DNA of 64,000 nt, taken from assembly GCA_019745075.1 (NCBI GenBank), contig JAIETR010000002.1, positions 62,001 to 126,000 of the forward strand, given 5' to 3'. How positions within the stretch are numbered: position 1 is the first letter of the stretch; each line of letters begins with the position of its first letter. The translations under genes and the position numbers were made by a program. The notes beneath the pieces were generated by a model that was not told the origin of the DNA, searched no databases, and worked only from the letters and a program-made list of their open reading frames with translations. Positions 1 through 64,000 of this stretch are shown in pieces. Origin of the DNA: Qipengyuania sp. (GTDB taxonomy: Bacteria; Pseudomonadota; Alphaproteobacteria; Sphingomonadales; Sphingomonadaceae).

Positions 1-212
1 TCGGCAGCGCTGGTCCGCGCCTGCTCGGCCACTTGCTCGGCCCGGGCACGCGCTCTGGCCGCAAGCGCGTCGGCTTCGCCGGCCTGTTCGGCGGCCCGCG
101 CGCGGATCGCCTCGAGGTCGAGGTCTTGCTCGGCGGTCTGGGCCGCGGCGCCGGCGAAGGCGGCAGCGCCCGCGAGCGCGGCGATGGCGAGGAGATGGGG
201 GAGCGTCTTCAT
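1..212 (-). CDS. trbC: TrbC-like conjugative pilus assembly protein, N-terminal part only (truncated by window edge)
   Basis: Reverse strand from 212 reads MKTLPHLLAIAALAGAAAFAGAAAQTAEQDLDLEAIRARAAEQ..., a signal peptide plus Ala/Glu-rich start, directly after traU with ATGA overlap; assigned mainly by synteny. Confidence 0.6.
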   Translation of the reverse strand, partial: MKTLPHLLAIAALAGAAAFAGAAAQTAEQDLDLEAIRARAAEQAGEADALAARARARAEQVAEQARTSAA

Positions 213-1237
213 AGCGCGCAGCAGTTCCGTTTGCGCCAGACCAGATAGCCCATGTCCTCGCCGATGGCGGGATAGACCTGGCCTGCCGACATGAAGGTGG
301 TGGAGGCGCCGATGGGCGCGCAGGCGTAGCGTCCCTTCGTCTGCGGATTGGGGTTGGTGGCCTGGAAGCGGTATTGCTGCTTGCGCATCACCGGCATCAG
401 ATACTTGCCGCACAGCCCCCTGCTGCCCATCGTGCCCCAGGCGACGAGCTCGCGATGGAGCTTGTAGGAGAAGCGGGCGAGCGCGAGGCGTGAGGCCTGG
501 ACATGGCCGATCGTCGCCGAGACGTTTCCGTTCAGCGGATACATCGTTCCCTGGCAGCCGGCGCACCAGAACAGCTCGTCCGTCGGCAGCTTCGCCGTCG
601 CGGCTACGCAATCGGCGGCGCAGGCAGCGAGCGCGAGCGGATTGGCGAACAGCACCGCCTCCGGATTGATGATCGCGGTGAGCTCGCTGTCCTGCCAGAG
701 CGGATCGATCTCGGTGATGTAGAGGATGTCGACCGAGCCGGATTCGAGGCACAGGAAGTCGGCGACGAGCTCCATCCAGTAGATCAGCGGATAGGCGTAC
801 CAGTGGACGTGCCACTGCGAATTGTACTGCGTCGCACCGCCGACGGCGGATGGCCCGGCCATCGTCTTGAAACCGATGTCGAAGCCGGGGTCGAGCTTCA
901 TCCCGCCGAGATTGACGAAGCACCACGGCTTCATGCTCACATCGGCAAGCCGCACCGGCTCCCAGAACCCCATCGCGATGCCGGGCCTCAGGCCGCACAG
1001 GCACACCGGCGAGTCTGGGTTGTCGGTGTCGGGCCGGCTCGACGGCCAGATCTTCAGGGCCCCGACCGAGATCGGGAACAGGCACGACCAGCAGATGTCG
1101 GTGATCGGGTTGACGAACTTGCCGGTGCAGCGCCCGGGTCCGGCCGCGGCCTGGGCTGGCGTGCTCGCCGCCACGCTCAGGCTGACGAGGAGCATCGTCC
1201 CGCAAATCCATGATAGCAGGTGCTTTCTCTTGCTCAT
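209..1237 (-). CDS. traU: Conjugal transfer protein TraU
   Basis: Protein MSKRKHLLSWICG...GRCTGKFVNPITDICWSCLFPISVGALKIW...; signal peptide, Cys-rich TraU family pattern, synteny with traW/trbC. Confidence 0.93.
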   Translation of the reverse strand: MSKRKHLLSWICGTMLLVSLSVAASTPAQAAAGPGRCTGKFVNPITDICWSCLFPISVGALKIWPSSRPDTDNPDSPVCLCGLRPGIAMGFWEPVRLADVSMKPWCFVNLGGMKLDPGFDIGFKTMAGPSAVGGATQYNSQWHVHWYAYPLIYWMELVADFLCLESGSVDILYITEIDPLWQDSELTAIINPEAVLFANPLALAACAADCVAATAKLPTDELFWCAGCQGTMYPLNGNVSATIGHVQASRLALARFSYKLHRELVAWGTMGSRGLCGKYLMPVMRKQQYRFQATNPNPQTKGRYACAPIGASTTFMSAGQVYPAIGEDMGYLVWRKRNCCAL

Positions 1238-1881
1238 GATGGTGCGCGCTCCTTGCGCTCGATCGCCTGTTCGGTGACGACGAGGACGCGGCCCTGCTGC
1301 TCGACGGTCGCGGGGACAGCGCGGATGCCGAAGTGTTTCACAAGGCTGCCGCCCTGGTCGAAATAGAAGCGTCGCTGGCGGGTCTTCATCAGCTCGAGGG
1401 GCGCGCCGCGCACGAGGATCAGCTTGGCACGGGTTGGGCCGAAGCGGCGCGCCGCCCAGGCAAGCTGCGCCGGATCGTCTCCGTCGAGGAAGACGAGCGG
1501 CACCCGCAGCGGGACAGTGTCGAGCGGATTGACGCGCGTCCCCGCGGCAATGATGACCCGGCCCTTGTCGTCGGCAATGTTGCGCTCGACCGTAATGGTC
1601 GGATCGAAGCGCCAGCTGCGCGTCGCCGAGGCGGAACCAACACCGGACACGGGCTCCGGCCGGTTGACCCGCGTGATGGTGCGGCGCTTCAGCTCCTCGT
1701 TGAGCCGCGCCGTCTCGCCGGTTTTCTCCAGATGGGTCAGGCGGGCGCGGATCTGCGCGAGGATGTCGGGCTCGACGATCGGCCAGACAGCGCCCTGCTG
1801 ACCGTAATCGCGGGCGAACGCCGGCGCTGCCGCGCCCAGGCAGGCGACAAGGAGCGCGATCATTGCGGGCAAGAGCTTCAC
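1234..1881 (-). CDS. traW: Type-F conjugative transfer protein TraW (GTG start)
   Basis: VKLLPAMIALLVACLGAAAPAFARDYGQQGAVWPIVEPDILAQI...; TraW-like C-terminus; 4-nt overlap with traU. Confidence 0.9.
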   Translation of the reverse strand: MKLLPAMIALLVACLGAAAPAFARDYGQQGAVWPIVEPDILAQIRARLTHLEKTGETARLNEELKRRTITRVNRPEPVSGVGSASATRSWRFDPTITVERNIADDKGRVIIAAGTRVNPLDTVPLRVPLVFLDGDDPAQLAWAARRFGPTRAKLILVRGAPLELMKTRQRRFYFDQGGSLVKHFGIRAVPATVEQQGRVLVVTEQAIERKERAPS

Positions 1882-2402
1882 AGGATCGGCCTCCCCACGC
1901 CAAGGATACGGGGAGCGCAGATCCATCCGATCGCCGCATAGCGGCTGTCGAAGCCGTCCTTGTGCGCGGTGGTGACGAAGTAGCAGCCGGCCGGAACCTG
2001 GCCGGTCGGGCCGAGCGCCAACGGCTCGCCGAGGCGGCTCGTGAGCTTCGCTTTCGCGACCAGGCGACCGTTGACGAAGAAGGCGCGATTCTTCTCGGTG
2101 ACGAGATCGCCGGGCAGGGCGCTCACCCGCTTGCCAAACGGCCTGGGCTCCTTGCCGAAATGCTTCACCAGCAGGGGCGAGGTGGGCGGATCGAACAGGA
2201 TTATGTCGCTGCGCTTGGGAGCGGCGCCGCGCTCGAGCCAGATCGCCCAATGGGGCAGGCTCGGGCTCGCGTTGATCATCAGCGCGTGCTCGCGCGAGAA
2301 GGCGGCCAGCGTGCTGAGCGCGAGCGCCACTGCGCCGAGGCCGCCCCAGAGCACGAGGCGTCCCCATGCCGAAGAACGAGCGAGGATGTCAGCTGCGCCC
2401 AT
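1878..2402 (-). CDS. traF: TraF-type S26 signal peptidase-like protease
   Basis: MGAADILARSS...NASPSLPHWAIWLERG...KRVSALPGDLV..., S26 serine protease pattern (N-S/A-S-P-S-LP and K-R-V-x-ALPGD). Confidence 0.85.
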   Translation of the reverse strand: MGAADILARSSAWGRLVLWGGLGAVALALSTLAAFSREHALMINASPSLPHWAIWLERGAAPKRSDIILFDPPTSPLLVKHFGKEPRPFGKRVSALPGDLVTEKNRAFFVNGRLVAKAKLTSRLGEPLALGPTGQVPAGCYFVTTAHKDGFDSRYAAIGWICAPRILGVGRPIL

Positions 2403-2796
2403 CGGGAACGGCTCCCATGCGGCGCACGACGTCGGCGCGCACAGTCTCGGTGAGGTCGGGTGCGCTGCCGGCCACCACCGCCTCGGCGACAAGGACCGTC
2501 CGGCCCTCGCGCCCCAATTGCTCGACCGAGTCCTCGACGGCCTTGAGATAGACCTGGACGCGCTCGCGGGTTTCTTCGGGCGACCGTCCGGCCCGCGCCT
2601 CGGCCTCGATGAAGTCGCCCATGATGCGGCTCAGCTGGACCGTGACGACCTCGCGCTTTTCGAGCGCGAGAAGCTTGTCGGTCGCCCAGACGCCCCAGAG
2701 CGTGGAGGCGATCATGCTCAGGCCGAGCGCGATTGCGGTGAGATTGATGCTGAATCGGCGCGCCGACAGGGCTGATGTTGCCAATATGTTCTTCAC
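2389..2796 (-). CDS. trbI: TrbI-like F-type conjugative transfer protein (GTG start)
   Basis: VKNILATSALSARRFSINLTAIALGLSMIASTLWGVWATDKLLALEKREVVTVQLSRIMGDFIEAEA...; single N-terminal TM, position after traC. Confidence 0.75.
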   Translation of the reverse strand: MKNILATSALSARRFSINLTAIALGLSMIASTLWGVWATDKLLALEKREVVTVQLSRIMGDFIEAEARAGRSPEETRERVQVYLKAVEDSVEQLGREGRTVLVAEAVVAGSAPDLTETVRADVVRRMGAVPDGRS

Positions 2797-3203
2797 AGCT
2801 TTTCCTCCCGGAGACCTTCGGCGACCTCGCACAGGAAGCGCGGCATCCGCAGGCAGGCGACCAGCGTTGCAAGACCGATGAGGCCGAACTTCAGGTCGTT
2901 GACGAAGCCGACCTGGCGTGTCGGATCGGCGCCGATGAAGCGCTCGGCGAAATTGGCGATCTGCGCGAAGAACAGCTCCACGTTGCCGCCCGAGACCATC
3001 AGGAAGAACAGGAGCGGCAGCCCGAGTGTCATGAGATAAGTCGAGGCGAGGAAACCGCCCGCCTTGACGAGAATGTAGCAGGTGTCGGCAAGGTGGCCGC
3101 GCCAAGTCTTGTCGGGCGGGGGTGGATCGAAGCCGTCGTCCCCGCCCGATAAGAGCGCGCGCTCCTGCGCCTGATCGAAGGGGCCGACAAGATGAAGTGG
3201 CAT
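2793..3203 (-). CDS. Conserved membrane protein within tra operon
   Basis: MPLHLVGPFDQAQERALLSGGDDGFDPPPPDKTWRGHLADTCYILVKAGG...; hydrophobic segments, ATGA overlap with trbI. Confidence 0.6.
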   Translation of the reverse strand: MPLHLVGPFDQAQERALLSGGDDGFDPPPPDKTWRGHLADTCYILVKAGGFLASTYLMTLGLPLLFFLMVSGGNVELFFAQIANFAERFIGADPTRQVGFVNDLKFGLIGLATLVACLRMPRFLCEVAEGLREEKL

Positions 3204-3233
3204 GGTATCGTGGTCCTTGATTGGAGGGTGGAT

Positions 3234-5783
3234 TCAGGTGCGGCCCGCGAAAGCGATCCGCTCGATCGCATCGGCGAGCTGGTGGCCGCGGGCGATCTCG
3301 GCATCGATCGCAGCGAAAGTCTGGGGTGAACTCGAGAACAAAGTCGCTGAATAGTCGTCGAGCACGAGCCGGCCGATCGCCTCGGTTTCCGGTCCCTTGA
3401 TGAAGACCTCGGAATAGTCGCTGCCCGACCGCTTCAGGCTGCGGATCAGCGTCTCGGTGCGGTCGTCCATGTCGAGCCGCTTGGAGGCTTTGAAATCGGC
3501 GATCGTCTCGGGCTTCTGCTGGAGGATCAGCATCCAGTCGCTGTTCTCGAGCGCCGCCGTCGCCCCGTCGGACTTGTAATAGTCGTTGAGCGACTGGGTC
3601 GCGGTCGCCAGCGCGCCGCCATATTTGCGGCAGGTGCGGGCATAGGTCTCGACGAACTCGCCCATCGAGCCGCCCTTGAGCATCGACCAGGCCTCGTCGA
3701 TCAGCAGCAGCTTGCGGACCTGGCGGGGCGAACGCGTCATCGCCTGGCTGGTCATGAACATGATTGCAGAAAGGACGACCGCCCTCAGCTCCTCGCGGCT
3801 CGCAAGGTCGGACATCTCGAAGACGGTGAAATCGGCATCAAGGTCGAGGCTTGCCTGGCCCTCGAAGAAGGCGCCGTAGGTGCCGCCGGCCATGTAGGGA
3901 GCAAGCGCGGTCGCAAGGTCGGTTGCGGCCTCGTTCGCGAGACTCGCGAGAGCCTCTCCCACGCCGGTGATGGTCGCCGCCACGCCATGCTCGCTCCAGA
4001 CGGCATTGACCGCCCGGTCGATCAGTCCGCGCTCGGTGTCGGAGAGCTTCGCGCTGTGGCGCGCCATCTGGCCGACGATCGCCTTGACCATGGCAAAGCA
4101 GTCCAGGCGGTAGTCTTCGTCCTCTGCCGCGCGCCCCGCGTCGATCATCGAGAAGGGATTGAGGCAGAAGCCTGCCTTCATCGTGAACTCGACAAAGCGG
4201 CCGCCCTGCAATTTGACCGAATGCTCAAAGCTACGCCCGTCGTCGATGACTACGACCTGCGCGCCGGCGCCGCGCAGTGCCGCGCACATCTCCTGCAGGA
4301 GCACCGACTTGCCCGAGCCCGACTTGCCGCAGATCGCTACATTGTGATTGCCGGCGTCGTTCTCGAACGGCGACCAAAAGAAAGGCTGGCCGCGGCGGCC
4401 GACGAACAGCAGGTGCGGGTGCGCGCTCCCCAGATATTCGCCCTGCATCGGCGCGATGTTGGCGGCGGTCGTCGAGAGCACCGTCTTGAACCGCTTCAGG
4501 CGCTCCATGTCGGCGCCGAGCCCGTCGGCGAGCGTCAGCGGCATGGCCGCGAGCAGTCCCTGCACCTGGAGATAACGCTCGTCGGCAAGATCCCAGCCCG
4601 CCGCCTTGTAGATCGACTTTATCGCCCGCTCGTGCCGGTCGCCGGCGCCAAGCGGGGAATAGGCCGTGATCCCATAGAAGACGCGGACGAGCCGGCGGCC
4701 TTCCTGGAGCTCGGCCTGGACGTGCTGCCATTCGGCCGCCTGCTCGCCGATGCGCGGCAGGAAGCGGGCGCTCTTCGTGCCCGCAAGGCTCGTCGTCCGC
4801 ATGAACTTGAAGCCGGCCTTGGCGCTGGCCGCTTCCTGATCCGGGTAGACGAGGCAGAGCATCGTCGCGGCCGGGCAGGGAAAGCGCAGCTTGTCGGTGA
4901 ACAGATCGCCGATGAGCCGTGCGCATTCCCACGGCGCCCAGCGCTGCGGCATGTTACGGACGGAAAAATGCCGCACGTCGAAGGCGTCGGGATAGACGAT
5001 GCCGATCTCGGGCACGCCGTCATTTGTCCTGCCCGTCGGGCGGAAACGCTCGGTGCGCAGGTGCATCCGGTCTTCGTGGACGACGAGCTCGATGTCGTGA
5101 CGGATCGCCTGGGCCGCGATCGGGTCGTTGGCGTTGTAGGGAACCGCGTCGTCCTGCGGCGCTGTGGTCGGCGAGGTGAGGTCGTCGAGGATGGCGATGA
5201 GTTGCTGCGGCCCCACCTCCGCGACGCCGAGGTTCAGGGATTTCAGCATGGCGATGAGCCCGTCGCGGGTCTGCTTGAGCTCCTCGTTGCTCACCGTCTT
5301 CGCTGCGGGAACGCCGACCGAGACGATCACCTGGTGGTGCCGCGCATGGAATGGCGCGTCCGCCGAGCCCGATTCCCAGACGAGGCCATAGAGCCGCTTG
5401 GCCCGGTGGCGGGCGATGGCCTCATAGACCCCGCCCTGGACGTAGCGCGGGGCAAACCAGGGCGCGACGATCCGGCTGATGCGCGGGGAGGCGAGATGCA
5501 GCACCTGGAGGCAGGCGCCGGGCGGCAGGCCCTCGGAGAAGAATGCCCCGAGGATCTCACCGGTGCGCTCGTCCGCGCCGATCAGCGGGGTCACCGAGAG
5601 GATGAACCCCTTCGAGCGCGCGTTGAAATAGAGCCGGCTTGCCGGATCGTAGACTCGGTAGGGCAGCCAGTCCGACAGCATGTCGAGCATCAGCGGAGGC
5701 CGCCGCTTCTCGGCGTGCTCGGCATCGCCGAGAAGCCCGCGAAGCACTCGGTCCAGAATCGTGTTCAGCCGCTCGGCCATCAC
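3234..5783 (-). CDS. traC: Type IV secretion system ATPase TraC
   Basis: 849 aa; Walker A GKSGSGKSVLLQEM, Walker B-like KLLLIDEAWSMLKGG, F-type TraC architecture. Confidence 0.95.
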   Translation of the reverse strand: MMAERLNTILDRVLRGLLGDAEHAEKRRPPLMLDMLSDWLPYRVYDPASRLYFNARSKGFILSVTPLIGADERTGEILGAFFSEGLPPGACLQVLHLASPRISRIVAPWFAPRYVQGGVYEAIARHRAKRLYGLVWESGSADAPFHARHHQVIVSVGVPAAKTVSNEELKQTRDGLIAMLKSLNLGVAEVGPQQLIAILDDLTSPTTAPQDDAVPYNANDPIAAQAIRHDIELVVHEDRMHLRTERFRPTGRTNDGVPEIGIVYPDAFDVRHFSVRNMPQRWAPWECARLIGDLFTDKLRFPCPAATMLCLVYPDQEAASAKAGFKFMRTTSLAGTKSARFLPRIGEQAAEWQHVQAELQEGRRLVRVFYGITAYSPLGAGDRHERAIKSIYKAAGWDLADERYLQVQGLLAAMPLTLADGLGADMERLKRFKTVLSTTAANIAPMQGEYLGSAHPHLLFVGRRGQPFFWSPFENDAGNHNVAICGKSGSGKSVLLQEMCAALRGAGAQVVVIDDGRSFEHSVKLQGGRFVEFTMKAGFCLNPFSMIDAGRAAEDEDYRLDCFAMVKAIVGQMARHSAKLSDTERGLIDRAVNAVWSEHGVAATITGVGEALASLANEAATDLATALAPYMAGGTYGAFFEGQASLDLDADFTVFEMSDLASREELRAVVLSAIMFMTSQAMTRSPRQVRKLLLIDEAWSMLKGGSMGEFVETYARTCRKYGGALATATQSLNDYYKSDGATAALENSDWMLILQQKPETIADFKASKRLDMDDRTETLIRSLKRSGSDYSEVFIKGPETEAIGRLVLDDYSATLFSSSPQTFAAIDAEIARGHQLADAIERIAFAGRT

Positions 5784-6538
5784 TTGGGCTCCTTGTCGGG
5801 TGCCGCGGGCGTGTAGGTCTTGCCGGTCACCGCCTTGGCGGCCTCGATCGCCTCGATGCTTGGGAACGTGAGCGGCTTTTCGCCGCCGCCAGGCCGAGGG
5901 GTCCGATCATGCAGGGGAGGGGACATGTCGAACCCCTCGACCGCCGGTGCCTTGGCACCGGCGACGGCCTCGCGCGCCGTGGAGGGGAGGACCAGCGGCG
6001 AGGCAACGGGGGAATCCTGGACGGGAGGGACAGCAAGCGAGAAAGGGGAAGTCAGGTCGGCGGCATCGCTCTCGTCGCTGGCCTTTTGCGCGGCCGGGTC
6101 TGAGGCGGCCTGGACGGCCTTGAGCTGCCGGCTGAGCTGGCGCAGCAGCGGCGGCGCCGCCCCTTCGCCGGGCTTGCGGCGCAGTTCCGCGGCCCAGCGG
6201 GGATTCTCGACCACCGCCCAGGCGACAGCTTCGTCATGAAGCGTTCCGGCTTCATCGACATGCGCCGGGAACACGATCCGGAGCGTGCGCTCTAAGGTTC
6301 GGCCCGTATCGCCGGCAGCAACTCCGGCCCGGACCCGCGCAAGTTCGTGGGAGGAGCCATTGCGCTCCAGCTCGGAGGTCGCGTGGGCGTCGATCACATG
6401 GCTGGGAGCGCAGTCGCCCTTGGGCGCGCGACAGCTGAAGTCGCCCTGGACATTGGTGCCGAACGTGGTGCAGCCGGTTAGCACTGCCGCGAGTCCGGCG
6501 CTGACGATGAGGCGCTTGGAAGGGGACATAGAGGTCAT
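5780..6538 (-). CDS. traV: TraV-like outer-membrane lipoprotein
   Basis: MTSMSPSKRLIVSAGLAAVLTGCTTFGTNVQGDFSCRAPKGDC; lipobox LTGC, TraV-type Cys pattern. Confidence 0.85.
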   Translation of the reverse strand: MTSMSPSKRLIVSAGLAAVLTGCTTFGTNVQGDFSCRAPKGDCAPSHVIDAHATSELERNGSSHELARVRAGVAAGDTGRTLERTLRIVFPAHVDEAGTLHDEAVAWAVVENPRWAAELRRKPGEGAAPPLLRQLSRQLKAVQAASDPAAQKASDESDAADLTSPFSLAVPPVQDSPVASPLVLPSTAREAVAGAKAPAVEGFDMSPPLHDRTPRPGGGEKPLTFPSIEAIEAAKAVTGKTYTPAAPDKEPK

Positions 6539-7401
6539 CCTTTGCTGGTCTGGCGGGGAGCGGCCGCGAGGAACTCGCGGAGGGCGGCGGCAGGCCGATA
6601 GCCTTCGAGCACAGCGCCGTCGGACGGCCGCACGATGACCGGCGTGCCGCCGAAGCCGTGCGCTTTCGCAAAGGCCTCGTTGGCGTCGAGGCCGGTCGTG
6701 TCGCAGGGCTTGGGATTGGCGAGCGCCAGGCCCGAATAGGCCATGCGCAGCGACATCTCCGGACGGGATGCACAGAGTACTCGCTCGGCCAGCTGGCGGC
6801 TTTCCGCACCAAAGATCGAGATCGGCCGTTCCTCGACGCGTGCGCCGATCGCCTTCAATTCGCCTTCGAGCTTCTTGCAGTAACTGCAGTTGAAGTCGGA
6901 GAAGACGACCACCTTTGGCCCTTCGGCCGGACCCCAGGTGATGGCCCCGTTTGCCGGGAGACCGGCGAGCGAAACCCGCGCCGGGACGCTCGGGCGCTGC
7001 TGGGGCGGCTCGTCCTCTCCTGGCTGGCGCCGGGCGGCGCCGGCGGTGAGCAGGTCCGGGTTCAGAGCAAGCAGCCGCGCGGCCGTCAGATCCTGGCGGG
7101 CCTCCATGTCGTAGACACGGCCGATCACGAGATACTTGGCTGCCCGGTCGACGTAGAACAGGGTCGACTTCGAAGCGACTTCGCACAGGCCGCCGAGCCC
7201 CGAGCAGTCGATCGCGTCGATCGGCGTCTTCGGAAGCCTGAGCTTGAGCGCCGCCCGCACCTTGGCGCTATCGGGAGCGGTCGTCGGCGCGGCGAGGCTT
7301 GCGACGCCCCAGCCGGTGGCGGCGGACAGGGCGATGACGGCGGCGAGCCCTGCCGCGGGCCGCAGCCAGCGACGCGCTGGAGAATTAGGTGCTCCGATCA
7401 C
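6535..7401 (-). CDS. dsbC: DsbC-like thiol:disulfide isomerase of the conjugation system
   Basis: VVVFSDFNCSYCKKLEGELKAIG thioredoxin-fold CxxC motif; N-terminal TM; located in tra operon. Confidence 0.88.
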   Translation of the reverse strand: MIGAPNSPARRWLRPAAGLAAVIALSAATGWGVASLAAPTTAPDSAKVRAALKLRLPKTPIDAIDCSGLGGLCEVASKSTLFYVDRAAKYLVIGRVYDMEARQDLTAARLLALNPDLLTAGAARRQPGEDEPPQQRPSVPARVSLAGLPANGAITWGPAEGPKVVVFSDFNCSYCKKLEGELKAIGARVEERPISIFGAESRQLAERVLCASRPEMSLRMAYSGLALANPKPCDTTGLDANEAFAKAHGFGGTPVIVRPSDGAVLEGYRPAAALREFLAAAPRQTSKG

Positions 7402-8732
7402 TGGGAATTCCTCACGTAGACGCCGTCGAGGAACACGATCTCAACATCGATGCCGGTCGGCATCTCGACGACAGGTTGGTACTGTTCGGCGCGTTCGATC
7501 AGATATTTGCTGACCGTATCGGCCGCGTCCGCGGCGCCCTGGCCGAGCCCTCCGCCGAGAATGTCGCCGGGCGACAGCTTGGAGCGCGTTCCGTCGGCGT
7601 TGGTCGTGACGCCGGAGAAGATGCTGTTGGCATTGGCCGAGAAGCCGCGGCCGAAACCGCCGATGATCCCGGCGAGCAGCGCCTGGCTGACAAGGCTGCC
7701 TTCGCGGCTGACGACGCGGCCGCGCACGCCGGACTTGCCGGCAAAGCTGATGAAGCCCTTGACCTCGCTCACCGCCACGCGCCCGCCGGGCTGATCGCAG
7801 GTCATGCGGGCAAGCTTCACATAGACCTTCTCCGAGGAGAGATCGCCGCGCGCCGCTCCGTTGACCACGCAGCCCTGAATCCGGGTGGTGAGCACCTTCC
7901 CGTTCTGCATGACCGAGCGCGCCGGGCCGGTGATCCTCAGAACCACGGGCAGTGGATCGGTCTGGCTGGCAACGCCGGCCGAGGCATCGACGCCAACGAT
8001 CACCCGCGCCGCCGCATAGGAATTGGGCGGCAGGTAATCGGGGGAGTCCTCGACCACGACCGGCGGGGCGTCAGGGCGGGCCGAGCGGCGGCCGGTCGCG
8101 CCCGCCTTCTCCGAGGTGAAGCTCAACAGCTTCACTTCGCCGGGAGACGGGACCAGGGCGTCACCGCCTGCTGTCGCGCTGCCGGGCTGCGGCGCTGCGG
8201 CTGGACGGCCGCGCGCATCGTAGCCGCCCGCCTGGGGCCCATAGGCCGGCGCGGTCGGAACCGGAGCCGGCGCGGCAGCCTGCGTAGCAAGCCGCGACTT
8301 GAGGTCCGCATTCTCCGCCGAGATCGCATCGATCGCCGCCTGCCCGTCAACCCGCATGGCCTGGTTTTCGGCCTTGAGCGCCGCGAGCTGCGCCTCGACC
8401 TCGCTGCGCGGGACAGCGGATTCCCGGAGCGCCTTCTGCTCGCGCGTTACCGCGTCGAGCCGGTTGCCATAGCTGGCGACGAACTCGCGCTGCGAGAGGT
8501 CGCGGTTGACGAGGCCGGCCGTATCGATGGTTTGCGCAGCTTGCGCGTCGTCCGACGTGCCGTCCTCGTCGCCGCCAAGGATGAACCAACTGCCGCCGAC
8601 GAGCGCGAGAGCGCCGATGCCCCCAAGCAGCAATCTCTGCCGGCGCGCCGTTCGCGCGTTGAGCCCGGACACTTCGGACGGCGAGGCTGGCTCGGCCTGC
8701 AGCGGAGCGGGATTGTCGCTGGTATCAGTCAT
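7398..8732 (-). CDS. traB: Conjugal transfer protein TraB
   Basis: MTDTSDNPAPLQ... N-terminal TM, coiled region, then VirB10/TraB-like C-terminal domain; synteny. Confidence 0.88.
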   Translation of the reverse strand: MTDTSDNPAPLQAEPASPSEVSGLNARTARRQRLLLGGIGALALVGGSWFILGGDEDGTSDDAQAAQTIDTAGLVNRDLSQREFVASYGNRLDAVTREQKALRESAVPRSEVEAQLAALKAENQAMRVDGQAAIDAISAENADLKSRLATQAAAPAPVPTAPAYGPQAGGYDARGRPAAAPQPGSATAGGDALVPSPGEVKLLSFTSEKAGATGRRSARPDAPPVVVEDSPDYLPPNSYAAARVIVGVDASAGVASQTDPLPVVLRITGPARSVMQNGKVLTTRIQGCVVNGAARGDLSSEKVYVKLARMTCDQPGGRVAVSEVKGFISFAGKSGVRGRVVSREGSLVSQALLAGIIGGFGRGFSANANSIFSGVTTNADGTRSKLSPGDILGGGLGQGAADAADTVSKYLIERAEQYQPVVEMPTGIDVEIVFLDGVYVRNSQ

Positions 8733-9486
8733 GGCTGCTTTCCCCGTTGGCGCCGACCACGAAGGCCGTCGTGCTGGAGCCGGGATCGAGCGCCGGGTTG
8801 ACGATCGAGACGGCGAGGGTGTCCCGGGGCGCGAGGTCGCGCTCCGCGAGAGTGATGGACTTGCGTCCGCGGTTGGTGATGCGGATGACCTTGCCGGCGA
8901 GGTTCGCGCCCCGATAATCGGCGACAAGCTGGATCTCGAGGTCGCCCACGCGGGCGGGCAGGGCGGTAGACTGCCGCACCTCGTAACCCTCGATTGTCCG
9001 GTCGTTGGCCATCGCCTGCACAAGCCGGACAGCGCTGGTGTCGAACGGGGTTTCGCTCTCCCAGTTCGCCGCCTGGCCCGTCGCGATCGCGGGATTGGTG
9101 ATGAACACCTGCGCCGCCTCGATTGGCTCTACGCGGCAAGCGACCTTGTAGACGTAGCCCTTCTTGGTCGTCGCAAAGAAGCTGATGCTCCTGGCCGCGT
9201 AAGTCTCGGGCACCGAGACGTAGATGTCGCCGCGCAGCGGTTCGTTCGTGACGGCAAAGTCGTTGTAAGGCGTGCCGGTCGAGATCTTCGAAACGCTCGC
9301 GAATTGGTCATTGATGAGCGCGAAGCGGGTGAGTTCGCGGGCCGAGACCGAACATTCGATACCCGCGCCATCGGCCGCCCGCTTGAACTGGTCGGCTGCT
9401 CGGGCCGGGCCGCCTGAGAGCGCGAGCAGAGCGGTCACGCTCAGCAGCGCCGTGCGCGCACGCCTTGCACGTTGGTAAGCCATCAC
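8725..9486 (-). CDS. traK: Conjugal transfer protein TraK
   Basis: Signal peptide MMAYQRARRARTALLSVTALLALSGGPARA; secretin-like TraK, synteny between traB and traE. Confidence 0.85.
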   Translation of the reverse strand: MMAYQRARRARTALLSVTALLALSGGPARAADQFKRAADGAGIECSVSARELTRFALINDQFASVSKISTGTPYNDFAVTNEPLRGDIYVSVPETYAARSISFFATTKKGYVYKVACRVEPIEAAQVFITNPAIATGQAANWESETPFDTSAVRLVQAMANDRTIEGYEVRQSTALPARVGDLEIQLVADYRGANLAGKVIRITNRGRKSITLAERDLAPRDTLAVSIVNPALDPGSSTTAFVVGANGESSHD

Positions 9487-10055
9487 TGGGGCTCCTTGGT
9501 TTTGTCCTGGGGTGGCAGCTGGGCGAATCCCGAGAGCGCGAGCCGCAACCCCCGGTAGGTCCAGCTGAAGCGGAAACGGCGCTCGTCACTGGCGATGACC
9601 TGCGCGCCGACGAAGGTCTTGAGCGTGCCTGAGACCTCGGACGTGAGGCCTTTCGGGTCGACGGTCATCGAGCGGATGACGAAAGCCTGGGTGACGTCCG
9701 AGCCGCGCTGCTCTTCGACGATGCGTACGAGCTCGGCTTTGAGGCGGCCGTGGCTGGCCGGATCGGCGAGCTTCAGGATCTCGTTCATCCAGTAGTCGAG
9801 CCCTTCGGGGCTGCGATTCAAGAGGACGAGCGCGGTGTCACGGGTGACGAGCTCGAGATAGTCGGCTTCGACGCCCGCGCTGCTCACCGTCAGCTGCTTG
9901 GGCAGCGTCGGTAGGAGCACCACCTCGCGGTCGCGGGTCGCGGCAAGGCTTGCCGTCACGGTGAGCGCGACAGCGAGGCCGGCGCTGGACAGCGCGAACA
10001 GGTTGCGCTGCCTCAGCAGCGACTGCTGGCGCTCGTGTGAAATGTCGGCGAACAT
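9483..10055 (-). CDS. traE: Conjugal transfer protein TraE
   Basis: 190 aa, N-terminal TM, VirB8-like TraE; synteny. Confidence 0.85.
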   Translation of the reverse strand: MFADISHERQQSLLRQRNLFALSSAGLAVALTVTASLAATRDREVVLLPTLPKQLTVSSAGVEADYLELVTRDTALVLLNRSPEGLDYWMNEILKLADPASHGRLKAELVRIVEEQRGSDVTQAFVIRSMTVDPKGLTSEVSGTLKTFVGAQVIASDERRFRFSWTYRGLRLALSGFAQLPPQDKTKEPQ

Positions 10056-10067
10056 GGCTTTCTCCCC

Positions 10068-10355
10068 TCAACCGGCAAGCAGGCGGCAGTGGGAAGGCGG
10101 CGTCGCCCGGAGGCCCAGAAATCCGGCCGGCAGATACCAATATGCGGCATGGGTGAGCCAGGAGCTGGCGCGTCCTGCTTTTGCCTTTCGCAGCGCGAAC
10201 CAGGCGCCGAAAGCGACAACGATGCCGATGAAGATATGCTGGCTGAGGATTCCCCAGGTGAAGGGAACGATCATCCCGGCGAACTCGTCGATGGTCCAGA
10301 AGCCGATGAGCTCCGGATCGTCGAGCCGACGGGGAATGATGTACCGGTCCGCCAT
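10068..10355 (-). CDS. traL: Conjugal transfer protein TraL
   Basis: MADRYIIPRRLDDPELIGFWTIDEFAGMIVPFTWGILSQH...; characteristic TraL N-terminus. Confidence 0.9.
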   Translation of the reverse strand: MADRYIIPRRLDDPELIGFWTIDEFAGMIVPFTWGILSQHIFIGIVVAFGAWFALRKAKAGRASSWLTHAAYWYLPAGFLGLRATPPSHCRLLAG

Positions 10356-10384
10356 GACGACGCGCCTTCCCGTGCCCGATCGCC

Positions 10385-10714
10385 TCAGATGACCGCGGTC
10401 ACGACCGAGGTGACGATCGGGACACCCGTGCCCACGCCGATGCCGACGCCGACCGGAACCGCGACCTGGCTAAGCGAGAAGCGCCCCGAGGCGAGGCCGA
10501 TCAGGCCGCCCGCGAGGCTGAGGACGGTGATGATCTTGCCGCCCGAGCCTTCGAGGAAATCGGTGAACTTGGTCAGCGCCGGGGTGAAGGTCGTATCAGC
10601 GCCGGCGTAAGCGGCGCTGGCCGCGAGCGCGGCGATGGCGACGGGAATGGCAAGATTGACGGCCTTGCCGAAGCCGTTGGCGCTGTGGCGCCGAGGGAGG
10701 GTGAGAGACTGCAT
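10385..10714 (-). CDS. traA: TraA-like conjugative pilin precursor
   Basis: MQSLTLPRRHSANGFGKAVNLAIPVAIAALAASAAYA / GADTTFTPALTKFTDFLEGSGGKIITVLSLAGGLIGLASG...; long leader, two hydrophobic segments, first gene of the operon. Confidence 0.82.
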   Translation of the reverse strand: MQSLTLPRRHSANGFGKAVNLAIPVAIAALAASAAYAGADTTFTPALTKFTDFLEGSGGKIITVLSLAGGLIGLASGRFSLSQVAVPVGVGIGVGTGVPIVTSVVTAVI

Positions 10715-11060
10715 GTGAAGCTCCGCTTCGAGGGATGAAGGCAGCGTCCTTTCGTTCGCTGTGTGTTCCACATGCATCTAGGAAATGGGTGTAGGAAAGG
10801 CTTTCCAGCCATCGCGGCACCGGCGCGGACGCATACGGATCGATGGCAATGTCGCGCGCCGGAGAATCCAGCCTAGCGCAGCTACTTAACCGGGGTTCCT
10901 TGACGTAGGACTCCGCCAGGGCGGCTGGATTGCTGCGGCGAATCGGTCTCTCGGCGCGTGTCGCCTATAAACGAGATGTTCCTGATGTGTTCTTTTCGTT
11001 TTCCTACAAGGGGCTGTCGCGATATGCCTGCGAATCACCGCATCAACCGAGAGTCCCGCC

Positions 11061-11522
11061 ATGCATCGAACGACGCCCATGAACGGTCATGCGAACGACT
11101 GTATCGCGCGAACCCTCGCCTACGCTGTTGAAGAAGCCGACAAGCCCCGGCACCAGATTGCCCGCGAGGTCGGGATGCATCGAGAGACGTTGCTGCGGGT
11201 CCTTCGCGGCGAACGTCCGATCGGCCTGGATGAGGCAGCCCGCATTCTCGATGCCTGCGGCGCCTTCCCACGCGCGACCATCGTTCTCGCTCTGGCGGGC
11301 CAGGAAGACCTGGCTTGCGAGTGGATGCGTAGCGAGATGGGTGAGTTCCTCGAGGAATTCTTCAGCGCGTTGCCGGGGCAGCTTGAGCGCACGCTCGGCC
11401 GGCGGATCGAGGACGTCAGGCCGCGCTGGGCCAATGGCACGTCGCAGCTCGTGGCGCGCATGCTGGCCAAGCATATCGATGACCTGGCCAACCGCGACAT
11501 TTCAATGTCGCTTAGCCGTTGA
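11061..11522 (+). CDS. HTH DNA-binding protein
   Basis: IAREVGMHRETLLRVLRGERPIGLDEAARILDACG, HTH_XRE-like helix pattern. Confidence 0.65.
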   Translation: MHRTTPMNGHANDCIARTLAYAVEEADKPRHQIAREVGMHRETLLRVLRGERPIGLDEAARILDACGAFPRATIVLALAGQEDLACEWMRSEMGEFLEEFFSALPGQLERTLGRRIEDVRPRWANGTSQLVARMLAKHIDDLANRDISMSLSR

Positions 11523-11573
11523 CGCGACCGACCTCGGAGGGGACCGAGTTCGTAAACGAAGTAGGAAAAACCG

Positions 11574-11819
11574 ATGGCCACCGTCCCCCAGAGCAATGCT
11601 TCTGTGCCTCCGTTCGTCCAAACGGAATCCTCACCGCCTCCGCCGGCGCGGCTCCTGCGATTGCCTGAGGTTATCGCGCGCGTTGGCCTGAAACGGTCAG
11701 CCATTTACCAGCGCATGAGCGAAGGCAGATTTCCGAGGTCGCGCTCACTCGGTCCGAAATGCGCCGTCTGGGTCGAGTCCGAGATCGATGATTGGATCAA
11801 CGGGATTGCGCTGAAATAG
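11574..11819 (+). CDS. AlpA-family (MerR-like) regulatory protein
   Basis: RLLRLPEVIARVGLKRSAIYQRMSEGRFPRSRSLGPKCAVWVESEIDDWI, typical AlpA motif. Confidence 0.88.
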   Translation: MATVPQSNASVPPFVQTESSPPPPARLLRLPEVIARVGLKRSAIYQRMSEGRFPRSRSLGPKCAVWVESEIDDWINGIALK

Positions 11820-11906
11820 CTTCGCTCCAAGCCGCCGCTTGCTGGGAATTCACTTCCGGCTAAGTTGCCATGATGGCGTCCACTGATCCTCTCCATCCTG
11901 AAGTGT

Positions 11907-12560
11907 TTGAAAGATAAGCAGCGCCGACTGCGGGATGGTTTTTCGACCCCGTTGACGCTTCGCGTGCACCGGTCCCTGTCGTGGCTGCGCCGCGCGCAAG
12001 GCGAGACCGATGATCTCGATGTCCGCTTCATCCTGCTTTGGATCGGTTTCAACGCCGCCTATGCGGGCGATATTGAGGCCTCGGCCGTCTCACCCGCGGA
12101 GGGCGAGCGTGGGCTGTTCCAGGCTTTCTTCTCGACGCTGGTCCGGTTCGATAGTCGGCACCGCGTCTACGACATGGTGTGGGAGCGGTTCAGTCAGGAA
12201 ATTCGGCTGCTGCTTGGCAATAGCTATGTCTATCACCCCTTCTGGCAGCATCAGAACGGTGTCCCCGGGTACGCCGATTGCGCGGAAAAGCTGAGCGCAA
12301 CAGGACTGCCATCAATCACGCACTGCGCGAGCACGATACGGTCATGATTCTCTCGATCCTCTTCGATCGCCTCTATGTTCTGCGCAACCAGTTGGTGCAT
12401 CGCGGCGCAACGTGGAACAGCGACGTGAATCGCGACCAGGTTCGGGACGGACCATCTCCGCAGGGATGTCCGCTTCCGATCCCCATCGATCTGATATGGA
12501 CGGAATTCGTCTATCTCTCCTCGGTTGCTGGCCACGCCGTACGGACATCTCCGCGCCAGA
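11907..12560 (+). pseudogene. HEPN-domain-like protein, frameshifted
   Basis: Frame 1 LRVHRSLSWLRRAQGETDDLDVRFILLWIGFNAAYA...PGYAD continues in another frame as RGKAERNRTAINHALREHDTVMILSILFDRLYVLRNQLVHRGATWNSDVNRDQVRDG (RNQLVH HEPN-type motif); 3' end degraded. Confidence 0.7.
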
Positions 12561-12624
12561 TAAGTTTGAAAAGGTCCATTCAAAGACTGCGCGAGCTCGA
12601 ATCGACAGCACCAAACCGACCGGC

Positions 12625-14253
12625 TCATCGAGATCTGAACTTTCGTCTCAGGAACACCCAAACGACCATTGCCGCTGCCACGCCCGCACTCAGAATTGCC
12701 AGCAAAGGTAGGTGATCAGCCAGGATGGCCGCAGAAATGAGCAGGGCGGCAGGGATGATCGGAGGTTCCGAGCGTCGGTCGCGCCGCCCAATTTCCCCAA
12801 GTGCTCGCAAATCCTTTGCATTGATGCTCACCGGGATCGTTCCGGTTCGCGCCACCTTTTCGAGCTGACCGACGATCTCCGGCGTGCTCAAAGCTGCGCG
12901 GCCCAGCGCCGCAGCCAGCTTGCGCCCTTCCTTTCGCAGCCGAACGAGGCTGGTTCGTTCCGCGATCAGCTCGCGGGCTATAGGCGCGAGCTCTGCTGCA
13001 ATGTCGAACGAAGGGTCGATGCGTCTGACAAACCCTTCCGCGGTCAGCAGCGTGCGGAGGACCAGCGCCAGATCCGGAGGCAGAGCCAGCTGGAACTCGC
13101 GCAGCAGCGCGAAAACCTGCTGGAAGGTCTGCGTAAGGTCGATCTGGTCGAGAACAACATTCTTGAAGCCGTCGATCAATTGACCAAGCGCGAGCTCGAG
13201 CCGCGGCCGCTCGACATCCGGATCACCCGCCCACAGCATGAGAATGTCGGCGACGCCTGCGACATCGTCCGCCGCAATCGCCAGAGCGAGCCTTACCAGT
13301 TCGTCGCGCCGCTGCGGCAGTAGCGTTCCAATGGCCCCGAAATCGATGAGCCCCAGCGATCCGTCGTCGAGCAGGATCACATTGCCCGGGTGCGGGTCGG
13401 CATGGAACTGACCGTTGAAAATGATCATCCGCAGCATCGCCTGGGCGTAGGACCGCGCAATGGCTTGGAGGTCCAGGCCCGCGGCCCTTGCCGCGTCGAG
13501 ATCGGTGGCGGCGATGCCCGTCAGCCGTTCCTGCACGTTGACCCGTCTGCCGGTGATCTCCCACTCGAACCAGGCGGTGCGAACCCCCAGCGGAGCAAGA
13601 AAGGCGCCGATCGAGTCGCTAGACCGACCTTCGGCCGAGAGATCCATTTCGCGGTCGAGGCTTTCGGCGAAATAGCGCAGGAGCTCGTCCGGCTTCAGCC
13701 TGGCAACTTCCGGAATGCGCCGCTCGGCAGCGCGCGCCAGCCTGCGCAGCAGGCGCAGGTCGGCGTCAACGACGCGGTCGATGCCGGGTCGCCGCACCTT
13801 GACGATGACCGAACGCCCGTCGAGCAGCGTCGCGGCGTGGACCTGGGCAATCGACGCCGCGGCCAGCGGCACCCGATCGAAGCTCGCGAAACAGCTTTCC
13901 AGCGGGCCGCCCAAGGCGTCAGACACCACCGGCTCGATATCTTCGAAGGGAAGCGCCGGAACCCGGTCCTGGAGTGTCGATAGGGCGCGGATCCATTCGG
14001 GTCCGAGCAGGTCGCTGCGCATTGCGAGTATCTGACCGAACTTGACGCCGACCGGCCCAACTTCTCGCAAGACCGCCACCACCGCTTCCGGCCGCGCCGA
14101 TTCCAGCCCTTCATCGCGGCCACCTTGCAGGCCGAGCCGGGCTGCCAGTCCGCGCAGGCCGTGGCGTCCCAGCAGGCCGACGAGCTGGGCGAACCGGTCG
14201 CGCTCGCGCAGCCGGCCCTCGTCAGGTGCGTGGCGGGCTTGGGGCGTGATCAC
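12625..14253 (-). CDS. UbiB/AarF/ABC1-family atypical kinase
   Basis: VPLAAASIAQVHAATLLDGRSVIVKVRRPGIDRVV, NGQFHADPHPGNVILLDDGSLGLIDFGAIGTL; ABC1/UbiB motifs, C-terminal TM helices. Confidence 0.93.
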   Translation of the reverse strand: MITPQARHAPDEGRLRERDRFAQLVGLLGRHGLRGLAARLGLQGGRDEGLESARPEAVVAVLREVGPVGVKFGQILAMRSDLLGPEWIRALSTLQDRVPALPFEDIEPVVSDALGGPLESCFASFDRVPLAAASIAQVHAATLLDGRSVIVKVRRPGIDRVVDADLRLLRRLARAAERRIPEVARLKPDELLRYFAESLDREMDLSAEGRSSDSIGAFLAPLGVRTAWFEWEITGRRVNVQERLTGIAATDLDAARAAGLDLQAIARSYAQAMLRMIIFNGQFHADPHPGNVILLDDGSLGLIDFGAIGTLLPQRRDELVRLALAIAADDVAGVADILMLWAGDPDVERPRLELALGQLIDGFKNVVLDQIDLTQTFQQVFALLREFQLALPPDLALVLRTLLTAEGFVRRIDPSFDIAAELAPIARELIAERTSLVRLRKEGRKLAAALGRAALSTPEIVGQLEKVARTGTIPVSINAKDLRALGEIGRRDRRSEPPIIPAALLISAAILADHLPLLAILSAGVAAAMVVWVFLRRKFRSR

Positions 14254-14699
14254 GGCGCAGGGTTCTCCACAAGCGCGACCGCCGCATCGACTTTGGCAAG
14301 CAATGCCGAGAAATCCGCCAACTCCGCGTCTCCAAGCACTCCCATCGTTTTCCCCAGAATGCCCTCGTAAAGAGGCTGCGCGTGGGACAGCAAGGCCTCT
14401 CCTTCGTCGGTCAGTTCGATAAGCTTGGCCCTGCGGTCGCCCGGAACCGGAACCCGGCGGATGCGCCCCGCCGCTTCCAGCGCATCGATTGCCTGGGTCA
14501 CGGTCCTCGGAGCTTGTCCGAAGAACGAAGCTATGTCGGTCGAGCGCCTCGGCCCCTCGGCGACAAACGCGAGCAGACGGATTTTAGCGAGCGAGGCCTC
14601 GTGGCGCGACAGGCTCCGGTCGATCAGCCGCTGGAGCCGCAAATAGACCCAGGCGAACTGCTTCGACACTTGGAAGACTTGAGAATAGTGAGGTTCCAT
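14250..14699 (-). CDS. MarR-family transcriptional regulator
   Basis: MEPHYSQVFQVSKQFAWVYLRLQRLIDRSLSRHEAS...RTVTQAIDALEAAGRIRRVPVPGDRRAKLIELTDEGEALL; winged-helix MarR pattern. Confidence 0.9.
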   Translation of the reverse strand: MEPHYSQVFQVSKQFAWVYLRLQRLIDRSLSRHEASLAKIRLLAFVAEGPRRSTDIASFFGQAPRTVTQAIDALEAAGRIRRVPVPGDRRAKLIELTDEGEALLSHAQPLYEGILGKTMGVLGDAELADFSALLAKVDAAVALVENPAP

Positions 14700-14780
14700 A
14701 TGATATGCGCTTGCAGCAATTTCGCGGTTAGGGCAAGGGCATTCCGAATCGCCATGCGATTCCTCCGGTAACGAAAGGCA

Positions 14781-15929
14781 GTGATGGCCACGCAAGTCAT
14801 GGAGGCAGCGGAAAGTTCCGGGGCCGATAATTCTCGGAGCTCGCCGCTCCGATCGCGAAAGGTTCGGCTTGGGCTTTTGATCGCAGCGCTCGCTGCCCTG
14901 CTTCTGGGGCTCTGGTGGTACCTCGACTACGAGTCGCACGGAAGATACCAGCAGAGCACCAACGACGCATATATTCAGGCCGACTCGGTCGTCGTGGCGC
15001 CCAAGATCGGCGGCTACATCGACCGCGTGTTAATCGCCGAGAACCAGTCTGTCCGCGCCGGCCAGCCGCTCGCGCTTCTCGACCCGCGCGATTATCGCGC
15101 GCAGGCATCGCAGGTCCAGGCACAAATCGAGGCGTCGCGGGCGACCGCGGACACCGTCCGCGCGCAGGTCGGCGAGCAGCAGGCGGCCGTGGCACAGGCA
15201 GAGGCGCAACGGAATGCAGCGCAGGCGGAAGTCACGTTCGCCCGTCAGCAGCTCGATCGATACGAACCGCTGGCCGCCTCGGGTGCCGAACCGCGCGAGC
15301 GCGTGACGCAGCTACGCAACCAGCTGCAGCAGGCGCTCGCGAAGGCGGAATCCAGCCGCGCGGCGGTCCTCGCTGCCCAGCGCCGATTCGGGACCCTGGA
15401 CTCGCAGATCGAGCAGGCGTTGTCGCAGGCGCGGGCTAGCCAGGCCCAGCTGGAAGCAGCCAACGTCATTCTCGAAAGCACGACGCTGCGCGCCAGCATC
15501 GACGGTCGGGTCGGCGATCTGACCGTCCGCGTCGGCCAGTTCGTTCAGCCTGGAACTAGGCTGATGACCATCGTTCCGGTCAACCAGATCTATGTCGAAG
15601 CCAACTTCAAGGAAACCCAGGTCGGCCTCATGCGCGTCGGCCAGCCTGTTTCCATTGAAGTGGATGCGCTGCCTGGCGTCGAGCTGAGAGGCAAGGTGGC
15701 CAGCTTCGCCCCTGGAACGGGAGCGCAATTTTCGATCCTGCCGCCGCAGAACGCCACCGGGAACTTCACCAAGATCGTTCAGCGCATTCCGGTGAGGATT
15801 GCCATCGAGGCTTCCCCCGCGGTGCGGCGACTGCTGTCTCCGGGTATGTCGGTGGAGGTCAGCGTGGACACACGCTCCGCGCGTGGCGAGCTTGAGCGGA
15901 TACGCGAGTCGCAGGAAACGAAGCGGTAG
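14781..15929 (+). CDS. EmrA/HlyD-family membrane fusion protein
   Basis: STNDAYIQADSVVVAPKIGGYIDRVLIAENQSVRAGQPLALLD...; HlyD architecture. Confidence 0.93.
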   Translation: MMATQVMEAAESSGADNSRSSPLRSRKVRLGLLIAALAALLLGLWWYLDYESHGRYQQSTNDAYIQADSVVVAPKIGGYIDRVLIAENQSVRAGQPLALLDPRDYRAQASQVQAQIEASRATADTVRAQVGEQQAAVAQAEAQRNAAQAEVTFARQQLDRYEPLAASGAEPRERVTQLRNQLQQALAKAESSRAAVLAAQRRFGTLDSQIEQALSQARASQAQLEAANVILESTTLRASIDGRVGDLTVRVGQFVQPGTRLMTIVPVNQIYVEANFKETQVGLMRVGQPVSIEVDALPGVELRGKVASFAPGTGAQFSILPPQNATGNFTKIVQRIPVRIAIEASPAVRRLLSPGMSVEVSVDTRSARGELERIRESQETKR

Positions 15930-15934
15930 CAGGC

Positions 15935-17494
15935 GTGGCGACCTCCGCTCTGCCAGTCGCTTCTCACGCCTTGGAGCCGCGTGCGGACCTTACCGCCTGG
16001 CTGGCGGTGATCGCCGGCGCGCTTGGGGCGTTGCTTGCGACGCTCGACGTGTCGATCGTGAACTCGGCACTGCCTACGATCCAGGGTGAGATCGGCGCGA
16101 CCGGTACCGAAGGCACCTGGATCGCCACTTCATTCCTCGTTGCCGAAATCATCATCATCCCGCTCAGCGCCTGGCTGGAGCGCTTGCTCGGGCTGCGGAC
16201 GCTGCTGTTTGTCGCCGTGACCACGTTTACCGGCTTCTCGATCCTGTGTGGACTTGCCGGCGATCTGACAACGATGATCATCGGCCGGACGGGTCAGGGC
16301 ATCACGGCCGGGGCCCTGATTCCGACCGCAATGACGATCGTCGCGACGCGCTTGCCTCGTCGCCAGCAACCCGTCGGAATGGCGCTGTTCGGGATAACCG
16401 TCATCCTCGGCCCAGTGCTCGGGCCGGTGCTAGGCGGTTGGCTGACTGAGAACCTGAGCTGGCATTACGCCTTTTTCATCAACGTGCCGGTGTGCATCGT
16501 GCTGCTGCTTTTGTTGTGGCTCGGCCTTCCTCACCAGCGTCCTGATTGGAGCTATCTGCGCGAAGGGGACTGGTTCGGCATTTCGGGGATGATCCTGGGC
16601 TTGGGCGGACTGACGGTGGTCCTGGAGGAAGGCCATCGCGAGTATTGGTTCGAATCGTCGCTGATCATCTGGCTGACCGTCATCACCGTAATCGGTTTCG
16701 CGTTTCTGCTGTTCGGGCAGATCTATGCGCGCCGCCCGGTGCTCAAGTTGCGGTTGATCCTGACGCGACAGTTCGGAAGCATCGTCGTCATGGCGCTTGT
16801 CATCGGCATGGCGCTCTACGGCACGATCTACGTGATCCCACAGTTTCTTGCACTGATTGCCCACTATAACGCCTTGCAGACCGGCTACGTGATTCTGTTG
16901 ATGGGTCTGCCGGCACTCCTCCTCATGCCGATCGTGCCGTTTCTGGTGACACGAGTCGATATCCGCCTGGCTGTCGGCGCCGGCCTGGCCCTGATGGCGT
17001 TGAGCTGCCGGGTCACCACCGACCTGACTGTCGAATCCGCTGGGGGGGATTTCACGGTGGGGCAGCTCCTGCGGGGTGTCGGCATGATTTTCACCATGAT
17101 GTTCCTCAACCAAGGCGCGATCGCCTCGGTGTCCAAGGAAGATGCGGGGGACGCGTCCGCGATCTTCAACGCCGCTCGCAACCTCGGCGGCTCCTTCGCG
17201 CTCGCAGCGCTTGCCACCGTCCAGGATGAGCGGCTGTGGCACCACAGCCGGAGGATGGAGGAATCCCTGTCCGCGAACAGCCCGGCGGTCCAGGATTATC
17301 TGACGAGGCTGGAAATGCACCTCGGCAGCGCCGAAGCGGCGTTCAGGACCCTTGCCGGAACGATCCAGCAGCAAGCCTTCGTCATGACCTATAATGACAT
17401 CTTCTTCGTGATGACTGTGATCATCACCCTGTCCATCCCACTCGTCCTGTTCTTGCGTCCGCTGCCCAAGGGCATGGCGCTCAGCATGCATTGA
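15935..17494 (+). CDS. DHA2-family (EmrB/QacA) MFS multidrug transporter
   Basis: LDVSIVNSALPTIQGEIGATGTEGTWIATSFLVAEIIIIPLSAWL; 14-TM EmrB-type. Confidence 0.94.
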   Translation: MATSALPVASHALEPRADLTAWLAVIAGALGALLATLDVSIVNSALPTIQGEIGATGTEGTWIATSFLVAEIIIIPLSAWLERLLGLRTLLFVAVTTFTGFSILCGLAGDLTTMIIGRTGQGITAGALIPTAMTIVATRLPRRQQPVGMALFGITVILGPVLGPVLGGWLTENLSWHYAFFINVPVCIVLLLLLWLGLPHQRPDWSYLREGDWFGISGMILGLGGLTVVLEEGHREYWFESSLIIWLTVITVIGFAFLLFGQIYARRPVLKLRLILTRQFGSIVVMALVIGMALYGTIYVIPQFLALIAHYNALQTGYVILLMGLPALLLMPIVPFLVTRVDIRLAVGAGLALMALSCRVTTDLTVESAGGDFTVGQLLRGVGMIFTMMFLNQGAIASVSKEDAGDASAIFNAARNLGGSFALAALATVQDERLWHHSRRMEESLSANSPAVQDYLTRLEMHLGSAEAAFRTLAGTIQQQAFVMTYNDIFFVMTVIITLSIPLVLFLRPLPKGMALSMH

Positions 17495-17501
17495 GGTTCT
17501 G

Positions 17502-18989
17502 ATGCGCACTTCCCTCCTGTCTATAGGCGCGATTGCCATTCTCGCGGGCTGCACCGTCGGTCCCGATTACAAGGGTCCGGCGCCGCTTCCGCCGGCGGCG
17601 CGGCCAGGTCCGTCATTCGTTCGCGCGCCCGCGTCGACATCCGCCGAGGAACCGGTGCTGGCGCAGTGGTGGCTGGCGCTTGGCGATCCCGTGCTCAACA
17701 CGCTGGAAGCGCGTGCCCTCGCCGGAAACCCTGGGCTCGAAGCCGCTCAGGCGCGCATCGAGCAGGCGCGCCAGAATGTGCGCTATGAGCGCGCACAGCG
17801 CCTGCCGACCGGAGCCGCGCAGGGGACTTACATCCATGCCGATCTGCCGGGGCTGGACCTGGGACCCGAGAATGGAGGCTCGACCGGCGGCACGCCCGGC
17901 CAGCCGGCGACCGGTGGTTCGTCTGCTCCAGTGGATACGACGATCAGCTTCTTCAATCTGGGCCTCAACGCCAACTGGGAACTCGACCTGTGGGGCAAGC
18001 AGCGCCGCATCGCCGAGTCGGCGAATGCCCAGCTCGGGGCGGCGGTCGCCAGCGCCGCCGACGCCCAGGTCCAGCTTACCGCGGAGGTCGCGCAGGCCTA
18101 TCTCAACGTCCGTGAGCGCCAACACCGCCTGGCCTCGTTGGATCGCGCCCGCGACATGCGTGCCAGGCAGCTCGACCTGGCCGAGCAGCGGTTTCGCCGC
18201 GGAACGGTCGCGGCATTCGAGGTCGAACGGGCTCGGACGCAGCTCAATGCCACGGATACCGACCTTGCTTCGGTGACGGCCGAGCTCGAATCCTATCTCA
18301 ATGCGCTGGCCGCCCTTACCGGCGCCGCGCCCGGAGCAGTCGACCCGCTGCTGGCCGGACGCGCGGCAATTCCCTTGCCGCCCGCCAGTGTGCCGGTGGG
18401 AGATCCCGCCTCGCTCATCGCCCGCCGGCCCGACGTGCGCGCCGCGGAGCGAAATATCGGGGCGGCCAATGCGCAGGTCGGCGCCGTGGAAGCCGCGCGG
18501 CTTCCGACGATCAGCTTCATGGGCATTCTGGGGATCGGTGGGCCGGACGTCGGCGACCTGCTCGATCTCGGAAATATCAGCAAGATCGCCATCCCCCGTA
18601 TCCAATGGGGCGTGCTCGATTTCGGCCGCAGCCTGGCCCGCCTGCGGCAGGCGCGCTCGGCTCGCGACGAAGCGGAAGCGAACTATCGCCAGGCGGTCCT
18701 GGGAGCGCTCCAGGACGTGGAAACTTCCCTGTCGCGCTTCGGGCATCAGCGCCGGGCGGTGGCCGCCCTGGCCCAGGTCGCGGCTTCGGCAGACCGCTCG
18801 TCAAAGCTCATGCGTCAACGTCATGATGCCGGCGCGGCGTCGCTTTCGGACGCGCTTGATGCCGAACGGCAGGCGCTGGAGGCCGAGCGCAATCTGGCCG
18901 CGGCGACCGCGGCGCTGACCGGCAGCTTCGTCGCAGTGCAGAAGTCGCTCGGCCTCGGCTGGCAGTTGCCATCAGCGGCGCCTGACTGA
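17502..18989 (+). CDS. NodT-family outer-membrane efflux lipoprotein
   Basis: LLSIGAIAILAGCTVGPDYKGPAPLPPAARPG lipobox plus OEP repeats. Confidence 0.93.
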   Translation: MRTSLLSIGAIAILAGCTVGPDYKGPAPLPPAARPGPSFVRAPASTSAEEPVLAQWWLALGDPVLNTLEARALAGNPGLEAAQARIEQARQNVRYERAQRLPTGAAQGTYIHADLPGLDLGPENGGSTGGTPGQPATGGSSAPVDTTISFFNLGLNANWELDLWGKQRRIAESANAQLGAAVASAADAQVQLTAEVAQAYLNVRERQHRLASLDRARDMRARQLDLAEQRFRRGTVAAFEVERARTQLNATDTDLASVTAELESYLNALAALTGAAPGAVDPLLAGRAAIPLPPASVPVGDPASLIARRPDVRAAERNIGAANAQVGAVEAARLPTISFMGILGIGGPDVGDLLDLGNISKIAIPRIQWGVLDFGRSLARLRQARSARDEAEANYRQAVLGALQDVETSLSRFGHQRRAVAALAQVAASADRSSKLMRQRHDAGAASLSDALDAERQALEAERNLAAATAALTGSFVAVQKSLGLGWQLPSAAPD

Positions 18990-19477
18990 TGGAAACGCGT
19001 TCCAATATCCTGTTCATGGCAATCGTTCGAGGCATGCTGATCGTCGGGTTGCCTTGTAGTCGGGGGCAGATCCTAGGATGCCCGCTATGATATCTGGTTT
19101 CAGCAAGAGCGTGTCCGGCCTGGGAGTAGGGCGCTGCGGTCACGATGTCGGGCGTCACAGTCGACCGCGTTAGTTCCGTTCGCCCCGCTCCGTGAAATCC
19201 AGAAGATAGTCTGGTTACCGTTGGGCGGTACATCGTCGTCAGGTGGGGCGGAGAGATCGACTGGTCCGTTCCGCGATCGATGTCCGATTCGCTGACAGTC
19301 CACCTGGAAAGATGGGAGGGGGTGGGCCAGAAGTTGAGGCTGGGGATGCAGGCCTAGCACCGATGCCAGCTCGCCTTGGGTGCCACTCCGGCCGGTCAAC
19401 TTCGGCTCATAATGGTTCGCGGCACTTGACGTTCTCCCCTGATTGTTGCCAGTCAGAGGTAGTAGGGTCTCGCTCCT

Positions 19478-19858
19478 TCATGATGGTTGTTTGATGGGAT
19501 GGCGTTCGCCGGCGATCACGGCCGGGGTCTTCCCGCCCATTTTCGAGTGTGGCCTGACCGTGTAGTAGTCGTGCCGCCATGCGGCGAGGACGAACCGGGC
19601 ATGAGCCATTGATGTGAACAGCGTCTCGTTGAGGCATTCGTCACGCAGACGCTCGTTGAAGCTCTCGACGAAGCCGTTCTGCATCGGCTTGCCTGGTGCG
19701 ATTAACGCCACTCGACCAGCCGCTCCTGCGACCAGCACAGGATGGCCGACGAGGTCAGCTCGGTGCCGTTGTCGCCAATTACCGTGTGTGGCTTGCCTCG
19801 CAGACCGATCAGACTGGTCAGTTCGCCAGCGAGCCGCGCGCCGGAGAGCGACGTATCG
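19478..19858 (-). mobile_element. IS3-family transposase (orfB) C-terminal remnant, frameshifted
   Basis: ...GELTSLIGLRGKPHTVIGDNGTELTSSAILCWSQERLVEW | (frameshift near 19703-19710) IAPGKPMQNGFVESFNERLRDECLNETLFTSMAHARFVLAAWRHDYYTVRPHS; rve domain D and E residues, no N-terminus. Confidence 0.85.
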
Positions 19859-20040
19859 GCCCCCAGCACTTCAAGCGCTTTGGCGAGCTGACCTGAGCGC
19901 CGGGCAGCGTCGGCACAGGTATGACGGTGGATCAGACCTTCGACCGACCAAGACACGATCTCGTCGTCGCCATGATATTCAGCCGCATGCTCGATAAGCT
20001 GTGAGATCAGCAACGGGCGGTCCATCATCAGACCCAACAT
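19859..20040 (-). pseudogene. alkK: 5' fragment of AlkK-like medium/long-chain acyl-CoA synthetase truncated by IS remnant
   Basis: MLGLMMDRPLLISQLIEHAAEYHGDDEIVSWSVEGLIHRHTCADAARRSGQLAKALEVLGA then in-frame transposase sequence. Confidence 0.75.
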
Positions 20041-20092
20041 TCGGATTCCCTCTTGATATTCAGTTCCTCCGTTAAGAAGCGCCCGATCGAGC

Positions 20093-20779
20093 CTAAAACC
20101 GGTAAGAGACTCCGACGTTCGCCAGAATCGGGTCGATGTCCAAACTCGTCCGGACAGGCACTCCACCCAGCGAACCGGTAGCGTGCGTGGAGAAGGGAAC
20201 GTATCGAACGTCAGCGTTCAGCATCCATGCTGTGTCAAGCTCGTACCGAACACCCACCTGAGCCGCAGGCGCCCAACTGTCGTCGATGCTGAAATTAGCC
20301 AGAGCCCTGTCACGCTCATTGAGAAAGACGATCCGCCCGACGCCAACCCCCAGATAGGGATGAACCTTGCCAAGATCGTTGAAATGGTACTGGGCCGACA
20401 AGATGACTGGCCCATAGTTGACTTTGGCGAGTGTTCCGATCGGCTCAAGTGAGCCGGCGCCGTCAATTTCCGCGGTCGCCGGTACGCCGAGAAACAAATC
20501 CGCGGCAATATTCGGCGTGAAGAAATATCCGATATCAACGGTCGCCGACGTGGCGTTCCCGATCCTCACATTCGAGCCGGGGACAGGCCCCCCCGCCAAG
20601 GTGATGTCGGGGGCATCCTCATCCACGAAGACATGGGTTACATTCAGGCTTACGGCCCAACGCTTGAATTCTTCCGAATCCTGCGCCCACGCGGCCTGGG
20701 ACGCGAAGGCCCAGAGCAGGGCGAACCCCGCGGCGAATTGCAAAGGCCTTGCGGAGACGGGCCTGGCTTTGTCAGTCAT
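20093..20779 (-). CDS. alkL: OmpW/AlkL-family outer membrane protein
   Basis: Signal peptide; FFTPNIAADLFLGVPATAEI...KVNYGPVILSAQYHFNDLGKVHPYLGVGVG..., C-terminal GVSYRF; within alkane operon. Confidence 0.88.
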   Translation of the reverse strand: MTDKARPVSARPLQFAAGFALLWAFASQAAWAQDSEEFKRWAVSLNVTHVFVDEDAPDITLAGGPVPGSNVRIGNATSATVDIGYFFTPNIAADLFLGVPATAEIDGAGSLEPIGTLAKVNYGPVILSAQYHFNDLGKVHPYLGVGVGRIVFLNERDRALANFSIDDSWAPAAQVGVRYELDTAWMLNADVRYVPFSTHATGSLGGVPVRTSLDIDPILANVGVSYRF

Positions 20780-20905
20780 GAAACGATCCTCCCTGTTGTA
20801 CGCCGTCGCTTGGCCGGACGGCATTGGTGATGGTCCGTGTTGTTTCGAGGTCCGCGAAGCCCGCGCGCTCCCGAGCGGCGCGGCGGCTTCGCCTTGCCGG
20901 CCAGG

Positions 20906-22531
20906 CTAGGCCGCCGCCTCCCTGGCGCGCGCGACGCCGGCTTCCTGTTCGCCGAGAATGATCCCGGCGGCGCGTTCCGCGATCATCATCGTCGGCGCAT
21001 TGGTGTTGCCCGCGACCAGCGTCGGCATGATCGAGGCGTCGACCACGCGAAGCCCCTCCACGCCGCGCACGCGCAGCGATGGATCGACCACCGATTCGGA
21101 ATCGCGGCCCATGCGGCAGGTGCCGACGGGATGGTAGATCGTCTCCGCCCGCTGGCGGATATCTGCGATGATCTCCGCCTCGCTCTGGACCGACGGCCCG
21201 GGCACCAGCTCGGTCTTCGAAAAGGCCGCCATGGACGGGGCCGACAATATCTGCCGCCCGAGCCGCACCGCCGCGACCATCGTCTCGAGATCCTCGGGCG
21301 CCGAGAGATAATTGGGGTCGATCAGCGGATCGTCGAGCGGGTCCGGGCTCTGCAGCCCGATCCGGCCCCGGCTCTTGGGCAGGAGGTCGCAGACATGCAG
21401 GGTATAGCCATATCCCAGCGCGATTTGCCGCCCATGATCCTTCAGCAGCGTGGGCAGGAAATGGAACTGGAGGTTCGGCCGGCTCCGTGAAGGCGAGCTT
21501 TTGATGAAGCCGCCCGATTCCGCGACGTTGCTCGTCAGGAAGCCCTTCCGGAGGAAGGCGTAGGAAAAGGCTCCGGCCAGCGCCCGCGGGATGAAGGAGG
21601 GCGCGATTCCGATCGGCGTGCGGTCGTTCGCCTCATGCATGATCGTGATGTCGAGATGATCCTGCAGATTCTTTCCGACGGCCGGAAGATCGACGACCAC
21701 CGGAATGCCGAGCGCGTTCAGCTCGGTCGCGTCGCCGATGCCCGAAAGCTGCAGCAAGTGGGGGGAATTGACGGCACCACCCGACAGGATGACCTCGCCC
21801 TGGGTGCGAACGTCGAACCTCTCGCCGCCCGCCGAATAGGTGACGCCGACCGCCTTGCGGCCCTCCAGGATGATCCGGGTCGCGCGCGCGCCGGTGACGA
21901 TCCGCAGGTTCGGCCGGTCCCTGGCCTTGGAGAGGAAGGCGCGCGCCGAGCTCCAGCGCCGGCCGCGATGCTGGGTGACCTGGTAGAAGCCGACGCCTTC
22001 GTGAGTCTCGGCGTTGAAATCGGCGCTGTACGGATATTGGAGCTCCCGGCCGGCCTCGACGAAGGCGTCGCTCAGGCGGTTGCGGGTCGGAAGGTCGCAG
22101 ACATGCAGGTCGCCGTTGCCGCCATGATAGTCGCAGGTGCCGAATTTCGCATTGGTCTCCATCGCCTTGAACAGGGGAAGCACGTTGTCGTACGACCAGA
22201 TCGGACCCGCCGCCTCGGCCCAGGCGTCATAATCGTCGCGATGCCCGCGAATATAGACCATCGCGTTGATCGAGCTCGATCCGCCGAGCGTCTTGCCGCG
22301 CGGCCAGAACAGCCGCCGACCGTTCAGATTGGCCTGGGGCTCGGTCTCGAACGCCCAGTTGAGCGTCTTGTTCTTCGAAAGGAGCGCGATCCCGATCGGC
22401 ATGTGGATCAACAGGCTGCGGTCCGCCGGGCCGGCCTCGAGCAGGCAGACCTTGGTCCGGGGATTGGCCGACAAACGCTCCGCCAGCAAGCAGCCGGCTG
22501 ACCCGGCCCCAACGATTATGTAGTCGAACAT
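20906..22531 (-). CDS. alkJ: GMC-family alcohol dehydrogenase (AlkJ-like)
   Basis: [37 protein letters not shown] signature and C-terminal HPVGTCRMG; synteny with alkB. Confidence 0.9.
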
Positions 22532-22581
22532 CTAAATCTCCGGGCTGGTGCTTATCGGGACCGCTCCCCTGTTTTCGATGA

Positions 22582-24036
22582 TCACCCGAGGATGCGGACG
22601 GTGAGATTGATCAGCTTCTTCACCAGCGGCGTGTAGGGCGGGAAAAGAAGGGCGAGGATGGAGAACCTGTCGCGCAGGATCGCCCGCTCGTGGGAAAATG
22701 CCTTGAAGCCGTAAAAGCCGTGCGCGTTGCCGAGGCCGCTATTGTTGACGCCGCCGAAGGGCAGGTTGGGATGCAGGAAATGGACAACATTGTGGTTGAT
22801 GCAGACCCCGCCGGAACTGGTCTGATCGATGATGTCCCGCCACGAAGCCGCGCTCTTGCTGAAGATATAGAGGGCGAGCGGCTTGGGCCCCGCGTTGATC
22901 GCGTGCACCACGCGGTCGATATCGTCATATTCGATGATCGGCAGGACCGGGCCGAATATCTCTTCCCGGGAAATCGCCATTTCGGGCGTGGTCCCGCCGA
23001 GCAGGGTCGGCGAGAAATAATTCTGGCTGGGATCGCGCGCGCCGCCTTCCACAATGGTCGCGCCCTGTGACGTCGCATCGTCGGTGAGCGCGCTCAGCCG
23101 TTCGAAATGGCGCGGATTGACGATCCGGCCATAATCCGGGCCGCTCTTGCGCTCGGCGTCGCTTCGCCCGTAGGTCCGGGCGATCTGGCGCCGCATCGCA
23201 TCGGCCAGGGCCTGCGCCCGGCTGCGGTCGACATAGATATGGTCGGGGGCGATGCAGGTCTGGCCGTTGTTCGAGAATTTGCCCCAGATGATCTTCTTCG
23301 CCGCATCCTCGATATCCGCCGTCGAATCGACGATCGTCGGAGACTTGCCGCCGAGCTCGAGCGTCACCGAGGTCAGGTGCTTCGCGGCGGCCGCCATCAC
23401 GATCTTGCCGACCTGGGGGCTGCCGGTGAAGAAGATGTGGTCGAAGGGCAGGTCGAGCAGCGCCTGGGACACCGCAGCGTCGCCCTCGCAGACGGCGACT
23501 TGGTCCTGGGGGAAGGTCTCCTCGACGATGTCCCGGATCAGGGCGGAGGTGGCCGGGGTCAGCTCCGAAGGCTTGAGGATGACGCTGTTTCCGGCCGCCA
23601 GCGCCGACGCCAGGGGGCCGAAGCTCAGATTGAGCGGATAGTTCCAGGGGGCGATGATCAGGCAGACGCCCTTGGGCTGGTAGCGCACCTCCGCCGCGGT
23701 TCCGAACATGCCGAGCGAGGCGGGGACCGGGCGCGGCCGCATCCAAGCGCGCAAGTGGCGCTTGGCGTGGGAAATTTCCTGGTAGACCGGGAAAATCTCG
23801 GTCAGCCGCACCTCGGATTCGGGCTTGCGGAAATCCGCGTGGAGCGCCCGGATGATGTCGTCCTCCCGGCGCCGGATCGTCTCCTTGAGCCGCGACAGGC
23901 TGGCCAGCCGGTCCTTGCGGGTGAACCGCGCCCGGTTCCGCTCGGTCGCTTCGCGCTGGCGGGCGAACAGGCTTTCGATCGGGCCCGTATCGACGGGGCG
24001 GGCGGGCTCGACACTGGTCAATGCATGCACGCTCAT
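22582..24036 (-). CDS. alkH: NAD(P)-dependent aldehyde dehydrogenase (AlkH-like)
   Basis: [50 protein letters not shown] class-3 motifs and hydrophobic C-terminus. Confidence 0.9.
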
Positions 24037-24094
24037 CGGGCTTTCCTTCGAACGATCATCGGGGGGACGGCGAGAGGGCTGGCGAGGCGGTCGT

Positions 24095-24313
24095 TCACGG
24101 CTCGATGCGCTCATAAGCTTCCTTGGTCGCGCCGCAGTCGGGGCAGTACCAATCGGCGGGCACGTCGGCCCATCGCGTGCCCGGGGCTAGGCCCGTCTCC
24201 GGGTCGCCGAGCGCCTCGTCGTAGATGTGGCCGCACGTCACGCAGTGCCATTTCGTGAACGGCGCCGCTTCCCCCGACGGCTGCGGGGACCGGGCCTGGT
24301 CGTCCCAGCTCAC
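24095..24313 (-). CDS. alkG: Rubredoxin (second copy)
   Basis: [47 protein letters not shown]; two CxxC rubredoxin motifs; GTG start. Confidence 0.92.
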
Positions 24314-24501
24314 GCCGCGACCCCGCCGATCCCGCTCATGCCCAAGGGGATGAAATCGGGCTTGTCGCGCACCGCGCAATCGGGGCAGGCCCAGTCATCG
24401 GGAACCTGCGCCCAAGGCGTGTGAGGAGGGAAGCCTTCATGGGCCTCGCCCTTTTCCTCGTCGTAGACGTAGCTGCAATCGGGACATTGATATCGCGCCA
24501 T
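24310..24501 (-). CDS. Rubredoxin (first copy)
   Basis: MARYQCPDCSYVYDEEKGEAHEGFPPHTPWAQVPDDWACPDCAVRDKPDF; CPxC motifs. Confidence 0.92.
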   Translation of the reverse strand: MARYQCPDCSYVYDEEKGEAHEGFPPHTPWAQVPDDWACPDCAVRDKPDFIPLGMSGIGGVAA

Positions 24502-24667
24502 GACGCCGCTTTCCTTCCTGGACATGAGTTGCGAAGATGCCGCCGGCAGGGCGGCCGCTGGGAACGATGCGATCGGCCCCTGCTCCCCGGCCGGACCCGG
24601 CCGCGGGGCTCGCTGGGGCTCCCTCGGGGAGGCACGGACGCCTCCCCGAATCGCCAGATCGGCCAGC

Positions 24668-25876
24668 CTATTCGGCCGCGATCCGCGCGGCCTCGCGCGC
24701 TCGACCGTATTTGCGGGTGATCCGCTTCCGGCTCGCCGGATCGATCTGGATCTTGCCCAGGTCGCCGCCCGCCCATGCCACGACCCGCCGGTCCATCACC
24801 GACCAGAAGATCGGCGGGACCATCGCGATGAAGAACATGCCGGGATAGCCGGTCGGCAATTCGGGCAGGTCCCTGAAGTCCCGCAGCGACTGATAGCTGC
24901 GGGTCGGATGCGCATGGTGATCGGAATGCCGCTGCAGGTGGAAGAGGATCAGGTTCGAGGCGATGTGGTTGCTGTTCCAGGAATGCCGGGGCTGGGCGCG
25001 CTCGTAGCGTCCGTCCGCCATCTTCTCGCGCAGCAATCCATAATGCTCGATATAGTTGGCGCTGGTGAGCTGCCACCATCCGAATGCCATCTGGATGGGC
25101 AGGAAGACGAGCAGCTTCGGATCGGGCCCGAGCACGAGGATCAGCGTCGTGTAGATCGCCACGCTGAGCAGCAGCGGCGGGATGATCTCGTTGCTGAGGC
25201 TCCATTCGCTCTTGCCGACGCGCTCCAGCCGCACCTTTTCCAGATTCCAAGCGCGCCGGAACGCGCCCGGAATCTCGCGCAGCGAGAATTTGTAGATGCT
25301 CTCGCCCATCCGGGAGGTGGCCGGATCCTCGGGAGTCGCCACGTCGCGATGGTGGCCCTTATTGTGCTCGATGAAGAAGTGGCCGTAGCCGACCACGGCG
25401 AGGACGATCTTGGCCATCCACCGGTCGAACGCCCGCTTCTTGTGGCCGAGCTCATGGCCGGTGTTCAGCGCGAGGCCGTTGACGATGCCCAGGGAGAAAG
25501 CGAGGGCGATGACCTCCCACCAGGCCATGGGCTGGGTCGCGACCCACCATGCCGAGACGATCAGCGAGGCATAATGGACCGGGACGGTGAGATAGGTGAG
25601 GATTCGGTAGTAGCGATCCGCCTCGAGGCGCGCCACCGCCGCTTCCGGGGGATTGTTCGGATCGTTTCCGAACAGGCCGTCGAAGATCGGGATGATCCCG
25701 TACCAAATGATCAGGGTGAGCGCGTAGAAGATGCCCCACCCCGTCTGGCTGACAAGGTACAGTCCGATCAGGGGCGCCGCCGGCCAGATGACCGACAACA
25801 TCCAAAGATAGCGCTTCCTGTCGACATAGCGATCCGGCGCGTTATCGGCGGACGGATTTCGTGCGATAGTGCTCAT
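24668..25876 (-). CDS. alkB: Alkane 1-monooxygenase AlkB
   Basis: NTGHELGHKK, EHNKGHHRDVATPEDPATSRMGESIYKF, NYIEHYGLLR, LQRHSDHHAHPTRSYQSLR: membrane di-iron His boxes characteristic of AlkB. Confidence 0.97.
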   Translation of the reverse strand: MSTIARNPSADNAPDRYVDRKRYLWMLSVIWPAAPLIGLYLVSQTGWGIFYALTLIIWYGIIPIFDGLFGNDPNNPPEAAVARLEADRYYRILTYLTVPVHYASLIVSAWWVATQPMAWWEVIALAFSLGIVNGLALNTGHELGHKKRAFDRWMAKIVLAVVGYGHFFIEHNKGHHRDVATPEDPATSRMGESIYKFSLREIPGAFRRAWNLEKVRLERVGKSEWSLSNEIIPPLLLSVAIYTTLILVLGPDPKLLVFLPIQMAFGWWQLTSANYIEHYGLLREKMADGRYERAQPRHSWNSNHIASNLILFHLQRHSDHHAHPTRSYQSLRDFRDLPELPTGYPGMFFIAMVPPIFWSVMDRRVVAWAGGDLGKIQIDPASRKRITRKYGRAREAARIAAE

Positions 25877-25983
25877 CCGGCGTTCTCCTCATCCCAAGGA
25901 AGACACATTCACTGTGTTCCCAAAATCGGTTCTGATTGACCGTTCCGAGCAAATGGGAGTTATCATGGTCACGGAACAACCCC

Positions 25984-25997
25984 ACTAAAGTGTGGTT
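25984..25997. promoter_or_regulatory. Candidate AlkS-type operator upstream of alkB / reductase
   Basis: ACTAAAGTGTGGTT shared with 27432-27445 (ACTAAAGAGTGGTT); partial inverted repeat around CACTAAAG[A/T]GTG. Confidence 0.5.
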
Positions 25998-26093
25998 TTT
26001 AACCTCCTTCGAATCCCCTATCTGAAACGGGCGCGCAGTCGCGGCTGGTGTCTGGAAGTCCACACGAGGCGCTCGGTTTTGGAGAGGGCCCCT

Positions 26094-27320
26094 ATGAGCG
26101 GACCGGACGCACATGTGTTGATCCTGGGCGCAGGCCATGCCGGTGGAACGGCCGCCGCCCTGCTTCGCCAATATGGATTCGCCGGCGCCATCACCCTGGT
26201 CGGCGAGGAGCCCGTCGCCCCTTATCATCGTCCGCCGCTGTCCAAGGCCTGGCTGAGGGACGGCGCCGCCGCGCCGCTCCCCTTGAAGCCGGCGGAATTC
26301 TACGCCGCCAACGGCATCGATTTCCGGCCCGGCATTCGCGCCGAAAAGCTCGATCGCCCGGCCAGGATGGTGACGCTGTCGACGGGTGAAGTCCTCACCT
26401 ACCATTTCCTGATCATCGCCACCGGCGCCCGGCCGATCAAGCTGCCGGTTGCGGGATCGGACCTGGAGGGCGTGCTGGAGCTGCGAACGGCGGCCGACGC
26501 CGAACGGCTCCGCGCCGCGCTGGGGGCGGGCCGGCGCCTGGCGGTGATCGGCGGCGGCTATATCGGGCTGGAGGTCGCCGCGTCCGCGCGGGCGCTCGGC
26601 GCGGAGGTGACGGTGATCGAGCGCGAAGCACGGCTGCTCGCGCGGGTCGCCTGCCCGGAGCTTTCTGCCGTCTTCCTCGATTATCACTGCAAGCAGGGCG
26701 TGGGTTTCGAATTGGCGGCGACGGTGTCGGGATTCGAGGGGCAGGATGGACGCGTGAGCGGAGTCAGGCTCGACGACGGCCGCACCATCGCCTGCGACGC
26801 CGTTTTGATCGGAGTCGGCGCCGCCCCCAATGACGAGCTCGCGCGGGACGCGGGGCTGGACACGGCCTGCGGCGTCATCGTTGATCTGGAAGCCCGGACC
26901 GCGGATCCGGCCATCTTCGCCATCGGCGATGTGGCGCTCCGGCCCATGCCGATTTATGACCGCATGTTTCGCATGGAGAGCGTACCCAACGCCCTGGAAC
27001 AGGCCAGACAGGCCGCCAGCGCCATCGTCGGCCGCGCCCCACCGCCGGGCGAGGTGCCATGGCAGTGGTCCGACCAGTACGATCTGAAGCTGCAGATCGC
27101 CGGCTACGCCTTCGACGTCGACCGCGTCCTTCTGCGCGGCGATCCCGCCACCGCCAGGTTCGCAATCTTCCATTTGAAGGGCGATCAGGTCCAATGCGTC
27201 GAGGCGCTCAACTCGCCGCAGGATTTCATCTTCGGCAAACAACTGATCGCCAGTCGCAAGTCGGTTGACCTCGGCAAGCTGGGCGACCCGGCCATCGCCC
27301 TGAAAGAGATCGCGGCCTGA
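26094..27320 (+). CDS. FAD-dependent ferredoxin/rubredoxin reductase (AlkT-like)
   Basis: MSGPDAHVLILGAGHAGGTAAALLRQYGFAGAITLVGEEPVAPYHRPPLSKAWL; two GxGxxG motifs, IFAIGDVALRPMP. Confidence 0.9.
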   Translation: MSGPDAHVLILGAGHAGGTAAALLRQYGFAGAITLVGEEPVAPYHRPPLSKAWLRDGAAAPLPLKPAEFYAANGIDFRPGIRAEKLDRPARMVTLSTGEVLTYHFLIIATGARPIKLPVAGSDLEGVLELRTAADAERLRAALGAGRRLAVIGGGYIGLEVAASARALGAEVTVIEREARLLARVACPELSAVFLDYHCKQGVGFELAATVSGFEGQDGRVSGVRLDDGRTIACDAVLIGVGAAPNDELARDAGLDTACGVIVDLEARTADPAIFAIGDVALRPMPIYDRMFRMESVPNALEQARQAASAIVGRAPPPGEVPWQWSDQYDLKLQIAGYAFDVDRVLLRGDPATARFAIFHLKGDQVQCVEALNSPQDFIFGKQLIASRKSVDLGKLGDPAIALKEIAA

Positions 27321-27431
27321 CTGCCCAATGGCAGGAAACTGAAATTTGGCGATCAGGGACGCTTGTCCTCGAACGCCGACGAGCGGCGAGCGAGGGCCGC
27401 GGTCTGCCGGCCCAGCCGGCCCAAAGCCCAC

Positions 27432-27445
27432 ACTAAAGAGTGGTT
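27432..27445. promoter_or_regulatory. Candidate AlkS-type operator upstream of alkS-like gene
   Basis: ACTAAAGAGTGGTT, 44 bp upstream of the proposed alkS ATG (27489). Confidence 0.5.
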
Positions 27446-27488
27446 CTGGTTTGCGCGCCGGCTGGCCCGCCATTATGGTTCCGCCCCG

Positions 27489-30272
27489 ATGGCGCATCCA
27501 AAAGCAGATGATAAAGCATCGACGGACGTGCGAGGCATTCGAGCGGATGAGCCTGGGTCCCAGCCGCGATCTGCAACACGGTCTCCGGAGACAGACCCTC
27601 GCCCCCGACAAAGCGCACAGCCTCCGGCGGGCTCCGTCAAGGAGCGGGTGGCGTCGTTGGCGTCGGGATGCCTTCCACGCCCTCGCCTCTTCGCTATCGA
27701 CAAGCCGACGCGCTGCTTTCTCCTTCGCGCGCCCCGGGGCTACGGGAAAAGTGTCGCGATGGCTCAGCACTGGGCCGATCGCCGGCACGCCGGTGCTGCG
27801 GCGGCCTGGGTTCCCATCAAGGAATGCCGGCACAATCTGCAGCTGCTCGCGGAACGAATCTGCGCGCAGCTCTCCGCAACCTGCGAGGCCGGCGGCCGCG
27901 ACACGCCGCCTGCACCGCCCACGGAAAGTCCTCCCAGCCTCTATGACCTCGCCGACTGGCTCCGAGACACCAGGGATCGGCTGGGATCAAAGGTTGTGAT
28001 CTGCCTCGACGACCTTGAGTTTGATCTGCGTTCGCTGGAACAGATCGAGGATTTTATGCTGGCGGCGCCGGCCGGAGTGGAATTCATCGCGGCGACCTCG
28101 TCGGACACCGGCTTTGCGCGAATGAAAGCCCGGCAAGAAATCCAGGAGTTAAGGACTGATGCGCTTGCCTTCACATTCGAAGAAGCAAAAGCAGCCGCTT
28201 GCGGTCGGGAAGGGCCAGCAGTCTCGGAAGCAGAGATATATTCGCTTTGGAAGCGCACCAAAGGCTGGCCGGAAGTCTTTTGCCTTTTGATGCAAGCGGC
28301 ATCGGAAAGCCGGCCCTCGCCCGACCGCCTTATAGCCGACCACGTCACAGGCAGAGACATCGACCTGGATAAATACTTCCGGATCACAATCCTGAACTCA
28401 CTCGCCGATGACGTTCTGGAGTTTTGTGTTTGCGCATCAATTCTTGGATCGATATCCGCAGACTATTTCAACCATGTGTTCCGTAGGAACGATGGGGCTT
28501 ACTATATCGACAAACTTTCCGCCGACCAGATGGTTTTGCGAGCGCTGGACCGATCCCAGACGGCGTATGAATTCCACCCGTTGCTTCGCGAATTTCTCGA
28601 GCACAGATTCTCGGTAGAGCATCGCGGCTCGAAGCCAAACCTGCTCGCCCGCGCCGCCCAATGGCAAAGACAAAACAACAACAGTCGCGAAAGCATCAGC
28701 CTTTCCTTACGCGCGGGCGAGAACGAATCGGCCGCTGAGGTCGCATCTGAAAACATGATGGATATTGCGCTGCGGCAGGGCGAGATAGATCAAATCCAAT
28801 CATGGCAAAGCAGTTTTTCCGCTGCTGTCGTTTCTGGCGCTCCAACAATCGCTCTTGGCCTGGCCTGGGCCCAGATTTTTAGTCACGACCACCAGCGGGC
28901 GGGCGGCCTGTTGGCCGATTTGCGCGCCATTGACCTCGGCGGTCTTGATCAACAAGCACGCCGACAAATGGAGTGCTGGTGCGACCTTATCACCGCCATT
29001 GGCGAGGCGACCGGCGACAATCTGACGGAAAGCCGGCGTCAGTGTGAAGCCTGGATAAAGGTCTATGACGAGGCGGATCTCGTCTGCAAAGGCGCCATCC
29101 TCACATGTCTTTGCTTCATTGCGGCCAGTGAACACCGGTTTGATGATCTAAGGAAGGCGTGCTTGGAAGCATCATCGGTAAACAACATCGCCGATCACCG
29201 CTACGCGCTGGGCTGGCTTCACAGCGCTATGATTTTCGCCGAGCTTTCTAGGGGCGATATGCGCGCGGGGGCTGCGCTGCTCCGAAAAGCTCGTGACGAC
29301 GACACTGCTGAAATCAATACGACCCCGTTTTCCGTAAACCTCCTGAACACGCTGGAACTTGAACTTCAATACGAGGTCAACCAACTGGACGGCCTGGAAA
29401 CACGCGTCGATGAGATCCTTGATTTTGTGCGGCAGCATGGCATCGTCGATTTTACATTTTCGGCTTATCGTACCGCGGCAGCAATTGTCCGACGCAATGG
29501 CGATCTAAAGGGCGCAGTCGAACTTCTTCAGGATATGCGCGTGATAGCGGGAGAATTCGGCTTCTTCCGGCTTGACGTCCTGGCGCGCTTGACGCTCGCG
29601 GATCTGTTCGTTGTAGAGAGCGCGGAGCAGGCGACCGCTATTTTGCCGAACCGCGGCCACCCTGTCTTTCTCACGTCTCACGGGCCGTATCTGCGCGCAC
29701 GGCAATCGCTGACCGAAGCTCGCATTGCGGCGCGACAGGGCAAATTTCACCTTTCCAACCGCCTAGCGAACGTCGCTTTAGACCATGCGCGCCGATCAGA
29801 ACTGGGCAGGCTGGAGGTTGCGGCGCTGCTCTGCACCGCCGTTGCTTGGGCGGGGACAGGACGAGCCGCCCTCTCCGAGCAACGCGTAGCCGACGCGATC
29901 GATATGGCTTCCCGACTTGGGTGTTATCGCACGCTCCTCGATGAGCGGTGGCATCTGCAGGCACTTGGATCCATCTCGACGCCGCTGTTGAACCTCATTC
30001 CGAGCCAGGAGGAATTGGGGTGTCGCGAACCTGCGCCGGGCGACCATCGCGTACGCTCGCCGAACAGCGAGGCTTCCGTTGTGCTCACGAGAAAAGAACT
30101 GGCAATGCTTCACAGGATAAGAGAAGGGCTCTCTAATCGTGATATCTCGATCAAGCATCGAATAAGTGAAGACACAGTGAAATGGCACATTCGCAATATT
30201 TTTTCTAAGTTGATGGTCAGAAACAGAGTTCAAGCGCTTCTAAAGGCAGAGCGAATCGGTATTCTACGATGA
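27489..30272 (+). CDS. alkS: MalT/AlkS-like LuxR-family transcriptional activator
   Basis: ~927 aa; P-loop FLLRAPRGYGKSVAMAQHW near N-terminus, LuxR HTH LTRKELAMLHRIREGLSNRDISIKHRISEDTVKWHIRNIFSKLMVRNRVQALL at C-terminus; next to alkB. Confidence 0.85.
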   Translation: MAHPKADDKASTDVRGIRADEPGSQPRSATRSPETDPRPRQSAQPPAGSVKERVASLASGCLPRPRLFAIDKPTRCFLLRAPRGYGKSVAMAQHWADRRHAGAAAAWVPIKECRHNLQLLAERICAQLSATCEAGGRDTPPAPPTESPPSLYDLADWLRDTRDRLGSKVVICLDDLEFDLRSLEQIEDFMLAAPAGVEFIAATSSDTGFARMKARQEIQELRTDALAFTFEEAKAAACGREGPAVSEAEIYSLWKRTKGWPEVFCLLMQAASESRPSPDRLIADHVTGRDIDLDKYFRITILNSLADDVLEFCVCASILGSISADYFNHVFRRNDGAYYIDKLSADQMVLRALDRSQTAYEFHPLLREFLEHRFSVEHRGSKPNLLARAAQWQRQNNNSRESISLSLRAGENESAAEVASENMMDIALRQGEIDQIQSWQSSFSAAVVSGAPTIALGLAWAQIFSHDHQRAGGLLADLRAIDLGGLDQQARRQMECWCDLITAIGEATGDNLTESRRQCEAWIKVYDEADLVCKGAILTCLCFIAASEHRFDDLRKACLEASSVNNIADHRYALGWLHSAMIFAELSRGDMRAGAALLRKARDDDTAEINTTPFSVNLLNTLELELQYEVNQLDGLETRVDEILDFVRQHGIVDFTFSAYRTAAAIVRRNGDLKGAVELLQDMRVIAGEFGFFRLDVLARLTLADLFVVESAEQATAILPNRGHPVFLTSHGPYLRARQSLTEARIAARQGKFHLSNRLANVALDHARRSELGRLEVAALLCTAVAWAGTGRAALSEQRVADAIDMASRLGCYRTLLDERWHLQALGSISTPLLNLIPSQEELGCREPAPGDHRVRSPNSEASVVLTRKELAMLHRIREGLSNRDISIKHRISEDTVKWHIRNIFSKLMVRNRVQALLKAERIGILR

Positions 30273-30375
30273 ACGAAATGTTGTTGCATGTAGTCATTGC
30301 GACCAATAGGCTTTGTGGGGGTAGGCTCACGATTGTTCTGCCGAACTTTCTCACACCGCGAAAGATCCGACAATC

Positions 30376-30753
30376 ATGCCCGTGAACACACATCTCACTG
30401 ATAACCACTGGGTTGAATTGAGCGGAGACATTGTCGTAGCGCGGCTACGCGGCCCGGTGACAGAGGAAGTGCTCGCGATCCTCCACGAACGCGTTGTCAT
30501 GCTCCTCCAAAGCACCGCCTCACGCAATGTGCTTTATGACGCCCTGGAGATGGACCCGCCCACGGTGGAACTCACCCTCGTCCAGCAGCGGATGAGCGAG
30601 GCCGTTTCCCAAAAGAGCGGTCGCGTCGCAATCCTGGTACCCAGCACCCGAATCGCATACCTGTCGAGGATCGCCTTCGGACGAAGCGAGCACCGCGTAT
30701 TCTACAACGATCTCGCGAACGCGATCGCCTGGCTCAATGACGCTGCGGAGTGA
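30376..30753 (+). CDS. SpoIIAA/STAS-like small protein of unknown function
   Basis: 125 aa; RIAYLSRIAFGRSEHRVFYNDLANAIAWLN resembles SpoIIAA-like proteins. Confidence 0.5.
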   Translation: MPVNTHLTDNHWVELSGDIVVARLRGPVTEEVLAILHERVVMLLQSTASRNVLYDALEMDPPTVELTLVQQRMSEAVSQKSGRVAILVPSTRIAYLSRIAFGRSEHRVFYNDLANAIAWLNDAAE

Positions 30754-31142
30754 TCCCGAACAAGTCGGTGTTTGAAAGCTATTCGTTTGTAGGATATTTG
30801 GCCTTCTTGGCCATTTCTTCCATTGCCTCCAAAGCTTTGACAGCCGCTCTTTGGCTGCCGCCGCTGCTTTCTGAGCCGTGACGAGCAGTCCTTTGCTTTT
30901 TAGTCCAATCGGCCTCCATTGGTCAGGCGGGCGTCGCACTCTGCGCGAATGCGTTGATCGAAAGGCTGAGAGCCGGGACGGATGAAAGGGCGGGGCAGTT
31001 CATCCTGACTGCGCAGCATTCGACGATGTTCGCGATCTTGAAAGCGGTGGAGCGGAGCGATTGCGAGCCTCGCGATATCGTTCGGCATGCCGACGTTCGC
31101 CTGAGCCTGGCTCGGCTAATCAATTTGCGAAGTGGACCACGC

Positions 31143-31172
31143 ATACCTCCATGCAAGATACCTCCATGCAAG
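31143..31172. repeat. Perfect tandem duplication of a 15-mer
   Basis: ATACCTCCATGCAAG x 2. Confidence 0.9.
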
Positions 31173-31274
31173 AACGTTCGAACCGATCGCGTCTGCTCCC
31201 GAACGCGTGTCAGATTTCACTCGCCGTCCCCAAGTGACGCGGACGAGTCCCACTCCGCCTCGTTTTTTGCAAAC

Positions 31275-31673
31275 TCAGCCCTTCATTGCATAGGCCCCGC
31301 GGCCGCTGGCGAGGAGCTTGCCGGTCTCCCCGCTAACGCGCACCTCGGCGACGCTCAGGCGCTTTCCAATCCGCACAATAATCCCGCGCGCCGTCAGCGA
31401 CTCCCTGCTGGCCGGCCGATGATAATCGACGTGGATGTCGGCGGTGGAGGTGCAGACGTGACCCGCGGCGAGTACCGTATAGAAGCCGGTCAGATCAATC
31501 AGAGCAGCGAGCACGCCGCCATGCATAGCCGGCAGAGCAGGGTTAGAAATCATCTCTTCCCGCCAAGGCATCGCGATCGTGATCCCGTCGGGGCCGCTCT
31601 CGCGCAAGCTCACCCCTAACCACTGGTGAAATGGTGCTACATGGAGCGCCTGTTCGAGCAACTCAGGCGTCAT
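31275..31673 (-). CDS. PaaI-family hotdog thioesterase
   Basis: NPALPAMHGGVLAALIDLTGFYTVLA...TSTADIHVDYHRPA; hotdog HGG motif. Confidence 0.87.
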   Translation of the reverse strand: MTPELLEQALHVAPFHQWLGVSLRESGPDGITIAMPWREEMISNPALPAMHGGVLAALIDLTGFYTVLAAGHVCTSTADIHVDYHRPASRESLTARGIIVRIGKRLSVAEVRVSGETGKLLASGRGAYAMKG

Positions 31674-31725
31674 GCTCTGCCGATGGGGGTGACAAGCCCC
31701 AGGCGCAGCGCGGTGCTTGGCGCCA

Positions 31726-32052
31726 TCAGTACTGCTGCGCGGGCACGTGCAGAACCAGGCCATCGAGGTCGGCCTCGAGCGCGATCTGGCAGGCGAGCCG
31801 ACTGTCTTCGGTTGCGCCCTCGGCAAATTGCAGCAGTTCGGATTCCATGCTGCCTTCCGCGAGCCGCCCGACTCGGTCGATCCAGGCCGAATCGACGTGG
31901 ACGTGGCACGTAGCGCACGCACATACCCCGCCGCAGTCCCCGTCGATTCCCGGCACATCGTTGCACAGCGCCGCATCGCGGGCCGAGGAGCCGGCCTCGA
32001 TATCGACCGGGTAGGTTCGGCCATCGGCGCCGACGAAAGTGAGCTTGACCAC
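31726..32052 (-). CDS. [2Fe-2S] ferredoxin (P450-associated)
   Basis: GDCGGVCACATCHVHVD...RLACQI Cys pattern; adjacent to P450. Confidence 0.93.
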   Translation of the reverse strand: MVKLTFVGADGRTYPVDIEAGSSARDAALCNDVPGIDGDCGGVCACATCHVHVDSAWIDRVGRLAEGSMESELLQFAEGATEDSRLACQIALEADLDGLVLHVPAQQY

Positions 32053-32075
32053 GGTTCTCGTCTTTCTCGTAAAGG

Positions 32076-33353
32076 TCAGTGGGCGTGGAGCCGTACCGGA
32101 AGGCGGGTTAATCCGCGCACGAAATTGGACAGCAGGCGCTCGGGTTCGGCGACCACCTCGACGAAGCGGAAGCGTTTCTGAATCTCTTCCCAGATGATGC
32201 GCAACTGCAGTTCGGCCAGCCGATTGCCCATGCAGCGATGGATGCCATAGCCGAAGGAAAGATGATGGCGTGGATTCGGCCGGTCGACGATGAATTCTTC
32301 AGCGCGATCGATCACCGTCTCATCGCGGTTGCCCGAAAGATACCACATAACGACCTTGTCACCTTTGCGGATGCGCTTGCCGCCGAACTCGGTATCTTCG
32401 AGAGCAGTGCGCCGCATGTGCGTGAGCGGCGTCTGCCAGCGGATGATCTCCGGCACCATGCTCGCAATCAGCGAGGGGTCTTCGCGAAGCTTGCGGTACT
32501 GGTCGGGATGGCGGTTGAGCGCCAGCACCCCGCCGCTGATCGAATTGCGGGTGGTGTCGTTGCCGCCGACGATGAGCAGCAAGAGGTTGCCGAGGAATTC
32601 GAGGAACGGCATGTCGCGGGTTGCCGGGGAGTTAGTCATCATCGAGATGAGGTCGTTGCCTCCCGGTTTGTCGATCCGCTGCTCCCACAGGTCCTTGAAG
32701 TACATCGCGCACCCGATCAATTCCTCGCGGCGCTGCTCGTAGGATTCGACGATTCCGGAGCCCGGAATAGCTGTGGTGACGTCGGACCACCGGGTTAGTT
32801 TGGCCCGCTCCTCCCAGGGAAAGTCGAATAGCGTCGCTAGCGTCATCGTGGTCAATTCGACCGAGACGCTTTGCACCCAGTCGATGTCCTCGCCGACGGG
32901 GAGGGAATCGAGGATCTCCGCTGCGCGCTCGCGGATGACGGGTTCGAGCAGGAGCAGGTTCGACGGCGCCACCGCCGGGGTCACCGCCTTGCGCTGCGCA
33001 TCGTGCTTGGGCGGGTCCATCGCGATGAACATCTCGAGCTCGAGATTGCTCTGGTCGCGGTGCATGTCCTCGATAGCTATGCCACCGAGCTTGGCCTCGG
33101 ACGAGAACACCTTGTGATTGGTGTCCACCGCCATGATGTCGTCGAACCTGGTCACCGACCAGTAAGGCCCGTAGGCGCTCTCGGCGCAGTAATGGACGGG
33201 ATCCTCGCGTCTCAACCGTTCGAAGAACAGCCCGATCGTGTCGTTCTGGAACAGGCTCGGTCGGGAGACATCGATCTCCTCCAGCGGGATGCTGGACACC
33301 CTCTGAGGCGTGTCCAGCTCCGGCGCGAGACTCTCATTCGCCAACGTCGCCAT
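32076..33353 (-). CDS. Cytochrome P450, CYP153-like
   Basis: LLLIVGGNDTTRNSISGG (I helix), MWYLSGNRDE, heme loop HHLSFGYGIHRCMGNRLAELQ; SLFQNDTIGLFFERLRREDPVHY; AGGAGG RBS before the ATG at 33353. Confidence 0.92.
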   Translation of the reverse strand: MATLANESLAPELDTPQRVSSIPLEEIDVSRPSLFQNDTIGLFFERLRREDPVHYCAESAYGPYWSVTRFDDIMAVDTNHKVFSSEAKLGGIAIEDMHRDQSNLELEMFIAMDPPKHDAQRKAVTPAVAPSNLLLLEPVIRERAAEILDSLPVGEDIDWVQSVSVELTTMTLATLFDFPWEERAKLTRWSDVTTAIPGSGIVESYEQRREELIGCAMYFKDLWEQRIDKPGGNDLISMMTNSPATRDMPFLEFLGNLLLLIVGGNDTTRNSISGGVLALNRHPDQYRKLREDPSLIASMVPEIIRWQTPLTHMRRTALEDTEFGGKRIRKGDKVVMWYLSGNRDETVIDRAEEFIVDRPNPRHHLSFGYGIHRCMGNRLAELQLRIIWEEIQKRFRFVEVVAEPERLLSNFVRGLTRLPVRLHAH

Positions 33354-33508
33354 GACCGCCTCCTGATATTTCCCCACGAGTGCTCATTCTAGCGCAGCGG
33401 GAACAGAAACGTCAATAAAGATGATAAGGTTTAAAAGCGAAGAATGCAGGGCGGCTTCCGATCAAGCGGGACTGGACAGGGTAGATCGCCAACTCTTATA
33501 AGGTTTCG

Positions 33509-34294
33509 ATGGCAGAGGCACTGGAGCCCACCACACAACGGGCGCCCAACGAGCGCACGGGCGCTTCCAAAGCAAAGCGCGCGCTCGTGCTCGCACGCGA
33601 GATTGTCGACGACATCGAAGCGAACGCGCACGGCCCCGGCGATCGGCTGCCGCGCGAAGAGGACATGCTTGCCCGTTACGAGGTCGCCCGAGCTACCCTG
33701 CGCGAGGCGTTGCGATTCCTCGAACTTCAGGGAGTGATCCATCTCCAGCCAGGCCGAGGTGGGGGGCCCGTGGTGGCACGGCCGCAGACCGCGGACTTCG
33801 CCAGTTCGATGGCTCTGATCCTGCAGTTCATGGACACCGATTTGCGCTCGCTCCTTGACCTGCGCGAGGCAGTCGCCCCAGCAGTTGCTCAGCGAGCGGC
33901 CGAGCATGCCACTGCGGCCGACCTCGCGGCGCTGGAAGATTGCCTGGCCCAGCTCGAGCGCGAGCACGAGGCACCTGAATTCGAAGAGACCAACCGGCGT
34001 TTTCACGACCTGCTCGGGTGGGCCAGCGGTAATCCGGCCTTCGGGCTGCTAGTCTCGGCGCTTCACCTGCTGACGCGCAACATGTCGATAAGCCTCGGGT
34101 ATTCGGCGCAGGAGCGCGCCGCGCAGCTACGCTGCCTCGGCCGCGTGCTTCATGCCGTCCGGATGCGCGATGCGGCAGGCGCGCGCGCCCAGATGGAAAG
34201 GCTGACCGCTGGATCGACCCGATACCTGACGGAGCGAAGTCCGGGAATCGTCGCGCAAAAAGTTCGTTGGGAAAACGCAAGCCGCCAGGCTTGA
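33509..34294 (+). CDS. GntR/FadR-family transcriptional regulator
   Basis: DRLPREEDMLARYEVARATLREALRFLELQGVIHLQPGRGGGPVV winged helix plus FCD domain. Confidence 0.93.
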   Translation: MAEALEPTTQRAPNERTGASKAKRALVLAREIVDDIEANAHGPGDRLPREEDMLARYEVARATLREALRFLELQGVIHLQPGRGGGPVVARPQTADFASSMALILQFMDTDLRSLLDLREAVAPAVAQRAAEHATAADLAALEDCLAQLEREHEAPEFEETNRRFHDLLGWASGNPAFGLLVSALHLLTRNMSISLGYSAQERAAQLRCLGRVLHAVRMRDAAGARAQMERLTAGSTRYLTERSPGIVAQKVRWENASRQA

Positions 34295-34307
34295 GGAAAG
34301 GAACAGC

Positions 34308-35447
34308 ATGGCTCTGCACAGCCGAATCTGCGATCTGCTGAAGATCGAGTACCCAATCGCCTTGGCCGGAATGGGCGGCGCGAGCGTGCCGGCGCTGGCC
34401 GCGGCGGTCTCGAATGCGGGGGGCTTGGGCGTGCTGGGAGCAGCGGCCTGCACGCCCGAGCGGTTGCGAGACTGGATCCGCGAAACTCGCGAGCTCACCG
34501 ACAAGCCGTTCGGTGTAGATACCTTGCTTCCGGCTTCGGTGCGCCGGGGCCCGGCTCCTCAGGCCGGCGGCGCACCGGTCGACCCTGTAGCCTTGCTGGA
34601 GGAATATCGGCAGTTCGCGCGGGAATTCATGGAGCGGGAAGGGCTTCCTCCGGTCGAACGCGCCGCTGCGATGCGCGCCGCGGGCGAAGCCGCGACCCAG
34701 GGCGGGCCGGCGCTGTTCTCCAAGGAATTTTTCGAGGCGCAGATGGAAGTGGTGATCGAGGAGAAAGTGCCGGTCTACGCCGCGGGCTTGGGCAACCCCG
34801 GGCCGTGGATGGACCGCCTCCACGCCAACGGCGCGATCGTGATGGCGGTGGTGGGCAAGGTCAAGCACGCGCAGCAGGTGGTGGAATCCGGAGTCGACGT
34901 GATCGTGGCGCAGGGCCACGACGGGGGCGGCCACAACTCGCCGATCGGCACGATATCGCTGATCCCGCAGGTGGTCGACGCCGTCGGCGATCGCGTGCCG
35001 GTGCTGGGCGCCGGCGGCATTTCCGACGGGCGCGGGGTGGCCGCCGCGCTGATGCTCGGGGCCGAAGGCGCGTGGGTCGGCACCGCGTTCCTCGCGACCG
35101 ACGAGGCGGGCATCGAGGACTTCCAGAAGCAGGCGATCGCCCAAGGGGTCGATGCCGACACCGTCGTCAGCCGCTCGATCACCGGCAAGCCCGCGCGCAT
35201 GATCCGCAACAAGTGGGCCGACGCGTGGGTCTCGGCGGGCAAGGAGCCGTTGCCGATGCCCTACCAGTCGATGGTTTCCGGGCCAGTGCTGGCTGCGGGA
35301 ATAGCCGCCAAGCGCCAGGACATCATGCCCGGCTTCGCCGGGCAGGGGATCGGGTTGATCCACTCGGTGCGTCCGGCAGCCGAAGTGATGCGCGGCCTGG
35401 TCGCAGGGGCCGAACGTGCGCTGTCCATTGCCGACAACTTCCGGTGA
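34308..35447 (+). CDS. Nitronate monooxygenase-like (2-nitropropane dioxygenase) FMN enzyme
   Basis: VIVAQGHDGGGHNSPIGTISLIPQVVDAVGDRVPVLGAGGISDGRGVAAALMLGAEGAWVGTAFLAT. Confidence 0.88.
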   Translation: MALHSRICDLLKIEYPIALAGMGGASVPALAAAVSNAGGLGVLGAAACTPERLRDWIRETRELTDKPFGVDTLLPASVRRGPAPQAGGAPVDPVALLEEYRQFAREFMEREGLPPVERAAAMRAAGEAATQGGPALFSKEFFEAQMEVVIEEKVPVYAAGLGNPGPWMDRLHANGAIVMAVVGKVKHAQQVVESGVDVIVAQGHDGGGHNSPIGTISLIPQVVDAVGDRVPVLGAGGISDGRGVAAALMLGAEGAWVGTAFLATDEAGIEDFQKQAIAQGVDADTVVSRSITGKPARMIRNKWADAWVSAGKEPLPMPYQSMVSGPVLAAGIAAKRQDIMPGFAGQGIGLIHSVRPAAEVMRGLVAGAERALSIADNFR

Positions 35448-36638
35448 GTGGGCGCACTCGGGGTGAGCGGATTCTCGGACAAGGCGGCGATAACCGGAGT
35501 CGGCGAAACGGACTTCGTGAAGGGCACCGATCGCACCGCGGTCGACATGATGCTCGAAGCCTCGCGCCGGGCGATCGCAGATGCCGGGCTCGAACCGTCG
35601 GACATCGACGGTATCGTCCCGCCTCCGATCTATACCTCTTCCGAAGAGCTGGCGGCCAACCTTGGGATCGACCTCCTGCGCTACGCCGCCACCGTCCACA
35701 TGGGGGGGGCAAGCCCGACGACCGCGTTGCAGAACGCCGCGATGGCGATTGCTGCGGGGCTGTGCGACCACGTCCTCGTTACACTCGGCTGGAACGGGTT
35801 CTCGGCCCTGCGTCCCAAGCCGGGCGCCCCGCGCACCCGGCCGATGAACATGAACACCCTGACCAACACCATCCAGGGCTATTACATTCCCTACGGGGTG
35901 TTCCTGCCGGTGCAGATGTACGCCTGGCTGGCGATGCGCCACGCCAAGCTCCACGGGGTCGGCGCCGAAGCGATGGGCGCGGTGGCGCTCGCGTGTCGCA
36001 AGCACGCGCAGCTCAATCCCAAGGCGTTCACGCACGGCCGCACCCTAGACTGGGAGACATATTCGAACGCCCGCTGGATCTCCGAACCGTTCCGGCTCTA
36101 TGATTGCTGTCTCGAGACCGACGGCGCGTGCGCGGTGGTGGTCTCGCGGGTCGACCGCGCGCGGGACATGCCGCACGTGCCGGTAACGATCGCCGGCGCG
36201 GCGGAGGGGCACCCCTATCCGGCCGACGACATCCCCTCGCGCCCTGATCCGTTCAAGATCGGGCTGTCCTATGCCGCGCCCAAGGCCTTCGAGATGGCCG
36301 GGGTGAAGCGCGAGGACATGGACTTTCTCCAGATCTACGACTGCTTCACCTACGTAGTGCTGCTGCAACTCGAGGCGATGGGCTATTGCGAACCGGGCGG
36401 TCAGCTCGACTTCGTGCGCGACGGCCAGATCGAGCTTGGCGGGCGCTATCCGGTCAACACCCACGGCGGCCTGCTGAGCGAAGCGCACGTATGGGGCCTC
36501 AACCACGTGGTCGAGGCGGTGCGGCAGCTGCGCCACGACTGCGGCGAGCACCAGGTCGAAAACGCGCAGACGGGACTGGTGACCGGCTGGGGCGATCTCG
36601 GCGACGGCAGCATCGCCATCCTGCGGAGGTGCACATGA
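35448..36638 (+). CDS. Thiolase-superfamily / lipid-transfer-like protein (GTG start)
   Basis: [42 protein letters not shown]...; C-terminal [42 protein letters not shown] where thiolases have a CxSG motif. Confidence 0.88.
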
Positions 36639-37117
36639 GCGACGAGGCCGACCTTCCGCCCAAGCAGCGCATCGATCCGCAAGCCCTTCCGCCCAAGCCG
36701 CGCCCGCGCCCTCAGGACCCGGTCGAGCAGGAATTCTGGGAGCGCTGCCAGAGCGGCCGGCTTCATTTCCAGCGCTGCTCCGCCTGCCACGCATGGCGGC
36801 ATCTTCCGCGATATATGTGCGCCCGCTGCGGCTCGCCCGATTTCACCTGGCAGCCGAGCAGCGGCAAGGGCACGCTGTTCTCCTGGACGGTCACCCACCA
36901 GGCGCTGCACCCTGCGTTCGCCGCCGAGGTTCCCTTCGTCGCCGCGGTGGTCGAGCTCGACGAAGGCGTGCGGATGGCCACGCGCCTGGTCGGGTGCTCG
37001 CCGGGCGAAGTTACGCTCGACATGCGGGTCGAACTCGATTTCGAACCCCTGGGGGACGACTTCCTGCTGCCGGTATTCCGGCCGGCCGAGGCGGAGGACA
37101 GCCGGAATGAACCTTGA
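36635..37117 (+). CDS. Zn-ribbon/OB-fold (DUF35) protein
   Basis: [53 protein letters not shown]-x2-C...C-x2-C rubredoxin-like ribbon. Confidence 0.92.
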
Positions 37118-38330
37118 ATACGGGCCGGAATACGACCGCTTCCGCGCCGAGGTGCGCACGTTCATCGAGCGCCATCGCCCTCTTGCGCCCAAGGCAGGCG
37201 GGCGCGCGGCGCGCGCGTCGTCCGAAGCGGTCGCCTGGCAGACGCTCTTGCTCGAGCACGGCTACACAGCGCGTACGATCCCGCGCGAATACGGCGGCTA
37301 CGGCGCCGAGCCGGACATCCTCAAGTCGCGCATTATCGCGGAGGAGTTCGCCCGCGCCGGAGTGCCCGGCGGCCTCGCCAACCAGGGCATATCGATGCTG
37401 GTGCCGACGCTGCTCGAGCTGGGCACCGAGGAGCAGAAGCGCCGCTGGATCGCCCCGACGCTGCGCGGCGAGATCGTCTGGTGCCAGGGCTATTCGGAGC
37501 CAGGCGCGGGCTCCGACCTGGCTTCCCTCACCACCAGCGCGCGTGAGGAGAACGGCGAGTTCGTCGTCAACGGGCAGAAGATCTGGACCAGCACCGCCCG
37601 GCAGGCCGACATGATCTTCTGTCTGGTGCGCACCGAGCCCGAGGCGCCCAAGCACGCCGGCATCTCCTATCTGATCTTCCCGATGGACACCCCGGGGATC
37701 GAGGTCCGCCCGCTCAAGACGATGACGGGGCACGCCGAGTTCAACGAGACGTTCTTCACCGATGTGCGTGTGCCCATCGACCAGATCGTCGGTCGGCGCG
37801 GGCAGGGCTGGTTCGTCGCCAACGCGACGCTGGGTCACGAGCGCGGGATGCTGGGCGATCCCGACGCGCTCGAGAACCGGCTACTGGCCCTTATCAAGCT
37901 GATGCAGGAGGAGCGGGTCGGCAGCGAACGCGCCCTCGACAATCCCGTGCTCCGCGACCGTTTGGTGGCGTTGCAGGCGGAAGTCGCGGCGATGAAGTAC
38001 AACGGGATGCGCGTGCTGTCGAATCAGCTCAAAGGCGAGCCCGGCGGCATGGCCAAGCTGATCGTCAAGCTGCAGAGCTGCGAACTGGCGCACCAGATTT
38101 CGGCGCTGGCGATCGACGCCATGGGAGAGATGGGCATCCTCTACGACGGCAGCCCGCGCGAGCGGGAGGGCGGCGCGTGGCAGTGGAACTACATGTTCCA
38201 GCTCGGCCTGATCATCGGCGGCGGCACGGCGCAGATCCAGAAGAACATCATCGCCGAGCGCGGGCTCAACATGCCGCGCGAGCCTCGGCTCGAGCCGTCG
38301 GCAGCCACCAGCCGGAAGGAAGTCGCCTGA
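37107..38330 (+). CDS. Acyl-CoA dehydrogenase (1)
   Basis: WCQGYSEPGAGSDLASLTTSAREENGEFVVNGQKIWTSTARQADMIF. Confidence 0.92.
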   Translation: MNLEYGPEYDRFRAEVRTFIERHRPLAPKAGGRAARASSEAVAWQTLLLEHGYTARTIPREYGGYGAEPDILKSRIIAEEFARAGVPGGLANQGISMLVPTLLELGTEEQKRRWIAPTLRGEIVWCQGYSEPGAGSDLASLTTSAREENGEFVVNGQKIWTSTARQADMIFCLVRTEPEAPKHAGISYLIFPMDTPGIEVRPLKTMTGHAEFNETFFTDVRVPIDQIVGRRGQGWFVANATLGHERGMLGDPDALENRLLALIKLMQEERVGSERALDNPVLRDRLVALQAEVAAMKYNGMRVLSNQLKGEPGGMAKLIVKLQSCELAHQISALAIDAMGEMGILYDGSPREREGGAWQWNYMFQLGLIIGGGTAQIQKNIIAERGLNMPREPRLEPSAATSRKEVA

Positions 38331-39424
38331 TGGATTTCGGTCTTTCTTCCGAACAGCAGATGCTCAAGGATGCGGTCCGCCGCTGTCTGGCGGACAACTG
38401 TCCGCTCGACCACGTGCGCGCGCGCGCCGACGCCGGGAGCGCGGTCAGCGAACCGGCCGCTGCCGCGCTCCACGCGATGGGGCTGAGCGGGCTGATGGTG
38501 CCCGAGGCGCACGGGGGGCTGGGGATGACGCTGCTCGACGCGGCGGTGGTGGCCGAAGAGCTCGGCCGGGCAGTGGCGCCGGTCCCGTTCCTCGCCCGCA
38601 GCGTGCTCGCGCCGCTGGCCTTCGTTCTCGCGGGATCGGACGCGCAACGAGCCGCCTGGCTCCCGGCGATCGCCGCGGGCGAGGCCCGCTTCGGCGTGGC
38701 AATTTTGGGCATCGTCGAGACGCGCGATGGTTCGGGCGTCCTTGCAGGCGAAGACGGGCTGTCGGGCACCGCATTGTTCGCGCTCGACTTCGAGGGCGCG
38801 AACCATTTTATTGTCGCCGACGACGCGGGCCGGCTCCATCTGGTCAACGCCGAAGCCAACGGGGTCGAGCGCGTCGCGCTCAAGACTATCGACGCGACCC
38901 GCAGCGTCGGCGAATTGCGGTTCGACGCAGTACCAGGCGAGTCGCTGGCGGATGACGGCGGCGCGGCCGGGCGGCGCCTGCGCGACGCGGGCCGGGCGTT
39001 GCTCGCCGCCGACAGCCTCGGGGCGGCCGAGGTGATGATCGAGAAGGCGGTCGCCTATGCGGGAGAGCGCGAGCAATTCGGGCGGGTGATCGGCAGCTTT
39101 CAGGCGGTCAAGCACATGTGCGCCGAAATGGCCGCGCGGCACGAGCCCTGCCGCGCGCTCGTGTGGTACGCCGCGCACGCCTTCGACGCCGTTCCGGACG
39201 AAGCCGCGCTCACCGCGTGTCACGCCAAGTCGCACACCGGCGAGGTGCACCGCTTCGTCGCGCGCACCGCAACCGAGGTCCATGGCGGGATGGGATTCAC
39301 CGATCTGCTCGGGCTGCATTACTGGTTCAAACGGATCGGGTTCGACCGCCAAGTGCTGGGGGGGCCGGACAAGGTCAGGGCCGAGGCGGCGCAGCTCCAG
39401 GATTGGGCCGCCGCGGCGGCGTGA
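38330..39424 (+). CDS. Acyl-CoA dehydrogenase (2)
   Basis: MDFGLSSEQQMLKDAVRRCLADNC...GLSGLMVPEAHGGLGMTLLDAAVVAEELGRA; C-terminal GMGFTDLLGLHYWFKRIGFDRQVLGG. Confidence 0.9.
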   Translation: MDFGLSSEQQMLKDAVRRCLADNCPLDHVRARADAGSAVSEPAAAALHAMGLSGLMVPEAHGGLGMTLLDAAVVAEELGRAVAPVPFLARSVLAPLAFVLAGSDAQRAAWLPAIAAGEARFGVAILGIVETRDGSGVLAGEDGLSGTALFALDFEGANHFIVADDAGRLHLVNAEANGVERVALKTIDATRSVGELRFDAVPGESLADDGGAAGRRLRDAGRALLAADSLGAAEVMIEKAVAYAGEREQFGRVIGSFQAVKHMCAEMAARHEPCRALVWYAAHAFDAVPDEAALTACHAKSHTGEVHRFVARTATEVHGGMGFTDLLGLHYWFKRIGFDRQVLGGPDKVRAEAAQLQDWAAAAA

Positions 39425-39443
39425 AAGGTCAGGAGAGACAACG

Positions 39444-41057
39444 ATGACCGAATGGAATTTCGGCGACATTCTCGACGCGATCGAACCAGCGCTGCCCTCC
39501 GACGCGCCCGCGCTCATCCACGGGGACCGGCGGGTCACGTGGCCCGAGATGGCTGCGCGATCGAACAACCTCGCCCGCGCGCTGCGCGACCGCGGGGCCG
39601 GCGCCGGAGCCAAAGTGGCGTTGTATATGCGCAACCGGCCGGAATATGGCGAGACGATGGCAGCCTGCTTCAAGGGGCGGTTGACCCACGTCAACATCAA
39701 CTACCGCTACACGCCCGACGAGGTGCTCTACATCTTCGATGATTCCGACGTCGAAGTGGTCGTTTACAGCAGCGAGTTCCGCGACAACATCGTCGAGCTG
39801 AAATCGCGTCTCGCCAAGGTCCGGACGTTCGTGGAGATCGGCGACCCGGCCGCCATCGCGCCGTTCGCCGACCCCTATGAAACGCTCGCCATGCAGGGAG
39901 ATGGAGCGCCGCTAGGCATCGCGCGCTCGCCCGACGACATGCTGTTCATCTACACCGGGGGCACCACCGGCATGCCCAAGGGGGTAATGTGGCGGCACGA
40001 CGACCTGCGCAAGGCGCAGCTCGACGCCGCGGGCTTGCTCGGCCCCGCGCCCGGCAACATGGAAGAAACCGTCGCGATGATCCGCAGCGACGGACCCGGC
40101 CGGGTCACCCTCCCGGCTTGCCCGATGATGCACGGCACGGGCCTGCTCACGGCGCTGGGCGCGATGGTCGCCGGCGGCTGCATCGTCACCCTTGAGAGCC
40201 CCACCTTCGATCCGGACGAGCTGTGGCGGGCCGTGGAGAGATATCGGGTGCAATCGATCGCTATCGTCGGGGACGCCTTCGCCAAGCCGATGCTCCGCGC
40301 TCTCGATGCCGCCCCCGGCCGCTACGACACCTCCAGCCTGATCTCGATCGTCTCTTCCGGCGTCATGTGGAGCCGTGAGATCAAGGAGGGGCTCGTGCGG
40401 CACGTCCCGCAAGTCGCCCTTATGGACGCCTTTGGCGCGTCGGAAGGTCTCGGTTTCGGCTTGTCCGTGACCACCGCGCAAGGATCTACCAACACGGCCA
40501 AGTTCGCCATCGGTGAACACTGCACGGTGTTCGACGAGCACGACCGCAAGGTCGAACCGGGCAGCGGCACTCCGGGCTTCATCGCCCGCAGGGGGGCAAT
40601 CCCAATGGGCTACTACAAAGACCCGGAAAAGAGCGCCAAGACCTTCCGCACCATTGAAGGGGTGCGGTACTCGATCCCCGGCGACTGGTGCCGCGTCGAA
40701 GACGACGGTTCGCTGACCCTGCTGGGCCGCGGCAGCGTGTGCATCAACACCGCTGGAGAAAAAGTGTATCCGGAGGAAATCGAGGAGGTGCTCAAGACCC
40801 ATCTCTCGGTCGCCGACGCGCTGGTGGTCGGCGTGCCCGACGAGGAGTGGGGCCAGGCGGTGACCGGCGTGGTCCGGCTGGAGCCGGGTGCCGAGTTCGA
40901 CGAGGCGGCGCTCAAGTCGCATGTCCGCGGCCGGCTCGCCGGCTACAAGACCCCCAAGGCGATATACCCCGCCGAGATTCCGCTGCGGGCCTCGAACGGG
41001 AAGGCCGACTATGCCACGGTGCGCGACTTCGCAGTTCGCCGGAGCGAGGCCGCGTGA
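39444..41057 (+). CDS. AMP-forming acyl-CoA synthetase
   Basis: MLFIYTGGTTGMPKGVMWRHDDLRKAQ, GDWCRVEDDGSLTLLGRGSVCINTAGEKVYPEEIEEVL. Confidence 0.94.
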   Translation: MTEWNFGDILDAIEPALPSDAPALIHGDRRVTWPEMAARSNNLARALRDRGAGAGAKVALYMRNRPEYGETMAACFKGRLTHVNINYRYTPDEVLYIFDDSDVEVVVYSSEFRDNIVELKSRLAKVRTFVEIGDPAAIAPFADPYETLAMQGDGAPLGIARSPDDMLFIYTGGTTGMPKGVMWRHDDLRKAQLDAAGLLGPAPGNMEETVAMIRSDGPGRVTLPACPMMHGTGLLTALGAMVAGGCIVTLESPTFDPDELWRAVERYRVQSIAIVGDAFAKPMLRALDAAPGRYDTSSLISIVSSGVMWSREIKEGLVRHVPQVALMDAFGASEGLGFGLSVTTAQGSTNTAKFAIGEHCTVFDEHDRKVEPGSGTPGFIARRGAIPMGYYKDPEKSAKTFRTIEGVRYSIPGDWCRVEDDGSLTLLGRGSVCINTAGEKVYPEEIEEVLKTHLSVADALVVGVPDEEWGQAVTGVVRLEPGAEFDEAALKSHVRGRLAGYKTPKAIYPAEIPLRASNGKADYATVRDFAVRRSEAA

Positions 41058-42658
41058 GCGCCGCCGCGCCGGCGGATTGCGATGCGCTGATCGTCGGCGC
41101 CGGGTTCAGCGGGGTCTACCTGCTGCACCGGCTGCGCGAGGCCGGGTTTGACGCGCGGCTTTTCGACGGCGCGGCCGAGCCCGGCGGGATCTGGTACTGG
41201 AATCGCTATCCGGGTGCACGGGTGGACTCGCAGGTGCCGATCTACGAACTGTCGCTGCCCGAGGTGTGGCGCGACTGGACCTGGAGCGAGCGCTTCCCCG
41301 GCTGGCGCGAGCTGCGCAGCTACTTTCGCCATGTCTGCGACAGGCTCCAGTTGTGGCCCCATATGACGATGGGGACCCGCGTGACGAGCGCGACCTGGGA
41401 CGAAGAGCGGCGGCTGTGGCGCATCGCTGCCGATACCGGCGAGGTGATCACCACGCGCTTTTTCCTGCCTTGCCTGGGCTTTGCCGCAAAGGCCTATATG
41501 CCCGAGATCCCGGGCCTCGAGACCTTCGACGGCCACTGGCATCACACCGCGCATTGGCCGCAGGAAGGGGTGGAGCTGGCCGGCCGAAAGGTGGCGATCA
41601 TCGGCACCGGGGCGAGCGGCGTGCAGGTCGCGCAGGAAGCCGCCCGCGAGGCCGCCCAGCTCACCTTACTGCAGCGCACGCCCATCCTCGCGCTGCCGAT
41701 GCAGCAGCAGCCGCTGACCGCCCCGCAGCAGGAAGCGGAAAAGGCCGAATATCCGGCGATATTCGCGGCACGCCGGTGTACGAGCGGCGGGTTCGACGAG
41801 CAGAACCGGGAGGAATCGGCGCTCGAAGTGGAGGCGGCGGAGCGGCTCCGCGTCTACGAGGCGCTGTGGCAGGCCGGCGGCTTGCGCTTCTGGTACGCGA
41901 ACTTCGCCGACCTGCTGACCGACCATCGCGCCAATCGCCTCGCCTACGATTTTTGGCGCGACAAGGTCCGTCCGCGCATCGCTCCCAATCTGCATGAAGT
42001 GCTAGCGCCGACCGAACCGCCTCATCCTTTCGGCACCAAGCGGCCCTCGCTCGAGCAGGACTATTACGAGATTTTTGCGCAGGACAATGTTGACCTCGTC
42101 GATCTCAGACGGGCTCCGATCGAGCGAATTGCCGCGGAGGGCATCGTCACCTCGGAAGGCGTGGTCGAGTGCGACCTGATTGTTTTCGCCACGGGTTTCG
42201 ATGCCGGACGCGGCGGATTGATGCAGATCGACATCCGCGGGGGGGACGGGCGGAGCCTCGCGGAAGCCTGGCGCGAGGGAGTGTCGGCCTATCTCGGCTA
42301 TGGCGTGCACGGCTTTCCCAACCTCGCCTACCTCTACGGCCCGCTAAGCCCGTCGGGCTTCGCCAACGGGCCCACTTCGGCGGAGGTTCAGGGCGACTGG
42401 GTCGCCGAGTTTCTTATCTGGCTGCGCGAACACGGGATTTCACGTTTCGAGCCCGAACTCGCCGCTTCGGCCGAGTGGACGGCGCACGCCGCCGAATTGG
42501 GGGCGATGACTCTCTTTCCGGAGGCCCGGTCCTGGTACATGGGCGACAACATCCCGGGCAAGCCGCGCCAACTGCTCAACTACCCCAGCCTGATCGGTTA
42601 CGCCTCGATTTGCGACGCGGTGGCGGCCGAAGGCTATCGCGGTTTTCATCTCGATTGA
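41054..42658 (+). CDS. Flavin-binding (Baeyer-Villiger-type) monooxygenase (GTG start)
   Basis: DALIVGAGFSGVYLLHRLREAG, GGIWYWNRYPGARVD, FDGHWHHTAHWP (FxGxxxHxxxWP-type fingerprint), VAIIGTGASGVQ. Confidence 0.92.
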   Translation: MSAAAPADCDALIVGAGFSGVYLLHRLREAGFDARLFDGAAEPGGIWYWNRYPGARVDSQVPIYELSLPEVWRDWTWSERFPGWRELRSYFRHVCDRLQLWPHMTMGTRVTSATWDEERRLWRIAADTGEVITTRFFLPCLGFAAKAYMPEIPGLETFDGHWHHTAHWPQEGVELAGRKVAIIGTGASGVQVAQEAAREAAQLTLLQRTPILALPMQQQPLTAPQQEAEKAEYPAIFAARRCTSGGFDEQNREESALEVEAAERLRVYEALWQAGGLRFWYANFADLLTDHRANRLAYDFWRDKVRPRIAPNLHEVLAPTEPPHPFGTKRPSLEQDYYEIFAQDNVDLVDLRRAPIERIAAEGIVTSEGVVECDLIVFATGFDAGRGGLMQIDIRGGDGRSLAEAWREGVSAYLGYGVHGFPNLAYLYGPLSPSGFANGPTSAEVQGDWVAEFLIWLREHGISRFEPELAASAEWTAHAAELGAMTLFPEARSWYMGDNIPGKPRQLLNYPSLIGYASICDAVAAEGYRGFHLD

Positions 42659-42675
42659 AGCGAGGACCGTTCCGA

Positions 42676-43632
42676 ATGTCCGCACCCTCGAGCGATATCG
42701 ACCCCGCCTGGGCCGCCGAACCGTCACGGCTGCCGGAATGGTTCGTTGCGGCGCTTTCGGTTCCGCGCGAAGAAGGGTTCGTCACCGTCGACGGGGTGCG
42801 AATGCACTACTTCGCCTGGGGAGACCCGGCCGCCCCCCCGGTGCTCATGACGCACGGGTTTCTTTCGCACGCGCGGTGCTTTGCCTTTGTCGCGCCATTT
42901 CTGGCCGGAAATTACCGTGTCGTCGCCTACGACCTGTCGGGCATGGGCGACAGCGAGCTACGCGCGAACTGCGACATGCGCGCGCGCGGGCGCGAGATGA
43001 TCGGCGTCGCCGAGGCGCTCGGGCTGTTTGGTCATGTCCGCAAGCCGATCGTCGTCGCTCACAGCTTCGGCTCCGCGGTGGCGCTCACGGCGCTTTCGCT
43101 CGTGCCGGACGCGTTCGCCGGGGCAGTGATCTGCGACCTGATGGTGCTGCGCCCGGTGCGCCTCGAGGCCTTCTGGGCGGGGGGACATACCAGCCCGGGC
43201 TCAGGCGATCCCAACCGGCCGCACCGCCGCTATCCCGATTTCGCGAGCGCGCGCGAGCGCTATGTCCTGTCGCCGCCTCAACCGGCGGGCGAAGCGTTCC
43301 TGATGGACTACATGGCCTATCATTCCCTCCGCTGCGACGAAGGCGCCTGGACGTGGAAGTTCTCGCCGGCGGTGTTCAAGCGCGACAATGTGCGGAGTGA
43401 GTGGCTCGAGATCGGCTCGCGACTGGTTGCGGCGCCAGGGCGCAAGACGATCATCCACGGAGAGCAGAGCCTGTTGTTTACCCCGGATTCGCGCGATTAT
43501 GTCCGTGAGCTAGGCGGCGGCCAGATTCCCGTGATCGCCATACCCGAAGCGCGGCATCATCTGATGCTGGATCAGCCGCTGGCGTTCACTGCCGCGTTGC
43601 GAGCCGTTCTGGCCGAATGGAGCGCCGAGTAA
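42676..43632 (+). CDS. Alpha/beta hydrolase
   Basis: PPVLMTHGFLSHARCFAFVAPFLAGNYRVVAYDLSGMGDSE...VVAHSFGSAVAL nucleophile elbow. Confidence 0.88.
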   Translation: MSAPSSDIDPAWAAEPSRLPEWFVAALSVPREEGFVTVDGVRMHYFAWGDPAAPPVLMTHGFLSHARCFAFVAPFLAGNYRVVAYDLSGMGDSELRANCDMRARGREMIGVAEALGLFGHVRKPIVVAHSFGSAVALTALSLVPDAFAGAVICDLMVLRPVRLEAFWAGGHTSPGSGDPNRPHRRYPDFASARERYVLSPPQPAGEAFLMDYMAYHSLRCDEGAWTWKFSPAVFKRDNVRSEWLEIGSRLVAAPGRKTIIHGEQSLLFTPDSRDYVRELGGGQIPVIAIPEARHHLMLDQPLAFTAALRAVLAEWSAE

Positions 43633-44412
43633 TCAGATCGGCTCTGCCACCTCGCCATAACCGGCATCGGCGGGGATCGTCAGAAGTCTACGGCCATCGC
43701 GCTCGATCAGTTCGGGGTTCACCGCGACCAAGGGTCGAGCCCGAGCGCGCGCCACCGCATTGCTGGCGCTGTGCGATTCCGCCAGCAGCTTGAGGTTCAT
43801 CCGCGTGGGGAAGATGATCGTGCGTTCGCCGGTTTCGGCAAGGCGCAGCGCTTCGGCGGGCGCGATCCATTCGGCATCCACCGCCTCGTGTCCGTCGCAA
43901 GCTGCGACCTGGTCGGCCGGGGCCGTCACCGCGTAGAAGAAAGTATCGAACCGCTTGGGCATGATTGTCGGCGTGATCCAGCGGGCGAAGACCGTCAGGG
44001 CGTCGAGTGAAAGGCGCACGCCGAGCCCACGAACGACATCGAGAAATGCCGCATCACCCCTGTCGACAGCCGCGCGGGTGGCCGGGTCGCATCCGTCCGC
44101 GAACGGCCGGCCATCGGCATGGTCAGCAAGCAGGATGCCGGCTTCTTCGTAAACCTCGCGGATCGCGGCGACCCGAAGCCCACACTGAACGGGGTCGAGC
44201 GAATCCCAGCCATTGGCATGGCTCTCCCATTCGGGATCGGCATCCCCTTCGTGAGTTTTGCCTCCCGGAAAGACCAGCGCGCCCGAGGCGAAGTCGATCT
44301 GGTGATGGCGTTTGATCATCAACACCTCAAATTGCGGTAGATCACGCAGCAACAGGATAGTGGCGGCCGGCCTTGGCGGTGCCGTATCGTAGTTCATTGT
44401 AGATCCGGCCAT
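43633..44412 (-). CDS. NUDIX hydrolase
   Basis: GALVFPGGKTHEGD...LRVAAIREVYEEAGILLA Nudix box with insertion. Confidence 0.88.
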   Translation of the reverse strand: MAGSTMNYDTAPPRPAATILLLRDLPQFEVLMIKRHHQIDFASGALVFPGGKTHEGDADPEWESHANGWDSLDPVQCGLRVAAIREVYEEAGILLADHADGRPFADGCDPATRAAVDRGDAAFLDVVRGLGVRLSLDALTVFARWITPTIMPKRFDTFFYAVTAPADQVAACDGHEAVDAEWIAPAEALRLAETGERTIIFPTRMNLKLLAESHSASNAVARARARPLVAVNPELIERDGRRLLTIPADAGYGEVAEPI

Positions 44413-44736
44413 CCCTTTTCCGCCCCAGTTCGATCCGACAGCGCCACGGCATCGAGAACATTCGCGACGGGGTCAAGGATTGACATCCTGCTCGTGCGGG
44501 TTCTGGCATCACGCCCATGCATGGGCATCAACAAGGTCCCAGGCTCTACTCATAGGTGGATGAGCGTGGGGGCCCAGGCCAAAAGAACTGTATCAGCAGA
44601 CCCTCTACAGGGCCGCAATGCCGGCGAGCGGATGTTCTGCCGGTGCAAGGACTGTCGACGCCCCGCCACCCGCTATGGCAGGGTCGTCAACAACTTCCTC
44701 GGAATATAACACGCGCCCGCGGCCATCATGTGGTGA

Positions 44737-45576
44737 TCATGAACCCGGCCCTAGGAAATCCTTAACGATAGTGTTGAACCTGTGAGCATGTTCGAGTTGC
44801 GTCCAGTGACCGCATTTGCCGAACATGTGGAGTTCTGCATTGGGCAGCAGCCCAAACAGTCTCAGCGCCACTTCGGGGGGAATCACCCTGTCCTCGCGAC
44901 CATGTACGATGAGCGCCTTCTGCTGAATCGAGGCCACAGTCTCATCGTCCGTCGCCAAAGCGTCGATCGCCTCTTGCCGAGGAGTGGGAAACAATCGGGC
45001 GAAGCTTTCCTGAAAGCCGGCTCTAACGCTGGCCTGGTAGCGTAGCTCGGCTAACTCGTCGGTAACAATGGTCCGATCGTAAGCGAAGATATCGAGGAGC
45101 TCTCGCATCGCTTCGAGGGAAGGCTTATAGCCCCAAACCGCATCTAGACCCTCGGTCAGCGGAAATGAGAGGCCCACGCTGCCCATCAGCACCATCTTAC
45201 CGACCCTTTCTGGGTAGAGCGCCGCAAACGCGAGTATTAGGCCGCCTCCGAAGGAGTTCCCTACGAAATCTGCTCGTTCTATGTGCATCGCATCCATAAA
45301 GGCTGCCAAATGGCCGAGCCAAAGTTCCTTTCTGTAGACGGCATTCCGGGGGCGTTCCGTGAAACCAAAGCCAACCATGTCGGGAGCAAGAACACGCCGG
45401 TGCTCGGCCAGAATCAGCATGTTGAGCCGCCAATTTGCCCAAGCCGAAACGCCAGGACCCGATCCGTGGATCATGATAACTGGTTCACCGGATCCGTGGT
45501 CATGATAATTGGTGGTGATGGAGCCGGCCTGGACTGACCGGCCGATCTCCGGATTTTTGTCTGCGTTTTCCACCAC
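44737..45576 (-). CDS. Alpha/beta hydrolase, meta-cleavage-product (2-hydroxymuconic semialdehyde) hydrolase-like
   Basis: TTNYHDHGSGEPVIMIHGSGPGVSAWANWR...FVGNSFGGGLILAFA...HMFGKCGHWTQLEHAHRF; XylF/DmpD/MhpC-type. Confidence 0.88.
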   Translation of the reverse strand: MVENADKNPEIGRSVQAGSITTNYHDHGSGEPVIMIHGSGPGVSAWANWRLNMLILAEHRRVLAPDMVGFGFTERPRNAVYRKELWLGHLAAFMDAMHIERADFVGNSFGGGLILAFAALYPERVGKMVLMGSVGLSFPLTEGLDAVWGYKPSLEAMRELLDIFAYDRTIVTDELAELRYQASVRAGFQESFARLFPTPRQEAIDALATDDETVASIQQKALIVHGREDRVIPPEVALRLFGLLPNAELHMFGKCGHWTQLEHAHRFNTIVKDFLGPGS

Positions 45577-45591
45577 TTCCTCCTCGCCTTC

Positions 45592-46137
45592 TCAGTTGTT
45601 GTCGGGCGCGCCGGTTAGGATCACCGCGAGGGTCGCGCTAGCGTCGGAGCGATTGCGCCACGCATGCCGGGTTCCGTTCTGAATGACGCTGTCGCCGGGG
45701 CGCAGCTCAGTGAGACTGCCGTCGCCAAGCTCCAGCCATAATGCCCCCGCCAGAAGCACCGCATAATCGATCGTCGAAGTTCTATGCATACCCGGTGCAT
45801 CGGGCTCGAACAGCTCGGCAAAGCCGGGGAGGAGGTCCAGCATCTCCTGGCCCGCGGCGACGGGATCGAAATCGGCGGCGAACATTACCGCATCGGGAGG
45901 AAAGTCGATAATGATGAAGGTTGACCCTCCCGGCGCTGGAACGATCGGCCCTGCCGCGGGGTCGGGACGCGCCGCATTCGCGTCGCCCGAGATGCGGGGC
46001 GGCGTCGCTGCCAGGAAGGTGGTCCGGAAGCCGGGAATGTTCTTGAAGATTGTGGGCGAGATCTGCGCATCCGAAACGAACCGCGACTGTTCTTTCCCGT
46101 CCGAGCCTGTGACAATCCGCCTATATGACCCTTCCAC
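45592..46137 (-). CDS. Cupin-domain protein
   Basis: MHRTSTIDYAVLLAGALWLELGDGSLTELRPGDSVIQNGTRHAWRNRSDASATLAVILTG. Confidence 0.85.
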   Translation of the reverse strand: MEGSYRRIVTGSDGKEQSRFVSDAQISPTIFKNIPGFRTTFLAATPPRISGDANAARPDPAAGPIVPAPGGSTFIIIDFPPDAVMFAADFDPVAAGQEMLDLLPGFAELFEPDAPGMHRTSTIDYAVLLAGALWLELGDGSLTELRPGDSVIQNGTRHAWRNRSDASATLAVILTGAPDNN

Positions 46138-46152
46138 CGCCGCCTCCTTGAT

Positions 46153-46175
46153 CCATACGGAGACGAATGGTAACT
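46153..46175. promoter_or_regulatory. Candidate operator/duplicated leader CCAT-N10-ATGGTAACT (site A)
   Basis: CCATACGGAGACGAATGGTAACT, repeated at 48191 as CCATACCCATGCGAATGGTAACT. Confidence 0.45.
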
Positions 46176-46925
46176 GCTCAATCCAGCAATGGGAAGTTCC
46201 GACTGAGCGAGGCGCAATGCCTGTGCCCGGAAGAAGGCATGAGGGTCGCGGTCCGCTTCGAAGGACCGATCGGGAGCGGAAATGGCGGCTATGTGGCCGG
46301 CCATCTTGCCCAAGAACTCGGCGGGCCGGATTGGACGGTCACGCTCCGGGGCGCGTCACGCTCAACCATGACATGCGAATTACGATGGAGAGCGAAGAAG
46401 CCGCATTGATGGACGGGCGACCTCCTGGATCGGCGCCCCGCGCTGGCGCTCGACGTGCCGGTGCCACCGACCTTGACGGAGGCGGAGGTGGCGAGGGACC
46501 GCTTCAGCGGCAGTGACAAGCATCCGGTACCGGCCTGCTTCGTCTGCGGGACCATGCGCGAGGAAGGGGATGGCCTGCGCATTTTCCCAAGGCCAGTCGG
46601 GGCCGGGTGATGCTCGCCGCGCCATGGATCGCGGTCGCCAGCCTTTGCGAGGTGGACGGTCGCCTGGACACCGAATATCTGTGGGCCGGCCTCGACTGCG
46701 CAGGATATTTCGTGATCGAGGATCGCGTGGCCCTCGCAACATTGGGGCGGATGACCGCGCGGATCGACGCGCATCCCCGTGTCGGCGACACGGTTATCGT
46801 CAGCGGCTGGCCGATTGCGAGCGAGGGCCGCAAGCACAAGGTCGGCACTGCGATCCACGATGTCGACGGACGCCTTATCGCCTCAGCCGCCGGCCTAGGA
46901 TTGCGCTGGAGGTCTGAGGGTTTTA
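46167..46925 (+). pseudogene. Thioesterase/hotdog-like protein, multiply frameshifted
   Basis: Continuous-looking protein only if frame changes three times: MVTAQSSNGKFRL...GGYVAGHLAQELGGPDWTVTLRG | VTLNHDMRITMESEEAALMDG | DVPVPPTLTEAEVARDRFSGSDKHPVPACFVCGTMREEGDGLRIFP | MLAAPWIAVASLCEVDGRLDTEYLWAGLDCAGYFVI... Confidence 0.72.
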
Positions 46926-46927
46926 GA

Positions 46928-48178
46928 TCAATGGGACCCGAGGTAGCTAGGATAGGGTCCAAGCCTCCTCAACAGAAGGGCGGCGACCACCAGCATAGCG
47001 GAGGCTAGGAGCAGATAGGCGAGGTAATCGCCGGTGCCCGAATATAGGCCGCCGATGATGAACGGGCCGGCGACCCCACCCAGCATGGTGAAGGCATATT
47101 GCCAGCCATAGATGCGGCCATAATGAGCGAGGCCGAAATAGCGGGATACGAGGTAGGCGACGAGATCGTATTCCGCGCCCATCGCCGCCCCGACCAGGAC
47201 GATGCCGATCCCCGACCTCAGCGCTCCTCCCCCGGCGGCGATCAGGAGGAAGCCGACCGCCCCCGCCGCGCAGATTATCTGGAAGACGAGCGGCGCGAAG
47301 ACCCAGTCGACGATATACCCGCACAGGAGGCGGCCGAAGATGAGGCCGACGCCCATCAGGGACTGGAGTAGGATCGCCGTTTCGGTGCTGAGGCCGCTGT
47401 CGCGCAGGATCGGCATCATGTGCCCGATCGCGGCAAGAATGGCGGTGCTGGTGAGGAAGAAGCCTGCGCCCATCAGCCAGAAGCCGCTCGTCCGCACCGC
47501 TTCCGAAAGGGAATGGCTGGAGAGGGGGGCAGCGGGGCCTTTCTTCTCCGCTCCCTCGACAGGTGGGTATTTCATCGGGTCTTTCAAGCCGAAGAACAAT
47601 AACGGAAAGATCGCCAGGGAGAGGAACGAAAAGGCGATCCAGCTCCCGCGCCAGCCATGATCCTCAATGGTCGCTGCGACGACCAAAGGCGTGAGGAGGC
47701 TGGCGAGCGCGGTGCCCGTCACCGCGATACCGAGGGCGAGGCCGCGTGCGCTCTGGAAATGGGCGCACACGGTCTTAGTGAAGGCGATGGGCGAGGTTCC
47801 AGACCCCGCGAATGCGAGAAGGGCGTAAGCGGCGTAGAGCGTCCAGATCTGCTCCTTCACCAGCGAAGTGGCGGCGAACATGGCGGCGAGGAGGAAGAGC
47901 GAGATCATAGCCGGCGCACGCGAACCGAACCTGTCGATCAACCGGCCAGTGATCGGAGCCGCAAGCACCATGGCGATAGTGAAGCTGCTGTTCGCAATAC
48001 CAATTGCCGGACGCGACCAACCGAATTCCCGGTTCCAGGATTCCATGAACAGACTCACGGAATAAACGGGAATTGGGAGTAGCTCGCCGCCCAGCAGCGC
48101 GGTCAGGAGGAGCAGCCAGTTCCGCCGCAATTCTTCGCTTTTGGTCAGCGTCCGATCCTTTCCAACGGCAGGTGCATA
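46928..48178 (-). CDS. MFS transporter (OxlT-like); exact start uncertain
   Basis: TKSEELRRNWLLLLTALLGGELLPIPVYSVSLFMESWNREFGWSRPAIGIANSSFTIAM..., 12-TM pattern; conventional ATG not evident in frame. Confidence 0.88.
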   Translation of the reverse strand, partial: YAPAVGKDRTLTKSEELRRNWLLLLTALLGGELLPIPVYSVSLFMESWNREFGWSRPAIGIANSSFTIAMVLAAPITGRLIDRFGSRAPAMISLFLLAAMFAATSLVKEQIWTLYAAYALLAFAGSGTSPIAFTKTVCAHFQSARGLALGIAVTGTALASLLTPLVVAATIEDHGWRGSWIAFSFLSLAIFPLLFFGLKDPMKYPPVEGAEKKGPAAPLSSHSLSEAVRTSGFWLMGAGFFLTSTAILAAIGHMMPILRDSGLSTETAILLQSLMGVGLIFGRLLCGYIVDWVFAPLVFQIICAAGAVGFLLIAAGGGALRSGIGIVLVGAAMGAEYDLVAYLVSRYFGLAHYGRIYGWQYAFTMLGGVAGPFIIGGLYSGTGDYLAYLLLASAMLVVAALLLRRLGPYPSYLGSH

Positions 48179-48190
48179 TCCTTCTTGATA

Positions 48191-48213
48191 CCATACCCAT
48201 GCGAATGGTAACT
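48191..48213. promoter_or_regulatory. Candidate operator/duplicated leader CCAT-N10-ATGGTAACT (site B)
   Basis: CCATACCCATGCGAATGGTAACT in the divergent MFS/ior promoter. Confidence 0.45.
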
Positions 48214-48241
48214 CTTCAAGATGTAAGAAGAGAGGGCCAAT

Positions 48242-51200
48242 ATGCTGCGCAACGTGACACTGGAGGACAAATTCCAGTTGGAGCAGGAGAGGGTGATGAT
48301 CTCGGGCACCCAGGCGCTGACGCGTGTCCTCATCCACCAGCGCCGTTCCGACGTCAGCCGCGGCCTCCGGACGGCGGGCTTCGTCTCCGGCTATCGCGGC
48401 TCGCCGCTCGGCTCGATCGATGCCTCCCTCTGGGCGGCCCAGAAGCAGCTGGATGCGCACGGGATCGTCTTCAGGCCTGGCGTGAATGAGGAGCTGGCGG
48501 CGACGGCGGTCTACGGGACGCAGCAGGTTGGCTTCTTCGCGGGAGCCCGCCATGACGGCGTCTTCGCCGCATGGTACGGCAAGGGTCCTGGGGTCGACCG
48601 CGCCGGCGATGCGCTGAAACATGGAAACCTTGCGGGCACGTCAGCGGCTGGCGGAGTGCTCATCTATGCCGGGGACGATCATGCGGCGAAATCCTCGACC
48701 ACTGCGCACCAGTCCGAGCAGGCGTTGCTGGCTGCGCTGATTCCGGTCCTGTACCCGGCCTCGATCGCCGACATTCTGGAATATGGCTCCTTCGGCTTCG
48801 CGCTTTCCCGCTATTCGGGCCTCTGGGCGGGGTTCAAGTGCGTCAACGACACGGCCGACGCGACGGCCATCGTCGACACGGTCCATCCCGGCAGAACCTG
48901 GGCGCTGCCAGAGGATTTCGAGCTGCCGCTTGAGGGGCTCAACATCATCAAGGGCGAATCGCAGCTCTCGATGGAGCGGCGGACGGTGGATTTCCGGCTT
49001 CCGGCCGCGCAGGCCTTCATCCGCCGCAACCGGCTCGATCGCGTGCTTCGCGACAGCCCGCGCCGGTCCTTGGGAATCGTCACCGCTGGAAAGGCCGCGC
49101 TGGACGTCGTCCAGGCGCTGAATGCGCTCGGCCTCGACGAGCGCCGCTGCGAAACGCTCGGCATCCGGCTCCTCAAGCTTGCAATGACCTGGCCGGTCGA
49201 GCCGATCACCTTGCGCGAATTCTGCGCCGGTCACCGGCAGGTCCTCGTGGTTGAGGAGAAGCGTGCCTTCATCGAACCGCAGGTGGCGACGATCCTCTTC
49301 CACGAGCCGGCTGATCGCCGACCGGAGCTGATCGGCAAGACGGACGCCTCGGGTCGCCCGCTCCTGTCCCAAGTCAACGAGCTTAACCCGCCGCTCATCC
49401 AGGAGTCCGTGATGCGGGTCCTCGAGGCGCTCGAGCTCGTCGACAACCCGCTCCGCGCCCGCTCCGCCGAGCTCAGCCAGCGGATGCGCGACATATCCGG
49501 GCCGGCTACCGAATTCGGGCGGATGCCCTTCTTCTGCTCGGGCTGTCCGCACAACAGTTCGACGAAGGTTCCAGAAGGATCGGTCGCGCTGTCGGGAATC
49601 GGCTGCCACGTCATGGCGACCTTTATGCCGCACCGGCCGCATATGTGGCCGGTCCAGATGGGCGGCGAGGGCGCGAACTGGATCGGCATTTCGCCTTTTA
49701 TCGACGAGGACCATGTCTTCCAGAATCTGGGCGACGGCACGTTTTTTCACTCGGGCTTCCTCGCGGTGCGCGCCTCGATCGCGGCCGGAGTGAGCATCAC
49801 TTACAAGCTCCTCTACAACGATGCCGTGGCGATGACGGGCGGACAGCCGGTCGAGGGGCAGCTTGCGCCCTGGCAGATAGCCGCCGAGCTGCTTCAGGAG
49901 GGCGCTAAGAAGGTCGTCATCGTCGCCGATGATGTCGACAGATATGAAGGCGCGCCTCTCCCTCCAGGGGTTGCAGTGCGGCCCCGCGAAGAGCTCGAGC
50001 CGGTCCAGCGCGAACTCCGCGACACGCAGGGCGTGACAATCCTCATCTACGATCAAGTCTGCGCTGCGGAAAAGAGGCGGCGGGGCAAGCGCGCCGCCCA
50101 GCCCGCACCTTTCAAGCGCGCTTTCATCAACGATCTCGTCTGCGAAGCGTGCGGCGACTGCTCGGTCAAATCCAATTGCGTCAGCGTCCAGCCGCTTGAA
50201 ACGGAATTCGGCCGGAAGCGGGTGATCGACCAATCGAGCTGCAACACCGATTATAGCTGCGTCGAGGGCTTCTGCCCGTCCTTCGTGACGGTGACGGGAG
50301 GTTCGCTGCGGAAGAGGAAAGCGGACCCGGCGCTCGACGTTTCCAAGGTGGCCCTGCCAAATCCTCCGCCAGCCGCCGAGGGAGACCGTGCCGTCCTGAT
50401 CGTGGGCATCGGCGGCACCGGCGTCGTCACGATCGGTGCCATCCTCTGCATGGCCGCGAACCTGGAGGGCAAGGCCGGGAGCGTGATCGACCAGACCGGC
50501 CTTTCGCAGAAGAACGGCGCAGTCTCCAGCCATTTGCGAATCGTCTCCGACCCTACCCGCCTGGCCGCTGCGCGCATCGCCCTCAGCGAGGCAGACCTCA
50601 TCCTCGGCTGCGACATGATCACTGCGGGCGGCGCCGAGGCGATGAGCCTGCTTCGCCCCGGTGTGACTGCGGGCATCGTCAACCAGAGCCTCACCGCGAC
50701 CGCCGCCTTCACCATCGACAACGGCATCGACTTCCAACAGAGCAGGATCCTTGAGCGGCTGAAGGCGGTGCTGGAGCCGCAGCGCTCGCTCTTCATCGAC
50801 GCCACGGAGGCGACCGCGCGCCTCTTGGGAGACACGATCGGGACCAACATGTTCGTCGTCGGCGCCGCGTTACAGCGGGGCCTGCTGCCGGTTTCGCTGG
50901 ATGCGGTGGAGAAGGCGATCACGCTCAACGGTGTTGCCGTCGAGTTCAACCTTCAGGCCCTTCGCCTCGGCCGCCTTGCCGTGGCGGATCCCAGCGGGTT
51001 TCAGGCCTTGCTGGGCGGTGGCGAGACGCCCGAGGCGGAAGTCTCCACCCACTTCTCCTCGTCGGTCGAGGAACTGGTGGTGCGGCGCGCGGCCTTCCTG
51101 CGCGATTATCAGGACGAGGCCTATGCCCGCCAATACGAGGAGCACGTTGCGGCCGTCCGGGTCGCCGAGGCGCGAGCGATGCCGTTCTCCACCGCGCTCA

Positions 51201-51724
51201 CCGAGGCCGTCGCGCGCAATCTCTTCAAGCTCATGGCCTATAAGGACGAATATGAGGTCGCCCGGCTCTACACTTCGGGCGAGTTCGAGACGAAGCTGAA
51301 GGCCCAGTTCGCGGGCGACTACAAGCTCTCCTTCCACCTCGCGCCGCCGCTACTTGCCCGGCGAGACCCGGTGAGCGGCCATCCGCGCAAAATGGTATTC
51401 GGCCCTTATATGCTGCCTTTGTTCAGGCTGCTCGCAAAGGCGCGGAAATTGCGGGGAACGCCTTTTGACCCCTTCGGCTTTACGGCAGAAAGACGGACGG
51501 AGCGGCAGCTGGTCGAGGACTATGTGCGGCTCCTGCCGCACATAGTCGCAGAGCTGGAGCCAGCCAATCACGAGCGCGCGGTGAAGCTTGCTTCCTACCC
51601 GGACAAGATCCGGGGTTACGGCCACGTCAAGGCGCGCGACCTGCCCGCCGCGATGGACGAGCGAGAGCATCTCCTCAAAGCCTTCCGGAACAGCAAGGCG
51701 CAGGAGCTCCAAGCCGCGGATTAA
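48242..51724 (+). CDS. Fused indolepyruvate ferredoxin oxidoreductase (2-oxoacid:ferredoxin oxidoreductase family)
   Basis: 1160 aa; GYRGSPLGSIDASLWAAQ, FCSGCPHNSSTKVPEGS, GGEGANWIGISPF (TPP domain), VCEACGDCSVKSNCVSV, GIGGTGVVTIGAILCMAA gamma-like domain. Confidence 0.95.
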   Translation: MLRNVTLEDKFQLEQERVMISGTQALTRVLIHQRRSDVSRGLRTAGFVSGYRGSPLGSIDASLWAAQKQLDAHGIVFRPGVNEELAATAVYGTQQVGFFAGARHDGVFAAWYGKGPGVDRAGDALKHGNLAGTSAAGGVLIYAGDDHAAKSSTTAHQSEQALLAALIPVLYPASIADILEYGSFGFALSRYSGLWAGFKCVNDTADATAIVDTVHPGRTWALPEDFELPLEGLNIIKGESQLSMERRTVDFRLPAAQAFIRRNRLDRVLRDSPRRSLGIVTAGKAALDVVQALNALGLDERRCETLGIRLLKLAMTWPVEPITLREFCAGHRQVLVVEEKRAFIEPQVATILFHEPADRRPELIGKTDASGRPLLSQVNELNPPLIQESVMRVLEALELVDNPLRARSAELSQRMRDISGPATEFGRMPFFCSGCPHNSSTKVPEGSVALSGIGCHVMATFMPHRPHMWPVQMGGEGANWIGISPFIDEDHVFQNLGDGTFFHSGFLAVRASIAAGVSITYKLLYNDAVAMTGGQPVEGQLAPWQIAAELLQEGAKKVVIVADDVDRYEGAPLPPGVAVRPREELEPVQRELRDTQGVTILIYDQVCAAEKRRRGKRAAQPAPFKRAFINDLVCEACGDCSVKSNCVSVQPLETEFGRKRVIDQSSCNTDYSCVEGFCPSFVTVTGGSLRKRKADPALDVSKVALPNPPPAAEGDRAVLIVGIGGTGVVTIGAILCMAANLEGKAGSVIDQTGLSQKNGAVSSHLRIVSDPTRLAAARIALSEADLILGCDMITAGGAEAMSLLRPGVTAGIVNQSLTATAAFTIDNGIDFQQSRILERLKAVLEPQRSLFIDATEATARLLGDTIGTNMFVVGAALQRGLLPVSLDAVEKAITLNGVAVEFNLQALRLGRLAVADPSGFQALLGGGETPEAEVSTHFSSSVEELVVRRAAFLRDYQDEAYARQYEEHVAAVRVAEARAMPFSTALTEAVARNLFKLMAYKDEYEVARLYTSGEFETKLKAQFAGDYKLSFHLAPPLLARRDPVSGHPRKMVFGPYMLPLFRLLAKARKLRGTPFDPFGFTAERRTERQLVEDYVRLLPHIVAELEPANHERAVKLASYPDKIRGYGHVKARDLPAAMDEREHLLKAFRNSKAQELQAAD

Positions 51725-51733
51725 GGCCGCCGC

Positions 51734-52516
51734 TCAGTCCGTACAGTCGATCCAGAGGTCGGCGAAGCCCTTCATCCGCAGCGTGTAGCGGTGCCCGGCG
51801 GCGATGGGAGCGAGCGGGCCGAAGGCGCCGGAAAGGACGAGGTCGCCGATCGCAAGCGGACGGCCGACGACCGCCATCTTCCGGGCAAGCCAGGTGAGCG
51901 CGGTTACGGGGCTTCCGAGACATGCGCTCGCCAATCCCGATGAAACCATCCTTTCATCCTCAAGAAGCTCCATGGACAGGCCGTCCGCCGCCGCGCGGTC
52001 GAACGGCCGGTGGTCGCTCCCGACCACGAACATGCCTGACGAGGCATTGTCGGCAATCGTGTCGACGAGCTGGATCTGCCAGTCGCGCACGCGGCTCCCT
52101 ACGATCTCAATGGCTGGCGCCATCCACTCTATCGCAGCTTCCACCTCGGCCTCCGTCGCATCGGGGTTGCCGAGGGCTGCCTTGAGACCGAAGGCAAGTT
52201 CCCCTTCCGCACGCGGCTGATGCACGCTGGCGACGGAGAAGCTTCCCCGATCGGGCACGCCCATATCCTCGAAGAGGATGCCGTAGTCGGGTTCATGCAC
52301 GCCAAGCTGGGATTGGACGGCCTGGGAGGTAAGCCCGATCTTGCGCCCAACGATCTTGCGGCCCTGAGCTTCCCAGAAGCGCGTGTTGATCTCTTGAACC
52401 TCGTAGCCGAGCTCCGGCAGGTTTTCGAGCAGCCGCTCGCGGATTGGCTCCACCGGCTGTGACTGATAGGCGTCCCGTAATTCCCGGGCAGCCTGTTCGA
52501 TCGCGCTCCTCTCCAT
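51734..52516 (-). CDS. 2-keto-4-pentenoate hydratase family (MhpD/XylJ-like)
   Basis: RKIGLTSQAVQSQLGVHEPDYGILFEDMGVPDRGSF...EGELAFGLKAAL...WLARKMAVVGRPLAIGDLVLSGAFG. Confidence 0.93.
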   Translation of the reverse strand: MERSAIEQAARELRDAYQSQPVEPIRERLLENLPELGYEVQEINTRFWEAQGRKIVGRKIGLTSQAVQSQLGVHEPDYGILFEDMGVPDRGSFSVASVHQPRAEGELAFGLKAALGNPDATEAEVEAAIEWMAPAIEIVGSRVRDWQIQLVDTIADNASSGMFVVGSDHRPFDRAAADGLSMELLEDERMVSSGLASACLGSPVTALTWLARKMAVVGRPLAIGDLVLSGAFGPLAPIAAGHRYTLRMKGFADLWIDCTD

Positions 52517-52526
52517 AGGTCCCTCT

Positions 52527-53312
52527 TCAGATCCTCGCCAATAATCCGCCGTCGCTCACGATGATGCTCCCGGTCATGCCGCGCGAATTTTCGCGCGAAG
52601 CGAGGAGGACATAGAGCCCGGCATGGTCCTGGGGCGCGGCCGCGAAGCCGAGCGGCGTCGCCGTGCCGATTGCACTGATTATCCGCTCGTCCTCCCCGAC
52701 CTCGCGGCTTCCCGTGCCGAGCGCGTCGAGCCCCGACAGCGAGGTGACGGTACCGCCCGGCGCGACTCCGTTCACGCGCACGTCCGGCGCCCATTCATGG
52801 GCAAGCTGGTAAACGAGGCCGCGCAGCGCGAATTTGGTCGCGGTATAGAGCGCGCCGCCCCCGCCGCCGCGGAAGCTGGCGGTCGAGCAGGTGAGGGTCA
52901 GGCTTCCGCCGCTTGCCTTGAGCGGGCCATAGGCCTCGCGGGCGAGGTGGAGGTGGGACGTCACGTTGATCGCGAAGATTTCCTTCGTCGCCTCCCCGAG
53001 CTCGACGGCCGTCATCTTGTCGAGGCGCTTGTGCCAGTCGAAGACGCCGACATTGCCGATCGCCGCATCTAGGCGGCCGAAGCGACCCACGGCGGTCGCG
53101 ACCGCACGTGCGACGGTCTCCGGGCTGGTGGCGTCTCCCGAAATGGTGATGCATTCGGAATCGAGCTCGTCCTGGAGCCCGGCGAGTCTTTCCTCGTTGC
53201 GGTCCAGCACGACCACCGAACCGCCCTCCTCGACGAAGCGCGTGGCGACCGCGCGTCCGATGCCGGAACCGCCGCCGGTGACGAGGGCGATCTGCCCGTC
53301 CAGCCATCCCAT
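52527..53312 (-). CDS. SDR oxidoreductase (cis-dihydrodiol dehydrogenase-like)
   Basis: MGWLDGQIALVTGGGSGIGRAVATRFVEEGGSVVVLDRN; NVGVFDW; TCSTASFRGGGGGALYTATKFAL catalytic S-Y-K. Confidence 0.9.
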   Translation of the reverse strand: MGWLDGQIALVTGGGSGIGRAVATRFVEEGGSVVVLDRNEERLAGLQDELDSECITISGDATSPETVARAVATAVGRFGRLDAAIGNVGVFDWHKRLDKMTAVELGEATKEIFAINVTSHLHLAREAYGPLKASGGSLTLTCSTASFRGGGGGALYTATKFALRGLVYQLAHEWAPDVRVNGVAPGGTVTSLSGLDALGTGSREVGEDERIISAIGTATPLGFAAAPQDHAGLYVLLASRENSRGMTGSIIVSDGGLLARI

Positions 53313-53346
53313 ATTCACCCCCCACAATCTCGATTTCACAAGGAAC

Positions 53347-53360
53347 ATACGTTTACGTAT
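53347..53360. promoter_or_regulatory. Candidate operator ATACG-N4-CGTAT (site 1)
   Basis: AACATACGTTTACGTAT between divergent SDR and hydrolase operons; same inverted repeat at 62950. Confidence 0.55.
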
Positions 53361-53473
53361 TGACCCGCGCAATGCAATTAGAGCAGGAGTTTTCGCTATC
53401 ACACCACTAGGCGCGGGATTGACAGGTGCACATGCGTCGCTAACTTCAATACCGTAGAGTATGGGAAAGCCTT

Positions 53474-54316
53474 ATGACTGCTGATCTCCCGGACGTCGGA
53501 CGCTCGATCGAGGTGGACGGCATTGTCACCAACTATCACGAGCAGGGCAGCGGACGGCCGCTCATCCTGCTGCACGGATCGGGGCCGGGGGTCAGTGCGT
53601 GGCAGAACTGGCAGCGGGTCATTCCCCGCCTCGCGGAGAAATATCGAGTCATTGCGCCGGACGTGGTCGGCTTCGGCTTCACCAAGCGGCCAGACGAACG
53701 CGAGCCCAACATCAAGTTGTGGGTCGCGCATCTCGCCGGGCTCCTCGAGGCGATGGACCTCGACCGGGTCACCCTGGTCGGTAACAGCTTTGGCGGCGCA
53801 CTTTCCCTGGCGATGATGGCCCGGCATCCGGGGCGCGTCCAGTCGCTCGTCCTCATGGGCACTCCGGCCGGCGAATTCGAGCAGACCGGCGGGCTTGCCG
53901 ACAGCTATAATTTTGAGCCGACGCTTGAAAATATGGAAGCGATGATGATGCGCTTCCCCTACGATCCGTCGATCGTCACGCCCGAGATGGTCAAGTCGCG
54001 CTTGGCGGTGGCGCAGGTGAACAGCGGCATCGACACAATCCGCAAGCTCCAGCCTAAGCCCTCCGACGGCGACAAGCCGCGCATCGTCCGCGGCGTGCCG
54101 CTGGAGCAGCTTAATGCAATCACGGTGCCGACCCTCATCCTTCATGGTCGCGAGGACCGTGTCATCCCGCTCGACGTTGCAGTGCGCATGCACCGTCACC
54201 TCGCAAATTCCGAGCTGCACGTCTTCGGTAAATGCGGCCATTGGGTGCAGCTGGAGCGCGAGGACCGGTTCGTCGGCGAGTTGGACGCTTTCCTCGAAGG
54301 AGCGGCGGCACTATGA
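53474..54316 (+). CDS. Alpha/beta hydrolase, meta-cleavage product C-C hydrolase-like (MhpC/BphD/CarC class)
   Basis: TNYHEQGSGRPLILLHGSGPGVSAWQNWQRV...LVGNSFGGALSLAMMARHPGRV...HVFGKCGHWVQLEREDRF. Confidence 0.92.
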   Translation: MTADLPDVGRSIEVDGIVTNYHEQGSGRPLILLHGSGPGVSAWQNWQRVIPRLAEKYRVIAPDVVGFGFTKRPDEREPNIKLWVAHLAGLLEAMDLDRVTLVGNSFGGALSLAMMARHPGRVQSLVLMGTPAGEFEQTGGLADSYNFEPTLENMEAMMMRFPYDPSIVTPEMVKSRLAVAQVNSGIDTIRKLQPKPSDGDKPRIVRGVPLEQLNAITVPTLILHGREDRVIPLDVAVRMHRHLANSELHVFGKCGHWVQLEREDRFVGELDAFLEGAAAL

Positions 54317-54594
54317 GCTTGAGCGGCCTCGAACAGATTCTCTTCGATATCGGTTGCTCCGGAAAGGCGCGACGCAACTATGCGGAGCAGCCTGAGGAGC
54401 TTCTCAGCCGCTACGCCCTCGACGAGAACGAGCGGCGCCTGATCGCCGAGGAAGATGTCGCCGAGCTGTTCCGGCGCGGTCTCAATCCGATGCTTCTGAT
54501 GGGCTTCTACATGGGGCTCCACGGCCCCCGCTCCATGGCCGAATATCTCGGCAAGATGCCGACGCTGCAGTCGCAGCTGGAGGCGGTGCAGTGA
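54313..54594 (+). CDS. LigA-like small alpha subunit of class II extradiol dioxygenase
   Basis: YALDENERRLIAEEDVAELFRRGLNPMLLMGFYMGLHG; immediately upstream of LigB-like gene. Confidence 0.9.
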   Translation: MSLSGLEQILFDIGCSGKARRNYAEQPEELLSRYALDENERRLIAEEDVAELFRRGLNPMLLMGFYMGLHGPRSMAEYLGKMPTLQSQLEAVQ

Positions 54595-55457
54595 GCGCGA
54601 TCGTAGGTGGCTTCACCATGCCTCATGATCCCCTAGTGTTCATCAACCCGGGCAAGAAGGATGCCGCAGCAGTCCTCGACGCCTATGCCGAGATCCGGCG
54701 CCGTGTCACGGAGCTGCGGGCGAGCTCGGCGATCATCATCGGCGCGGACCATTATATCCTGTTCAGTCCCAAATGTTTGCCACCGCTCCTCATCTGCCTC
54801 GGCGAGATTAACGGGCCGGTCGACCAGCTCCCGGGCGTTCCCAACAAGCCGATCCCGCATAATCCGGGACTTGCGCGGCACATCTTCGAATACTCGCAAA
54901 ATGCCGGTTTCGACCTTGCCGTCTCAAAGGGCCTGGGCGTCGATCATGCGATCGGCGTGCCGGCGCAGCTTTGCCTTCCGGAAGACGGATCGGTGAAGAC
55001 CGTCCCGGTCTACATGGCCAGCGGGGTGGAGCCGTACATCCGCCTCGAGCGCGCCTATCGGTTCGGCGGTATGCTGAAAGCCGCGGTGGAAGCCATGGAG
55101 GGCGACGAGCGCGTCGTGATTTTCGGAAGCGGCGGCATCAGCCATTGGGTCGGCACCGGCGAGATGGGAAAGATCGCTCCCGATTTCGACCATTTCGTCC
55201 TCGACGCGATCGAGGCCGGCGACGCCGAGTCGCTCCTCACTTTGACCGACCGCGAGATCATGCTGCGCGGGGGGAACGGCGCGATGGAGATACGTCATTA
55301 TCTCGCGGTGATGGGTGCGCTCCCCGGCGCGCTCGGCGAAGTGCTTGCGTATCATCCGTGGGAAGGCGGCGTGACCGGGCTCGGTTTCACTCAAATCCAC
55401 GCCGCTGGGCCCGTCGCCGGCCAAGGCGCGTTCCAACCATCAACCGTCGAGGCCTGA
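54591..55457 (+). CDS. LigB-type class II extradiol ring-cleavage dioxygenase catalytic subunit
   Basis: FTMPHDPLVFINPGKKDAA, IIIGADHYILF, GLGVDHAIGVPAQL, FGSGGISHWVGTGEMGKI. Confidence 0.93.
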   Translation: MSAIVGGFTMPHDPLVFINPGKKDAAAVLDAYAEIRRRVTELRASSAIIIGADHYILFSPKCLPPLLICLGEINGPVDQLPGVPNKPIPHNPGLARHIFEYSQNAGFDLAVSKGLGVDHAIGVPAQLCLPEDGSVKTVPVYMASGVEPYIRLERAYRFGGMLKAAVEAMEGDERVVIFGSGGISHWVGTGEMGKIAPDFDHFVLDAIEAGDAESLLTLTDREIMLRGGNGAMEIRHYLAVMGALPGALGEVLAYHPWEGGVTGLGFTQIHAAGPVAGQGAFQPSTVEA

Positions 55458-55458
55458 A

Positions 55459-56775
55459 ATGTCGTTCTCTCACCCGCAGTCCCGCCAGACCGAGGACGCC
55501 GACGCGCTGCGCGGACTCGTCGACCCGAAACAGGGCTGGCTCGACCGCAGCATCTTCTGGGACCCCGCAATCTACGCGGTGGAGCTCGAGCGGATCTTCG
55601 CGCGCAGCTGGATCTTCGTCGCCCACGACACCCAGGTTCCCAATGTCGGCGACTTTCTCACCACCTATGTTGGGGAGGACGCGGTGATCGTGTCCCGCGC
55701 GCGCGACAACAAGGTCCATGTGTTCATCAATTCCTGCAGCCATCGCGGCAACCGCGTATGCTTCGCAGAGGCCGGAACCGCGAGACGCTTCACCTGCAAC
55801 TTCCACGGCTGGTCCTATGGTCTTGACGGGGCGCTGAGCGGAGTGACTGCCGAGCACCTCTACAAGAACAATCCGACCTTCGACCGCAAGAAGCTCGGGC
55901 TCCACAAGGCCCGGGTCGAAAGCTATGGCGGAATGCACTTCGCCAATTTTGACCCGGACGCGCCCTCTCTCGCCGACTATCTGGGTGACTTCCGTTGGTA
56001 TCTCGACATCATCCTTGACAATGACGAGGGCGGCATCGAGTTCATCGACGGCAATATCAAGTCGCGCCTCAAGTGCAACTGGAAGTTCCCCGCTGAAAAT
56101 TTCATCGGAGATGCCTATCACGCGACTTGGACCCACAGTTCGGCGCTGCTGGCGCTGTTCGGCAAGGTGCCCGAGATGCATGCCGACCGATCCTACCAGG
56201 TGAATGCGAACGGCCATGGCTGGGAGTTTGGCACTGATTTCGTGGGCAATGCGGCGACTCTCTGCGAGCCCGAGATCGTCGATTATCTTCGCGAGAGCGA
56301 GGCGATGTTTCAGGAGCGGCTTGGCAAGACACGCAGCCGCATGGTCGGCTCCCTGAGCTCCGCCACCGTCTTTCCGAACCTGTCCTTCCTCGCGGGCCAC
56401 AATACGTTCCGCACCTGGAACCCGAAGGGGCCGACCGAGACGGAGCTTCACACCTGGGTGTTCCTCAATCGGAATGCGCCGGACGCCTTGAAGGAAAAGT
56501 ATCGTCGCGGTGTCATGCTCACCTTCTCGCCCGCCGGAGTATTCGAAATGGATGACGGCGAGAATTTCGAACATTGCACGGCCTCCAATGCGGGCGTTGT
56601 GACCCGGCGGCGAAAGCTCCACACCGGTCTCGGCCTCGGTTCAGAGATCGATCATCCAGAGCTGAAGGGCCATGTGCATCAGAACCAGATCAATGAGGCT
56701 AATCATCGCGCTTTCTACCAGCGCTGGGTCGATCTCATGACGGCGCCCATCTGGGCGGATGTCCCGGCGCGCTGA
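55459..56775 (+). CDS. Rieske non-heme iron aromatic ring-hydroxylating dioxygenase, alpha subunit
   Basis: Rieske CSHRGNRVCFAEAGTARRFTCNFHGWSYGLDG; mononuclear iron motif ENFIGDAYHATWTH. Confidence 0.96.
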   Translation: MSFSHPQSRQTEDADALRGLVDPKQGWLDRSIFWDPAIYAVELERIFARSWIFVAHDTQVPNVGDFLTTYVGEDAVIVSRARDNKVHVFINSCSHRGNRVCFAEAGTARRFTCNFHGWSYGLDGALSGVTAEHLYKNNPTFDRKKLGLHKARVESYGGMHFANFDPDAPSLADYLGDFRWYLDIILDNDEGGIEFIDGNIKSRLKCNWKFPAENFIGDAYHATWTHSSALLALFGKVPEMHADRSYQVNANGHGWEFGTDFVGNAATLCEPEIVDYLRESEAMFQERLGKTRSRMVGSLSSATVFPNLSFLAGHNTFRTWNPKGPTETELHTWVFLNRNAPDALKEKYRRGVMLTFSPAGVFEMDDGENFEHCTASNAGVVTRRRKLHTGLGLGSEIDHPELKGHVHQNQINEANHRAFYQRWVDLMTAPIWADVPAR

Positions 56776-56787
56776 GGTCGAGAACGG

Positions 56788-57339
56788 ATGGACAGTTCTA
56801 ACACCGTTGAAGCGACCGTCGACGCACCGCTCGTCGATCGCGACCTCGCCTACGCGATCGAGCAGTTCCTCTATCGGGAGGCGCGGCTCCTGGATGGCGA
56901 GCGGTACGAGGAGTGGCTGGAGCTGATGGCGGAGGACATCCATTACTGGATGCCGGGCATCCAGGCGCGCTATCGGGCTGACAAGGTGGCAAAGATCAGC
57001 CTCAGCCGTATGGCCTACTTCGACGACGACCTCGATTATCTGCGCAAGCGGGTCGAACGGGCGCGGCAGACCACGGCCTGGGCCGAGGATCCGCCTACGC
57101 GCCATTTCCACATGGTCACCAATATAGAAGTCCAGCCGACCGAACGTCCGAACGAATGGACGGTCCACTCGCTGGTCTTCAACCTCCGGCACCGCAACGA
57201 AGCGGAGCAGCTTGAGCTGACGGCGCGGCGCCGGGATCTCATCCGCCAGGAAGCGACTGGTGTACTCAAGATCGCTCGACGTTTCATTCAGCTTCAGCAG
57301 ACCGTCCTCCAGGCCAAGAACATCAACACCTTCCTATGA
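56788..57339 (+). CDS. Ring-hydroxylating dioxygenase, beta subunit
   Basis: IEQFLYREARLLDGERYEEWLELMAEDIHYWMPGIQAR; follows alpha subunit. Confidence 0.95.
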   Translation: MDSSNTVEATVDAPLVDRDLAYAIEQFLYREARLLDGERYEEWLELMAEDIHYWMPGIQARYRADKVAKISLSRMAYFDDDLDYLRKRVERARQTTAWAEDPPTRHFHMVTNIEVQPTERPNEWTVHSLVFNLRHRNEAEQLELTARRRDLIRQEATGVLKIARRFIQLQQTVLQAKNINTFL

Positions 57340-58928
57340 CCCATGAGTCTTCATCCGGCGGTCGGAGCGCCGTTCTCCTGGGCGGCGACCCCGCGCACCG
57401 GCGCGAGACCTTCGCCGACGCCGTCTCTATGTTCTGGCACGCCGTTGACCATGCGGGGGATAGGACAGCGCTGATCGATGGTGACCGCAGGATCAGCTAT
57501 TCCGAATATGGCCGAGCCGTTGCCGCGGTCGCGCAGCGGCTGATTCGGATCGGTGTCGCCGGCGAACGCGTAGCGGTCCTCATCCCCAATTCGATCGAGG
57601 CCAATATCGCGATCCTCGCCTCCCTTAGCGCGGGCGCCCAAGCGACGATGCTCAACCCGGGCTATACCGCGTCGGAGCTCGCGCAACTCCTGCAGTCGGC
57701 GGAGCCGCGGGCGATGCTCGTGCGCGCGGGCTTCGAATATCAGGCACCGGCCGCGGCCCAAGTGCACGGCATCGCGGACGTGGTTACGCTTGGGGAGGGT
57801 GACCTTGCGCTGGAGGCTCTGACCGCGGCGGAGGCGGATCGGCCTACCCTCCCTATCACGTCCGAAACGATGGCGACCCTGATGTTCACGGGCGGGACGA
57901 CGGGCAAGCCCAAGGGCGTTGAGCGGCCGCACCGCACCTTGATTAACATGGTCGTCGGGATGGACCAGGCCTGGCCGACCCGGCTCGATGACGAAATATG
58001 GCTCAATGTCGCGCCGGTCTCGCACGTTTGGGGCTTTCTCATGGGCTGCATGAATCCGATCTACAGCCGCTCGCCGCTGGTGATTATCCCGAGGTTCAAG
58101 CCGGACCTGGTCCTGGAGGAGGTGGAGCGCAACGGAGTGTCCGTATTCAGCGGCGGCCCGGCCGCGATCTATGTCGGCCTCCTCGCTTCCGATCGCCTTG
58201 CCTCCACCGACCTTTCGGCCTTGCGCGTCTGCCCGGGCGGCGGCTCGTCCTTCCTCCTCGAGACGCTGAAGGCCTGGGAACAGCGGGTCGGTGTGCCGAT
58301 TCTCGAAGCATTCGGTTCGACCGAAGCCGGTCCCATCACCGCAAATCCGGTCGATGGCTCGCACCGCTTCGGAACGGTGGGTCGCCCGCTTCCGGGCATC
58401 GAGGTGGAAATCGTCGACATCGAGGAACCGGAGAAGCTGCTCCCGACTGGATCTGTAGGAGAGATACGCATTCGCGGACCGCGCGTGGTCAGCCGTTATC
58501 GGGGCGACGTTGAGGGGCATCCCGCAGGATGGCTCTACACTGGCGATGTCGGCGTACTTGACGATGACGGGTTCCTGCGCCTGGTCGATCGCAAGAAGGA
58601 CATGCTGATCGTCAACGGCTTCAACGTCTATCCGCGCGAAGTGGAGGAAGTGCTTGCCCAACATCCCGCCATCGCCGAGGCGGCGGTCGTGGGGATACCA
58701 GACGAGCGCAAAGGCGAGGTGCCGGTTGCCTTCGCCATGCTGCGCAGTCCGGGTGCGGCGAGCGACGAGGACCTCCTGCGCTTCTGCGCCGAGCATCTCG
58801 TCGGCTATAAGCATCCGAAACGGGTCTTCCTGGTGGACGCCATCCTGAAGACGCCGGCCAACAAGGTGGACCGCAAGCTCCTCGCCGAGATCGCGATCGG
58901 GCTCGATGCCGAGGGGGAAGCCCGGTGA
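57336..58928 (+). CDS. AMP-forming acyl/aryl-CoA ligase
   Basis: [70 protein letters not shown]. Confidence 0.94.
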
Positions 58929-59866
58929 GCCAGATCAAGGCCGCCATCATCGGCTCGGGAAATATCGGTACCGACCTGATGATCAAGATGGTCGAGCGGC
59001 CGCGAAGCCTGGAACTGGTCGCTTTGGTCGGCATCGACGAGGCGTCCGAAGGCCTCGCTATCGCCAGGGAGCACGGGGTGGAAACAACGCATGAGGGGAT
59101 CGAGGGCCTAACCCGGATGGCAAGCTATCCGGACATCGGCATCGTCTTCGACGCGACCTCCGCTTATGCGCATCGGAAGCATGATGAGATCTTGCGGCGG
59201 GACGGCAAGCAGCTCATCGATCTGACGCCGGCGGCGCTCGGGCCTTTCACCGTCCCGTCGGTCAATGCTGGCGCGCATCTCGACGCCCCCAACGTCAATA
59301 TGGTGACCTGCGGCGGACAGGCGACGATCCCGATGGTCGCCGCCGTCGCCCGGGTCGCGTGCGTGCGCTATGCGGAGATCGTCGCATCTGTCTCCTCGCG
59401 CTCCGCCGGACCCGGCACACGGGCCAATATCGACGAATTTACGCGGACCACGGCGCGCGGGATCGAGGTGGTCGGCGGCGCCGAGCGCGGCAAGGCGATC
59501 ATCGTCCTCAACCCCGCCGAGCCGCCGATGATCATGCGCGACACGGTCTTCACCCTGTCCGACATGGCCGACGAGGAGGCAGTCCGCGCCTCGGTCGAAG
59601 CGATGGTGGCGCAGGTGCAGACCTATGTGCCGGGATATCGCCTGAAGCAGGACGTGCAGTTCGAACGGTTCGGCTCGAACCGCCCGCTCCACATACCGGG
59701 CCATGGTGATTTCGAGGGGCTGAAGACGACCATCTTCCTCGAGGTAGAAGGGGCAGGCGACTATCTCCCCAGCTATTCCGGCAATCTGGACATCATGACT
59801 GCTGCCGCCAAGGCCACGGGAGAGGAGATTGCGGATCGACTGCTCCAGGCCAGGGCGTCCGCATGA
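58925..59866 (+). CDS. Acetaldehyde dehydrogenase (acylating)
   Basis: [77 protein letters not shown]. Confidence 0.97.
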
Positions 59867-60918
59867 GTTTCGACCCCACCGTCACCAAAATCTACGTGCA
59901 GGACGTGACCCTGCGCGACGGCATGCATGCCATCGGGCACATGTACGGCCTCGACCATGTGCGCGCGATCGCCAGGGCGCTCGATGAGGCCGGCGTCGAT
60001 GCGATCGAGGTCGCCCATGGCGACGGCCTCTCCGGCGCGTCGTTCAATTACGGCTTCGGCGCCCATACCGATTGGGAATGGATCGGCGCCGTCGCCGAGG
60101 TGCTCGAACGCGCGGTGCTGACCACCCTGATCCTGCCGGGCATCGCCACTGCGGACGAACTGCGCCGCGCTTACGATCTCGGCGTGCGTTCGGTGCGCGT
60201 TGCGACCCACTGCACCGAAGCCGACGTGTCGAAACAACATATCGGCATCGCCCGCGAACTCGGCATGGATGTCGCAGGCTTCCTGATGATGAGCCACATG
60301 ATCGAACCCGAAAGGCTCGCAGGGCAGGCGGTGCTCATGGAGGAATATGGCGCGCAATGCATCTACGTGACCGATTCGGGTGGCGCGCTGGACATGGACG
60401 GAGTTCGGGAACGGCTGAGGGCCTATGACCGCGTGCTGAAACCAGAGACGCAGCGCGGTATCCACGCGCACCACAACCTCTCGCTCGGCGTCGCGAATTC
60501 GATCGTCGCGGTGCAGGAGGGGGCCATCCGCGTTGATGCGAGCCTCGCCGGCATGGGCGCCGGCGCGGGCAACGCCCCGCTCGAAGTCTTCGCCGCCGCC
60601 GCCGACCGCAAGGGGTGGAGGCATGGCTGTGATGTGATGAAGCTGATGGACGCAGCGGAGGACCTCGTCCGTCCGCTACAGGACCGGCCGGTGCGCGTCG
60701 ACCGCGAGACGCTGACGCTCGGCTATGCCGGGGTGTATTCGAGCTTCCTTCGCCACGCCGAAAGGGCGGCGGAGGATTACGGGCTCGACGCGCGCGAGAT
60801 CTTGGTGGAGCTGGGCCGTAGGGGCATGGTGGGTGGACAGGAGGACATGATCGTCGACGTAGCACTCGACTTACGCAAGGCGAAGGCGGAGGCAGGCGCG
60901 GCGGGGGTGCTTCCATGA
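59863..60918 (+). CDS. 4-hydroxy-2-oxovalerate aldolase
   Basis: [58 protein letters not shown]. Confidence 0.97.
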
Positions 60919-61250
60919 TAACGTGCGGACGCCTCTTGGTCGGCCCAGCGGACGCGCTCCCACTGGGCGAGGCGCGCAAGATCTGCGTGGCCGGATCGGG
61001 GCCCATTGCCGTCTTCCATTCCGACGACGGCTTCCACGCCCTTGCCGATACGTGCAGCCACGGCCAGGCTTCGCTTTCCGAAGGCTGGCTCGAGGGACAT
61101 GAAATCGAGTGCCCGGTCCATTCCGGACGCTTCGATATCAGGACCGGGGTACCGCTCTGCTTTCCGGTGACCGAGCCGGTCGCTGCCTATCCGACGCAGG
61201 TCGAGGACGGTCTCCTCTACGTGCTTCTTCCGGAACCATCGGCAGACTGA
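60915..61250 (+). CDS. Rieske-type [2Fe-2S] ferredoxin of dioxygenase system
   Basis: [35 protein letters not shown]-x-H/C-x2-H Rieske motif. Confidence 0.94.
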
Positions 61251-62911
61251 CCCTTCTCCACCTGAGCCGCCAATTCCCGCTCCCTGAGTGCCAGCTTTGA
61301 GACTTTGAGATTTTCGTTCTTCGGGATTTCCGCGACAACCTCTAGCTGTTTGGGGATCTCCATCGGTGACAGGCGGCTGGAGAGGAATTGGTGTAACTCG
61401 CCAAGGTCCAGCTCTCCTTCGCGAAGGCTTACAATCGCCTTCACCGTTTCGCCGCGATAGCGGTCCGGAACGCCGATTACGGCCGCTTCTCGCACCAGCG
61501 GATGCTGCAGGATCGCATTCTCCACATCGGCCGGATAGATGTTATAGCCGCTGGCGATGATCATGTCCTTCAACCGGTCGAGCACCGTCACCACGCCGTC
61601 TTCGGACATGCTGCCAATATCGCCGCTCCGGAAAAAGCCGTCGACGAAAGCGCTCTGCGTTTCCTCCGGGCGCTGCCAATAGCCGGCCATAACCTGTGGA
61701 CCGCGGATGCAGATCTCGCCGGGTTCGCCGACCGGCACGCGACGAGTCGGATCAGCAGGCGAACGAATTTCGACGTCCGTCATCGGCAGCGGGATCCCCG
61801 TCGCCCCCGCATGTTCGGGAAGAGGCAACGAATAGATGGCCGCGGGCGACGTTTCTGTCATTCCGTAGACCGTCGTGATCCAGATGCCGGTCGTCTTCTG
61901 GAATCGTTGCTTCAGCTCCAGCGGCACCGGGCTCGCGCCGCATTGCGCGCTGCGGATGTTCGTCCAGTCAAATTCCCTCCCAGCAGAGGCCTCAAGAAGC
62001 GCGACGTACATTGTCGGGGGAGCGAGCAGCACGCTCACATTGCGCTCTCGGATGAGGCGGAGCGCTTCCTGCGGCTCGAAGCGCGGCATCCATACAAGTT
62101 CGCCGGCGAAGCGCGTCGTGAAATTTTGGAGGGGGCCCACGCCCACCACGTGCGTCACCGGGGCCGCGGCGAGAATGACCTCGCGCCCCGGCTGGAGCTG
62201 CGGAAACCATGACGTCATCTGCAGCGCGTTGGTGGAAAGATTAGCGTGCGTAAGGATCGCAGCCTTTGGATTGCCAGTGGTGCCGCCTGTATATTGGAGA
62301 GCCGCCGGGTCGCCCGGCTCCACCGTCGCGCGTTCAACGTCCGTGGAACCGCTGGCGAGGTCCATGAGCTTTACCATCCACCGCGCCTCGGTGTGCGGAA
62401 GCAGTAGGCTGTCGGCGGTGGGGTCGCAGCGCCTTGCGTTTGCTGTGACGATCGGGATGGGACGGGGGAGGGAGGCGGCCACCTCCGCCGCTTTGCGGAG
62501 CATCGCGGGATCGTCGAGCGTCAGGATTGCGGAGAGCCCTGCGTCCAGCGCCTGCCCCGTAAGACGCGGAACGGAATAAAGCGGGTTCATTCCGACGTGC
62601 ATGGCGCCCAGATGCCAGAGCCCGAAGCAATTGAGTGTGAAGGCCGGATGCGCCGGGCCCATATAGCCGACCCGATCTCCCTTGCGAATGCCGAGTTCCG
62701 CCAGACCCGCGGCGAGCCGCTTTATGAGGCGGGCCGCGTCCGAATAGCTGAGCGTCTCGTCGCCGAGCGTGAGAAACGGCCGGACGCCGTAGCCTGCAAC
62801 CGCATCGTCCAGAAGCGTCGATAGGGGAAAGGGATGGGGTTCGGCCAAGGCCGCAGCCTCGGCATGGTAGAACTGGCGCCAGGGGGCACCGTCGTCACTT
62901 TGTCTCTGCAT
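61217..62911 (-). CDS. AMP-forming acyl-CoA ligase
   Basis: ALQYTGGTTGNPKAAILTHANLSTNALQ; RSGDIGSMSEDGVVTVLDRLKDMIIASGYNIYPADVENAI. Confidence 0.94.
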   Translation of the reverse strand: MQRQSDDGAPWRQFYHAEAAALAEPHPFPLSTLLDDAVAGYGVRPFLTLGDETLSYSDAARLIKRLAAGLAELGIRKGDRVGYMGPAHPAFTLNCFGLWHLGAMHVGMNPLYSVPRLTGQALDAGLSAILTLDDPAMLRKAAEVAASLPRPIPIVTANARRCDPTADSLLLPHTEARWMVKLMDLASGSTDVERATVEPGDPAALQYTGGTTGNPKAAILTHANLSTNALQMTSWFPQLQPGREVILAAAPVTHVVGVGPLQNFTTRFAGELVWMPRFEPQEALRLIRERNVSVLLAPPTMYVALLEASAGREFDWTNIRSAQCGASPVPLELKQRFQKTTGIWITTVYGMTETSPAAIYSLPLPEHAGATGIPLPMTDVEIRSPADPTRRVPVGEPGEICIRGPQVMAGYWQRPEETQSAFVDGFFRSGDIGSMSEDGVVTVLDRLKDMIIASGYNIYPADVENAILQHPLVREAAVIGVPDRYRGETVKAIVSLREGELDLGELHQFLSSRLSPMEIPKQLEVVAEIPKNENLKVSKLALRERELAAQVEKGQSADGSGRST

Positions 62912-62949
62912 CCTCTCGCCTCGATTCGCGGCTTGCGCAGGGTCACAAC

Positions 62950-62963
62950 ATACGACACCGTAT
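62950..62963. promoter_or_regulatory. Candidate operator ATACG-N4-CGTAT (site 2)
   Basis: AACATACGACACCGTAT between divergent ligase and quinone-reductase-like gene. Confidence 0.55.
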
Positions 62964-62978
62964 CCTGATCGGAGGCAA

Positions 62979-63968
62979 GTGGGCTTTATGCAGATGATGA
63001 AGGCGTGGGTTGTTGAAAGGTGGGGATCTCTCGACGATCTTGTGCTGAAGGCCATTCCCCGCCCCGGTGCGGCAGAAGGATCGCCCGTCGTCCGCGTGAG
63101 TAAGGCGGGCCTCAATTTCGCCGACGGGATCGCGGTCAGGGGCCGTTACCAGGTTAGGATCGAACCGCCCTTCGTCCTGGGCAGCGAAATTGCAGGCGTG
63201 ATCGAGGAGGCACCCCCGGGCTGCGGCTATGCGCCCGGAGATCGGGTGATGGCGCAGGTCCCCGCCGGTGCCTTCGGCGAATATTGCGCGGTCGAGACCT
63301 CGCGGCTCGTCCGCCTCCCAGAAGCGCTTGGCTTCGCCGACGCCGCCGCGCTGCCTGTCTCTTACACCACCGCCCATGTCGGCCTGTTCGCGAAGGGGCA
63401 ACTGCGGCAAGGCGAGACGATTCTCATCCACGCAGCGGCGGGGGGCCTCGGCATTGCCGCCACCCAGCTCGCCAGATGGTGCGGCGCCCGCGTGATCGCC
63501 ACTGCGGGATCCGATGAGAAATGCAGCCTTGCCCTGGAGAACGGCGCCGAGCACGCCATCAATTATCGCGACGAGGAATGGCCGGAGCGCGTCAAGGCAC
63601 TGGCGCCGGAGGGAGTGGACATGGTGTTCGATCCGGTCGGGGGTGAAACCAGTCTGCTCAGCATCCGCCGGCTCGCCTGGGGGGGCCGCCTGATGTTGGC
63701 CGGCTTTGCCAGCGGGGCGCCGGCATCGATCCCCGCCAATCATCTCTTGGTGAGGGCCGCTTCCGCGATTGGCGTCTTTTGGAGCTTCGACAATGAAGCT
63801 GCGACCATCTCGGCAATTCAGAAGCAGCTTGTCGATCTTGCCGTCGACCGACATGTCCGCCCCCATCTCTGGCGACTTGTCGATCTCTACAACTTGAAGC
63901 ATGGCCTCGAAGCGCTGGAGAGCGGCAGGACCAGCGGGAAAGTCATTCTGAATGTGTCCGAATTCTGA
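62979..63968 (+). CDS. Zinc-independent MDR/quinone oxidoreductase-like protein
   Basis: AGLNFADGIAVRGRYQVRIEPPFVLGSEIAGVI; ILIHAAAGGLGIAATQLARWCGARVIATAGS. Confidence 0.93.
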   Translation: MGFMQMMKAWVVERWGSLDDLVLKAIPRPGAAEGSPVVRVSKAGLNFADGIAVRGRYQVRIEPPFVLGSEIAGVIEEAPPGCGYAPGDRVMAQVPAGAFGEYCAVETSRLVRLPEALGFADAAALPVSYTTAHVGLFAKGQLRQGETILIHAAAGGLGIAATQLARWCGARVIATAGSDEKCSLALENGAEHAINYRDEEWPERVKALAPEGVDMVFDPVGGETSLLSIRRLAWGGRLMLAGFASGAPASIPANHLLVRAASAIGVFWSFDNEAATISAIQKQLVDLAVDRHVRPHLWRLVDLYNLKHGLEALESGRTSGKVILNVSEF

Positions 63969-64000
63969 TTCATTGCGTATCGGATAGCGCCACCGGAGCT

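Follow-up and report, generated by a model that had tools for sequence, protein, structure and literature searches.

Two 20-bp dyads in the alk cluster of Qipengyuania sp., one between alkB and a divergent reductase gene and one upstream of alkS, are in all likelihood operators of the AlkS-type activator encoded at 27489–30272, through which it would activate alkB and the reductase gene and exert positive feedback on its own gene. All positions are those of the analyzed stretch of 64,000 nucleotides of contig JAIETR010000002.1 (the window), unless a relative is named. That alkB and alkS are each preceded by an AlkS-type operator had been proposed in an earlier sequence-only reading of this DNA and is supported by the comparative evidence given here; binding, activation, the inducer, and the sign of autoregulation would follow the precedent of Pseudomonas putida GPo1, by analogy. 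The features concerned are listed below.

20906–24033, minus strand: GMC alcohol dehydrogenase (alkJ-like) and aldehyde dehydrogenase (alkH-like), downstream of alkB and in its direction
24098–24503 (approximate limits), minus strand: two rubredoxins downstream of alkB, CxxC-type MARYQCPDC / WYCPDCGA repeats
24668–25876, minus strand: alkB, membrane alkane 1-monooxygenase (Pfam FA_desaturase)
25978–25997, no strand: predicted AlkS operator 1, AACCCCACT-AA-AGTGTGGTT, in the divergent promoter of alkB and the ferredoxin (rubredoxin) reductase gene
26019–26024, plus strand: putative −10 of the reductase promoter, TATCTG, 21 nt after the dyad
26094–27320, plus strand: FAD/NAD-dependent ferredoxin or rubredoxin reductase (Pyr_redox_2, Reductase_C), divergent from alkB
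27426–27445, no strand: predicted AlkS operator 2, GCCCACACT-AA-AGAGTGGTT, upstream of alkS, putative autoregulatory site
27474–27479, plus strand: putative −10 of the alkS promoter, TATGGT, 9 nt before the ATG
27489–30272, plus strand: alkS, LuxR/MalT-type regulator of 927 aa, start ATG 27489, GerE helix-turn-helix

The genes read leftward are alkB, the rubredoxins, the aldehyde dehydrogenase, the GMC dehydrogenase, and an OmpW-type porin. To the right of alkS lie genes for a SpoIIAA-like protein, a thioesterase, a ferredoxin, a cytochrome P450, and a GntR/FCD regulator (33509), of which the thioesterase and ferredoxin were provisionally assigned by analogy with plasmid pSfKp5.2 of Sphingopyxis fribergensis (locus L044), and the P450 may, from its context, be CYP153-like. 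That plasmid has the same order: OmpW, GMC, aldehyde dehydrogenase, rubredoxin (annotated at the same place), alkB, reductase, alkS, thioesterase, ferredoxin, P450, and FCD regulator. The two dehydrogenase genes keep their order in L044–L048, and the same reductase gene is found in L038, L039, and L044. The alkB product is 72–87% identical to annotated alkane 1-monooxygenases on AlkS-encoding plasmids. The alkS product carries a C-terminal LuxR/GerE helix-turn-helix (PF00196, 8.6e-15) and a visible P-loop-like RAPRGYGKSVAMA; it matched the NCBIfam MalT model at 1.2e-43 over residues 72–503, below the cut-off of the model, and TPR_MalT at 23.7 bits (cut-off 45). Its gene is linked to those for AlkB, rubredoxin, and reductase, as also in L038, L039, and L044–L048. 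The AlkS of Pseudomonas 7-41, encoded next to alkT, is 32% identical, belongs to the same clade, and was used as a stand-in for GPo1 AlkS.

No close AlkS was found in 100 relatives (60 of the same genus), where the next best match had 26% identity. In samples of the order, class, and phylum (401, 385, and 399 genomes), the MalT-like proteins found outside the window were all distant and lacked the dyad; the family is therefore sporadic in distribution. The alk cluster was probably acquired horizontally, as suggested by this lack of a close homologue in the sampled same-genus genomes and by the low G+C content of alkS (57%, against 64–68% around it). A survey has already reported that Sphingomonadales carry alk clusters and that these are associated with IS elements; its available text describes no operators (PMC9526415).

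Both 14-mers of the sequence-only reading, ACTAAAGTGTGGTT at 25984–25997 and ACTAAAGAGTGGTT at 27432–27445, were present with 13 of 14 positions identical. In the 3.02-Mb genome ACTAAAGWGTGGTT matched exactly only at these two sites, with one further place at 2 mismatches. When the two intergenic regions were shuffled with dinucleotide composition kept, a best match of at least 13 arose in 36 of 3000 shuffles (~1%), so that the pair by itself is only weakly significant and suggestive; it is conservation among relatives that carries the argument. Rather than the 14-mer, the actual unit is a dyad of 20 bp (9+2+9): AACCNCACTWWAGTGNGGTT, scanned through the whole genome at up to 3 mismatches, occurred on the alkB side and the alkS side, and no additional copy was found. 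The core had also been described as an inverted repeat. Dyad symmetry was upheld, but the register was not, as CACTAAAGAGTG (CACT-AAAG-AGTG, centre 27436.5) lies one base to the right of the conserved axis at 27435.5, the central AA of CT-AA-AG flanked by the arms CCACaCT and AGaGTGG. The CACT-AAAG-AGTG palindrome of the alkS copy is incidental. Around the conserved axis 8 of 9 arm pairs are complementary in the alkB-side copy and 6 of 9 in the alkS-side copy.

A search based on the regulator yielded 10 loci, 72–83% identical in the best segment, from Brevundimonas, Sphingobium, Sphingomonas, a Hyphomonadaceae MAG, and others. The dyad was found upstream of alkS in 9 of these 10 close relatives, and also in the promoter region of alkB or its derivative. 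Across seven lineages mean identity in the alkB promoter was 0.94 inside the dyad versus 0.68 outside, with 15 of 20 columns invariant in the dyad versus 20 of 195 in the rest, and the best-conserved 20-nt windows were those over the dyad. In L039, a Brevundimonas MAG, the alkB-promoter site is the perfect palindrome AACCCCACTAAAGTGGGGTT, i.e. AACCCCACT-AA-AGTGGGGTT, and the alkS-side dyad of Brevundimonas L034 carries a compensated change from CCAC/GTGG to CCCC/GGGG. Upstream of alkS the dyad was missing in L039 and L044, which means that autoregulation is not obligatory in the family. At about 5400–6000 of L039 the reductase gene and alkS are separated by a DUF2147 gene, and no alkS operator is left; judged from this arrangement, alkS regulation must differ there.

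A second conserved block, GGGAACACAGTGAATGTGTCTTCC (25899–25921, minus strand), was noted in the alkB leader, where it is the best conserved stretch of the promoter after the dyad. It holds a short inverted repeat that could fold into a hairpin (z of about −1.7 for a 30-mer), and its counterpart in Sphingopyxis L044 has compensated arms, ACGCA/TGCGT. The block is possibly an mRNA leader hairpin or the site of a second regulator.

The same 9+2+9 dyad was found in the alkB/alkS region of plasmids whose AlkS is only 27–32% identical. Its sequence is AACTACACTAAAGTGTAGTT in Pseudosulfitobacter, AACTACTCTAAGGGGTAGTT in Marinobacter, and AACTACACGTTCGTGTAGTT in Phaeobacter, in all three of which AlkS is the regulator divergent from alkB, and the Pseudomonas 7-41 plasmid (pCP7-41) has two dyads, one before alkB and one before alkS. 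Loci of 14 MalT-like regulators outside alk clusters contained no dyad at up to 2 mismatches. Covariation between the arms reached 0.304, compared with 0.169 (sd 0.028) after shuffling, with none of 500 shuffles as high and at most 0.084 when the register was slid. Of 15 distinct sites, 10 had C-G at position pair 4/17 and the other 5 had T-A, without exception; the sites are not independent, so that these counts overstate the number of events, but the slid control fell far short. At about 6841–6860 of L059, on a plasmid of Sphingobium WTD-1, AACTACACGAACATGTAGTA stands just upstream of an AlkS-like regulator gene with no alkB annotated within 7 kb, and could be an autoregulatory dyad of AlkS type. 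A dyad at 10675–10694 of L058, AACCTCTCTTTAGAGGGGGG, on a Methylibium petroleiphilum plasmid, may be a further operator variant; it lies upstream of a reductase gene in a cluster that contains alkB and encodes a distant regulator of LuxR type. Methylibium petroleiphilum was left uncounted, its regulator falling among the outgroups in the tree on a long branch and its alkB-side dyad being out of register.

The sequence-only reading had also moved the alkS start from 27363 to 27489, and here it was right, given an in-frame stop within the motif in seven relatives and an ATG common to them. The stop (TAA or TAG) occurs in L034, L035, L036, and L040–L043, where a one-base difference between motif and ATG brings it into frame, and no in-frame start before the motif is therefore usable in these loci; they also lack a counterpart of TTG 27363. 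ATG 27489 is conserved in every relative that keeps the alkS promoter. The first gaps after it, which fall in the opening codons, have lengths divisible by three, unlike those before it. The GTG that ends the motif (5953; L035, L036, and L040–L043) is formally possible as a start there, but neither L034 nor the window offers this option. At the place of TATGGT, L034, L035, and L036 have TATAGT and L038 has TATAAC; no Shine-Dalgarno sequence was found before ATG 27489. The promoter probably lies at 27450–27479, giving an alkS mRNA that would be leaderless or nearly so.

Every −10 element named here is a putative one. On the reductase side TATCTG follows the dyad by 21 nt also in L034, L035, and L039, with TATCGA at 20 nt in L044, and the alkS dyad of Pseudomonas 7-41 is followed at 21 nt by TATGGT. 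Such spacing would put the dyad centre near −43, usual for an activator of this kind. No promoter passed a sigma-70 consensus scan, which is consistent with activator dependence. In the proposed mechanism, AlkS would be activated by an alkane or alkane derivative and, as a dimer, occupy the 20-bp dyad, which would sit immediately before the −35 region or overlap it, and recruit RNA polymerase. From the central site this would drive the alkB, rubredoxin, and aldehyde and alcohol dehydrogenase genes leftward and the reductase gene rightward; from the second site it would drive alkS itself, whose message would begin next to ATG 27489.

It is unlikely, though not far-fetched, that AlkS binds both sites but activates alkB alone, the alkS-side site serving negative autoregulation. 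The weaker arm pairing of the alkS dyad would fit such a role, as would its distance from its −10, about 6 nt greater than at the reductase site (27–28 nt versus 21), and in GPo1 AlkS acts from its site as a repressor of PalkS1 too (PMC3664771). The alkS dyad nevertheless stands upstream of a putative −35/−10, in the position of an activator; the alkS copy of Pseudomonas 7-41 keeps the 21-nt spacing seen at activator sites elsewhere, and the positive feedback of GPo1 likewise counts against repression. We consider it very improbable that another regulator, encoded elsewhere or by the GntR/FCD gene at 33509 beside the P450 gene, acts on the dyad. That gene does belong to the same cluster, in Sphingopyxis fribergensis L044 as well, and GntR sites are likewise dyads, but neither the window nor L044 has the dyad between the P450 and GntR genes. 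The Marinobacter, Pseudosulfitobacter, and Phaeobacter clusters, moreover, have the dyad with no GntR/FCD gene nearby and always with AlkS divergent from alkB. Chance similarity, or a non-functional leftover of a duplicated promoter at alkS, has the ~1% of shuffles with a 13/14 match in its favor but can hardly be entertained against the conserved position and compensated changes of the alkS copy in relatives, the presence of both copies in Pseudomonas 7-41, and the dissimilar flanks of the two copies, which argue against recent duplication. Points that do count against the AlkS reading are the lower symmetry of the alkS copy, its absence in L039 and L044, its greater distance from the −10, the dependence among the 15 sites, and the finding that a homologue of the AlkS operator upstream of A. 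borkumensis alkB2 was not functional (PMC8784404).

Positive feedback by AlkS through operators upstream of PalkB and PalkS2 has been described in P. putida GPo1, and both this AlkS and that of A. borkumensis use a 20-bp inverted repeat (PMC8784404, PMC3664771); the window sites thus belong to a known type of circuit. As on the OCT plasmid of GPo1, a LuxR/MalT-type regulator is linked to alkB and an inverted-repeat operator precedes the alkB and alkS promoters, with feedback predicted here. The outer arms are AACC/GGTT in the window as opposed to AACT/AGTT in pCP7-41, the nearest available Pseudomonas relative and a stand-in for the GPo1 operator. Unlike in GPo1, the reductase gene rather than alkS is divergent from alkB; alkS has a predicted operator copy of its own. 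In GPo1, Crc binds the 5′ end of the alkS mRNA (PMC3664771), whereas the transcript here is probably leaderless. Alcanivorax borkumensis (SK2, AP1) shares the LuxR/MalT-type AlkS and has its 20-bp inverted repeat upstream of alkB1 (PMC8784404). There alkS precedes alkB1 in one operon, unlike in the window, and is reported to be constitutive (PMC8784404), whereas the window alkS has its own predicted operator. Sphingopyxis fribergensis L044 has AACCCAACTAAAGTGGGGTT between alkB and the reductase gene and, unlike the window, no dyad upstream of alkS. The lux box is also a 20-bp dyad, bound by a GerE/LuxR-type helix-turn-helix and centred near −42 to −44. The window dyad resembles it at its presumed position, but regulator architecture (MalT-like NTPase/TPR) and sequence differ.

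The outer arms of the dyad are AACC/GGTT in the window clade and AACT/AGTT in all others sampled; the recognition helix reads KWHxRN or KWHxHN in the former and KWHxRK or KWHxKK in the latter. It may be hypothesized that operator and recognition helix covary, with only two well-supported clades and essentially one change on the tree to go by. The cytochrome P450 gene differs among relatives in its upstream region. Sphingobium/Sphingomonas relatives have a complete alkB-type promoter, dyad included, ahead of it, with remnants of both the reductase gene and the alkB start on its flanks, and alkB itself has a second promoter copy. Dyads lie at 1855–1874 and 5355–5374 in L036, with the same arrangement in L040, L041, L042, and L043. 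To judge from these remnants, AlkS probably controls the P450 gene in these Sphingobium/Sphingomonas strains by promoter capture. Before the P450 gene of the window (33378–33508), a third AlkS site was sought and rejected, the best match being 10/18. Taken jointly, it is possible rather than probable that AlkS regulators have split into at least two operator classes, which would be orthogonal, AACT-A-C..G-T-AGTT in Pseudomonas, Marinobacter, and Rhodobacterales versus AACC-C-C..G-K-GGTT in the Sphingomonad/Brevundimonas group, with a change from KWHxRK to KWHxRN, and that AlkS governs the Sphingobium/Sphingomonas P450.

What is new here is modest, namely the clade-specific outer arms and the promoter copy at the P450 gene of Sphingobium/Sphingomonas. 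From the analysis come an operator consensus, AACYnCnCT-NN-AGnGnRGTT, that covers AlkS regulators of both Alpha- and Gammaproteobacteria, and a corrected gene start, since automatic callers can set alkS 42 codons too early. The likely regulon in the Qipengyuania genome comprises alkB/reductase and alkS, not the P450 gene. Alkane biosensors could make use of the promoter/regulator pair, whose DNA specificity may be distinct from that of the Pseudomonas pair.
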